From Arctopsyche grandis (Eukaryota > Arthropoda > Insecta > Trichoptera > Hydropsychidae), in assembly GCF_051622035.1 (NCBI RefSeq), contig NC_135367.1, forward strand, positions 12,932,501 to 12,996,500: a stretch of DNA of 64,000 bases, read 5' to 3'. How positions within the stretch are numbered: the first letter of the stretch is position 1; each line of letters starts with the position of its first letter. The notes beneath the pieces were generated by a model. The model was not told where the DNA came from and made no database searches. It saw nothing but the letters and a program-made list of their open reading frames with translations. Positions 1 through 64,000 of this stretch are shown piece by piece. The translations under genes were made by a program, and so were the position numbers.

Positions 1-1746
1 TATTATGAAACTAATGAAAAACTAAAAAATAATAAATTGAATGTACCAATGAATACTTTTATTTGTACTTGTACATATTTCCGCATTCACGTCAGTATTT
101 CGTAAATATGCACGATATTTACTTAGATTTATCTCCCTAATAATATTTGACGGTAAAACGAATTTATCTACATATACATACGCACATACAGAAAGAATTC
201 TTTGAAAATGTATTTCTTTAAAATCATAGCGGTTATTTGTTTTGATGTCAAAAGGATTTAAGGCCACCGGGGATTCGAGTAAGTAAATTGAAATCAACTA
301 TGAGACTCCGCTTCGATAGCCTCCTTACTTCGAACGAAAATGAAGGGGGTGGAGGAGAAGATAAAGGGGATGTTAAAAATGAAAATTTTCCTTCAGAAAA
401 TTCACTCCGCATTAAAAATATTTTTTTATCGTTGATTAAATTTTGACGCGTTTAAAAACTGACAGTTCACCATCCACGACGCTTTTGAATATTTTAAGTG
501 CGATGACTGAAGCCTCCACTCGACGGTTGCTCCTCGCCGACTCTTCTCGAGTTATTTTATTCAATATTAAACACCCCGCGTGCGCCACTGGAGCCCTGTC
601 CCAGTCTGTGTCATCTTCAGGGGCTACATAATCTGATGGGCCGCAGGTATATGGGCGCAGGCTTTATGTGCTTTTATTCCGATTTCTCCTCGTTTTTATT
701 ATCATATCATCGGGTTCGTTTTGCGCTGAGCTCGCGGATCCCGGAAAAAAGTTCCAGGCGAAATGTGCACTAAAAAAATATTTTATCCCGTCTATCTGCA
801 TAATATTTACGTACATCGCCGCTGAAAGTATCGAAAAATTTATACTTAATCCTATATACCGAGTTTTACGGTGGGTCGTATAATACCTAATACGCATGTA
901 TTTTGGATTTTACGCAACAATAAAAAGTTTGCGAACGAGTATTGTAAATTATATGGAAAATGTCATAATTGGAATGAAAAGTAATTGGGAAACTTTCATC
1001 GATATAAATATGTACATATATTATAAAGAGTCTAAATTAATTTTAAAGATAAGAATTTTTATTTTCCATTTAAGTATGTATACAATTTTGATAAATTTAT
1101 TTTATTTTAAAGACGAACTCCTATATTGGCTATTAAAAAAATTTTCATAAACAAAGTACCGTATTATATTTGAAAGACAAAGAGGGTAAAAAGGGGTAAA
1201 GTAGATACTTTGTAATATGTTTATATATAATAATATAAATAAGTTGTTCCTTCAAAAATCATTTTTATATATTATATTGTATACTCTTATATAAAAATAT
1301 GGTAGGTCATAAATGGGCAGGTACAGGTAATGGTAAGTGGTAAGCTGAAACATTTCAGTGTGATCCGTATTCCCGACGGGGTCCAAGTCAATAAACGGAA
1401 TGAAATTTCCGATTTTAATACACTTTCTTGGGTCCAATATCGAATAGAGAGAGGAGCAAAGTGAATCAAGGCAATGGGAAAAATGTGAAAATACACAAAG
1501 CCTCTTAGCGAGAAAGGAAACGTCACTCAATATCACATTTTATGTCAATTTTTCATAAGTAGAATTGTTCGCCGATGTGGTGCGCACTCTATTCTCAACA
1601 TACAAATACATAAATTCAAACGTAAAAGTCTATATTTATTTTCAATTAATTTTTTATACCGATTGGATACTATTTTATTTTTATATTTAATACACATACA
1701 TATTGAACTTATTTATATTTAGAAATTATCATACGCGTATACATTA
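1..1746. other. AT-rich non-coding DNA
   Basis: Several chance open frames but no recognisable protein, splice pattern or repeat family. Some GC-richer sequence lies at about 440-760 without a convincing coding frame. Confidence 0.5.
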
Positions 1747-2535
1747 CAGTTTCCAAATACTCGCCTTCATCAACTATTCGAGTATCGAGTAGTAAAAATT
1801 GAAAATAACCGAGTATCCGATTATATTCGACTAATTTAATTTTTTTTTGTTTTTGTAACTGAATTGACTAGTTTAATTGTTTATGAAATTTCAACGATGA
1901 CAGTTCGAAAACGACGATTCACAATATGGCTGTACTCTACTGAATATCGGAGTGAAATGACTTTGTTTTGTGAATGAAACGGAATGCCAAAGTTAAAAAA
2001 AAGATGCATAATAAAATTAATGCGAATTAGAAAAAAGTGCAAAATACCAAAATTTCAACGTAGGTATATCGCCCTGTGCAGCATCGAAAAGTACAAACGA
2101 AATTTCCCCTCATTCATTAAGAATAACAGTTGGTGGCTCAGTTTAACTTACAATTTTAGCAACAGTATGGGATAAAAATATTGAATTGTGAAAAAATGAA
2201 ACAATTTATTTTCAGCCTCCATCCTCCAAGGCGGCCAGGCCTCAACCGGTCCAACCCGAACCCAATCACGTGTGCGATAATGAAGTCGAAGATGATTATA
2301 AGATATCTAGGTAAACTAAACATCGACTGCACCAGCATCTATGTTCACAATTAGTTTCGCAAAATAATTTTAAAGTTTGAAAATATTTCATCAAAATTTT
2401 TATATTTTATTTTCGAGTATTATCCGGGTATTTGGTTGATATATCCAGCTATCGAGTAGCCTAAAACAGTACTAAATCCAATCCGATTAACTAGTTAATA
2501 GTACGAGTTCCAATCCGAGTACTGGAGTATCCGAG
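1747..2535. mobile_element. degenerate hAT-like element (BED-finger type remnant)
   Basis: Both ends are rich in gagtat/tactcg subterminal motifs, for example ttcgagtatcgagtagt near 1780 and gtactggagtatccgag near 2520, as in many hAT transposons. The left end opens cagtttcc. Inside, plus-strand fragments resemble a BED zinc-finger start (RKRRFTIWLYSTEYRSEM near 1905). After a TTTTCAG a segment reads PPSSKAARPQPVQPEPNHVC and ends AG|GTAAAC, as a spliced transposase exon would. No transposase core remains. The family call is an inference. Confidence 0.45.
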
Positions 2536-3837
2536 CACATATACATATGTATATATGTGCATTGTCATAAATGACAGAAAAAATGTAGATACATTTAATT
2601 TTAAATAATTTTACTATTGAACGAACTTAATTTCTCAACTGTACCTATATAATGTAAAGTATCCAATTTTTAATGTAAAGAAAAATAAACCAATCCTATA
2701 AATTGAAACTACTCACAGTATGTCACGAGAAGAAACAAGCATTTATGTCAACGTAATATTTCTTTTTATAAAAAACTATTTTCGACATATTTTGACATAA
2801 AATTTAATACATGTTTTTTTTCCTTAGTATGCAGTCAGACATTTTCATCAAATCAATAAAATGAACACCAATATATTTAAAATATTTAAAGGAATCAAAC
2901 GGCGTTCTATCAGAAGGTAAATCGAATGCAATAGGATAGGTACTTTCTTATACTGTATGTATGTACATATCTCACATACGCCGATTGTGGAAATTGTTGT
3001 ACGTGTGAATTGAAGTGCACTTTGATTGCTTGTGGTCCCAATGGAACGTGGAGGGGTAGAGCCCCGGGGGCTCGGGCTACGCCCCGCGAGACGACGACGC
3101 AGACGCCGGCACCCAAAGAGTGACACTAACGCCCCCAATATCAAATTTAGCGTGACAAATGTACAATATTTCATGTTTGATATTAATTTTATTTTGACAG
3201 ATTGTTGCCGACCGATATTTATGTGAATTGATGTGTTATTATTAAGCGAGCGAGTGAAAAATTTATTATCATCGTCTCAAATTAGTCCCAGGCGTCATTA
3301 GCGCCATCACTCCGGCGACGTTTATTCAATTATACGGGATAATTTTTAGTTCCAAAAACGGATGACGTAAAATGATTAATTTCAATGAAGGATCGGGTGT
3401 GTGTGTGTGTGTATGAGATCGTCGACGACTAATCAACATTTAATTAATTCAAATTTCATAAACGGCCATCGAGAACCTTTTTCCTAATTTGATCAGTGTA
3501 ATTTTATAAAAATGTGCTTATATATATTATAAAATTGTTTTTCATATATATTTTTATTAGAATGTATTAATTTAATCTTAAATATACAATCAAATTACCA
3601 GTCGTTTTCTCTCTTTTTCGTTACAGATTCAATTCAACTTAACTATAAGTTATCGGTCAAAAATGTAGGTATATCGAAAATAATCAACTCTTAAGCCCTT
3701 AATGAACCGATAAAAACTACTTTTTCATATAATATTTTTTAAATGGTTTGTATTATGCACCTACTGTATATTTATAGTACAATATATTAGTTAAGAAGAG
3801 GAAAAAAAACACGAATGATAATCGGATTGAGTGCATT
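2536..3837. other. AT-rich non-coding DNA with one GC-rich block
   Basis: Apart from the GC-rich block at 3025-3135 and a short (GT)n run near 3400 I recognise nothing here. A 12-bp region with ctcttttt before ttacag at about 3615 is not followed by a coding frame. Confidence 0.45.
3025..3135 (-). other. GC-rich block, weak candidate for a 3' Drgx exon
   Basis: This is the most GC-rich patch left of 15.1 kb. On the minus strand a possible acceptor GCGTTAG lies just before it. Spliced in phase 2 from 15156 it would read SVTLWVPASASSSRGA and then meet a stop. The region before the acceptor is not pyrimidine-rich and the peptide has no OAR-like motif. It could equally be 3' UTR, a regulatory element or a chance open stretch. 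I give it only because a further Drgx exon is required. Confidence 0.15.
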
Positions 3838-4372
3838 TAGGCGAATGTACGCCGTTTTTAAATAAAAAAAATTTCACCTTTGCCTGAAAAAAAGATCTTT
3901 GATCAATCTATGGATGTGAGACCTGGAAATTGAACTCCAATATGTAACACAAAATCCAATTCACTCAAAAAAGTATGGAATGCTGTATGCTTGGCATAAC
4001 GAGGAGAGATAGGAAGCGGAATCGGAACGAGTGAGAAATACTTACTTGAAATAGAAATACATAATTCTCACTCGTTCCAGAAAGCGGAACGAGTGAGAAG
4101 TATGGTAAGATAAGTTGATATAATGGAGAGAGTGAAAATATTGAAATGGTAATGGGCGGGAAGAGTGGATGAAAGTTGGACAAAGTGCTGGAATGATACC
4201 CGACAGAATGAAAAAGGCCGCAACAAAGATGGGTGGACGAAATTTGAAAAATGTGTGGGTAGAGATGGATGAGAGTTGCGCAAAGCAAAGACGAATGGAA
4301 GCGTGTTGGAAAGGCCTTCATCTAGCAGTGGATGGTCAATGGTTGTAAATAACGATGATGATGATGATGATG
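3838..4372 (+). mobile_element. 3' fragment of a non-LTR retrotransposon (RTE-like)
   Basis: This shares long stretches with the copies at 11424-11985 and 61631-62095, including caatgggcggg and gatgagagttgcgcaaa. The relic encodes pieces of the end of a reverse transcriptase: in the best copy NARMLHKVQ, RSMKRCMLGITR and MKWQWAGQVARRMD. It ends in a (gat)n tail at about 4355-4372, typical of RTE-like elements. The frame is disrupted and the 5' part is missing. Confidence 0.75.
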
Positions 4373-5766
4373 ATACTGGTAAACGGACAATTCCGCACAT
4401 GGCGATCACGCACACGACAACCGTTGCTACGAAATCGTGAATACGGAATATTTGGCACTCGAATGTTCGTTGGCGTGATAGTTCGCTAGTTGGGTTAATT
4501 CTCAGCGGGTGGGATTTTAGAGTGCCGATATTTGATATAAAATTGTCACCGAACCGATGATATTACAAAGTTATATACATATGTATGTAGACAATGGTAG
4601 GGACAAAAAGTTCAAATATTACCTATCTTCAACTTTCGTATATACGAGCAACGCTGGGTAATTTAACTAGTATTATAAAAAATTAAAAAGTGGAAAAAAT
4701 ATTCACAAGAGTCGTTTCCGAATAGTCAAAATTTATATTGATACAAATTAAAAATGAAATAATCACTACCAAAAGTTGAGGATCGCTTTCTCCTAACAGA
4801 TCAAACGCGATTGTTAGTGTTTTGTTTCTTTCTTAATTTCCATGCTTGCCTTTAATTGGGCTAAGCTCTCACATGTGTTTTAATTAGAAGATTGATGGGA
4901 TCATCGCGCTTATAACATTTTCCCCATTAAGACGACACAAAATCTAATAAATTACAATTAAATTCGGTATTAATTTGCATATGGCGTTTTTCGTTTATTT
5001 TTTGTACACATATTATTTCGGCATTAACACCTATCATAAACATACTATACGGATAATAAAAGTGGAACGCGATCGTCATATATCTAAAATACACTTTCGA
5101 TTATGATTTTTTTCATATATAAATTTATAACAACCGCACACACATTTATAGGCAACGATAAATTATGGCGGGCGTGTTCGTTTTTATCACCGGCCAAATT
5201 GGGGGTGGTAAGGGGGAGGATCGGTTAGGTTGTCGAGAGGAGGATAGGTTTGAGGGATGTATAGCGAGAAAGAGAGAAAGAGAGGGGCCCCTTTTTAAGC
5301 AAATTTCCCATAGCGAAAATTGAAAAAGCATTTTTCACATGATGCGGGGCGGGCCCCCTCAAACAGGTCCCCGTAATAAATTCTAACCTCGTTTGCGACT
5401 TGACGTCGAATTTTCCCACTACGCCGGGAAAAATGGCGCGCAATTTTCCTTTGAGGAAAACTCACGTCCCTTTTAAGTTTCAAAATTGTATTTATCGTTT
5501 TATTCTGTTACGCATTTTTATCCGAGAAAACTAAGTTTTTTCACCGCCGAGTTTCGCTACCGTCGAATTTCGTTAATGGCCTCGTTCTCTCTCTCTCTCT
5601 TGAGCCTCTCCACTTCATCTTATTTGCAAATTGCTCGACGAATATATCATCATCGGCTTCAAAGCGCGAATCTTATACTTTCGTACTGTCCTGCACAAGC
5701 CGTATCTGTTGGGACTCAATTCACACACAACAAAATTGAACAAGATGATTCGAAATCTTCATTAAT
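4373..5766. other. non-coding DNA with a Helitron-like end and a GC-rich patch
   Basis: At 4643-4670 the sequence acgagcaacgctgggt is followed by ctag, a decayed copy of the Helitron end described at 6533. From about 5165 to 5470 composition rises sharply (ggggtggtaagggggagg, gatgcggggcgggcccc) with no open frame of any note. That patch could be regulatory. Confidence 0.4.
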
Positions 5767-5775
5767 ACACACACA

Positions 5776-5807
<32 letters not shown>
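5767..5807. repeat. (AC)n(TC)n microsatellite
   Basis: A short AC run passes into about fourteen TC units. Confidence 0.9.
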
Positions 5808-5810
<3 letters not shown>

Positions 5811-6532
5811 TAATATTTTTTATTTAACATATCAAAGGATCATACCAAAAAATTCGTCTTTATAAGTTTTGTAGTTTCTAGTATTCAACAAACAATTTTA
5901 CGTGAAAAATAAACAATTGAAAAAAAAGTTCATTTCTTTAATAAAAAAATAAATGTATTCAAATAATTGAATAAAAAAATTTAAGCCGTAATATTATCGT
6001 CGTCATCAAAATAAAAAAATCAGTAATATCACACAGATTTCACATTTTTTACCCAGGTAATGTGTATTTTCTATATGATAGATATGATCAAACAATGTTT
6101 CAAATTGTATGCAAATATGATCTATTTGGAATGTTAGGAAGGTCGAAAGCGACACTTTCGTAGATTGAAATTTGTGTGTAATTAAAATACGTGTCAAAAC
6201 TAAAAACGGTCTCCTGGGTTATTAATGGTCTCGGTCAATTTTTTAATTGTTTGTTACAAAGCGGCTAGTGGAAGAGTGCGGCTCTGAGCTGTAATTAGCT
6301 CTGGCGTGACATCATAACTCTTGATTAGTTTATAGTGCGGCCCCGCGTTCAAGATTTTGACAGCCATTTTGTCACATTCGCAATTATAATGGCTAAAAAT
6401 ACACTTACTATCATCAGATATTACAAATATTGCCGTACGAAATTGGAATGCAAAAAAATGTGGGCAATTATTTTTTTCGCCAATTAATTAGATGGGGCGA
6501 ATAGGTCGAATTTCTCCTCAAAGAAGCATACA
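5808..6532. other. AT-rich non-coding DNA
   Basis: No gene or repeat family recognised. Confidence 0.5.
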
Positions 6533-6727
6533 TCTAATATATAATTTTGAAAGAGATTTTGTATGTATTGACCAACTATCATTCGTTCGTAGAATCCGTG
6601 ACGTTAAATTTAATAAAAAAAATAAATGAATATTAAAATAAATTAAAATAAAATGTTTACTATTAGATTAGCCACGTTTAAGCGGTTTATATTGCAAATA
6701 CCGAGCGAAGCCCGGTAAAACCGCTAG
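6533..6727 (+). mobile_element. non-autonomous Helitron-like element
   Basis: It starts TCTAATATATAATTTTGAAA and ends with a hairpin sequence accgagcgaagcccggt (the family hairpin is ACCGAGC-GAA-GCTCGGT), a short gap and CTAG followed by T. A 5' TC, 3' hairpin, CTRR end and no terminal repeats fit Helitrons. Copies of the same 3' end occur at 7941, 46534 and 53823. Confidence 0.7.
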
Positions 6728-7499
6728 TATACATATAATAAAATATCAATCAATATTCGATTAACAGAAAGTTATTCCCATTTCAATTACCTACCCGTTG
6801 GACTTCGAGTCACGTAACCATTAAAATAAGCGAAATGGAATATTAAAAGTAAAAACAATTAAGCGATGTCATTACATAAAAGCAATTTTTCTAAAAAATG
6901 CCTACTAAATATACATAGAATAGAATCATATAAAACGTTTTTAATGAAATTTATTTCTGGTACTTCTCAATTTTTAATTTATACGTAGTAGAAATCTTTT
7001 AGTTCACGAAGTCTTATGTGTATGTATTGAAAACAAATGCATGTTAATTTTATATCGGCAGAAATATCTTTTAGCAATAAATATTGTTCAGTTTTAAATT
7101 CATAGTACGCATTTAGGTATAAAATAAAAAAAGACATTATTAATTAATTAGTTATATTTTAATGTAAAAAGTATAACAAAAAAATAGCATTTAAGAAATA
7201 ATAAAACATAAATTTAAATTGAATCATAACAAATCTCCATATCATTCAGGACATCCTACGAATCCACGTTGGTACCCGAATCATTAGCAAGGTAGCAAGG
7301 TTTATTAATAGTATCGAAATAGTCACCGAACCATTTAAAAATTCACATCATGTTTGTAATTTGCGTGCTTAATGCACATCATGTTTGCAAATTTTTATGT
7401 GTAATAATAATATTCAAGGTTGCGAGGTCAATGACCGTTTGTTTATAATCGGAAAGTATTACATTTTGTAAACTAAACATAACAGATAAACTTTTGTAT
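6728..7499. other. AT-rich non-coding DNA
   Basis: No gene seen. The end may already belong to the Helitron-like element that finishes at 7792, whose 5' end I could not place. Confidence 0.4.
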
Positions 7500-7792
7500 G
7501 CCGGGTCCGGATCACTTTTTCAGCTCCGGATCCGGAATTCTATTTCATTTCCTTTTTAAGTTCCGATTCTGAATTCCTATTTCAGTTCCGAATCCCGATT
7601 CCTGTTTCAGTTCCTATTTCCGATCCCTGTTTTAGTTCCAATTCCTGTTTCAGTTCCGATTCCCGATTCCCAATTTCTGTTTCAGTTCCGATTCCGATTA
7701 ATTATTACTATTCGTATTGTAACTTTATTTTAAATCATATATCAATTTCTTTCCGAAACCACTCGTTGAATTGTCAACGGCCATAACACTAG
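7500..7792 (+). mobile_element. Helitron-like element end with minisatellite
   Basis: Positions 7520-7705 are an irregular tandem repeat of a unit close to attcctgtttcagttccg. A hairpin GTTGA-ATTG-TCAAC at 7765-7778 is followed 10 nt later by CTAG at 7789-7792, as at a Helitron 3' end. The 5' end is not defined. It abuts the next element directly. Confidence 0.5.
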
Positions 7793-7941
7793 TCTATTAT
7801 ATAATTTCGAAAGAGACTTTGTAACTAATGTTGGTTCGTAAGAAAACAAATTAATATTCAAATAAATTTAAATAAAATAAAACTATTCAAATGTTTACTA
7901 TTATATTACAAACACCGAGCGAAGCCGAGTAAAAACACTTG
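7793..7941 (+). mobile_element. non-autonomous Helitron-like element, second copy
   Basis: It starts TCTATTATATAATTTCGAAA, aligns throughout with 6533-6727, and ends with caccgagcgaagccgagt and CTTG in place of CTAG. Confidence 0.65.
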
Positions 7942-10773
7942 TGTATTATATAACGAGTGTAAAAATACGGGTCAGATTTTCAAGGATAAAGAGGGAATTT
8001 TCAATTTTCAACCATCGTATACCCCATTTGAGTATATCTAAATTGAAAATATCTATCATTTTTAGAAGACTGGTGTATGATGATATCAGTAGTCGTTCAT
8101 ATGCATAATTTGTCGTCACCCGTCTACAAAGCGATTGTAAAAGGCCATAGTATTTCTATATGTGTTGGTCACTAGCGGGCTTAATATTGCGGTGGTGGTA
8201 GTACAGTGTGTAGTAGCTATTTGGTATTCAAGTGAATTAAGGGCTTCTCGGCACTAATTAGTGTTAAATTAACGCAGAAATTGGTTTGAATTAAACACAT
8301 GGCCGACAACGCGATACGGCGACTGCGGGATCGCTTGGGACTTTTCATTATGTGAAAATTTATATTAAAGCTTACCAGCTTTTCCTTTTGAATTTCCCAA
8401 TTAATGAGTTTCGCGTGGATACTAATTATATACTTTTACAGTTATTTGTTTTACTTCATTTAATATACCTACATGCATATGTACATATGTACCTGTGTAA
8501 ACCCATTTTTATTATTATATATGTATATACATATGCACATATATTTGTACAAGTACATATGTATATACAATACAATCATAAATAAACAATAAGCAAAATT
8601 TATATACATATAGGTATACATACATACTATATGTAGGCGTGTTATATTTTTATTACGTCTTGTTTCTTTTATAAGAAAGTTTACAACGGAATTTATGAAA
8701 TTATGGACGGGGAAAGAAAACGTGCTTAGTTATATAATAAATGTGGATTTGGTCATGAGTTTTTCTCTTCGGGCCGGAAATTGAATTAGATTGCAATTAT
8801 AAAATGGCGGATTCTGCGCCGTATCATTTTGCATAATACTAATGAAGAAACGGAATAATTTTTACACAGAAAATGAGCCGAGACGGGGGATGGATATTAA
8901 ATTTACGCCCGTCGGAGAAAACCAATTACGTCTTATGATAATTCTCTGAGTCTTCTCGGCGAATTTGTATGGAAATGCCCCGCCATTGCTCTCTTCCACT
9001 CTCTCTCTCTCTCTCGCTCGCATACAACAAACATCATATTTTAAATATTACACATATACGAAACTAAATACGTAGAAACACGTATGACATCTGATATTTA
9101 TCCTAATATTTATTATATGATTCAATAAGGTCACATTTTCAGGTCAGGTTAGTGTACAAGGGTGAGAAGTTACATACGATACCTATACATAATTTAAATT
9201 TAAGAATGAAGGTAAATCGCTATACCCATTCAAGTCACTAATCAAGTTCTGTTGCAAGTACTTAATGATATGAACACACTCAAAAGTACGGTACGGCACG
9301 CCTACGTAGACTCCAGATGTGATAGGCATGTCTTCATGTCAATGTTAATTCATTTTCTTACGAGCTTTTTTCTCTCTTGAACACTGATGCTATCTACATT
9401 GCCCTGATGATTAGCCGAAGTTTAGTGATGACACACAGTTCTTCAAAACTCTTAGCTTTTACTGGAGTATTACAGTCAGATAAAGGGTTTGATTGATCCA
9501 GTGCAGTGTGCATAAGATCTGACTCTTTTTATTGTCTCCTCTACACTATCAACCAAGATGAATTACTTCACAATCTTTAAAAATCTTATCCTCTTGCCTC
9601 TCACATTGATTAGTTTGCCTCAGGAATATTGTACCTAATAGTCGAATCACTATATAATGCTAATCTGAAGCAGACAAATCAACACGATACACAAATATAA
9701 ACAACCTAAAAAACCACGCTCAAAAATTTGAATACCACGACAATAACTGCAAGACCGTAATCTTTGACACCGATGATCTAATCGTGCGCGATCCGTCAAT
9801 TTTGGCGCAACTCAGTTTGGCGCTTAAGCGCATTATGGTAATTTCACAATATACCGTTCAATTACATCCAATTGACTACTCGTACATATACTCGGAATAC
9901 ACACATGTGTCAGCAAACACCAGCCATATTCGTATCGAATTAACGTTTATTATACCATATACAATACATATGGAATACGTATGAGAGCCGTAGGGACTAA
10001 CTACAGTACGATGTTAGGAAGAGTCGTTGTCCCAGTTGTTGGGTAATTATCCACGATGATGCTGGGGAATATATGTATCATACGTGTAGTATGTACATAT
10101 ACTTATATATGTATACGTACGAGTTATTGAGTTAGCAGGACGCTTTGCGGTTAACGCTTCCAGGAATCGTAATCTAGCCCAGGCTTAATTGTATACAATT
10201 GTCATTAGTTGTGACACGCACTCGACTATGTGCTCTTTACTATCTGTGTTTACCTATCTGTTGCAAATGTCTCTCTGATCGAATCATCTGGTGCCCTTCG
10301 GAATCTTCCGTGATGTTGCATGTTGCATTATTCAATCATTCGATTGGTATGTCAATTAAACGAGGCCGATGTTGATATAATTGATTGCGGTTCCAAGCAT
10401 TGTCTGTCTTGAAATTGAAATTTTGGTTATAACTTTGCTTAATATGATGAAAGGTTTTAAATCTAAAGACTATTTTTTGGATACTTTGGAAGGTGCGCAT
10501 TTTAGGTGGTGACAAAGATTTTACTTTTTAAAAACATTGGATGTAAAGCAAACTATGTAGTTTAAACACTTTTAGTACAATTAAATAAGAACAGTTAAAG
10601 CAATGCAGCTTTTAATGTAATTTAATATTAATAATATAGTGACAACTGTATTTTATTTTATTTTAGAAAACACAATCGTTTAAAGAGCAAGCGGACTTCA
10701 AAATAATATGAATTTGAAGTGACAACAAAAATTTTATAAACCGTCTAATGTTGAAGTTTTAGTAAGTTCATAT
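7942..10773. other. non-coding DNA
   Basis: No gene recognised. GC-richer stretches lie at 8270-8340, 8870-9000 (ending in a CT run at about 8998-9016) and 9770-9850. From 9150 to 9670 the base composition is more even than its surroundings, but all frames are broken and no family was recognised. Tacatatgta-type motifs are dense at 8460-8640. Confidence 0.4.
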
Positions 10774-11031
10774 ATGAGTCGTTACATTTGAAAATAGCGG
10801 AAGTCCAATTTTCAGTTTAAAAAACGTTATTTCTGTTTGAATTAATTCACAAACTTTTATGTACATATGTATATGTCCAGAATCTCGGAAAAGCGGAATA
10901 AACGTATTACAGGCCACCAGTATTTTTAGATATTGTTAAACACAAAACGATAAATATATTTAATGTTTTGCGAAATATTTCTCAATTTGAAGATAAATGG
11001 ACTTATGTCATTTTAAAATATAACGGCTCAT
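10774..11031. mobile_element. MITE family with ATGAGCCGTTATATTTGAAA termini, copy 1
   Basis: Imperfect terminal inverted repeats: atgagtcgttacatttgaaa at the left and tataacggctcat at the right. The interior, including attacaggccaccagtattt and ttttgcgaaatatttctc, is shared with copies at 16591, 54635 and 58605. There is no coding capacity. TA flanks suggest a Tc1/mariner-type target. Confidence 0.75.
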
Positions 11032-11423
11032 ACATATATACATATATTAGTCTTTGATCTGGAAGGCAACCAAAAAAATCACTTATATTAGATAAACACA
11101 AAATTTGCTCTCTATTTCTCCTTTTTGAAAGTATGGGTGAAAAACGACGACAAAGACAACTAATGTCGTAAAACAGACAACGCTAAAGTGGATAAGCATT
11201 TACATAAGTTACATTAGTCTTAATTCAATATGTATTTAGTATTTACTATATAAGTTCTTATAAAAAACCGAGCAATAAATGTACCATATTATTGTTTCTT
11301 CATACACTATACAGGTTGTATTCATTGAGTATAATTATGTTACGAAATAATGTAACCGACAACAAGTAGATACCGAATATATAGAATTTACAATGTTTCA
11401 TGTTATTATCATCATTTATGTAC
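11032..11423. other. AT-rich non-coding DNA
   Basis: Nothing recognised. Confidence 0.5.
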
Positions 11424-11985
11424 AGTCATTCACCATCCACTAATGGATGAAGGCCTCACCAACACGCTTCCATTCATCTCTGATTTGCAACTCTCATCCA
11501 TCTCACACCACACATTTTTCAAATTTCTTCCATCCATCTTCTTTTCACCCTTTTACTTTATCTCAGGTACCATTTTACCACTTGTGTTGTCCACCTTTCA
11601 TCCATATTCTAGCTACGGGGAGCCACAGATTTTTTTTATTTTGTCTACCCATCTTTCCCACAGTCTTCCTTTTACCCTTTTATATTATCTTGGGTACTAT
11701 TCTAGCACTTCTATTGTCCACCTTTCATCCTTTCTTCTAGATACGTGGCCAATTACCATTTCAACATCTCCACTATGTAGATCCATTACCCTTGCCATAC
11801 TTTTCATCCACTTATTCCATTTCCTATCTCTCCTCATTATGTCGAGCATACAACATTCCACACTTCTTGGAGATCATTGAACTTTGTCTAACATCATATC
11901 CATACGTCATCACTGGCAAAATACATTGATCAAAGATCTTCTTCAGGCAAAGTGACATTTTTGATTTAAAAATTCGCCCAAAAGC
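11424..11985 (-). mobile_element. 3' fragment of the RTE-like LINE, reverse copy
   Basis: The reverse complement aligns with 3838-4372, from gggcgaatttttaaatc through aagatctttgatcaatg to the final gatggtgaatgac and ATG/GAT-type tail. The open frames on the plus strand here are antisense to this relic and are not genes. Confidence 0.72.
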
Positions 11986-12984
11986 ACCCCATCCTAATTT
12001 TATACGTTTCTTTATTTCTCTTTTATGTTAAGACTATTCAAACATTCCAAAGTGTAAGTACATAGTACAAAGTAGTCTCATCAAAACTAAATATTACGCG
12101 TATCAATAAATTTAATAGCATTTTAATATCCACTCCGGAAAAGGTTAACCCTTTCATTACATAGATAAAATATTGCACAATGTTCCAAATCCGGCAGTAA
12201 ATAAATAATCTTCGACAAGCGAATGGGGAGGAAGACTATTGAAGTGACTTTCGTTTTGGCACGCTCACGGCACGCGTCACCACTTCCGGGGCACTTACGA
12301 CAGCAAAATCCCGGAAGTGCCCCGGGGATAAGAATGCATGCATGTAATAATCGAAAGGGACGATGCTATTAAGACCATTTCGTGCGCATACGTATGTATG
12401 TAGATATTATGTACATTGTGCAATGTAATGTAATGTAATTGATTTATCAAAGTAGGTACAATTGCGCCCGCATCGAGCGACGCACACCATGTTCACATAC
12501 TGTTTACTTATTTATTATATAAAACTCAATTTGGCTCTATGATTAATTTAACCCTTTGAATGGATGTACGGTAAAAAAAAAACACGCGCGCACGTCAATT
12601 TACGCGTTTTTTATGCTGGTCGGGTCGATCGGAGATTCTCAACGTTTTGGCGTCGCGTTCCAAATTTAATTGCGGTTCAAAATAAAGAATGTTGCATGCA
12701 TTGTATCGTGAAATTTAAGTCAAGCCGATGAATCGTCGCGCAGTTTACTTGATCCCTCACTGTATCCACCCAAATATGTATCAAAATGATCGAATTTTTT
12801 ATTTATGTACTTTTAAAAGCTTGAGTTATATGTACATACATACATACATATTTAAGTGCTATGAGATAAAGTCTTTATTACATTCAATGAAACATTCACT
12901 TTAGAATACCGATAGTATGATCGGGAATTGTGTAAATATGTACATTTTTATTGTAACCTAACCTAAGTTGTAGCATAGTTTTGG
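11986..12984. other. non-coding DNA with GC-rich hairpin
   Basis: It contains a GC-rich inverted repeat at 12286-12325 and a mixed-composition block at 12580-12770 with no open frame. No gene was recognised. Confidence 0.45.
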
Positions 12985-13328
12985 AGTTGCGTTAATTCCA
13001 ATCACCAAAAGTTTGCTGGGTTCAATCCCGTGGGCTGACGTCTATTGAAAATAATTTATTCCGAGTATTTCTCTAGTGCTGCTGGCCAGACTTGGATACT
13101 TTTAGTCGACCCTTTCCTGTCAAATTTTGTTAATTTATCTGATTTCATTGTTGGAACGGTTCCTCGTTAATATGGGCAAAAGCCAGCCTACCCATTAATG
13201 TCACCGTGATTTGAATAAGATTTCCAATTTATATAATCTATAAACTTACATATTATGTATGTATCATAAGCGTCACCCAGGTATAAAACCTGTAATGGAA
13301 AATCATGGGAAATTGAAAATAAAATAAT
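12985..13328 (+). mobile_element. tRNA-derived SINE, decayed copy
   Basis: It has a box-B-like gggttcaatcccgtggg near 13018, then a body aligning with the copy at 54018-54245 (tattgaaaataatttattc, ttggaacggttcctcg). A 3' part resembles the end of the copy at 54906, with cctgtaatgg and an aataaaataa tail. Confidence 0.6.

Positions 13329-15021
<1,693 letters not shown>

Positions 15022-15100
<79 letters not shown>
15022..15100. repeat. (AT)n microsatellite next to a Drgx exon
   Basis: About 78 bp of pure AT repeats, 55 bp downstream of the 15156 donor in the transcript sense. Confidence 0.97.
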
Positions 15101-15103
<3 letters not shown>

Positions 15104-15155
15104 TATATGCATATATGCAAATACGAGGACCAAAACTTTTAAAAGCATCACTGAC

Positions 15156-15263
15156 CTGTCGGCAAAACCGGAAAACATGTGAGCAGGAAATGGTGGCAAC
15201 GTGGGTCTCGGCGGAAGAGGAGGTCCTCCAGGAGACGGAGGTCTACTTCCGCTTCCCAAAGTC
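15156..15263 (-). CDS. Drgx: Drgx exon with proline-rich segment (last placed exon)
   Basis: One hundred and eight bases after a TTTTTAG acceptor, ending GACAG|GTCAGT. Together with the previous exon it completes Arg200, then reads [18 protein letters not shown] and ends [12 protein letters not shown] (residues 201-235) with two bases carried over. The proline-rich segment resembles an activation or interaction region, but no named domain is present. The donor lies about 55 bp from a long (TA)n tract, so the following intron begins in unstable DNA. A phase-2 acceptor must lie further left or outside the window. Confidence 0.88.
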
Positions 15264-15343
15264 CTAAAAATCAAACACCCAAATTCAAATAATTCATCCA
15301 AAAACAAATAATCAACCGTGTTCTTAATGCTAAATTACTGTAC

Positions 15344-15543
15344 CTGGAAGCAGGAGATGGGGTATCGTCTGGTTCACTTCCCTGGGCGGATAGTGATGCA
15401 GCAGGAGGTCCAGCCGTTCCAGGACGACCTGCAGGACTCGAAGGCTCTCGGCCCATACTTTCACTCCCCTGTTCTGTCTCCATGTCCGGATCGTCGTCGA
15501 CCGCTGATACTTCTGGAGAAGATGTCAATCTACCGTCTTCCGT
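15344..15543 (-). CDS. Drgx: Drgx exon with acidic and Ser/Pro-rich linker
   Basis: Two hundred bases after an ATCTCAG acceptor, ending CCAG|GTACAG. It opens TEDGRLTSSPEVSAVDDD, then has an acidic patch and a Ser/Pro/Gly/Ala-rich stretch ending SEPDDTPSPAS (residues 134-199), with two bases of codon 200. No folded domain is visible, and low-complexity linkers of this kind follow the homeodomain in many paired-class factors. The exon is identified by phase, splice sites and a base composition far richer in GC than its flanks. Confidence 0.9.
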
Positions 15544-15620
15544 CTGAGATGGAAAATTCAGAGGTTAATATTAAAATTATCAGTCTATCTTTAAATTATA
15601 AAATATTCTGTATTAATTAC

Positions 15621-15737
15621 TTTGTCTTCTTTGATGTCTTCTCGTTTTCCCAACACTTCATGTCCGTCTCTTTTCCGCTGTTCCTCTTTGAGTCTTTCCG
15701 CTTTTCTCCACTTAGCGCGTCTGTTTTGAAACCACAC
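15621..15737 (-). CDS. Drgx: Drgx exon with end of recognition helix
   Basis: One hundred and seventeen bases, 39 codons (residues 95-133). It starts VWFQNRRAKWRKAERLKEEQ, completing helix 3 with Trp48, Phe49, Gln50, Asn51 and Arg53 of the homeodomain. Gln50 places the protein in the Q50 group, which favours TAAT-core sites, often as palindromic pairs. A strongly basic and acidic linker follows. The donor AAA|GTAATT lacks the usual last-base G but has a good intron side, and the next acceptor keeps phase 0 across a 77-bp intron. Confidence 0.96.
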
Positions 15738-15909
15738 CTGAAATATAAATTTATTGTTTGCATTAAATTATAAACGATACATTCATATTTTATAATACTT
15801 CTATATACATATAACTCAATTGAATACATTATAAACATATTAGATCAATTGAAAATTCACCTCAAAAAACAATTGTCCAATACATATATTTTTATGTAAA
15901 ATATATGTT

Positions 15910-16310
15910 ACAGTTCAAGTGTTCACTCCAGTTTGTTCATGAACATGCTATTGGTTTTAGTTTAAGTGCTGACAGTCAAAAGCTTATTGAAATTGACTCA
16001 ACAGGTGACGCATGAAAATTTTAGCTATCAAAACCTTTGTGATGTCAAAACAACACATATTTAAAAGAAAAAACCACGTTACATCGTTGCTACAATTCCC
16101 GTTTCCGGTATTTTTTAAAACATTGCAACCCAGGGTAAGCAAACATGCATAGAAGATGAAACGAACCATTGAAAATACTAAAACTTATGCCTAATAGTTT
16201 GTGCATGAACAAACTAGTTCATTTGTCAATTTGTTCTTTGTAACTGGCCAGATTGGTTGGTGTATGAAAAACCTATGTTCATGAACGAACGAAATGTACA
16301 CTTGGACTGT
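15910..16310. mobile_element. MITE family with ACAGTCCAAGTGT termini, copy 1
   Basis: The left end acagttcaagtgttcactc is the inverted partner of the right end tgtacacttggactgt. Both arms continue with gttcatgaaca motifs. The interior (acaattcccgtttcc, attgcaacccagggtaag, cttatgcctaatagtttgtg) is shared with the copy at 39049. It has no coding capacity. Confidence 0.75.
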
Positions 16311-16590
16311 AACATATACATACATACATTGTAATAGAACATATCACCGTGTTATTATATACATGTTTTTAAAATTGACTCTCATACATTTACGACTACA
16401 CATTCAAATGTTATAATTTTTTGATACAACATAATATATACTAAATAGAATGGTGTCCGTTTTGATGAAACAGATGTTAAATGTGCCCCGAATTTTCAAC
16501 ATATGTATTGTGCTTTGAAATTAACTATAATACATTCGAGTGTGTTTATTTTTATGAATATATTTGTTTTATAAATCTAATCGTCATAAT

Positions 16591-16840
16591 ATGACGGTAT
16601 AATTGAAAGTGGCATAATTCCGCTTTTCTTCATTTCGAGAAATATTTCGCAAAACACTAAATATAATACTTTGCATTAAACAATATAAAAATACTCGTGA
16701 CCTGTAATAAGTTTATTATGCTTTTCTGATATTATGGACATATCGAATTAAAATATGTGAACAATTTGTGAATTAAGTCAAACCGAAATAGTTTGGAACT
16801 GAAAATTGGACTACCGCCACTTTCAAATATGACGGCTAAT
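16591..16840. mobile_element. MITE family with ATGAGCCGTTATATTTGAAA termini, copy 2
   Basis: Inverted relative to copy 1. The ends are atgacggtataattgaaagt and ctttcaaatatgacggct, and the interior carries cgagaaatatttcgcaaaac and cgtgacctgtaataag. Confidence 0.72.
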
Positions 16841-19029
16841 ATATTCAACCAAAATAGTATAGTATAAATATATTTTTGAACATTATATACATTAATATTA
16901 ATATTAATCGTAAATTTGATTTTTAAACATTGATAGCATTAGCAATAATTCTTATGGAGTACGTAAAGTCTAATACTAAAGTCTAACTATAAAATCCAAT
17001 ACTAATTCAGATTTAATGTCGACTACGATACAAGTAGATTTTTATATTTATATGATATGAATACTGGCATTTACGATTCATATCACCTCCAAACAAACTA
17101 CAAAGTATCAATATCACTATTCAAAATAAAACAATGTCGTATAATAGCATAGTGTCCCCCGCGAGAGTGCAAACTGCGAAAGAAAGAATAAACACTCGAA
17201 ACCGACAATAATAATGCTTTGCACAGATTGTGTTTATGTTCTACAACAAGAGCAAACAATCCAGATCACCCCCTTTTATATGCCGTCTAAAGTCCCACTT
17301 TTATTAGGGAGGGAGAGAACCAGGAACGGGGAAATATATACACATATACTATAAAAAAAAATCCCGATTGCAAGTTAGGGCTCGTAAAAATGGTCTGGTA
17401 AGACAAAAAGCCCAAGTCCACTTCAATTGTCACATTGTGGGGAACGATTGTTCGACATAGCACTCTAGAGACATCTATGAGTGGACGCACGCACTACAGT
17501 GTTAATTGTTTGCGAATAATTTAGCGCTTTGAGGGTTATTTTTTGTATGTTACGAAACTGAATTGTTAAGAACAAGGTATTTATATTGCATTAAACGGGT
17601 ACAAAGCAGAATATTTTACGAGGGTTATTGTGATATTTTTGTTGTAAAATTGTATCAAATTATATCCATACATGTGTACAGAAGTACTTTTGTATTTTTT
17701 AGTTGAAATTAAATGTCAAATTAGAGTGAATATTCTGAATAAATTTGTTATAATAATGATCTATTACTACATCAAACGGTTCTATTAAAAAAATAATCAG
17801 TGTCATATTTCTGAAAGTGTATGTACTATGTACATAGGTATATAACTATGAATTCATAGTTTTACGAACTTAAAATTATTATTAAAAAAATTATCTCTAA
17901 AAGAAAAAAATATCGTTCGATAAGCCAACTCCGATTCTTGACGTATTCAATTATTAAATTAAATATATTCATATAGCAGTGAAGGCGTTAAGTCAAGACG
18001 CGTGTGCGTGTGTTATCTGAAAGATATTTATCTGCGAGTGTGTTATGTGGGTATATAGAGGATGCAATCCGACCATTCGGTATCGCACTTATGTATGTCT
18101 GGTTCGAATCCGCGGGGAGCACGTCAATTTTTAACCCCATATCCCCGGGCTAATGGCGGTTTAACGAGGCACTCCCCTGCCCCCTCGTGTGCGGCTAAGC
18201 CCCCATAGGGAATGAGCCTCTCCCCGAATTTTTCACTGGGCGAATCACCGTACTATTCAAAAAAATTTCCTCTAAAAATACTATCAAAATATTACTTAGT
18301 CATTAAAAATATTTAATACTGCTGAAGGCTTCGTTAACTAAGCATACGGTTCTTTGTGAAACGGGCTGTAAGAAGAACAGACCAAATAGGAGTCGGATAT
18401 GAGTCGATTTCAGAACTTTGAACGTATGTACGTACATACATATGTACATATGTATGTATAATATATACGAGTCCATTTTAAATGCTACGAGCTTTGTAAT
18501 GAAAGACTTCTTTTAATATCTGAAATGACTAATTTTTTCACGCAATCTTCAAACGCAGGTACTAGTCCAGCAAAGTTTCAGTGCCTTTATTCCATCCAAG
18601 CATTGTCAAATCGAAGTTATCCTTCAAATCATTGATTTATATCGTGAAAAAGCATTGTTTTGACACGATGAAAAATTATCCTTTCCATTGATTAATCCTT
18701 TCTTTTTCCACATTTTTTCTAAAAATTCAGCATTTCATTATTCCTTTATCGTTTGATTTTATAAATTGCTATAAGTCAATAACATTACTTTAGATTCCCA
18801 GATTATAGTGCCTGAATATGATATTTTCCACCTCAGTGAGCGTAGATTATTTTAACCTATTTGTCTGGTAGCCTGCGCTCATCACTATTTTCATAATGGA
18901 ATGTGATGTATGAGTGGAATTTTGATCTTCTCTCTTCTATTTGGGCCTCGCAGTGATGTATTGTATTTGCGGCTGGTTCTTTTACATATGTACATATTGG
19001 TGCTGGCTGTAGATGCAAGAAATTCCCTA
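16841..19029. other. AT-rich non-coding DNA with a tRNA-like patch
   Basis: At 18060-18245 a GC-richer stretch contains a box-B-like ggttcgaatccgcgg, but no cloverleaf can be folded. It is perhaps a worn tRNA-derived repeat. The rest holds nothing I recognise. Confidence 0.4.
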
Positions 19030-19284
19030 CTTTGTATTTTATTATTTAATATTTATTTGCTATTATAATAATTCTATTGTTATTATTATAATTTTATTAC
19101 TTTTTATGATTATGTATAAATGTATTTTTTCTGTGCTTATATAATATAAACATATGTACATACATTTTTACTTTATCTATGTTTTTTCTCGTCTCTGTAA
19201 TTTTTCGACCATTGTGGTGCATTTGGAAGTTCTGTAATGCTACAATGGTCCAAACTTCACCTTTAATAAATAAATAAATAATGT
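19030..19284 (+). mobile_element. 3' tail of a LINE, probably Jockey-like
   Basis: A short relic ends acaatggtccaaacttcac, then an aataaataaataaata tail. The atggtccaaactt plus aaataaataaata ending recurs at about 48165-48195, and an aaataaataa tail ends the LINE at 51480-52145. Confidence 0.4.
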
Positions 19285-20511
19285 GAGTCATAACATTTTT
19301 TGCTGATAAAATGGAGTTGGTGAATAATCAAACAAATTCGATTGTTTTTTTACTATTGCTTTGTTTGTTGTGTTAAACTCAAGTAATATCCATAGCCTTA
19401 GCAATATAAGATAGCTCCAGATAACTTGCATCTATGATATTTTCAAACGTATACTTCATTGATGATTTCTAGTGTCGTAGCAATTTTCAGACGTAGATCT
19501 AAATATCTCATCCCTTTATCTTGTACATCCACGTTTAAATTTTGCAAATGCTTTATTTTTATAAATAAAAATCGAAAAAATAGAAATCCTTGAGTTTTAA
19601 CTCAAGTTACTGTGAAATGGATTTTAATTTAGAATGATATTCTTATCATCTAAAAAAAACTGCATCACGTCCATCATTAAACCGCCTAGCGAGGACAATA
19701 TGTATATTCAAAAGGTCACCAGTTCCTAGACACACTTCAAAACAAAATAAAGTTTACCTTCGATAATAAAAAAACACACACAGGGTACACAATGGCCTAT
19801 AAAAGTTGCAAGAGAACGACGGACATAAAAGATGACGAGTCCGCAGCTTCTGAGCCACGGTGCACAGACACACCCGCCTGCAGACTGCACCGCGCATGAA
19901 AAATGCGATGGGATATGGGAAATATTATCGGCAATAGCTAGGCGCGTATGAATTTTTGATGAGTGCATTTTTAAAGTATTTTTAAAGCCGACAAGAAGAC
20001 CCCGGGCTGCTGTCTCTCTCTCTCTCTATATTTCCCTCTGTATCTCCATATAATACATACTAGATATATTCTATGATACATACCAAAGTGGATTGAATGA
20101 GCGAGGCCGAAGATGCCTTTGTGCAAATTCAATTTGCATTAGGCCACTCGGGATGCTGGGATATATGTATGGTACGTGTATCTCCTCGGCAGGATCATCT
20201 CGTGAATAAAAAACGAGACGGGCGTGTGTAACGCGATACACCCCGGCCAACACTATAGCATAGCATTTATATGTTACATTTGAGTGTATCTATGCTGGGA
20301 CAATCGTCTCGTATTTGTGTGATGTTACGGGAAAGATTCCCTTGTTGAATTGGTAGGTTGTGTGTAATGGAAGGAGAGTGTTCTATATATGTATGTATGT
20401 TCTATAATACATATATAAGTCGTGGGGCTACCTTGTCGATCCGTTTCAGATTGATCGAATATGTGTTTTAATAATAATATGCTATTTAAAGCGTTCTAAT
20501 ATTGTCAAGAA

Positions 20512-20513
<2 letters not shown>
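19285..20513. other. non-coding DNA
   Basis: Mixed-composition blocks at 19780-19960 and 20090-20245 have no convincing frame. A TATA-like ggcctataaaag at 19794 on the plus strand has no downstream gene. A CT run lies at about 20012-20030. Confidence 0.4.

Positions 20514-20590
<77 letters not shown>
20514..20590. repeat. (TA)n microsatellite
   Basis: About 75 bp of TA repeats with one G interruption near the left end. Confidence 0.95.
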
Positions 20591-20591
<1 letters not shown>

Positions 20592-22839
20592 CTATATATG
20601 TAGAAAATTAATTTATTAAAAGCCATCAATAGTATGAAAAAGTTTCAATAATTCAAATAAGTACATATGTATGTATGTATATTATCCAAGGCCGGATTTA
20701 TATGTGAGACCCCCCCCAAATTCAAAATGGGACATGTCTAAAATTAAAACAAAAAATTGGTTCTCATTGGATAACTTTTAGTGTGGCTGCATTTTTTTTG
20801 TTTTAATAGTAGTCTTAAACTTAATGATAAAAAGTTTTTCGTTTAATGTTCAAAATTATGAAAATGCATTTTTTGGGACTTGATACTAAAGGTCACATAT
20901 AATATTCGAAATCATCGTAAACTTCATTGATATAAAATCATAAAAAATGAAATTTTGAAGAATGCATTCCCTATGGTTGAATTGAATTGTAAATTGCTAA
21001 TTTTGATTAGTAAAATGTTGAATTCAATTTGTAAACTTTTGAATTTAATTTAAAAAGTGTAGAATTTGACATCTGAATTTTTGAATTTGGAATGTTACAA
21101 TATTACAATAATTATTTCCCAAATTATTATTTTTAATAAACATATACATACATATTTTTAAATAACTCCCACGTAAATCCCAATTCGCAAATGAATGTGT
21201 GTGGTTTTTCCAACATTAATATTAATATTTTTAAATTAAAGTTACTTAAAATTTATAAATAGCTAATTTTACTAACCGAAAATTGAAGAATTTGCAATTA
21301 TGTTTATGCTTCTGGAAATCTGGGGTAAAAATATATTTTTCCTTGAATATTTATTTACTTTATATAAAAATTATGACACATCTTGTCTGGATTTTGAGGC
21401 CCTAAATTTAAGATCTTTTAATATTGTAAATGATATTGTCCATACAGTTAATGTATGTAGTAGCAAATTTTCAATTACAACAAAAAATAGTAGCCATAGA
21501 AATCGATTATTAATGTAAATATAAAAAGTTAGATCAAAAAGCATATAATCTTTAACTAAGCAGATTTTTCATTTGACAGATCCAGAATTTTGTCTAAGTA
21601 AGTCTCGGTATTTTTTATTTCATATCTCTTTTTATACATAAAAGCTCGAACATTAACTTTTTTACATTTCATACAATCTCACACCATAACTTAGTTAAAA
21701 TAAAATGAAAAGGGGACGGAGAAGATAGAAGTAGGTGGTTTTGAATAATTAGATTTAGCGTAAGAAAGCTCGGCTCGTAGTAGCCCTTTGTGAGATGGTT
21801 CTTGTGGTCACAAAGGAAAATGCAATTAACAAACGATAAAGTGCACCGGTGCAGTGCACTGCACCATGCAAACTACTTGCACAGCTAAACCAGTTACTTT
21901 GTTACACGAGAATATCAAATAGAACACGGCCGACTACTTCCGAACGATTTGAATACTATCACATCCGAGAAGAAAACCCATCGTCTCGACGACCCCTTAC
22001 ACCTGATCCCGATTGATTTTATCACACTTGAAACTGCGCTTTCCCGACACCCCATTATATGTATATACATACATACATACATACATATATTTAAACGTGT
22101 CTAATGCAATTCGCGCAACCGACAATTACGAATAATAGGAAAATAGCTCCCGTATCACGAACACATGTACGCGTCGCAGAAACCATCATCCCCTTCCCCC
22201 GCAAATGGTATTAGTCAGGTATTAAAGTCACCCCCCTGGTCCATGTAAAGTTGTCAGATTGGATTAACTACAAAAAAACGAGCCGCCCCGTTATTTATTT
22301 ACAGCCATTATCATCACAGTCGAGGGTGAAACACCGCAGAAATGGGGCTACTTTAGCATTACCATACTAGGGAACGGCAATCAATGGTCAGGGTTTGATT
22401 AGAAATCGATAACATTTCAGTTTTAGCAAATATTTTTATATGAAGAAAAAATTTGCAACCTAGAAACAACAAACAAGAATATCTGTGTCAATAGCCTGCT
22501 GTCTGAAGGAAAACTACTTAAGTTTGATTATATGTAAAATAATGATTACAATACTTCATCTATTGATATGATACTTCGTGTGTACGTAAAAAAGTGATTA
22601 TATTTTTGTAGACAGTTTTCAATACAATTAAGTGATAGAAGGAGACAATCTGGAGTCCTAATATGAAAGGTCAATCAGCTAAGGATGAGATTTTGAATTT
22701 ACAATTACATAATAATTCTTTGGATTGTCGTTGCAAAAAAATAAAGTAATATATGCAAAATAATTGGAAATGACAATTTTTATACATACAGCCGTGGACA
22801 AATGTATTAGGCCACGTAAAAAATGAAATATTTAATATT
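20591..22839. other. AT-rich non-coding DNA
   Basis: A ggccggatttat motif with a C-run at 20690-20715 resembles one end of the MITE family at 33982, but the other end was not found. A palindromic patch gtgcaccggtgcagtgcac lies at 21842. No gene. Confidence 0.4.
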
Positions 22840-22985
22840 GATGACTAAAGCCCGGACCCAGAAGGTGCCACTTATTGTTCAAATGTTGTAAATGCATTGT
22901 TTAAGGTTTGCCAAACCTTTTTTACAAAGGATTTACAACAATGGAACAATTAGCGGCACCTTGGCTATCCTACCTCTATTTATGA
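22840..22985. mobile_element. small palindromic MITE (ends TCATGACTA-GAGGTAGGA), copy 1
   Basis: It runs from tgatgactaaagcccggacc to cctacctctatttatgac. Almost the whole 146 bp forms an inverted repeat around aaggtttgccaaacctt, with ttgtaaatgcattg pairing with the right arm. Copies lie at 24351 and 61484. Confidence 0.75.
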
Positions 22986-24039
22986 CCCTTGAAAAAGTAT
23001 ATTAAAATGGTCTGAGCCCTGTTCCCTTCACTAAACTCCCGTGTTTTTGGCATAATTCAATTAAATAAGATGCCAAAATTCATTTAAATAAAAAACCAAA
23101 AATAAAAAATAAACGAAAACAGAAATTTCCGATCTAGTAAATCGATGTGAATGAACCGTTAGTGTGAATTTGACACACTTTTACGAGGGTCCGCGTCTTC
23201 GTTGATTCTAAGATTGAATCCAATCAAAGGCGGTTTGGATTTGCTAAAAATAAATTCTAAATTGATTTGATGACGCAAACTCTAATTAAAATCTTCGGTT
23301 TTTTTCCAGTTTGTCAATTACCAATGTATTTCTGCCAATTACGAGTTAATTGTCATTACGAACGACGATGCTGCTGCCAACAATGACGATTAACAAAGTT
23401 GATTTCTTCAATAATAACGGTAAATAAAGCGAGCACGCACTGCGTATATTTAACGATCATTTTTCATACATACATATGTACATATATGTATATATATTTG
23501 TACTAATTTCAATTAAGGGTTAAATTTCAAGCACCCAGACATGATGTATTATATGCTGGAATTTAATGTCGCAAAATATAATACAAATACGAAGAAGATT
23601 TTCTCACCCCTCTAGAGTGTGGATTAGTCTCAGTATGAAGGGTAGAGGGTCGTAGACTCTAGAGAAGAACAGTTGGGTTATTTTGCGGTTACGATTTACG
23701 ATTATCAAGTTCAATTTTCCACCCCATTTGTGCATCAATGGGTTACTTGAGCATCCAATTACTATTTACTTCCAATTCATCATACTTATTTCTTTATGTG
23801 GCCGTCAAAGAGCTAAGATTTCATCTTATATGTACATACATACATATATAATATGTACATAATAATTTGGTTGCAATTTTTTAAAAAAAGCTGTTTATTC
23901 ATTTTTGTTTTTTAAAATATACAATATGTAATTATGTTACAGGCCTTGCCATTTTTACGCATATATCCGTTTTCAATTTGTTTGAAATAAACACAAAAAT
24001 TATTTTAATTGATAGGTTTGGTTTCATTTACATCGACCG
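22986..24039. other. AT-rich non-coding DNA
   Basis: Nothing recognised beyond tacata-type motifs near 23465 and 23835. Confidence 0.5.
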
Positions 24040-24640
24040 AAAATGCTACCTCACTTTATAAGTAAAGATCGGCTTTGGGAAGATGCTTTTCGCAAAAAAA
24101 AAAAAATCACTATTATCAACCATGCTTTTTTGTTCTCTTGTTTTGTACATTAATGGAGTTACTAAAAACTATTGTTATTTAAAACGCCAAGCCAAAGGCT
24201 ACATACAAGTCTATGTACTAAGCAGAGGTAAGTGTTCGGTCGATGCTTTTGGCACAAAAAATGGTTTACTATTGTCAACATTTTCTTTACTCTCTTGCTG
24301 TGTAGGACAAAGTAGTCGACTATTTTGAACCATTTTTGTGGCCAAAAGCATTATGACTAGAGGTAGGACCGGAGGCGTGCTTTTTCCAGGAATCAAGGCG
24401 TTTTGAGTATATTTACAAAGCAAGAGTGCAAAAAAGAAGGTTCATCATAAAAATGAACAAAGCACGGCGAACAATTAACAACAAACGGCACGCTTCCGGC
24501 CCTACCTCTAATTATGACTTTGCTATCAGATATGTAACTACCCCACTGCTGTCAGCGATGCTTTTTTGCTCTCTTGCTCTGTACACTAATGCAGCAGTCT
24601 ATTGTAATTTGAAAAGCAACAGCCAACGACGAATACTACT
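24040..24640. mobile_element. composite MITE region with nested insertion
   Basis: Repeated motifs such as gatgcttttttgctctcttg occur at about 24110 and 24555, and a variant at 24240. They flank a copy of the small palindromic MITE at 24351-24518. The motif recurs inverted at 50395-50575 (agagagcaaaaaagcat). The layout suggests one element inserted into another. No coding capacity. Confidence 0.45.
24351..24518. mobile_element. small palindromic MITE, copy 2
   Basis: The ends are ttatgactagaggtaggacc and gccctacctctaattatgac, an inverted pair matching the family at 22840 and 61484. The central part differs. Confidence 0.65.
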
Positions 24641-27600
24641 TTTTCTCCTCTTTTTTGCATTCAGTTATCTCCTAAGCCACTCAACGGATTGGATTGAAAC
24701 TTGCAATAGATATGACATTTTTTCGCTGAGATTGGCACTTCCCGTTTCTCAATGTACATTCTAGAACGATGAGGGACGACAATTGAAATAAAAACAATAA
24801 AGTAGTAACAAGCAATGCAAATGCATATATTATATAACATTGTATAGATTAAAAATAATAATTAATTCAAACGAAATTAAACCCGTGCATTTTTTTCGCT
24901 TTTAGTACGTTTTAACTCATGTTTATGCGAAAAAAAAGCATACCAGAGGTATTTGCACACTATGTAGAGGCTTGTGCACGTAACGAGTTTTAAAATGGTC
25001 GGCGAGAGAGATTGCATTATTGCAGAATTAAGCCGGGGCGGGGAAAGTCTGCGGCTGAAAGTTGTTGAGCTTTATTAGGCACTCAGGCGGCCCACCAACT
25101 GCCGCTAACATAATATGTGACGGGGAAATCCCGGAAAACTTTCCTAAACATTTTAATGTATTAGGCGGCGACGCGAAAACACACGCCATTTTTACGCACA
25201 CGCCACGTATCACTACTCCTACTCGACAAAATATATATCATTTTTACACTCAAAATCAACCAAATGCAGTTAATGTCCCAACACAGCTGAAGCCGGCAAC
25301 CGCATGTAAACAGCAGTACGAAACACATTAATTAGTACATTATACATGGATACATTCAAATCTTCCGTAATGCGTAAGTGACGCAAAAAAACAGCAGTAA
25401 CCGACACTATCTATTCATGTTATACAGCAGTACATGTCACCGAAACGTATCAAGCAGAACCGGTTTTCTTTGGCCTATGTGGAAAGATCACGCACATATC
25501 ACGCATGACGTGATGTAATAATGACCAAAGTGCTGCCATTCGCATATGAATATTTTCGGAAACGTCATATTGTGACAATATTTACGCCAACAAGCAATAT
25601 TGTGCCGTATCGTCGCTTTGTATTGTATATGTAAGCCGATTTTGCCTTGCACTCGTCCAAAACAAGTATGAACGTGCTGAAAACGGGCGGTGCTGTTATA
25701 GTATGAATAGTCTTTACCGTGCAGTGTTGTGCCGAGCTGTTGACGTGCAGCAAGAAAGGATTTTTACAGATCTAGAGCACAACAATAAACTATCTATGTA
25801 TAACAAACTAAAATGTTGAAGACGGTTATTTTAAATCATACAGATTTCTTATGCGCACCGGTTTTTGACTGAATTGATGTCGCTTGTGCTCTTCTTCCAC
25901 TCGTTTGCTCAATTACGATATTTACATGTCAAATATTAAATATTCAATTTGGCCCTGTGCACAATCGAGCTCGCGTCAGACTTATTGAATTCAATTGAAT
26001 TCGAACGCGATCGACATTTGATTTATACATTTGATTTTTTATTATAACAAATGCGCGTAACCAATTGGAATGCGGGAATATTAAGCGATCGATTGACGCG
26101 CCAAGGATCTATCATTCGATTAAAATGCGATTTTTAACACTACCAACAATCAAAATTACAGATAGATAGATAGCCCGCCACTCTCAATCATAATCAACTA
26201 AATAAATTGATATTCTGCATGTGATTCATTTATGCAAAGGTGACCTACATTACTTCAAATAGATATAAAAGCATAAAATCAGCGACCCCGTATGTCTACC
26301 TTTCTGACTGCATTCATAATTGATACAGAATTGAATAAGTCTCAATTCACACTCAATGTTCAAGCTAAGATTATAATTACTAGTTATTATTAACGAATAT
26401 AAACTACTTCACAGTACGCCATTGATGTCATTGTTAACCAAGAATAGATTATATAACATGTTTAGACATTTAAAATATGCGTGTTCGAAGCTTTGTTTTA
26501 TAATATGTATGAAGAATAAATCAAATAATATTTCTATATAATAATAATGAATCAATTTTCCAGTGATCCACGATGTTGATGACGCCATTTTTCCAGTCGG
26601 TAAACACGTGACGGAGTTATGATGTATCAAATTCGTTTACGTGTAAGAAAGTTCGGCGTGGAGAAGTTAATGGCGTATGTGAAGAAGAAGGGAGAGATGG
26701 CGGGGGGGAGGAGAGAGTTTGTGTCTGCTGCTACTGCGGGATTAAAGTGGCTAATGTAACGTCAATGTGTGGAGACACTTATCGTCTTTTTACGAGATTA
26801 AACTTGGTTAATATCGTATTTTGGGTGGATATTTCGGGTAAGAAAACGCGCCTAACTTGCGCCGCGAACGTCTAAAATATTACCGAGGCAATTTTGTAGA
26901 CTTTGCTTACTTCGCCCGCTTGCTTGCCCTTACATGTCGCTCATAATTTGTTAATGGATACTTACGTGTGTGTGTGTGTGTGTGTGTTCGTTTTATGTTT
27001 ATAAACTAACTAATGCAAGGATTTATAATTGATTTTATTTATTTATAATTAAAAATATGCACCCACTAAATTTAATTTGTAGAAATTTGTTCATATCCTA
27101 AATGCAAATTTCAAAACGAGTCGATTCATTCATTTGAACGACTGTTTATACATACATATATATGTACATCTATAAACTTTAAATTATGTTATTTATTTTA
27201 CGTAAAATTATAGTGACCATAAGTCCCGTTTTGGCCGGTACAGTCCCTTTTTTCGTGCTTTGCATTCGTCCCATCGTTTTGGTAAAATTGTCTGGTTTGG
27301 CCCGTTTTGTTTTTACATACACTGACTGATTGATACACAGAAGAAAAAGTACACATAACATCCTGGTTTTTCCAAATCAATCTGTGTTCCAAAAACAAAT
27401 ATTAATATATAAATATACATTTAAATAAAATATATATTCATTTTAAAGTAATATTTAAATATTTTGTAACATATTTCTGAAAAAAAATCGAACCGAAATT
27501 TTTAAATATCTCTAAAATTCAATTCTATTTTCTTTGTACTCAAGAATTGTACATTCTGAAAAAAATATAATTCCTTGACAATATTAATGGTTATTTTAGG

Positions 27601-28274
27601 GAAAAATTTTAAAAATTTTGGACGTGCAACACATTTTTTTTCTTATATAGGGGGAGGGTACAATTTTTTTTTCGGATCGTCCCACTCAGTCCTGGGAAAT
27701 TTTCTTAAAAAAAAATAACAAATATGTACATAGAATGGAATAAAACAATATGTCACCGTTGAATTGTAAATGGGTTTTTGAGCTATTTTTCCTATTACGC
27801 TGTACATTAACATTAGTATAATATAATACTATGATTACTAACCAAATAAAATAAAATTGTAAAATTGAAAATGATCAGTAGATCAGTAGCTATTAAAATA
27901 GATATAAGATGTATTGTGAACATAATTTCGTAATAATAAAAAGCATTTAAAAATCAAAAAAAATATGTCACCGCATGCCGCCCCCCAAAACATGCCGTCC
28001 TTAGGCGTCGCCTTACTTGTATACATATGTATATCCACGGCATATCCATGACTATATCGAATACATCTAGTTTAACAAAGCCATCAATTGACGAAATTTT
28101 GAAGAAGGTTTCCTTTATTCGAAAAAGCTAGACAGACAATATTTATGTTGATTTGTATAACCTACCAATCAACTTGACCAAAATAATTTTATTCAAATGT
28201 ATAAATGCCAATTAACTCTTAAGCGTCGATGCACGGTGCATTTTATATATTATTTTATATATTATTTATATATT
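24641..28274. other. non-coding DNA, some GC-richer patches
   Basis: The patches at 25020-25200 (gccggggcggggaaagtctg) and 26640-26960 have no coding frame. A (GT)n run lies at about 26965-26987. The area 27200-27700 looks like an old repeat (gtcccgttttggccggtaca), but neither end could be defined. Confidence 0.4.
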
Positions 28275-28373
28275 TTTTAGAGCAGTGGCGCGCGCGCGGC
28301 GAGCGGCAATCAAGCACGTAACTCGATCAGCGGTTCGGCGCGCGCCGCCTGTCAAAAAATAAAATGCTCTAAA
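28275..28373. repeat. short inverted repeat around a GC-only core
   Basis: tttagagca at 28276 is matched by tgctctaaa at 28365. Between them gtggcgcgcgcgcgg and ggcgcgcgccgcc pair, making a strong hairpin. It may be a tiny MITE or a structured element. Confidence 0.45.
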
Positions 28374-30096
28374 CTCGATGGACTTTATTGAATTTGCGTT
28401 CGCGAATCAATCCCATTGTGTGCTGAACACCCAGACACTAAACGAAAGCGACCCGACGCAACCAAAACCCCATGAAAATCCATGAAAAAAATACTATTAC
28501 AGCTTATCAGACCGACCGAATTAAAAACAGATTAGTAAATTCAAAAATGCTGAATCATTTTCATTTTAAAATTCATATAATTTGAATTATAGACACCTAA
28601 ATGAATAAATATAAACTTTTATATACTTAATTTAATGTTGAACTGAACAATAATATTGCAGCGTGGAAGTGTAGAGGGGCTTACGAGATCGGAGTAAAAG
28701 ATGCATTAATGGTGGTAGAGGTAGTTATTTTGAACAAAATCGCCTAATATTTATACCCAGCATGTACTCTCAACACAGATATATCATTGGTCGATGGAAA
28801 TCAAAACCTTGTTGGCTGTTGTATACAGCTTTATACATCAATGCCATTTAAACGCAAACGCGGGATCAGGTGATCAGCGCAGTTAAACTATTGGTCGACG
28901 AGCACCAATCGTCCAATCTCTACGTTACAATATAGGTATGTTCATAATAGGGCGAATACGTACTAAATCAAAAGAGCCATTTCAAGAGAGTAAAACTTGG
29001 TCGCCTCGTGTTACTCTAAATTTAGAACATTCATTAGAAAAAATAAAGCAAAAACGAAGTTGAAAATATAGTTTTAAGCTTTTTCATGTCAAAATCTCTA
29101 TTATATACAGAGGGTGACAATAAATAAATCCGAAGTTCATTTCGATAGGGTGTACATGAGAGTCTTAGGAGACGAGATATACATTTATACATCGTAGTAT
29201 CCACCGAAGGCGCCAACTAACAATGATCATCCTTAACATTTTGTGAAAATGGATTGCAATTCGACACCGGACGATGGGATGTTTGTCCCGTCTCACTCTC
29301 GCTCCTCCTCACGACCCCTGTGTGAAAAGGGGATAGAAAATTTAGGTGGGACAGGGGGATTTTGGGCGCATCACGTGCCCTTCTCATTGTATTTATTTCA
29401 ATTCGGCTTTTGAGAATTTAACGTTTTTCCGCACGTCTAATCCACTGCCGTTCTTCATCCACTCTTTGTATTGCATTTTATGGTTTTTAATGTAATTTAA
29501 AAAAAACTCAATTTCAACTTTTTTAAATTATAGATTTATGTGTACTGTGCAAAATCTTCCAAATATGTAACACATATGTATGTACGTTTTATTTGAAAAA
29601 AAAGGAAAATAAATTTCCTACTAGACAGTAAACAAATGAAACAGCAACACTAAAAAATCTACTGCCCATAGGATTTTCATAATTTTATTTAAGCTAAAAG
29701 GGGTTCAAAGTTAATTGAATTCAGCTACATATGTAGGACTGGTATAAAAGTACACATACGTAGCTATTATGTCAAAAATTACTACTGATATAATATTTTG
29801 ATGGTAATTTATCATATTTGTGCGCTCGAGTCCTGGCGTCAGGAGGTATGAGACGTCCTGTGTGAACCTTCGAAACTTACCCTCGCGCAACTCATTCCCA
29901 AGAGGTTGCTTAATCCAACCCACATCTCTCCAGTCTCAACGAGTGATTCTCACTTTTCACATTTATATAAATACAACGTACGATATTATTACTTAAACGA
30001 CACACATCATGTCCACGAAAAGGGAAGCAGAAAAAAAAAACACGTGATATATTCTATTCTGCGAAATTGGAGTCGTACTAGTGAAATGTGACCCAC
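28374..30096. other. AT-rich non-coding DNA
   Basis: No gene recognised. A mixed patch at 29260-29470 has no open frame of note. Confidence 0.45.
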
Positions 30097-30198
30097 CTGC
30101 ACTCTGGCCTCCGTCAGGTTGATCTTCATCGCCAGATCCTCCCTGGTGAACACGTCTGGGTAGTGAGTTTGGGCGAAAGCGGTCTCCAATTCTTCCAA
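30097..30198 (-). CDS. Drgx: Drgx exon with homeodomain helices 1-3
   Basis: One hundred and two bases, 34 whole codons (residues 61-94), between a TTCAACAG acceptor and a GTGCAG|GTGGGT donor. It reads [20 protein letters not shown] and then [14 protein letters not shown], that is homeodomain positions 13-46. The exon ends between positions 46 and 47, the classic intron site of paired-class homeobox genes. YPDVFTRE and INLTEARVQ are diagnostic of that class, and FAQTHYPD favours DRGX over DMBX, ARX or ALX relatives. Confidence 0.97.
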
Positions 30199-30856
30199 CT
30201 GTTGAAAATTTGATGTAGAAAATAAAAGACATGTTAAAAAATTGAATTGGGACAAGAGTTTTTCTATTCAATGTCCCCTCTCTTTTGTAAACATATATAA
30301 TTCAACTATTATTATTATATATGTATATATTCGTATTTACATATAATTGTATATGCACGTCGCACTGTCAGGTTGATCAAAAATTCCAAATCACTATAAT
30401 AATATTAGATATGTATATGTATGAACATATGTAAATGTTTTATTACATTTTTTTTAATATGTACAACTAGGTTCAATGATTATTCCGCAAAAACGATCTC
30501 GCGCACTTCACTAAAATCTTGATCACGAAACATCTGGAACCCAAAAACTCCATCAATCGAAAATCACACACGCGAAATATTGTACAAACGAGAACTCGAG
30601 TGCCAGATATTCTGTATTCGCGATTTTTGTGGCAACAATTTTGCACGATCGCAATTTGCGCAAAAATCCGTTTACCGTACAACTAATCTATAGAATAAAT
30701 CTTATACCCTGTCTCCAATTTCTTTTAAATTGTTAATTACGCAAAATATTATTTCACATACCGTGACGAATCATGCTCAATCAAATAAAGAGTAGTCTCA
30801 TATCAGTATTGTAAATTCTAATTTTATGTATGTACAATACATAAGTAATTCATTAC
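30199..30856 (-). other. Drgx intron inside homeodomain helix 1
   Basis: A 658-bp phase-0 intron between homeodomain positions 12 and 13. It is AT-rich with short tacata motifs, and no element was recognised. Confidence 0.85.
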
Positions 30857-30948
30857 CTGTTGAAGTGTAAACGTAGTTCTATTACGTCGCTGTTTTCTTC
30901 TGACGAAAGTGTCATCATGTATCGCCGGGTGATATGAATAAGACGTAT
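30857..30948 (-). CDS. Drgx: Drgx exon with start of homeodomain
   Basis: Ninety-two bases between a TTTCAG acceptor and a CAG|GTAATG donor. With the one base carried over, it encodes residues 30-60: a Tyr/His/Asp-containing linker, then RRKQRRNRTTFTLQQ. The homeodomain begins at Gln49 (QRRNRTTF), so this exon supplies the basic N-terminal arm and the first part of helix 1 (homeodomain positions 1-12). RRKQRRNRTTFTLQQLE is the hallmark of DRGX proteins. The acceptor lies only about 120 bp downstream, in the transcript sense, of the nested 5S rRNA array. Confidence 0.96.
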
Positions 30949-31071
30949 CTGAAATAAAACGAAAATAAAGAATGAATTATGCAATGTATTTAATAATAAA
31001 ATAAAAAAGCAGAAGGCCAAGAATAAAATATTTGAATTGAACAAAATGTATCATGAAGCAAAAGAAAAGGG

Positions 31072-31189
31072 GCCAACGGCACGCGGTGTTCCCAAGCGGT
31101 CACCCATCCAAGTACTGACCGCGCCCAATGTTGCTTAACTTCGGTGATCGGACGAGAACCGGTGTATTCAACGTGGTATGGTCGTTGGC
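31072..31189 (-). rRNA. 5S ribosomal RNA, array copy 1
   Basis: A 118-nt gene that begins GCCAACGACCATACCACGTT and ends GCGTGCCGTTGGC, so its ends pair as in 5S rRNA. It has the internal promoter region, with a box A core AGTTAAGCAAC and the GATGGGTGACC segment further in. It is transcribed by RNA polymerase III with TFIIIA, and the product joins the large ribosomal subunit. It is followed by CCCTTTTCTTTTGC, with two T4 runs serving as terminator. This copy is nearest the Drgx exon at 30948. Confidence 0.95.
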
Positions 31190-31269
31190 GAGGGTCGCAC
31201 TAAGGGTAGATCATTTCAGCGAATAAAATTGGCATTGAACAAAATGTATCATGAAGCAAAAGGAAAGGG

Positions 31270-31387
31270 GCCAACGGCACGCGGTGTTCCCAAGCGGTCA
31301 CCCATCCAAGTACTGACCGCGCCCAATGTTGCTTAACTTCGGTGATCGGACGAGAACCGGTGTATTCAACGTGGTATGGTCGTTGGC
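31270..31387 (-). rRNA. 5S ribosomal RNA, array copy 2
   Basis: As far as I can see by eye this is identical to copy 1 over the 118-nt gene. The spacer differs by one base: the 3' flank reads CCCTTTCCTTTTGC, so the first T-run is only T3 and the T4 run comes further on. It should still terminate at the second run. Confidence 0.95.
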
Positions 31388-31467
31388 GAGGGTCGCACTA
31401 AGGGTAGATCATTTCAGCGAATAAAATTGGCATTGAACAAAATGTATCATGAAGCAAAAGAAAAGGG

Positions 31468-31585
31468 GCCAACGGCACGCGGTGTTCCCAAGCGGTCACC
31501 CATCCAAGTACTGACCGCGCCCAATGTTGCTTAACTTCGGTGATCGGACGAGAACCGGTGTATTCAACGTGGTATGGTCGTTGGC
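31468..31585 (-). rRNA. 5S ribosomal RNA, array copy 3
   Basis: Same 118-nt gene. The 3' flank is of the copy-1 type (TTTTCTTTT), so the spacer variant alternates along the array. Confidence 0.95.
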
Positions 31586-31665
31586 GAGGGTCGCACTAAG
31601 GGTAGATCATTTCAGCGAATAAAATTGGCATTGAACAAAATGTATCATGAAGCAAAAGGAAAGGG

Positions 31666-31783
31666 GCCAACGGCACGCGGTGTTCCCAAGCGGTCACCCA
31701 TCCAAGTACTGACCGCGCCCAATGTTGCTTAACTTCGGTGATCGGACGAGAACCGGTGTATTCAACGTGGTATGGTCGTTGGC
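31666..31783 (-). rRNA. 5S ribosomal RNA, array copy 4
   Basis: Same 118-nt gene. The 3' flank is of the copy-2 type (TTTCCTTTT). Confidence 0.95.
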
Positions 31784-31863
31784 GAGGGTCGCACTAAGGG
31801 TAGATCATTTCAGCGAATAAAATTGGCATTGAACAAAATGTATCATGAAGCAAAAGAAAAGGG

Positions 31864-31981
31864 GCCAACGGCACGCGGTGTTCCCAAGCGGTCACCCATC
31901 CAAGTACTGACCGCGCCCAATGTTGCTTAACTTCGGTGATCGGACGAGAACCGGTGTATTCAACGTGGTATGGTCGTTGGC
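31864..31981 (-). rRNA. 5S ribosomal RNA, array copy 5
   Basis: Same 118-nt gene. The 3' flank is of the copy-1 type (TTTTCTTTT). Confidence 0.95.
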
Positions 31982-32061
31982 GAGGGTCGCACTAAGGGTA
32001 GATCATTTCAGCGAATAAAATTGGCATTGAACAAAATGTATCATGAAGCAAAAGGAAAGGG

Positions 32062-32179
32062 GCCAACGGCACGCGGTGTTCCCAAGCGGTCACCCATCCA
32101 AGTACTGACCGCGCCCAAGTTTGCTTTGCTTCGGTGATCGGACGAGAACCGGTGTATTCAACGTGGTATGGTCGTTGGC
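32062..32179 (-). pseudogene. 5S ribosomal RNA copy 6, probably a pseudogene
   Basis: This is the most upstream copy. It matches the others except in the internal control region, where CACCGAAGTTAAGCAACATT becomes CACCGAAGCAAAGCAAACTT. These changes fall in box A, which TFIIIA and TFIIIC need. The copy also lacks the usual 80-bp spacer on its 5' side: unrelated sequence (aacgaaattgatc) starts one base beyond the gene end, so any upstream promoter element is gone. The 3' flank is of the copy-2 type. It is probably not expressed, though the rest of the gene is intact. Confidence 0.8.
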
Positions 32180-33440
32180 AACGAAATTGATCTAATTTTC
32201 ATATAGGTATGTACATCAATACAAACAAATTAAAATAACTATTTGTAATGTATGCATTTTCAGAACGATTATCTCAATTTATACCGCCGCGACAGTAATC
32301 AAATAAGAAATATACTATTCCAAAAAAAGAAATGCTTTGAATTGTTAATCTCAACCTACTAGTTTATACTTTGAGATATTTTTATACAAATTGTTAGTAC
32401 GGTTGCCGGTTTTTCGACACCCGAGGGATCTGCGGAGCGCATTAAAGAATAACGCGCTCGCCATCATGAGGGCATCGATAATTCAATTGGACCCTAATGG
32501 GTCTACCCTTTTGATCTGTAACGAAAATAAATACATAATGAAATTTGGGTGCAAAAGCGGACAGGAACCGAACGCTTCCCCATTCCCCCCTCTCTCCCTC
32601 GCTTCGCTATAATATCGTTAATCTATCGCTTTGATAAAGAAATATCCTTGAGCGCGTCATTCAGGATAACGCCCCACTATACGTTCGAAAGGATGCCATG
32701 TACCTAATGCAATTACTGCTCTCGATACAATTAATATGTACACATATTAAACAAAAAGCCCATTGCTTAATTAGTTATTAAGAAATTACAAAAAAATGCT
32801 TCCACGCTACTCCAATCCGCATCCTTAGTTTTATTTACAAAAATAAATTAAATCGCACTGACTAATGCAACAACTATTAAGATGGTTTCGAATAAGAAAA
32901 TAACACCCACAAAAAGAAACTTCACACTATAAACTACAGCATCACTTGCATCACAAGTCGAATTAAATTCATCATTATTGGATATAATATTATAATAACT
33001 ACGAGGAATAAAAAGCTCCAATACTCGAATTGCGACAGAGCAGTGTCGCCAGAGTCGTAATTTGAGAGTGCGCGCATGTAAACAATCATTTTTGCATCGG
33101 AACAATGCACCGCTTGCACCGCGAGAGAGATCGCATAATAATAATAATGACCCCCCCCCCTCCCATATATAAAATAATTGAGCGCGGCGAATGCTTTACA
33201 ACGGTCACACAATTCGCATTGCAAAATCGACCAAGACTATGTGACCGAATCGATCGTGACACGTGTCGTCGACTCATAATATTGCAACATTCTTAGATTT
33301 AATAGTGTCAAAAGTGAACTGGACGAACCTCCATATCAAAAATTCTACCTCTTTATATATACTTTGCGTTGTAATGCTCAAAATCCACCCATCTATGAAA
33401 TATGATATCTTCAATCACTTTGAGAGGAAGTAGAGCTGTT
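32180..33440. other. non-coding DNA upstream of the 5S array
   Basis: GC-richer patches lie at 32400-32600 and 33040-33290 (gcgcggcgaatgctttacaa), with short chance frames only. They may be regulatory, and no gene is called. Confidence 0.4.
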
Positions 33441-33793
33441 GAGATATACCTACATATGTATTATATGTAGTCGGTTACATCTCATTGATACATAAACAAA
33501 ATTTAACTATGATTTGGTCGGTAAATACATGTGTATTATATATGCAGATATATATTATAATATATATATATTTCGTAAAAATATCTCTGATATTAACATT
33601 GCGTCTTTAGCTTGTTGCTAAAGAGATATACCTACATATGTATTATATGTAGTCGGTTACATCTCATTGATACATAAACAAAATTTAACTATGATTTGGT
33701 CGGTAAATACATGTGTATTATATATGCAGATATATATTATAATATATATATATTTCGTAAAAATATCTCTGATATTAACATTGCGTCTTTAGC
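33441..33793. repeat. exact 171-bp tandem duplication with 11-bp spacer
   Basis: 33441-33611 and 33623-33793 look identical base for base. Both run from gagatatacctacatatg to gcgtctttagc. The 11-bp spacer ttgttgctaaa is the reverse complement of tttagcaacaa at the right edge of the second copy. Confidence 0.92.
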
Positions 33794-33981
33794 AACAAAT
33801 ATTATAACCGTAGACACCACGAGACATACTATACTTGTTTGCAGACAGATCCCTACATGGATGGCCACCTTTAGATATTTATTACAAGTAATACAAGTTA
33901 CAATACATTGTATGTTTCATTTCAACTTCTGTACTCCAGTTAAAGCAGGATGGTTGTCAAATTTATCCAAAGCTGTAGAAG
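33794..33981. other. non-coding DNA
   Basis: Nothing recognised. Confidence 0.4.
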
Positions 33982-34256
33982 CATAGACGGATCCAAGGGG
34001 GCGGGTGCCATGGGTGCCATGCCCCCCCCCCCCCCCTTGGGATGAATTTAATTTCATATATATTGTAAATTTTTCATATTTCCTGAATGGGGTTTTACAC
34101 CATAATAGTTTTTTTTTTTAAAATCACTACAATGTAAGTATTATATCTACTATTATTTACATCGTAATGTTAATCTAAAATCATATAAGTTTTAATTTTT
34201 TTTATGTTCAATTTCAAAATGGCCCCCTCCTTGACCACTTTCTGGATCCGCCTATG
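33982..34256. mobile_element. hAT-like MITE with 8-bp target duplication
   Basis: The terminal inverted repeats CATAGACGGATCC and GGATCCGCCTATG differ at one base. Both sides carry the direct 8-bp repeat TGTAGAAG (33974-33981 and 34257-34264). A C-run at about 34022 and its partner ggccccctcc near the right end form the subterminal arms. It is 275 bp with no coding capacity. A related copy lies at 48605-48785. Confidence 0.85.
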
Positions 34257-34264
34257 TGTAGAAG

Positions 34265-37080
34265 GTAGGTGAAAGACCGCTGGAGCGACCCAGAAGAAGA
34301 TTAGTTCAATCTATGAAAGGCTGACAACTCCGGATTCATTTAAATGAAAAGACATATTTTCCTGAAACAACCCTACTAAGACTCAGATTCAATATTGAAC
34401 AAGTAGAAGATGTCATTATATTAACAACCAAACAAACACTTGTAAGAATTCATTTTTTTCTATTTACAATGTTTCAATATTTTATGATCACGCTTCTGCT
34501 TGTATGCACAAATAATGTTCAAAGGAAAAAGGTATTAAGAAAAAAATGATAAATATGCTTCATTTCAGTGAAGATTTCAGTTGAAATAAAATACCAGATT
34601 CTTATTGGTCAACTAAGATATTCTGATTTACATCTCATTTGGGACAGCAAAGCGAACCAATGTTTCAATTTTGAAAGAGTTGAAAGAGTTTTGAAAGAGT
34701 TCGAAAGATCATCTCTCAATAATATGTTTGCGACGAATTCTCCAGTTTTTTTGATATATAGTGAGAAGAAACTACAGCAGACTGGAAAAGTATGTTGTTG
34801 TTGGTGCCGTAGAAGGGTAGAGAGGAAGAGAAGATCTCTTATACAGTGGACAGATCAAATCTGAGAAGATTGGAGAAAAGTCGTTAACCACACCCCAGCT
34901 TTTGAGGTCACGATCCTCAGTATTGAAGAGCCGACTATGAAGAATTTACAGCTCATGGGTTCAAAACAAAGCTCATTAACCAATCGGAATCCAAATCAAG
35001 AGTTTGCCCACTGCCAAGATAATTTAAATGAGGTAAGCCCATCACACAATACCATACCATATCAGACACCGCATACCACAATCCGCTCATAGCACTTTTA
35101 AACGATACACAGACACGTTAGTACGTGTCGGTAATTCAATATGACGTAGATATAGAACATTATTGGTCTAATAACAACTGTGTTATACATATCTGCGTGT
35201 CATTTATATCAATTTACGAATGTCAATTTGACACGACCTCGCGTAACGACAACATTCGTACATTACAGACTAAAATTAATTTAGAAGAGGGTCGACAATG
35301 AACTTGACAAACCAACATATCTGTATATGTATGTATAATGTATGTGCATGCTGGGTATAATCCAACAGTCAAAAGTCACATGTAGAAAGAGCGTATCGTA
35401 CGCCGTGCATCTATCATTACGATAAACGATCCTCAGTCGAGTACGTTCAGATCGGCGATTGAGCTAATAATTATATCCGAGATTACGAATTGCGATCTGA
35501 ATCTAGATACGATGCGATTACCTATTATATTATGGGGGTATGTACGGTGTCTATGGGATATCGAAACGTTAATATTCAAATCGAAGCGTCTTTTGATGTG
35601 CCGTTGCATTGTTGTAGTACATGTGTACATACATACAATGTACTTGTATTCTGAATATTGCATCGCGGTGAGTGCAGACTGTACATATATGCAATGCGAA
35701 TATGCTCAAATTAAATTGTAAAAACTGATGTATTTTTCTTTAAATTAATGGTTGGCTTAAATTTGTACCATAGCCGTTTCGTTTATACACATTTGTTCAT
35801 AATAAGTAATCAAATACTTATAGTACAAATACATACATATACATAGTATAATGTATTTTCAGCTTCAACCGATTGATTTTCAACCAATTTACTTGTCATA
35901 AAACCAATTTAAACTCACTCATATGCAAATTGAGTTTCCAATCATTAAATTTGACAATCTAGTTTCGTATAAATTCGTCAATTTAATACTGATATCAATT
36001 GAAGAGATTTAATTCCAAGCTAATTTCATACTATAGAACATTTATTACATTGATTTGTTTAATTACATTACATATTATATGTCTAACTATGTATGTAGTA
36101 TAATAAATATTAAATCCACGCTAAAAAAACACATTTTTTTTATCGTACAACGTATTCTACATACATATATGTACATATGTACATATGTACCGGTTTGGTT
36201 ATATTTAGAGGATTTATCCAGCATCCACCATTTCAAAAGATTAATAAATTTCAGCCGTTATCTGACTCACCAAAAATTTACTTTATGATATTAAATTTAA
36301 AACAGCATTACAAATAATAAAAATATTATTGTTTCGACGTTCGACGTATAATCTTTTTTTGCGAGTGGGGTGAATAACAGCAGCAGATAGGTTTGTCTGC
36401 ATGAATTTTTTAAATTTCCATTAAATTTATGGCTTTAATCCTCGTTAACAATTCACACGATCGTCCCATCAGTTTGGGGGGGAGGAGGGAGGGACGGAAA
36501 TTAAAAACACCCCACAGAGTGAGAGAGACCTTCAAACATCCATAACTTTCAATAACCCAATGATATTACGTAATTAAAATATATAAATAGTTGATTTAAA
36601 ACACAAATATAATAAAATTACCGTAACTTTTGAAACATCCGACACATTAAAAATATATAATCAATTAAAACCAAACTATGTAGAACAAAATAACATCTGT
36701 AATTGTATATACATACATACATATTTATGTATATACAATTATTGATCACCAATACAAGTTCAACGTAGATTGATTTAAAACCTGTCGAATATATTTAATT
36801 TATAAAGCAGGCCTTCGTGAAATAAAAATACTGAGCCTATATTTATCATTTTCTGAGATTAAATAATTTATTCATACGTTCCATATGTATTATTATTCAA
36901 TGTCACAAACCTATTATATGACTAACTATTTTTCTGAAAATAGTCGATTTTTATCATCTTGTAATTAAACTTGATATGTTATGAAACTTGTAAATTCAAT
37001 GAAGATTTTTTTTTTTAATTTTAAATAAAATTGTATAAATTATAAGTACTCAAAATGCCGCGATAGAGATGGCTCATTTT
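34265..37080. other. AT-rich non-coding DNA with possible LINE scraps
   Basis: Around 34795-34860 the plus strand reads RRVERKRRSLIQWTDQI, which resembles the end of a non-LTR polymerase frame but is too short to classify. The rest (35.0-37.0 kb) has no gene. Mixed patches lie at 35390-35560 and 36440-36540. Confidence 0.35.
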
Positions 37081-37690
37081 GTGTCAGATATTAGCAAAAA
37101 CTATTTATCCATAAGTTAAATTACTTAATGGCTCAATTCTATAATTTAAAACGACTACACTAATATATATTTTAAGAACTGATACTTGAAATGAGGTTCA
37201 TACAGATAAAAGAAAATCGGTTCAATAAACCAAAAGGTTTCTGATAAAAACATAAAAAACCTCGGTTCTCTAGAGTGAAAGTACTACTTCCGGTTTAGTA
37301 AAAAATATTTTAAAAATATTGAGGTCTAAAATTTATAATTTATATTACATGTAAACAATTTTCAATCCGATTCGACTTGCCGTTTGGGAAATAATTGAAT
37401 CCAAAAACTAAAAAAAGGAGACACCGATAAGGGGAGATACCATTTTCGGTCAACTTAAAAATTTACCTCGTATCAATAAGAATTTCAGTAACCGATACTA
37501 AGTTTCAGTTCGATAGGACTAACGGTGTTCAAAAAAATCCCAAAATACACAGACACACACACACATTTTTTTTAGATCATGAAAACGTGATCGATCCCGA
37601 GTTCGAATCAATCAAAATATCGAGTTCGAATTTTCGCATGATCACAAAACATCATCTACATATTGTTACTACGTACATATACATATAAAA
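37081..37690. repeat. probable dispersed repeat, unclassified
   Basis: The run from about 37060 through ctaagtttcagttcgatagg, an ACACAC run and tttttagatcatgaaaacg to tcgcatgatcacaaaac has the look of a worn transposon 3' region. No second copy lies in this window, so the call is an inference. Confidence 0.3.
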
Positions 37691-37960
37691 TAAAAATAAG
37701 TAAAATATGTACATCAGTAGAATGGGTCTGGGTGGAAATTGACTTGACGGAAAGTCGAAAGATGGAAAAGATGGGCGAAGTCATGGGTAGTGTCAACGAA
37801 TCCCCCCTTATACCCCCCATATCCACCCAGTCCTAATAGTCCTAAATAGAACTAAGATGTATTTTGATCATAATATAATGGGATGAGATTTTTGGCACGG
37901 CTGTAAAATAAATTACACGACAAATGTCAAAACGACATTTAATGTCAAATTAACATCTCA

Positions 37961-38270
37961 AAAATAGCTCGCGTTCAGAATCGGCGTTCGCCCGGCGAAT
38001 CAAACGTCAAACGGGTTGCCAGTAACGAAAATAAAATTTGACGTTTCAGTTTAATCATAACCAGTTACCTTTTCCCTGGGTAATCGAAATATCTTAGGAG
38101 ACAACAATTATTTATTTAAGGGTTAGGTTAAGTTAGGTTTGGCTCTATTCATTTTAGATTAGGTTCTTAGGGTCGGTATTTATTTTTGTCAAATTTTATT
38201 CTTGTTACTGGCAACCCAGTTGACGTTTAATTTGCCGGGCGAAAACCGTATCTGTCGTGCGAGCTATTTT
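37961..38270. mobile_element. foldback MITE with about 83-bp terminal inverted repeats
   Basis: The left arm aaaatagctcgcgttcagaa ... aataaaatttgac is mirrored on the right by gtcaaattttattcttgtta ... cgtgcgagctatttt. Both arms contain gggttgccagtaac or its complement and cgcccggc. The loop holds ttaggttaagttaggttt. It is 310 bp with no coding capacity. Confidence 0.85.
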
Positions 38271-39048
38271 AGAGAGGGGCATTCTTTTTATTTGCCGGGC
38301 CGATAAATGGTACCCTAATATAATATACATATAATCAATAAAAAGCATTTTAAAATAATAAAAAATACAGCTATTAATTAATAGAATAATTAAAAAAAAT
38401 TATGAAAAAAAACTGATGAGCTTTGCGAGCGTCGCACATCGTGTGTCATCATCGCCAGTGGCGCACGCCACGCACGACCAATTACGTTTTTAATTAATAA
38501 TTATTGTGCGTAAACACGGTTAGCTTTGTGCATAGAGGGCTTATGACGCCGGCGGTAATTATTGCGAACCGCACACACCACATGTAAATAGCTGTAATTG
38601 GTAAATTACAGCGATAACTGTTTTAACAGGACAGGCTTGTTGACTGCATTTCAGCTGCAAATATATCCGCCTCCCGCATGTGCATCGCTGCGCCGGATTC
38701 GCGGTCGTATTATAAATTTAAAACAAATAAATCTGTCCGATAATAATATGCAACCGTGTTGATTATAATACACACATGTGTACATTATATGTAGCTCGAA
38801 AGCATCGAATCGAGCCCGTTATCAGCCAATGCAAAACTGTCGAAGCAATGCAAAGGTGATATTACTTTGTCACAATATTTAATATTGTATTCGTATATCA
38901 TTATAAAAATCATTGAAAAATTTAAGTTTCTTAAAATAAATATGTAAAATTTTTTATCACGCTTACGACGTGTAACAAAATCTTCTGTAAAATAAATCAG
39001 TTGATTACAATACACACATATTGCATCTACGAGCTCCATCGATATTTT
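38271..39048. promoter_or_regulatory. candidate regulatory block in the Drgx intron
   Basis: From 38400 to 38720 the sequence is GC-richer and mixes homeodomain-type cores (taattaataattattg, taattggtaaattaca) with cgcacg-type motifs, without any open frame. This pattern suits an enhancer of a developmental gene, but the call is an inference from composition and motifs alone. Confidence 0.3.
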
Positions 39049-39465
39049 ACAGTCCAAATGTTCACTCCGATTCGTTCATGAACATACTAGTTGTTTATAC
39101 ACGAACTATTTTAGTTTGATTCCTAACAATCAAAAGCTATTCTTAAATACTCACTAGGTGTGGCATGAAACTTTTAGCTGTCAAAAATGCCAAATCACAT
39201 TACAACACATTGCTATAATTCCCGTTTCCACTAATATCAAAAATACTTATTGCAACCCAGGGTAAGTATACATATGTATATAGAGGATGGAACAAACGAT
39301 TGATAATACTCAAACTTATGCCTAATAGTTTGTGCATGATTTGCATGAACAAACTAATTCATTTGTCAATTTTTTTATTTTGTGTACCTACACTATAATT
39401 GGCCAGATTGGTTCGTGTACGTACAAACTAGTATATTCATGAACAAACGAAATGTACACTTGGCC
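39049..39465. mobile_element. MITE family with ACAGTCCAAGTGT termini, copy 2
   Basis: Aligns with 15910-16310 along its length. The left end is acagtccaaatgttcactcc, the right end gaaatgtacacttgg. It shares attgcaacccagggtaag and cttatgcctaatagtttgtg. The outermost right bases have been lost. Confidence 0.72.
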
Positions 39466-40928
39466 ATATGTACATAAAACGAACAATATTTATTTTGCGA
39501 GAATAACAATCCTTGAAAGTATTTTAAAATAAAGAGAATGACTAATTATGCCGGAAAAAATGTACACTTGAATGCAGTTACATAGTCTCGGGAATCCACT
39601 GATCCACTAGTACATATATATATATATACATATGTATATAGCTTGTTTTTGAAAAATTTTGTCTTTAGAATTCAAAATATTATTATAGATAATTAAAAAA
39701 AAATAGACAACTTTCAACAACTGTATTAGAAATAAATTATATTAGTAAAGATTTTTTGATTTATGATGAGCATTTTCTGTCAACGATCGCTGTTAACCGT
39801 CCTATATTTTGCATAGAGCTCAATTTAAATATTTATTGACAAAAAATATTCACATATACGACCAATTGAGAAATATGCATTGCACGAGAGAGACAGAGAT
39901 ATAGAGAGGGGGTGCATGCATCATTTGAATGTCATTCGCGTGTATGCAATTTGATAGGGGCCAATAAACATGGCGGAATTGCAGTATAACTAATTATACG
40001 TTTTAATGCTTTAATTGATTCCACTATTTAATTCACATCAACGATATCGCGTCATCACCGGTCCACCCGTTTATACCATTTGAATACATAATATTATATT
40101 ATAGATACATACACATGAAATAGTACCACATTTAATATTTCCTCTGCATATGATAGTAGTCGTATGTACATACATTAAAGTACATAGAATGTAATACATA
40201 TAAATATGTAAGTATATTACTATAGATTTATAAGCTTTTGTAGGTACTATACATATGTTTCGCAGTAAGTCAATAGCTATGCATATTGAGACATGATATT
40301 TATTTTGTTGTGCGTTGAGTTGTAAAAATATTATAACATTACTTCAGTATGTCTGGAACTATTTTTATTTATTAATACTATTAATACATAAAAATAATAT
40401 CGATTACAAATAATAAACGATGTGATCTGACGGCATACTTTCAATGCCTCACATCTTATACCTATGTATGTACATATATACAACAAAAAACAATGGACAA
40501 TGTATTTAGTAAGTAAAAAAATATTTTCATAACAAAATTATCTCATTTAATTAAACTCGTGTTGAATCTCACAAAGCTGACAATTTCTCAACATGACAAC
40601 CAAACAGGTCCATATGCTCTCCTATCATGTTGAGAAACCGGACATACTCAACAACAAACGAATTGCTGAAAACAGACGTTCTTGCCACAATACATTGGAA
40701 AAGTCGACATCCAGTCACATTCAGGCGTCCTATATTTAACCTCTGATAAAAGTGAAAGGCTGTCACTTATATATGTATAATATTATAAAAGAAGTATTTA
40801 AAAATGGCAACAATCCTTCTCAAAAATTTCGATTGCAAAGTCTAAGATACGTTGGAGAAAATCTAGATAAAACAAAAAATGGAAGTACCCACACTTTGTC
40901 ATGTATACATAGATATCGAAGAAACTTC
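39466..40928. other. AT-rich non-coding DNA
   Basis: No gene recognised. Confidence 0.5.
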
Positions 40929-41375
40929 TTTTTATTTATTTATTTATACAGGTAAAAACCCATTCAAGTAAATTACATAATAAAAACATATAATGAAATC
41001 TTACAATATAAAATTAACAATAAAAGAAAAAAGAAAATCAGAAAAGATGGTAACACAATATTTTGAATGGATTCTATGAACCGACCAAAAGTAACATTAA
41101 ATATGTCAATGTCCGTCTGATCAGCTAAGTGGTTAAAAAGCGCCATGGCTGTGCATATAGGAGTATTTAAAAGAATGTTAGTTTTCGCTATAATTGGCGA
41201 AAACAGAACACGTTTGCGTATTCTAAAATAATTTTCTGGTGCAAAGAAAGTGAATTCGGTAAGAATTGGTGGATTATAAATATTTCCACGAAGAACAAGG
41301 AGCATGTGTCGTAATAATAAAATACGACGACGAGATTCAAGACTGACTAAGCCCGTCATTCCCAAATTAAATTTG
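40929..41375 (-). mobile_element. 3' end of a Jockey/CR1-like LINE
   Basis: A minus-strand frame opens GMTGLVSLESRRRILLLRHM and continues with NPPILTEFTFFAPEN, RIRKRVLF and TDIDIFN. This is the usual C-terminal end of a non-LTR reverse transcriptase open frame (LxSLExRR, ..PxxxxR.., ..DIF). The 3' tail at 40929-40950 is a run of AAAT units. The copy is 5'-truncated, and the frame stays open for about 130 codons, so it is not very old. Confidence 0.75.
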
Positions 41376-42261
41376 CTTGGATTATAAAAGGATTATATAA
41401 TATAACAACTTTTGAATTATGCAACCTGAAAAATCGTATATGCTCAAAAGAACAATAAATATTTTAAAATAAAAATCTCATCACGATAAAAAAAACACAA
41501 AGAACGAGTCGCACTTAGTCGTCATTAAAAATAATAACAAACAAAATATAATATAAAAAGGGTGGTCGGAAGATAATCTAATTGAATTGCGAGAATATGA
41601 GGGGTGGCAGGGTAGGGGTTTTATCGCGATTTTCAGGTACGTCGTGAATATTTAATGGGGGTGGCGATGGGAGATGCTCGCAGATTAGACTCTATATATA
41701 GTAGTGCAAATTGCGGACTAAAAACTAAAGTGGTGAATTATAACAGTGCAAAATGTGGGACGCATATGCGCGCGCTCGGGTCGTTTAGACCCCACGTAAC
41801 CCCCTCACAACCGCCCCATACTCCTTAATCGCACCGCCCTTTCGTTGTCGGTAATTGCGTTAACGCATTAAACATGCAGTCGCGCAGGTGTCCGGCCGGG
41901 AGCGAATCCTTCGGGAAATAGGAAAACTCTGCGCCGACACATGGAAAAATCATCCATTATATGTATGTATGTATATAAACTTTCAATTTAAATCACATAT
42001 TATTCGATTTTTTTATGAAATAAATGTTTAATAACGATGAATAGTTTCTAGTTAGAGCACCCCATGCACAACTACGCACGCCTATGTATACCCTGTGTCA
42101 AGAAACAAATCGTCAAAAATAAAGATTCACTTCAACCGTGCACGAGATCTGACATACTAGATTTTTTTGTAAAAACGGTCATATGTATAATACAATTAAC
42201 ATTTATGACCTATTTATCTACATATATGTACATACATATGTATATAAAAAATCAATGTTTG
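41376..42261. other. non-coding DNA with GC-rich patches
   Basis: 41565-41950 is mixed in composition (ggggtggcagggtagggg, catatgcgcgcgctcgggtc) with a TATA-like ctctatatatagtag at 41690 on the plus strand. No coding sequence follows. Possible regulatory DNA. Confidence 0.35.
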
Positions 42262-42524
42262 TCTATTTGACTGGCTGTCGCGAATGGGTTCCTATATGTT
42301 TTCTGTGAAAAAAATCGCCGAAAAACGGGAATGAGTGGCATTGCAACGCAATAATTTCAAATGTTTTCGCGTCGCCACCTCCATTGTTAGGGTAAATAAA
42401 CAAACAATTGAATAATTTCAAATGTGTTCGCCGCCTGCGTTTTTTCGCTGATAAACGCTGGATAAGTCAGATTACTACGACTTTAACTCGGAAACGGGAA
42501 AAACGGAAACGGGAATTCAGCTAG
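42262..42524 (+). mobile_element. short Helitron-like element
   Basis: It begins TCTATTTGACTGGCTGTCGC and ends gggaattcagCTAG followed by T. Inside, caataatttcaaatgttttcgc and ttgaataatttcaaatgtgttcgc form a direct repeat. The hairpin near the end is weak, so the class is tentative. Confidence 0.45.
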
Positions 42525-43100
42525 TAATATATAATACTGCAAACTAAATATTTATAACAAACCCCCTTTATACTCTTTTATAAAGTTCACATATAAATTG
42601 AAATAAATTCATCATTTTATTTATGTTAGGTGTGTCTATTATGGGGGCATTGCGGCTGTTCCCTTATGTGTCAGTTGTAATCTGTATTAGTATTTGAAGA
42701 TACCCTCCCCCTCTACCTTAGGGATAACACAGACAATGAGAGGATTACATCTGTCAAAAGAGTGATGTTGCAAAGTATGTTGAGAATGTTTGGTGTAGCG
42801 CAATGAAAATGCACTTTCCTTTAGGTATTGAATTTAATCTATATATGTACGATTGTATGTTATGTAGACTTATTCTTTAAAAAAAAAGTACAACAAATGT
42901 GCTATAGATTATTTATTACTTTATCTATGTACGTAGTAACAACAGATGAAGTTTTTTTAATATAAAGTTGTACGAACCGCAACGTAAACAAATATTGTCA
43001 AATGAACAGGCGCCATTTAAAGATTAGAATATATATAGTTCACATTTATGATAACAGAAAATAATATTGTTAAAAAATGAATCAAAATTAAAAATATAAG
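42525..43100. other. AT-rich non-coding DNA
   Basis: Nothing recognised before the tRNA-Ile terminator. Confidence 0.5.
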
Positions 43101-43174
43101 TGGCCCATGAGGGGATCGAACCCGCGACCTTCGCGTTATTAGCACGACGCTCTAACCAACTGAGCTAATGGGCC
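43101..43174 (-). tRNA. tRNA-Ile (anticodon AAU)
   Basis: A 74-nt cloverleaf. The acceptor stem GGCCCAT pairs with ATGGGCC, with discriminator A at 43101. The D-arm contains TAGCTCAGTTGGTTAGAGC (box A), the loop CTAATAA carries anticodon AAT at 43140-43138, and the T-arm contains GGTTCGATCCC (box B). There is no intron. A T5 run at 43094-43090 follows as a polymerase III terminator. It lies in a Drgx intron in the same orientation as the host gene. Confidence 0.97.
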
Positions 43175-43806
43175 AGATATAAGACGTGGACGAGCTAAGC
43201 AAGAGTACATCTCAGTATGTTGTGGCTAATTTTATATAATCATCGTGTTGTAATCAGTTGTGCAACAAAATATCATTTGGCAGAAATGGTCTTACAAATC
43301 GATGTCATTTAAAATTTAAGTATAAGCAAACAAGTTTGGTAGGCGAGAAATGCAAGCATCATTTTTATCAGCAATATTAGGCTATTTAATAATAAACTGA
43401 GAGTACATATGTGCCATATATTGTAGAAATCAATACGATGTAAATAATATATTTGACGTTAGCAACAATATGTGATTACTTATTTAAAAATTTGGTTTTT
43501 ATACAATTTTCGAATTTTTCTATACATTTGTTTAAGCAATTCACAGATAAGCATGTATACATTTTTTTTTAATATTTGCTATTTTTAAAATGTGATTATG
43601 TTTTTATAGTTAATTTCTCATTTTTTTCGCAATGCATGATTATAAATTCCAACTCGGTTTCTATTATTTTCGACTTTTCCTAGCACGTCTTTTATTTGAT
43701 GGATGCTTTCCGACACAACATTGCTGATAATATGTAGGTGAATAAATATTAAACTTTTATATTATCAATGTTTGAAATTTATTTCAAAAACAGTATTAAA
43801 ACCAAC
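43175..43806. other. AT-rich non-coding DNA
   Basis: Upstream flank of the tRNA-Ile gene; no gene or element recognised. Confidence 0.5.
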
Positions 43807-44273
43807 CAGTGCTGTACAGTCGGTTCAAAATTTAACGACTCCGACTTCAACTTTAATGATTTTAGTAAGATGGACTTTTCTTGCCAACGTGTAAAATTAT
43901 TATTGTTTAAACACGAAACTAATAGCGATATTCAAAATATAAAAACTTAAAGGAATTCAAAAAAAGAAAATAAAAACAAGTATAAGACAGAGAAAACAAT
44001 TGGTTTTGCCTACAAGACATCAAAATACGCGATTCAACGATTCTATTTATAGTTTAATTTAAATTCATGATTTTTTATAAAGAAATTAATAATTTCAATT
44101 TTATTTTATTTATATCGGTGGATTTCCTTCCGTAAAATTGGAAACTATTGTTGACGCATACCGTAATAAAGAAAATAATAAAAAAAGGAATCTGAATTGG
44201 TTGATTTTTTACGACTTCGACTCCGATTGAAATGCTCCAACTCCACGACTCCGACTCCGACTCCACAACCCTG
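43807..44273. mobile_element. non-autonomous hAT-like element
   Basis: The ends are CAGTGCTGTACAGTCGG and, reversed, CAGGGTTGTGGAGTCGG. Both continue into repeated gactccgact motifs. The 8-bp flanks aaaccaac and aaataaac agree at six positions, as a worn target duplication would. It is 467 bp with no transposase. Confidence 0.7.
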
Positions 44274-44690
44274 AAATAAACCCTAATTTTTATATAAAAA
44301 AAATTAAAGCCAGAGTAACCAAAAACAATAAAAATTCTAAAAATCCCACTCAGATATCCCAATCCCGGTTTTTTTTTATTATTTACTATCGACATTTGGT
44401 ACACAAGTTATCTATGTACATACATACAATACATATTAAATGTACCACTAATTGTTGAATTACATCCCAATTGTTGCAATATCTTACTCAATTTAAACTT
44501 CATACAATACCCAATAACGCGATTATCAAAATAGACCCAAAATTTTACCTCCTGAACGTCGGACCGTTCGAAACATGCATTTCAAGATAGCACATATATA
44601 TTTATAAATGAAGTCATTTATAAATAGAACTGTATAATTATGACTGGGGAATCGGGAAAGACTTAAAACTAGCGAACACTGTTTCGAAGA
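44274..44690. other. AT-rich non-coding DNA
   Basis: Upstream flank of tRNA-Glu; no element recognised. Confidence 0.5.
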
Positions 44691-44762
44691 TCCGGTATGG
44701 TCTAGTGGCTAGGATACCTGGCTCTCACCCAGGAGGCTCGGGTTCGATTCCCGGTACCGGAA
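44691..44762 (+). tRNA. tRNA-Glu (anticodon CUC)
   Basis: A 72-nt cloverleaf. TCCGGTA pairs with TACCGGA and the discriminator is A. TGGTCTAGTGGCTAGGATA forms the D-arm and box A, the anticodon stem CCTGG/CCAGG holds loop CTCTCAC with anticodon CTC at 44724-44726, and GGTTCGATTCC is box B. There is no intron. A T4 run follows at 44769. It is antisense to the Drgx intron in which it lies. Confidence 0.97.
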
Positions 44763-44932
44763 TAATTATTTTAATTTTTTTATAAAATATCAAACCTACG
44801 TACACAAAATGATCAATAATATTAAACGATATTTTAGGGTGAATAACCATTTTGTAATTAAATTGCAATTATATATTAAAAAAATTCTACTTTATATAAA
44901 TGGAATCCAATAAGAATACGCATTGTTATTTA

Positions 44933-45218
44933 GGTAAACGGACTACTCGTCATATGTAAACCAGTCACAGGACAACCGGTCGCTCTAGATCAGTCACACG
45001 TGATCACCCGTCACACTAAAACTGGTCACGAGAAAACTGGTCACACCCTAAAATCGATCACGAGAAACCTGATTGACCAAATTTAGGGTGTGACCAGTTT
45101 TCTCGTGACCAATTTTAGGGTGTGACCAGTTTTAGTGTGACGGGTGATCACGTGTGACCGATCTAGAGCGACTGGTTGTATTGTGACCGGTTCACATTTG
45201 ACTAGTAATCACCGAACC
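44933..45218. mobile_element. long foldback MITE with perfect 8-bp target duplication
   Basis: The two halves are mirror images: gaccggt/accagt motifs, gctctagatc, cacacgtgatcacccgtcac, actaaaactggtcacgagaa and their complements. The right arm carries one extra internal repeat containing tttagggtgtgaccagtttt. The direct repeat GTTATTTA stands at 44925-44932 and 45219-45226. It is 286 bp, almost wholly stem. Confidence 0.88.
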
Positions 45219-45226
45219 GTTATTTA

Positions 45227-46233
45227 ATGTTTACATTTTTAGATTCGTTCAAAATATACATATGTACAAGTAAAAAGATAACCTTTGGTTAAACATATGT
45301 ATATCATATTTATTTAATTTACTATAAAAGTATTATTACTATAACCATCACTCACTAAGATTGTTTTGAAATCATAAAAAATATTTGAATACCATTCACA
45401 TCAAATCAAATACACATATGTACGTATTAGTATACCGAAGATCATTTTACAAAATTTATATTAAAAAAAAATTGACAATGGTTGAGAATTGAAATAACTT
45501 AAACTAAGCATTCTTGATATGCCAATTTAAATAAAGTGTATCCAAATAATATAAATTCAATTATTCTCCGTACATTACGATTCGTACGAAATTATCATTG
45601 ACAAATGGAACACAGCTCATATGTGCGTAAATGCCATTAGAATTAGCTCCGTAGTGATTTCCATCAAAATTATCATCGTCGATGTTGTCATGGCGTGCGC
45701 CCGCCACCCACCACCACCCCATCGGTGAAGAAAAACAATGATTCGATTGTCGGCACGGTGGGATTTAGCCGTTGGGCCAATTAGTCGTCGGGTGTGCAGC
45801 TCGTTAACAACCCTATATGCGGACAAATTGCTCGGAAAATTGATTTCAAACACGACGGGCGTCGCCGACCCCATTGTTATCACTACACGGTTACACGCTC
45901 CATTGTTTGTCAAATGCTATTGCACACATCACACCCTCCCCTGATTGTTTTCCTCTTTTTTTTTAGCACGTTCTTCCACCAACTGGTGTGAGCTATTCAA
46001 CAGTAACAATTAAACTCATCCCGATTTAAAAAACTATTAGCGTCTAATGTATGTATGTATAGTTCGATTTTTTTTCTATGTATATATGTACATATTTCAA
46101 CAAACGAATACATAAACTGAAAACCACGAGTGTACGCAAAATCGCAAAAAAGATTTTTTACTATAGATATGTATATATTTTACAATAATTATTTTCCGAT
46201 ACCTTCTGGAATATGAATCAGTCGAAAATAAAA
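45227..46233. other. non-coding DNA with a GC-richer patch
   Basis: 45600-45960 is mixed in composition (cgcccgccacccaccaccac, cacgacgggcgtcgccgacc) and lies 1.2-1.5 kb inside the Drgx intron from the start-codon exon. It has no supported coding frame. Candidate regulatory DNA. Confidence 0.35.
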
Positions 46234-46534
46234 TCTTATGAACATGAAACCGAAACGGCGTGTATAATTCGTTTCTGATTGGCTGTCGTCAAAGTCGTTT
46301 CTGATTGTCTGGATTGGTCAAAGACGTTTGTGATTGGTCGGTCGTTAAATAATATAATTTTTTTTCGATTCAAATAAATTTAATAACAAACCAAATGAAA
46401 ATATTTTTCATGATTCCAATGTATTCTCACTACTAGACTGCATTTTTATTTCCAGTTACTTTTATTATATCCGTGCTTAAAACTAAAAGAGATCTTCAAA
46501 AGTGGAACCGAGCGAAGCCGGGTAGCACCACTAG
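46234..46534 (+). mobile_element. non-autonomous Helitron-like element with minisatellite
   Basis: It ends aaccgagcgaagccgggt, a short gap and CTAG, as at 6727. Near the 5' side three or four irregular repeats of cgtttctgattgg-tcgtcaaag lie at 46268-46348. The 5' edge is an estimate. Confidence 0.6.
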
Positions 46535-47160
46535 TAAAATAATATTATATCAAATATCTACCTCACTACTTTGGTTTTCGTTTATTAATATTTCATTGAT
46601 TTTAGAATTGTAGGGTAAAATTTCGCAAAGTTGTGTTCCTGATTGACAGGTGTAGAAAATTTTGAAAAACGATGAAAATTCAACAAGAATTGAATACATT
46701 TTACAATTTGCCACCCTCTTATCTATGTATAATAGTCCGTCGTCATCACTTACAGTAAAATAGACATTGTATCAGTACAAAATATTGAGAATCTGTGATC
46801 ACTTTCGATACGAACTAGTCAAACTAATAGCTCGTCGCTCGGATCGAATTTGGGACAAATCCCCAAATTGTTACCCGAATAATAGAAACCGACGATTGGA
46901 TTATTTCGCATTGATTCGGATTGTTATTCCAGTAATGGACCAGTTATTTATTTATCTTCTGCTACGTCGATCGCGTCAATCATCTGTCGTATATACGAAA
47001 TCAAAACATAAATACAGTATATATACATAGGTACAAACTCGACATATGTATCGATACGCATAGATACTAATTCCAGTTCTCTATCATCAAACGTTGAATT
47101 TAAGACATAGTTACGAGGTAAATTGATACATTTTATTTAATACAGGTACATGGTACTCAC
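46535..47160. other. intron DNA next to the Drgx start-codon exon
   Basis: AT-rich, with a mixed patch at 46800-46990 lacking splice-consistent coding sequence. Confidence 0.45.
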
Positions 47161-47272
47161 ATGGGTGTGTAGGTGTGAAGGGGTAATCAATTTGAGGCAG
47201 TCTGTGCTGATGGGGTGGTAATGAAGGCGGGCAATGATAACAAAACATGCCGCGGCCCGCCGTTCCAGACAC
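47161..47272 (-). CDS. Drgx: Drgx start-codon exon (N-terminus)
   Basis: The exon begins after a TTGCAG acceptor and ends at a CAT|GTGAGT donor. The ATG at 47248-47246 opens MFCYHCPPSLPPHQHRL and the exon supplies residues 1-29 plus one base of codon 30. I chose this ATG because the MFxxHCPP opening matches the vertebrate DRGX N-terminus and the next codons run in phase into the homeodomain exons. Positions 47272-47249 are then 5' UTR, although they also lack an in-frame stop, so a longer N-terminus from an upstream exon cannot be excluded. The segment is clearly more GC-rich than the DNA on both sides. Confidence 0.93.
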
Positions 47273-47928
47273 CTGCAATAATAAAATACATAATATAAAA
47301 AAAAATACAAATAATGTTTCCTTTTAGTTATAATTACGTAAATTATGTAAATAAAAATACAACATGTTAAATAGTATCGAATTGCATGTACATATTACAT
47401 ATTTAAGCTGAAAATTTATTATACCTATACATAAATAGCATCGGAAATTGTGATTTGTAATGCGTCAGTTTATTATTCCGCACTCGATACATTTTCAATA
47501 CAGTGCGGCACAAATACAGAAATAACCTTCGATATAAATTCAATTTGAATAAATTAGTAAATATTCGTATTTTTTTACATAGAAATGTATTCATATAATG
47601 TATTCATATGTACATAATGTATTTAGTATTCATCATAAAGCAAATATAAAAAAATAATGCTTCATTTTCAAACAAATCCATTCATATATAATATTTAATT
47701 ATTTTATTATATAACTCCAATATTTTAAAAAATCAATATTTCATGATATTTATTGTACCTTTAACTATACTTTAAATTATTTAATTTACAATAACATTCG
47801 GTATGAAAAAAAATGTAATATGTACAAAAAGTTAAGCAATAAAAGATAAAACACAAAATATATTTTAATTTTATTGATCATAAAATATTATAATAATAAT
47901 GTAATACTATAATACACATTAGATTGCA
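47273..47928. other. AT-rich DNA upstream of the Drgx acceptor
   Basis: Intron upstream of the start-codon exon. No exon recognised. Confidence 0.45.
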
Positions 47929-48425
47929 ATACCGGTATACCGGTTTACTAGTAAATCGACATAATTTCGCCCTCGGTAATTACCGTAAACTATTTTATCG
48001 CGAATTAAGTAATAATAAGAGGCTAGTAAAAATCAATTCACATGGGGTATTGTAGATTTAGTTGCCTGGAATTTGTTTATTTTAAAATTGTTAAATTCAC
48101 AGACCAATCAAATCGTCAAAAATGTGATCATACGGTTATTTAAAGTATGCTCGAAACTTTTAAATGGTCCAAACTTTAAATAAATAAATATGATTGGTTA
48201 AAAATATCTATACATATATTTTTTTTACTTAAATGCATTTATGTGACATTGTTCACCTGAGATTTATATTTACGATTCAATCTAAGCTAACGTTTTTAGA
48301 AATTGTAAACACATAAATCTAGACTACAAAAAAAACTTTTTTTTATTTACCGGTAGTAGGAAAAATCATTTACCGGTTACTGGTTTATGGAATTTGACTG
48401 TAAATCGCAATTCCTAATACAAAGT
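47929..48425. mobile_element. possible hAT-like repeat with ccggta-rich ends
   Basis: The left end has gcaataccggtataccggtt and the right end tttaccggttactggttta, mirrored about an AT-rich interior. Ends and target duplication are not clear. A copy of the atggtccaaactttaaataa LINE-tail motif sits inside at about 48168. Confidence 0.35.
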
Positions 48426-48604
48426 TTAAGAATATGGATTTTATATTGATATTTATCTGTAGATATATCATATATACATATCTACATATATGTACATATA
48501 TGAAAGTTATTATAATATATTTTAAAATAATTAATATTCAGATAATAATTTAGTTTAAAATATAAATATTTCACAGCGTTACGTTCAGCAAAACATGTAA
48601 TGTA
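48426..48604. other. AT-rich non-coding DNA
   Basis: Nothing recognised. Confidence 0.45.
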
Positions 48605-48785
48605 CCACAGGCGGATCTTCTTGGACATGTTCATATGTTTTAGATTTCCACATTTAAATATATTATAAAAATGTATCTATACAAAAAAAGTCCTCCCAAT
48701 TTGGCTCATTGTTTTTTATGTATCATCTTTTCAATCTGAATGCCCCCCCCCCCCCCCTATTGATCATTTTCTGGATTTGCTAGTG
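48605..48785. mobile_element. decayed MITE related to 33982-34256
   Basis: cacaggcggatcttcttgg at the left and ttttctggatttgctagtg at the right match the family ends. A C-run at 48742-48757 lies in the subterminal position, here at the opposite end. No target duplication is visible. Confidence 0.5.
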
Positions 48786-50390
48786 CATTATCATACGTAC
48801 ATATACATATGTAGTGTGTGTAAAGAAGAAGAACAAAAGACATCGTTCAATTTCGTAATCAGGAAAATCATCCCAATCATCATAATCCCTACACATACAT
48901 ACATGCACATAGACCAGAATCATAAAATCTTTCCGAACGGAAAATGGAAGTCGTAAACGCCACTCAGCCTCATCGAGGATAATGCAAGTTCCGCTCGTTG
49001 AAAAATTTACGCGCGCGCCACAGATTGAATTATTGGCAATAATGGGCGGCGAGTTTGCATTACTGACCCCCTCCGGTACCAGCACATACAAACAATACAT
49101 CCAGTTACATATTCAGAACACCATTAGGACAAATAAGGATGGATCGATTTAGCTGAAGCGAGGATCGCTCCTCAAGTGGGTAGCCAGGTTGGTGTTGGCC
49201 ACGGTGGCAAAACTATCCATCTCTGCGCATCACACACATGCATATGACTCGGGTATTTATAGTCGTAAATTGTGACTAATTCGTTTAGCCGAGTCCCCGG
49301 CTACGTGGAGTCTGACATTGGCACACCGGATCTGCTCCATCAGCTCTCTCAGCCACTCTTTGATGCTGCTCATTCGTTTCTGACGATGCACTCTGATATC
49401 CCCTGACCAAAGGCGTATGATATTGTATGCTACCAAATCCATCGGAATTAGTCTTGTCAGTATTTATTAGCAGACTATATTTGAAGAAGGTCGAGATAGA
49501 ATTTGGATTGCCTAATTTTAGAAAGCATTTTGGACGATTTATTGACATCGCCAACGGTCGTAAAATGATCGATAGCATATTGGAAGGTGTCGAAGCATAT
49601 GTATATAATTCGATTAATAAATCGCACACAAGAAAATGGTGAAGTGCCCATTTCGTTCCATAGTCGGTAATGGGCAGCTGCAGGGGGATCCCCGGGGACG
49701 TCCTCGCCTGGTGATGATAATGCGATAATACCAGGAACTGGACCCGCTGAGCTAGTCCTCTCCCCCTCGACCGCCCACTCACCCATTCTTCTTGACCTGC
49801 TCACTCCAATTGGAACAGACAGATCAATTTCTATATGATAGATCAACACAACTATTAAAAGCGTGAAAACATGGAAAAAAATTGCATGCCTAGGACTACA
49901 TATAGAAATTGTTTTCACAATTGAAATTAATAGTTGTTTGAATGGAAAATGAAATAAGATGAAACTACTTCAAAAATGAGCACAGTTTTTAGCTTGAATA
50001 GGTATTCTGTGAAGTTTTTGAATATTTTTAATAAGAAAATTTTATGTTTAGTACCACCACTACATATGTAACATTAAAATAAGCTTGGAAAGATAAACCC
50101 TTAAATGAAGATTCAGGTGGAGATTTGTCTTCAGGGAAATCTCTCACAGGGCTGGAGACACTACGACAGACTATTTCAAGAAACAAATTTCTCGACTCCA
50201 TTTTCTAAAAGGAAAAAAATATTTTTTCGAATGGAATTTCGAAAAAATATTTTATAAAATAAAAATAAAGCTCGTTGTTCAAAGTATTGTATCATGTCCA
50301 TTCTGCTATTTGATAATATTTTGGTACTTAAAAGACAGGGACAAATACGACTAAAATCATCAACAATAATAAACTTTGATTAAGAATAAG
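48786..50390. other. non-coding DNA with GC-richer patches and broken frames
   Basis: 48940-49085 and 49270-49790 are mixed in composition. The minus strand at 49285-49918 has overlapping open frames (for example MGEWAVEGERTSSAGPVPG and KRMSSIKEWLRELMEQIRC) that suggest an old coding repeat, but I could not name a family and no single frame covers it. Confidence 0.35.
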
Positions 50391-50580
50391 AAGCCTTATC
50401 TCATGACCAAAAATCGGCGTTGGAAGCATGCTTTTCAAATAACAATTGACCGCTCCATTAGTGTTCAAAGCAAGAGAGCAAAAAAGCATAGTTTTTTAAA
50501 TAAATTAACAATAGTGAACCATTGTTTGTATGAAAAGCATCCATCGAACGCCGATATCTGCTCATGACAGATCAGTTGCT
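50391..50580. mobile_element. MITE related to the composite at 24.1-24.6 kb
   Basis: The ends form an inverted pair: ctcatgaccaaaaatcggcg and cgaacgccgatatctgctcatga. Inside lies agcaagagagcaaaaaagca, the complement of the gcttttttgctctcttg motif at 24.55 kb. Confidence 0.5.
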
Positions 50581-51479
50581 GTTCTTTGAGGAACTATAAC
50601 GTCACACAAAATGCTTGAGACTTGTATGGCTATATATGTAACTGTAGAAATTTAAGCGAAAATATTAAGAACCAATAGGATACACGTAGAGTACATATGT
50701 AGATCTTGTACAAGATACAAAATTATAAATGTATTCGTCCAACAACAGTTGGTGCAGGTAAAAATGATGAAATTAAGTTTAATCACATCTATGAAATTTC
50801 TTTGCAAGCAAAACTTACACCATAGCATTGTGGCACAAGCTAGCACAGCACGGTGGTGTAAATCAGTCGTTTATTTAAAGTTATATGAGTTTCAGGATCT
50901 CCTCTGGCTTTAATGTAATTACCGTTCTACGGTCTGTGTATTATGAATGAGGCTCGCGAGCAAAGCGTCCCTTTTGATCTCGAGTCGTCGGGCTATGCAC
51001 GGGGTTGGGGGTTGATGGGGTGGTTAGTTAGCGCTGGAACTATCTTGGGCCCCCGGATTAGTACGCCCTGGACCCTCTCTTGGTCCCCTGCAATAATGGA
51101 ATCAATTGGCGGGGCCCCGTCTAGGCGCTGGGGGATACATTAGCACCATATAAATACGTAAACATTCACCCTTCTCCTACGCCTACGTTCGCCGTCCTCG
51201 TCACTCGTGTCTGCCATTCTGTAATATGCTTTTCTGCAAACAATCGACCGTAAATGTTGTTCTAGGTGACTTTGAATGTACGTATATGGTTTAATTTATC
51301 GACGGGAAATCTAAATTCGGTCGCAAGCATATCACGCCCAGAGTAAAAGTAGTGTTATTCTCCAAACATATGTAGGTAATATAAGCTTCCCATGAATTTT
51401 TTTGAACTATGTATTTTAATTACTCATTCGCAAATAATTCCTGATTTTAAAATCTATTGATAATTCAATGAAAATAGCA
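50581..51479. other. non-coding DNA with a GC-rich patch
   Basis: 50935-51140 is strikingly GC-rich (ggggttgggggttgatgggg, gcggggccccgtctaggcgc). A 66-codon frame runs through it with no known motif. Possible regulatory element. Confidence 0.35.
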
Positions 51480-52145
51480 GTATGTGGTAGTGTGCGTTTA
51501 TCAAGTAAGGTAGATAGAATCAATTACTTAGGGTTGATCGTGTAAGAGACCTTGGAATTTTACTTCATGGTAAATTATGTTTCCATTTTTATATGTACAA
51601 TATATTGATGTAAAAATAAGTAAGGCATATAGCATTTTGGCTTTCAATTTTAGACTATCCAAGCCCTGTGTGCTGTTTGCCTTAAATGCAACAGCACTAT
51701 TTATGATTTATGTTTTTTGTTTAAGCATTTGAATTATATAATTGATAGTCCTGATTTATTCAGTCAGATCATATCCCAATGTCCAATCAGATAATCTTCA
51801 TTATTCCATATTAATCCCTGTTCTAACAACTATTCTTGTAATTTATTTTATATAGATCTTGCTTTTCTTTTAATATTCTCCCTCATATTGATTCTTTTTG
51901 GGTTCCTTTTCTTGCATCAAATTTATATTGTTTGATCATTTTTCTTAGTAATAAATTGTAGATATGTATGTACATACATATGTATATACATACATATGTA
52001 TATCCCATAACTAGCATTATTCAATGCTTTTCTACTTTGTTATTCTATTTCATTATTGTTATGAATTTTTAGAAACTGTTTTGATGTCGATGTAATACAT
52101 TGTAATGCTATTTGTTTCTGCTGTCTTTTTTTAGATAAATAAATA
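51480..52145 (+). mobile_element. old Jockey-like LINE fragment
   Basis: The plus strand carries broken pieces of a reverse transcriptase end, for example INYLG, VRDLGILLHGKLCF and SKAYSILAFNF, in the family order (DLGI, kLxF, kA..lGF). It ends in an agataaataaataataat tail. Many breaks make it older than the copy at 41 kb. Confidence 0.6.
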
Positions 52146-53619
52146 ATAATGTGTTAGGGAAGTTGGAGATATAAGATTGGAAAAGTTGAAGAAAATAACG
52201 AAAAGATCTAGATATTAAGTGTCTATTTGATTAATTAAGTAGGTACATGCGTATTCTTATTCCGATATGATATTCAATCATAACATTCAGTATTTTTACT
52301 ACAATTTTCGGCTAACTGTGCTGTATATGTGTACATATAGTATGTTAATGCATTATATATGTAGTATGTAAATACATTAAAGAAAATTGACGAAAATTAA
52401 AGAAAATCCAAATACTTTAAAAATACAGAAAACAAACACATAAATTTGATTATAGAAAAATATTTTAGATACCTTTGTACACAATAAATTAAAAAATGAA
52501 CAATAAAAATTCATTTATCTCACCAACAGAATAAAAATTATTTTTAATCATATGGAGATGGTTTTAGCGGTAAGCAGCCACCATTATATTTTACATACAT
52601 AAATACCATTAAAAAACCATTTAGTTATGTGGACAAATTTTAAATGAATTTGGTTATTCATATAATTCTAACACATATAATATAATATGTACATATGTAC
52701 GAACATACATACATAAAGTTCATCATTTTAGAAAGAAATATATTTACCATTTGAACCTAATCCCTTTGAATCAATAAAATGTAACATATGTATTACAGAA
52801 TAAATTCAAACATATGAAAAAAATATTAATGAACCAGTCGAATTGACCCCACTTTTCCGCATCGTTTTCCGAAAAAATAAAAAAAATAAAACACAAAATT
52901 ATTTTTCAACCGTTTCGCTGCCTGACCGACGAACTAACGAATCGTCGCACATATGTATGCACGTACTTGAATATATACATATGTGTCTGCGTTCAAACGA
53001 GTTTCGCAAAAACGGTTTAATTGCGATTTAAACGTGTGCCGGCGGCCCAAAGTTAACCGTTTCCATTGCAGTGTTGTAAGTCGATTAAATATTAAAGCGT
53101 TTCGGTGGAGCCGGCAGCCATATCATTCGGGCTAATCCAATAAGCGTTGTTCACAAAGTGGAAATCCAGAAAGTTTGTATTCCGGGGATATATAGAAGGG
53201 AGGGATGCCGGGATGGGGGTCTAATTAAAACTGCTCTGTTTAAGCGTTTGACGTGAATCTTGCGCGCTAATTAAATCCGCCGAACCAGAATGGATAGCGA
53301 CGCCACATTAACGGTTAAATCACTGTCAAGACGTTAAATTATAACGGCGCGCGTTACACGCCACTCACCTCAATCACGACCGCACCATTTTCCTCGCGTT
53401 CGCATTATCTATATTATATTATACATATACATACATATGTACGTACATATATAGGCACATAATCTTCTGTCGTCCCATACGTTGTCTATATTCCGACCCG
53501 ATCGTGATTAATTTTAAATTGTCTAATATTGGAATTTCCTTTTTGACTCTAACTTGACAATGTCAGACTTTTGGTTCACGTCTAATTTAATCAAATTCAT
53601 CAGATATGTAGTTTGTATA
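52146..53619. other. non-coding DNA with a GC-richer patch
   Basis: 53030-53400 is mixed in composition (ggcggcccaaagttaaccg, ggtggagccggcagccatat) with no coding frame. It may be regulatory DNA upstream of Drgx. The rest is AT-rich. Confidence 0.35.
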
Positions 53620-53672
53620 AATATATTTTTAATTAAACTTTGGAAAAGCGGAAGTTTAATTAAAAATATTTT
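53620..53672. repeat. AT-rich hairpin, 21-bp arms
   Basis: aatatatttttaattaaact and agtttaattaaaaatatttt pair with one mismatch around an 11-nt loop tggaaaagcgg. Confidence 0.75.
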
Positions 53673-53679
53673 TAGTTAA

Positions 53680-53823
53680 TTAGTTAATTTTAGTTCGTAA
53701 ATCCGTGACGTCATAGAACAAATGAATATTCAAATACATTTAATAAAATGTTTACTATTAGATTGGCCATATTTAAGCGGTTTATATTACAAATACCGAG
53801 CGAAGTTGGATTAAAAACACTAG
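53680..53823 (+). mobile_element. Helitron-like 3' end, decayed copy
   Basis: gttcgtaaatccgtgacgt, tttactattagattggccat and the final accgagcgaagttggattaa plus CTAG align with 6533-6727. The 5' edge is uncertain. Confidence 0.55.
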
Positions 53824-53847
53824 TATATTATAAATTTTAAATCATAT

Positions 53848-54010
53848 TCCAATAGTTACGATGGTTTTGCCAATTCGATGGGGAACCATTTCAACAATGG
53901 AATCAGATAAATTGGCAAACTCTGATAGGAAACGATCGATTTGTGGTCACGAATATATATGTCTGTCCAGCAGCACTACGGAAAATACTCATATTCAAAT
54001 AGTGCTGACA
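53848..54010 (-). mobile_element. headless SINE fragment
   Basis: Reverse-complement body of the SINE family (gccaattcgatggggaacca, ataaattggcaaactctgat) without the tRNA-like head, lying just beside a second, longer copy. Confidence 0.55.
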
Positions 54011-54017
54011 TAGTGGG

Positions 54018-54245
54018 TAGGATGGTTTTGCCAATTTTTTGAGGAACTGTTTCAACAAAGAATTCAGATAACTTGGCAAACTCCGATAGCAAACGGTTGA
54101 CATGATATCACAAATATTCAATTCTGACATCACTACTACAGAAATACTTCCGAATATATTCTTTTCAATCGAGGTCAACCCACGGGATCGAACCCGGCAA
54201 CCTCTCGGTGGTTAGCATTTACCTAGCTATGATTTTGGCTGATGA
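54018..54245 (-). mobile_element. tRNA-derived SINE, minus-strand copy
   Basis: Read on the minus strand it has a tRNA-like head (tagctaggtaaatgctaacc, gccgggttcgatcccgtggg = box B), then the family body with gttgaaacagttcctcaaaa. It is not a functional tRNA because no acceptor stem forms. Confidence 0.65.
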
Positions 54246-54634
54246 GATTATTTAATGATTAAAGTTTCCAATCTGGGATATGGGTTTGTAAATTCGTACT
54301 AGAGCTTTTTTATTTACAAATGCTCGTTTCTTCATAAAATTTACAAAGTGACTGTTGAATTTGGTTAAAATATTTCACGCGTATGCGATTCAAACAATAC
54401 ATAGTTGGAGTCGATATCCAAAAATAGTTGTATTTTCAATTGGAATTTTTTAATTTTTGGAAAATTTTCGTAAAAAAATTACTTTCATTACAATACATAG
54501 CTCACTTTGTGCTTTGATTTGTATGAAAAAGCTATCTGACGAAATAATTAGAAATCAAATCAGAGTATGAATGTCAATGTGAGTACTGATTATACACTAT
54601 ATATGTATGTATGTATAATACAATTTATCTTTAC
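54246..54634. other. AT-rich non-coding DNA
   Basis: Nothing recognised. Confidence 0.45.
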
Positions 54635-54890
54635 ATGAGCCAATACATTTGAAAGTGGCGGAAGTCGAATTTTCAGTTCCAAAAACACTATTCCTGTTTA
54701 ACTTAATTAGTAAATTGTCATCACTTATTTTAATTTAATATGTCCAGAATTTAGGAAAAGTAGAATAAACGTATTACATGCCACCAGTATTTTTAAATAT
54801 TGTTAATCGCTATATTTCATTTTTTGCGAAATATTTCTCGAAATGAAGAAAATTGTACATATTTATACCACTTCAAATATAAAAGTTCAT
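54635..54890. mobile_element. MITE family with ATGAGCCGTTATATTTGAAA termini, copy 3
   Basis: Begins atgagccaatacatttgaaa, ends cacttcaaatataaaagttcat, and has the family interior cgtattacatgccaccagta and tttgcgaaatatttctcg. It sits directly beside the SINE at 54906. Confidence 0.73.
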
Positions 54891-54905
54891 ATCACTATCA
54901 CTAAG

Positions 54906-55347
54906 CCAGCAGTTTGGCTTAGTGATAGCGTATATATTTAGCATCACTGAGGTCATAGGTTCGTGTCCTCGCCACTGCTGGTTAGATTTGGGGGTTTTGT
55001 GACTCCAAATCGATCGTTTCTCTATCAGAGTTTGCCAATTTTATCTGATCATTGCTGAAACGGTTCCTGAAAATTGGTATTAAAAAAAATCTAATCCTGT
55101 TATCACAAAAATCTGCCTGTGTATAATTTGTATTAATTATATACAGTAATCTGAAATCCATAGATGTCACTACGATTATTATTTCTGATTAATTGTTATA
55201 TTCTATATATTCTGATTGTATATGTATGTATTACTGTATTTCTGATTTCTGATTGTTTATGTATTTCATTAACGTACACCCGTCGCATTGGAGCAAATCT
55301 GTAATGGCGAGTGTGTATTGATTTGTGACAATAAAATAAAATAAAAT
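54906..55347 (+). mobile_element. tRNA-derived SINE, longest copy
   Basis: The head has a box-A-like tggcttagtgatagcg and box-B-like aggttcgtgtcc. The body has tttctctatcagagtttgcc and gctgaaacggttcctg. The 3' part has gtcgcattggagcaaatctg and ggcgagtgtgtattg, ending in an ataaaataaaataaaat tail. About 440 bp. Box B has drifted from GGTTCGATCC. Confidence 0.7.
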
Positions 55348-58300
55348 ATGTATACTCGTATTTGTAACAAAACATCTCATTTCTGCATGGAAAATATAAA
55401 TATATGATATTTCCCAACATATGATGTTAATTGTAACATGAAGCATGAGATTATTCATTGTGTTATTTCGTTTAGAAGGAAGCTGTCAGGTTTCTCTGCC
55501 TCGTCCTACATAATTTGCGTGGACGCGCATTACTTAGCAATCAAAACAACAGATTTAACGTACATTTTTGTTGTTGAAAATCCTTATGTACGTTTATTTA
55601 AATAAATATGAATATTACCAGTTTCATAGCATAACTAAATAGAATTATGTATTTAATTATAACCAAAGTAAAATCAATATTATTGGCAATCGCTTATTCG
55701 TAGCATATTTTAATCATTGGCGCCATTGACACATAAAAATTCCCAAAGGGATCGACCGAGCGAACTAATGCGCACATATTATTAGTTCGTATCGCTTAAC
55801 GAATTATCGTTTTAATGTAATTTGTACCGAGTTTCTCCGTACATCTGGTTTTAATAACGAGATTCAAGTTTACAACACCTATTAGGTTTCCGCGTAATCG
55901 ATTCAAAATATCGCACCAATTAGCCGGAGCTTTGGGGATAATTTGTTTGAAGGTCGACTTCGGCACAGCATCCGTTTCCGCCCACCAACCCGAAGATGGG
56001 CGGGACGGGGAAGGGTTCGATAAAACTTTATGCAAATGTTCGCGATATGATAAGTGGCTTAAGGGCTTAATTGATTACTTGGCGGGGGTGTGTTTGCACG
56101 ACACGACACTACATATGTAGAATATAACAGAAATTCTCAACCAGTGTTCATACGCTGACTGAAGCCCCGGGGAAATCGTATTTTCCTGATAATGGGTTAT
56201 AAGGGCCAAAATTTTAACATAGCTTTGAAAAATATGTTCGTATCAAATATGTATGTATAACACACAATGAGATATCGTACAATACGTTGCCCCAGTTTAT
56301 CTCCTCCAATTCCACAAAGATTAAATTTTTGTTTAATTTATAAAATAATGTTTTAATATTTTTAAACGAAACAATTCCCAACTGGAAATTTTATGTTGGC
56401 TTATCATTAGTTCAATTAAATTTGATTTTAATTTTAAAGTGTAATATTTTCTGACGCTGGAAATTTTTTGTCTTCCCAGTGAGCATCTTTACTACTTTGC
56501 CCTTAATATTAAAATTTAATGAATTTAGTATTACAATATTCAATTGATATTTAATAAAACGAAAAATATTTCACTTCGATTTGTGTGATTGTTTAGATCA
56601 ATTTCACACGAGCGGAGACTCACTCAAATTAATTAAATAAATTTAAAAAGTACATATGTACAAATTTGATTTCTAGAAAGAGGTTGAATGTTTTTTAATT
56701 ATATTAATGGGTATGCGTATAGTTATGAATGCATTTTAATTATATTAATGGATACTTTCCCATTGCCTGGAGTCATTTATTTGAACACTTTTTCTTTTAA
56801 AATAATGCAAAATCTGCGAGGTTAATTACTGTAACTATAAAAATCATTTTATAATTTATTAAACGCCAAATAATATAAAATAAGTGCAAGAAATAAAATA
56901 AAAACAAGGGCTAAAGCAAAGCCGTCATTCCAAGGCGAGTATCATTCTCACACTGACCGTTGAGCGCGGCGTACTGAATTTCCCCTCTCTCTCGCATCTG
57001 TACGTCAGGCAGGCACTGTATCAGGCACGTGTACGAGGGGCTTAGTTAATAATTAATTATGTTTATATTGATCAATGTCTTTATTTCGTAATGACATAAT
57101 TCGAATCATGGAGGTTTTAATAAGATGCGAGAACATATGTAAAATATGAAGACCCTGCATCAGTATAATTGAAGATATAAAATAAGTCCTGGTCACTCGC
57201 TATCCATCACAGTGCGGCAAGTGTTAAATAATATATATATTTCCAAAAATCCACTGTTGAGAAACTACTCAGTGGCATTGTTCTTTCTCTTTGTGAACAA
57301 GCTTTAGTCAATTTCGACAAATAATCTATCGCCTTCTTCTATCTTCTGTTTTGGTCACATGTAAAGATTCTCTACGTATTTTTTTCCAGTTGTGTTCTTG
57401 GTTATGCCTAATTCTCCTCCTTGCACAATTTGTTCAACTTCAATTATCAGTCCTAACAATAGAAGAAATGAATTGCTATTACAAATGGTATATGATTGTT
57501 GCTGAATCAATTTCCATATTGGATGTTGACTTCCTTTAAAGAGGCAATTAGAGTTTCAATTCGTGTTTCCTTATATTCAGTATCCTTGCTGAATTTTTTT
57601 CTTTTGTGAGAATGCCATGACATCTTCTTCGGTAGATATTAAAGCGATTAAGTTCATTTTTAAAGCGAAAAAATTGCTTAAAAACAAAAATGCCTACAAG
57701 TAATGGTAAAGTACCTAATTAGTAAATTAAAACTTTTTTTGATTTTCACAGATTACGGATGATGTAAGGGGTTTTAAAATTGGTTGTTCATAAGTAATAA
57801 TCCTTCAGGTTAAAAATGTTAAGAGCCACTGCAGTATAGACTAGTATGGCTAGGTAGAGCTCAAGTTCGCCGTTTAAACGAGTTAGTTGCAATTAGGTGG
57901 TGTGGCCGGTCAGCTCGTCTACACTCGACTCCACTCAACTACACTCACACCACATCCGGTTCAACTCCACTCAAAGTGGCGGGGAAACTTCGTCGTTAAT
58001 TTCCGACGGTTACTTGTACCCGCCGCATACTTTCTTGGTTAAATTTTAATTCATTAATTAATTTGGAAGCTCAATTGTGCTTTTGGCGCTAACCCATTTT
58101 GCGTATATATAATATAATGTTTGAGGACCACTGGCTATATTGGCACGGCCATATTTTTATAGTAAGTAAAGAAAATCAAAAATCTACCTGTCGGAATCAC
58201 GATATGGCAACCATCTTGTTTTTTCCGATTGTATGAGTGATTTTCTTTTATTTGATTTATTGAGGATTCATTTTTTTATTTTTTTATTTAAATTATATGT

Positions 58301-58604
58301 AGAAGTTATTTTGTTTTTATAATGCATATGTGATTATTTAATACATATGTAGGAGAAGCGTTTTTTTATTACAATAGATTTTGAATTCTACAAAAAATAA
58401 GTAATTATTTAATATTGATGGAGTGACTATTTACATTTTAATACAATATACAATAATAAAATATTATAGCATAGAAAAATCTATATTTTACTATTAAATT
58501 CCGTTTGAAAAAAAAAACAAAACATGTTTTCATCGATATATGTATAGTATGTACATAATCGATGAAAAAATATATTACAATATTCTAAATCTTATTGTAA
58601 TAAT
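55348..58604. other. non-coding DNA upstream of Drgx with GC-richer patches
   Basis: Patches at 55730-56100 (cacagcatccgtttccgccc), 56930-57040 and 57840-58020 (ctccactcaactacactcac) have no supported frame. Any 5' noncoding Drgx exon or promoter could be here, but I could not identify one. A short direct repeat containing attttaattatattaatgg lies at 56692-56755. Confidence 0.35.
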
Positions 58605-58886
58605 ATGAGCTGTTATATTTGAAATTGGCATAAGTCCCCTTTTATTCAGTTCGAGAAATATTTTGCAAAACATTAAATTTAATTGTTTGCGTTTGACAAT
58701 ATTTAAAAATACTGGTGGCTTGTAATACGATTATTCGTATTACAAGCTTTTACAAGCTTTTCCAAGATTCTGGATATATCGAATCCAAAGAAGTGATAAC
58801 AATTTGTGAATTAAGTCAAACAGAAATAGTGGTTTTGGAACTGAAAATTGGACTTCCGCCATTTTCAAATATGTATAACGGCTCAT
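58605..58886. mobile_element. MITE family with ATGAGCCGTTATATTTGAAA termini, copy 4
   Basis: The ends are atgagctgttatatttgaaa and caaatatgtataacggctcat. Internally it carries a short extra palindrome (gtaatacgattattcgtattac) not seen in the other copies. Confidence 0.75.
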
Positions 58887-61483
58887 ATAAAATTATTTAA
58901 AAATAAAATTCAATGGAATAATATATGCACACATATTCCAAATGATATTTTATTCACCAAACTATATATAGTAGTTATAAAAATCGTTCCAATTTTGATG
59001 CAATGTATTGCCGATTTTATTTTATTTTTCTTGTTTACATACTATCCATGTGTATGTAAATATACAATATACAAAAGATCGTCATTATGATAATACGCAG
59101 AAGCATCCGCAAATAATATATCTGGAATGACAGGCCAAAATACGAACTCAGGATGATTTATTACGATCGAAGAAAGCTATGCATTACCGAATTTTCACAG
59201 TAACTTGAGCATTTTTCCATATTCCGCATTTTCCATCTACCGTATTCGGAATGTGGCGTAGAAACTCACAATGGATTCCTCTCCTTCTTTGACTATCCTA
59301 TTCAATAGGTCATTGATTATACATGGCGGGATAAAAACACCCCTATGCATCGAAAATTCAAAAGGGTTGATTTGTGAGAACGATAAGGCTCGCACACATA
59401 TCTTAATTCAATATGTGTTGTACCTTTCTTTGAAATTAAGCTGTGCAAAGGAAGTGTGTCGCACTTTTGAACCGTACTATATGTATGCGATCGGTATCTC
59501 TTTGTTCCGAATACATAATATGCCTTTAATTCACAAGTTCATTTAACGAATTGGTGTGGATTGGAGTGCGGCAAAATGGTTTACCAGTGCCGAACAAAAA
59601 TTTACCGTCAAAATATTATGAAAGTTTATATTTAAAATTAATGTAAAGCATATATAATACGTATATACAGATAGAGAAATGATAGTTAAGATATACATAT
59701 GTATATTATTATATATTGACATATATCTATACATTATACATCTCATGTAAGTATTATATATCGACCTAAAACTTCAATAACATAATTAAAACTAACTTAT
59801 ATAAATCGAGGAATTAAAATTTTTTAAAATGATTATTTATTCAATTTTATTCGTATTCGTATAACAAGTGCGAATAAATCAGTAGATCTACATCCGGTCG
59901 AGTAGTAGCTCGAAGTGCCTGGCATCACCCACGCCGGCATCTAGCTGCCAATTCGCATCCCAGCCCACACCGGCCGACATAACTGGCATAATTCAATCCA
60001 AGTGTTGCCATAATCGCTCGTCGTGAAGACGACACTCAGCAATTTGTGTCGAAGAGTCGAAGAGTACATTTGACGAGATTTTCCGGTCGGCAAAATAACG
60101 AAATCACTATCCCCATTAGTCCCTGACAACACCAATAAAAGCTCGTGTGGTTTACACGTCGTACTTGTACTAGATTGGAATGATAAAATCTTTCAACAAA
60201 ACATAATAGGCCTATTGGTTAGGAACGTAATGAAACGCTCACCTTATGTGAGCTTCTTAACGCTTTGTCTTTGAAATGCATGAATGTAATACAGAGACGT
60301 CACTCCATACAAAAGACAACCTCTGGAACTACAGAGACGTATAAAAACAAGCAATGAAAATAAACAGCAATAAAATCGTGCAATTAGCCGAATTATCACT
60401 TTTTTTTTAAATAGATTCACGAATGAGTAAATCATCAAAAATTGAATTCCAATCCTGGATAACGATCGCTGTTGCAGTGGTCCCTTTTACTCCTGACAAT
60501 TTTTTTCGCAGACACAGAGGGGTTTCGATCGCGGCGCTATAAATGCGATTAGTCCTTTAATTACCCATGGGGTTTTGGGCATCGGCAGCGGTGACTAATG
60601 GCAATAATGACGGCTTATTACCTCTCTCTCTCCCTTCTGTACCTCAGTCCTCCCCTCAGACTCCGACATTACAAGTGGGATCCCCCGCGGCTAACATTTT
60701 CATTACACCATTAAATATATCACACCCCATTGTATGTAGTGCTCGTACGGGCAGATTTGAACCCAGATCACAATGCAGAATATTATAATATGCGGGCCGT
60801 GATGATTTCAAACGAACATTTTGTATTGTATGTAGAGCTTTTTTTGACATATGTACTTAAAAAATGTGTGTATTGTTGTACACGGTTGATCGACTGAGAA
60901 TAGTAATAAAATATATAAAATTGCTGCTATTGAAACGGTATGTACTTCAAACTTTATTCAATATAAATTAGAAAAATAAAAATCACACTTCACACAAACT
61001 TTAAGTTTTCAATTTCGTATATATTAAATTATCGTCGTATCAATGAAACGTTAAATAATAAAAAAAATCATTGATTTTAAACAATATCCTGGGCCTCCAA
61101 CCAATCGATTTATCTCAACAAGAAATTCAAAAACATGGGTTTTTTTTTCATACATTTTTTCTAGAATGGTTTTGATTTTTAAGTATTTAAAAAAAATAAC
61201 AGTTAACAGTAATCTATTTCAGTTTAAATGAGACATTTATGATTAGTTTTGGCTGATTAACGAGAATTCAAAGTCGCCGTTTTGCCTGAAAGTCCCCATA
61301 CAAAGCGCGTTGCGCTCCTATTGGTATTTGTATGGGGGAAGCTTTATTTTCATAAAATCATTATTTTTTCTTATTCACGTGATTATTTTGAAAATAAAAA
61401 ATCTTTGATAGTCTTCATTTTAATACAAAAAAATTACGAATTTTATGAAATGAGGAGACCATAATGACCCGTTTTGACGTAAT
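58887..61483. other. non-coding DNA with GC-richer patches
   Basis: 59880-60130 and 60455-60790 are mixed in composition; the latter contains tcctttaattacccatggg and other homeodomain-type cores. Short open frames there match nothing I know. Confidence 0.35.
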
Positions 61484-61630
61484 TCATGACTAAAGAGCGG
61501 ACCCAGAGCGCGCTGTTCATTTTTCAGATGTTGTAAATGCATTGTTAAAGGTTTGCCGAACCTTTTTTACAAAGCATTTACAATAATGGAACAATAGACG
61601 GCGCGCTTCCGGTCCTACCTCTATTCATGA
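61484..61630. mobile_element. small palindromic MITE, copy 3
   Basis: Runs from tcatgactaaagagcggacc to ggtcctacctctattcatga, an almost complete inverted repeat around aaggtttgccgaacctt. It directly abuts the LINE fragment that follows. Confidence 0.8.
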
Positions 61631-62095
61631 CATTTTGCATGTAGAAAAAGGTCTCTGATCAATGTGTCTTGCCAGTGATGACGTGTGGATGCAACTGGGG
61701 CATTGAACGCCAGAATGCTGCATAAGGTTCAGTTGAGCACTCAAAGAAGTATGAAACGCTGTATGCTTGGTATAACGAGGATAGGTAGAAAATCGAATAC
61801 GTGGACAAAATTTTTTACAAATGTGGTTGATGTATTGGTGAAAGCAAAGATAATGAAATGGCAATGGGCGGGTCAGGTAGCTAGAAGAATGGATGATAGA
61901 AGCGCTCAAATGGTACTGGAGAGAATTTAAAAGGGTGCATCGAAGTCCACGGGGAAGATAGGAGGGTGAAATCAGAAAAGTGTGTGGGATGAGCTGGATG
62001 AGAGTTGCTCAAAACAAAGAAGAATTGAAGTGTACTAGAGAGACCTCCATCTACATAGTAGTGGATGGCGAATGACTGAATAATGATGATGATGA
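61631..62095 (+). mobile_element. 3' fragment of the RTE-like LINE, best-preserved copy
   Basis: An open stretch at 61685-61930 encodes NARMLHKVQLSTQRSMKRC, MLGITRIGRKSNTWTKF and MKWQWAGQVARRMDDR, the end of a non-LTR reverse transcriptase frame. It closes with a tgatgatgatgac tail at about 62080-62095. The 5' part is cut at the junction with the MITE at 61630. Confidence 0.78.
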
Positions 62096-64000
62096 CATAT
62101 GTATGTATAATACTTCACCATACTAAGTAGGTCGATCAAAATCTTTGTTCATCGTTGTACATATTTCACAAAAGTCGCTACTCATTTTACTACAGAATAG
62201 CAGTTTAATATAACAGATATATTTTCTGTGAAAATGTTATTAATAAAAACTCTTCAATATCTCTCAATCGCTGAATTCTCCATTAATGCAATTCGTAGAG
62301 GGAAAGATATTCTTGAATGGTTCGTCATAGTTGATTGCGTGGAGGGAACAAGAGAACGGAGAAGATTCTCAATCTACTTCTTTCATTAATGAAGGGTCAA
62401 ACAGTAACAGAAAAACTATCAAGTACATGTAATGGGGATATTATCAAATTTCTTTGTCGTAGAGACCACTGCCTATGATGTTTGTAAAATCCATTTTTGA
62501 AATCATATTATTTTGAGCCTTCGAAAAATCTACCGGTAGATTGTCCGATAAATAACTGCATATATGGACTCTCCACTCCTTAAGAGAGCATCCGAAAACT
62601 TTGATAGTTCCAATTTTTACTTTAGCTAATTGCCCCGTTCAAAGTTCGCAATATGCACCGACCTTTAGCAACACAATTAGGCATATCGTACTAGTAATGA
62701 TTGTGTGCGTATCCTGACTCTGAGGACGAGATCCTCATTGACACCCACAGTGAATCAAGTCGCAATGTGAACACGGACACCATTAGGACAGTCAATTTCA
62801 TTAACTGACACAATAATTTATTTAAACCACTTACGAGCTCTCGAGTCGAGGCGACCGCATTGTCCTATGTACATATGTACATCTCTGTTGCTCTTTAGTG
62901 CTAAAAGACAATTAAATCACACCGGTAAAAAAAAATATGAAAAAAATCTCAATGAGTATACTCTATATAACACGGATCTGTAGCATTGTTTTAGGTGTTA
63001 AAAAATCGTGGTGCTTAAAACGATTGCGACACATATCATAGTACGTATCAATGTATTTTTATTGATATTATGTATATGTCTTTATCGATTTGTCGTTATT
63101 GAGAGCGTGCACGAGCGCATAGTTAGCACAATAGCGATGCCAGTAAATAGATTTTAATGATCGAATATGGCACACGATTATTGAGTGCCACAAGGGCCGG
63201 ATTCAATTGTAAAATTATTCGATTTTTACGAATATCATTCGTGCGATTACATCCGTGCAGTATTATGCCGACCTTATATATGTATATTTTGTATTTAAGG
63301 TATGCTACATAATTTTAAAATATAGGTATATACATATATAGTATTTACATTTTAATCTTCATTTTATAATTTAAACGTTGAATTATTTTTACAATACTTT
63401 TTTGGGTAAGATAATATATTATCTTAAAACTTATGTACTTTATAATATAAGCGGCCTGGTGCACACATTCGTGCATAAAAATATCACTTACTCCGAACTT
63501 ACATATGTATGTCTCTTCTTATTTCATATCAACTGCCCAATATGGTGGCGTTGAAGAGATTTACGAAAACAAAATGACAAATAAAATAATACATCAGCGC
63601 CTAAGATTTATGTGTGATATTACAATAAAATTGGTATATGTCTGAATAAACTTTTTATATATGTACATATATTACATAGATGTATGTATGTATGTATATG
63701 ATTAAATTATGGACAAAGAAATCCCTCCGCTCTTTTTTTCATATCCACGCACTTATTGTTTTATTTAAAAAGGTTGCTTATGATTTAAAAAAAAAACTTG
63801 AAATGTGTATATAAAAATTTTATTCCTAAAAAGATTCATAGGAATTGTATTATAAATATTACGTTGAATGTGCTATAGTAAAATTAACATTAAATAGCTG
63901 TATTTTACTATAAATTATTATAATGTATTAGTAAATTAAAAATGTACATATATGAGAAAGTGTTAAAGATTGTAATATAAAGTTTATATTATATAGTGTA
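62096..64000. other. non-coding DNA
   Basis: Mixed patches at 62590-62860 and 63100-63260 have no supported frame. The rest is AT-rich with tacatatgta-type motifs. No gene recognised. Confidence 0.45.

Follow-up and report, generated by a model that had tools for sequence, protein, structure and literature searches.

In the window, which is the whole 64,000-nt stretch of DNA analysed here (C13:12932501-12996500), a Drgx-like homeobox gene carries six tandem 5S rRNA genes in its first coding intron. They likely represent a small, old and locally homogenised array of the 198-bp family found on contig C13, which happens to lie in this intron and is one locus among the many over which the 5S rDNA of this genome is dispersed. 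As the 5S genes are scattered over many places in the genome, this intron is probably no more than an old landing site for them and not a special control device. The array would have arrived there long ago, from or together with an array on C13, and would be spliced out of the Drgx pre-mRNA without having a dedicated role in it.

Structure of the 5S array and its host gene

The Rfam search assigned all six genes to the 5S rRNA family RF00001 over the full length of the model (positions 1-120 of 120), at scores above the gathering cut-off of 38 bits and with E-values of 4.8e-23 to 1.5e-20; the six matches are therefore not due to chance. The genes are organized into head-to-tail units of gene and spacer with a period of 198 bp (TRF, 99% matches; Table 1). 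Genes 1-5 are identical across 119 nt, whereas gene 6 differs from them at four gene positions (52, 53, 60 and 61). Four random sites among 198 would fall within 10 nt with P = 0.0003, and given this clustering the changes of gene 6 may go back to a single event; they may also mark a decayed edge copy. The five 79-bp spacers are identical except for one T/C site, with a mean identity of 99.2% among them. From one spacer to the next and into the 3' edge, the base at this site alternates, a pattern with a chance probability of 0.1, and the array might have copied itself in pairs of units. At the 3' edge, the remnant of the array shares 90% identity with spacer positions 32-79. At the opposite edge, the 5' flank of gene 6 matches the spacer at 10 of 40 positions (shuffle mean 10.8), and its 30-nt upstream score is reached by 67% of the shuffles.

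Table 1. Positions in the window of the 5S array and of the Drgx-like exons and intron around it
Feature	Position	Strand	Evidence
Drgx-like first coding exon, start MFCYHCPP...	47161..47248	-	phase-1 end before donor GTGAGT
Host intron, 16,212 nt	30949..47160	-	exon joining
Entire array, ~5.85 units of 198 bp, five 79-bp spacers	31021..32179	-	self-comparison
5S rRNA gene 6, upstream edge copy, first in transcription order	32061..32179	-	RF00001, 99.6 bits
5S rRNA gene 5	31863..31981	-	RF00001, 109 bits
5S rRNA gene 4	31665..31783	-	RF00001, 109 bits
5S rRNA gene 3	31467..31585	-	RF00001, 109 bits
5S rRNA gene 2	31269..31387	-	RF00001, 109 bits
5S rRNA gene 1, last in Drgx transcription order	31071..31189	-	RF00001, 109 bits
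3' edge: 35 nt exact spacer and 15 nt decayed spacer, then other intron sequence	31021..31070	-	
Homeodomain-starting exon	30857..30948	-	matching phase after TTTCAG
Second homeodomain exon	30097..30198	-	in-frame joining and Pfam
Homeodomain-ending exon, VWFQNRRAKWRK...	15621..15737	-	in-frame joining and Pfam

The first coding exon ends in phase 1 and the homeodomain-starting exon has the matching phase, which places the array inside the first coding intron, 7.1% of which it fills. The four joined exons form a single open frame of 133 codons, which contains a complete Pfam homeodomain (PF00046, 57 of 57 positions, E = 2.2e-25). The homeodomain is of the paired class, with aristaless and aristaless-like 4 as the best solved structures. 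The N-terminal start MFCYHCPP is one that we take to be typical of Drgx, and from this motif together with the paired-class homeodomain we term the gene Drgx-like. None of nine other open reading frames of the window scored above the curated cut-off against Pfam. The Rfam search and the exon joining agree with the original prediction that the six 5S genes sit within an intron of the Drgx-like gene and on its strand. The prediction also placed the last 5S gene next to the exon that starts the homeodomain; the adjacency holds, but the computed distance from the 3' end of this gene is 122 nt instead of 124 nt, and 72 nt separate the array edge from the exon. Similarly, the end of the array at 32179 stands, whereas self-comparison shifts its start from 31046 to 31021.

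5S genes across the genome

We compared the array with the genome of 475,669,232 bases in 189 contigs. A search with the 79-nt core of the 5S gene, allowing up to three mismatches, gave 82 matches, 74 of which are exact, compared to 0 for the reversed control. Together with gene 6, the first gene of the array on C9, a gene with an inserted base at C13:28.70 Mb and a lone 90% copy (C13:28701983), they bring the copies at the fetched loci to 86, each aligned over more than 110 nt and 68 of them identical over 119 nt; both the pattern and the fetched-loci count would miss more diverged copies elsewhere. The 5S family search of the genome scored the best 47 of 13,411 first-look candidates, and its counts are a lower bound. 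Grouped at 50 kb, the 86 copies fall into 22 loci on 9 contigs, and 18 of these 22 loci have no tandem block and hold 25 single-type 5S genes (21 of the 25 exact). The array blocks comprise 6 genes (Drgx), 14, 4 and 17 genes (C13:23.57-23.60 Mb), 12 genes (C13:28.70 Mb) and 7 genes (C9:32.23 Mb). The premise that 5S arrays normally lie in dedicated clusters, from which the original prediction started, fails for a genome with 82 near-identical cores in so many places, and the idea of one main 5S cluster is thereby corrected for this genome. The exact degenerate core pattern had 0 matches in a viral contig collection and 0 in a genome contig collection.

Three pairs of single genes (L012/L013, L023/L027 and L027/L028) align over 325-408 bp at 75-80% identity; these values include the identical gene, so that the identity of the flanks alone is lower. 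Five other single 5S genes (L043-L047, at C2:3888155, C2:5181215, C2:5790596, C2:13181822 and C1:961712) lie within a shared repeat, with main alignments, gene included, of 742-3257 nt at 85-96% identity between pairs. A duplicated or mobile segment thus bears an intact 5S gene. A scan of 27 fetched loci, which overlap in part, showed tRNA-Glu genes near single 5S genes at three of them (one at L015, three at L028, and one at L052 accompanied by a tRNA-Gly). At L037 (C9:28048912 and 28049222), two inverted 5S genes lie ~190 bp apart.

Spacer kinship and origin of the array

The Drgx array shares its unit length of 198 bp, its strand and its contig with the arrays at C13:23.57-23.60 Mb and C13:28.70 Mb. 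Its spacers have a mean identity of 83.4% to those of the C13:28.70 Mb array, of 69.0, 67.4 and 69.5% to those of the three blocks at C13:23.57-23.60 Mb, and of 57.5% to those of the C9 array. Alignment of the Drgx spacer with one C13:23.60 spacer yielded a score of 28.5, compared to 12 for the best of 500 shuffles. In a FastTree tree, the Drgx and C13:28.70 spacers form one group with a local support of 0.87. A best identity of 83% to other arrays against the near-identity within the array indicates old kinship with the C13 198-bp family rather than a recent copy, and these sequence comparisons support the reading of the Drgx array as an old daughter of this family that was homogenised locally. 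The gene bodies show no comparable drift, so selection or gene conversion, or the two together, would have preserved their likeness; selection alone could explain their identity across loci. We rejected the idea that the array was amplified in place, within the Drgx intron, from a gene with no relation to the other arrays, as the spacer is homologous to theirs.

The original prediction offered a recent transposed segment of the main cluster as an origin, which would mean that a block of several units was lately copied from a C13 array. The common unit length, strand and contig fit such a transfer, but the spacer of a recent copy would be ~99% identical to its source, a level that the nearest other array falls well short of. 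Moreover, a near-identical spacer is absent elsewhere: the genome DNA search with the Drgx spacer returned six matches, all at its own locus, by a method that sees close copies only, as it missed the 83% relative, and none was found in the flanks of the fetched 5S copies. For the arrays seen in this assembly, a recent transfer is therefore refuted; it would require an unassembled or undetected array with the same spacer, and is hardly credible. Scarcely any weight can be given, either, to an assembly artefact in which reads of an array were misjoined into the Drgx intron. Tandem repeats are error-prone and the copy number may have been collapsed, and the number of copies in the array may be wrong. 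However, the Drgx spacer is private among the fetched 5S copies, so that reads of another array are unlikely to have been joined in here. A genome search with the 601 bases of the right flank gave a single match. For the 636 bases of the left flank, the matches listed include one over the full length, in addition to at least 45 further matches to an interspersed repeat within it (best 40 of 2,535 candidates scored), and neither a second allele nor an empty site was found among the matches listed in the flank searches. The window lies inside contig C13 (12.93-13.00 of 29.5 Mb) and is free of N, and the Drgx-like exons on both sides splice in phase.

A third account, which is compatible with an old daughter array of the C13 family, posits that the seed was a 5S gene standing alone in the Drgx intron. 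A break in this gene would have been repaired by invading an array gene, with several downstream units copied along, such that the solitary gene's own 5' flank would stay on gene 6 and the 3' edge would be ragged. We regard this account as somewhat unlikely. In its favour, the flank of gene 6 is unlike the spacer from +1 on, at the level of the shuffles; the 3' edges inspected end at differing points of the unit; and the first gene of the C9 array is flanked upstream by sequence homologous to that of a single gene, as described below. By contrast, the arrays that begin at C13:23603207 and C13:23595477 keep spacer-like sequence upstream, the flank of gene 6 has no second match in the genome, and the single gene related to the C9 edge may itself be a collapsed array.

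Array edges and possible exchange with single genes

Comparison of the 30 nt upstream of the first genes, which is a weak test, revealed spacer-unlike sequence at C13:23573515 (26% of the shuffles reach the score), C13:28705410 (21%) and C9:32230338 (65%), in addition to gene 6 of the Drgx array. Spacer-like upstream sequence is kept at two of the six blocks, at C13:23603207 (0 of 500 shuffles) and at C13:23595477, which opens with a full spacer, identical over the 30 nt compared. An abrupt edge at +1 is therefore not universal, and the proposal of such a sharp edge at every array was dropped on account of these two blocks.

Upstream, the first C9 gene and the single gene C8:19849265 (L048) have homologous flanks, with a z-score of 11.4 and, gene included, an identity of 84.8% over 348 nt; downstream, the first C9 gene is followed by array spacer. 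This arrangement suggests that single genes and arrays may exchange within the gene. As the 3' flank of C8:19849265 is spacer-like, this locus may be a collapsed array instead of a seed. In a broader and rather doubtful scheme, single genes and arrays would be states of one cycle, in which a solitary gene captures array units when homologous copying proceeds one-sidedly within the 119-bp gene, and in which arrays can shrink again to a single copy, with the bodies identical across chromosomes; the Drgx array would then have been captured in this way, and the solitary gene would survive as the gene at its 5' edge.

Probable transcription competence and element class

Each of the six genes is followed by a T4 run that starts at nt 3 or 8 past the gene. 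Genes 1 and 6 contain no internal T4, and genes 2-5 have the same sequence as gene 1. Genome-wide, 85 of the 86 copies have a T4 within 25 nt past the 3' end. Genes 1-5 carry the sequence common to the 68 identical copies among the 86 fetched, whereas the four changes of gene 6 fall in the internal promoter region, for which we presume the box positions of 5S genes.

A 25-nt upstream matrix was built from 17 single-gene loci and compared to a background of 20,000 window positions. The inner Drgx genes score above 99.4% of these positions (p = 0.006), and gene 6 has p = 0.015. The inner genes of the other arrays have p-values of 0.006 (C13:23.60), 0.018 (C9) and 0.07 (C13:28.70), and the edge genes 0.007 (C13:23573515), 0.03 (C13:28705410) and 0.29 (C13:23603207); the C9 edge gene, which is homologous to a training gene, has p = 0.00025. 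Left-out training genes have a median p of 0.003, but two of the 17 score below zero, which makes the matrix a weak test. From the T runs and the upstream matrix, genes 1-5 are likely competent for transcription, and gene 6 may be weak.

An origin as a 5S-derived retroposon or SINE was rejected: all six genes are followed by array spacer or its remnant, and an A tail is absent by inspection. We also discarded a Cassandra-type retroelement with 5S sequence in its LTRs, as the sole direct repeats longer than 34 nt in 29000-36000 are the array and a 171-nt pair at 33441-33793. A short AATTGA, a candidate target-site duplication, occurs near both array edges, as seen by eye only.

Possible effects on Drgx

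The array might regulate Drgx, through recruitment to the nucleolar periphery, interference by Pol III near the acceptor, or nucleosome positioning. The homeodomain-starting exon begins only 72 nt past the array end, but these 72 nt, which include a pyrimidine-rich tract, are not part of the array, and within the array a search by simple patterns detected no donor, acceptor or AATAAA-type signal on the Drgx strand. In addition, some of the 22 5S loci would be expected to fall in introns anyway. The analogy of 5S transgenes in mammalian cells (PMC3261910) would allow for a regulatory role, but we consider it very unlikely. Should it influence Drgx, the array would offer a natural test of Pol III genes within a Pol II developmental gene.

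Comparison with known 5S systems

In Tribolium castaneum, the 5S unit of 192 bp consists of a 121-bp gene and a 71-bp spacer, and there are four arrays, holding between 6 and 201 genes each, as well as four dispersed copies; the genes are 99.4% alike and the spacers 94.1%, with a T run past the gene (PMC11202950). The present genome likewise has tandem units, dispersed copies, a T run, and genes more alike than spacers. It differs in the intronic position of the Drgx array and in the 25 single-type genes at 18 loci; the Results of PMC11202950 name the genes that flank two arrays, and mention no intron. Low-copy, scattered 5S genes are also a feature of Lepidoptera, where, according to the available part of PMC8190105, they are of low copy number and scattered or loosely linked, with ten clusters cited for Bombyx mori. 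Similarly, for the bug Chariesterus armatus and some grasshoppers, the accessible text of PMC11354594 describes 5S sequences across the karyotype, some of them pseudogenised; this spread resembles the present one, and placement in an intron is absent from that text. Mammalian 5S-derived pseudogenes and 5S transgenes place 5S sequence near Pol II genes (PMC3261910, available part), but unlike these single pseudogenes and transgenes, genes 1-5 of the Drgx array are intact and in tandem.

Among the top-ranked open-licence PMC literature, we found no paper that describes 5S genes in tandem within an intron of a protein-coding gene, and the word "intron" did not occur in the accessible portion of PMC4300560 on Anopheles ncRNAs. 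Small dispersed 5S arrays are already known in insects, and the intronic placement is the unusual detail. The Drgx array is mostly a well-resolved example of known 5S behaviour. It is also a tractable case of 5S dispersal, with gene bodies that are mostly identical and Drgx spacers that differ from those of other arrays by 17 to 42%. Owing to this divergence of the spacers beside near-constant genes, the kinship of the arrays can be read from the spacers.

Other features of the window

Two tRNA genes share the host intron with the array, tRNA-Ile(aat) at 43100-43174 (-) and tRNA-Glu(ctc) at 44691-44762 (+). The next Drgx-like intron contains an interspersed repeat at ~30470-30695, with mostly 83-89% identity to copies across many contigs. 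A perfect tandem duplication with a period of 182 and 1.9 copies (TRF) spans 33441-33793; in the genome it has its own full-length match and two short partial ones among the matches listed. Several microRNA precursor families, one of which does so on both strands, match the segment 45013-45132 below threshold, and this segment is perhaps the remnant of a hairpin transposon.
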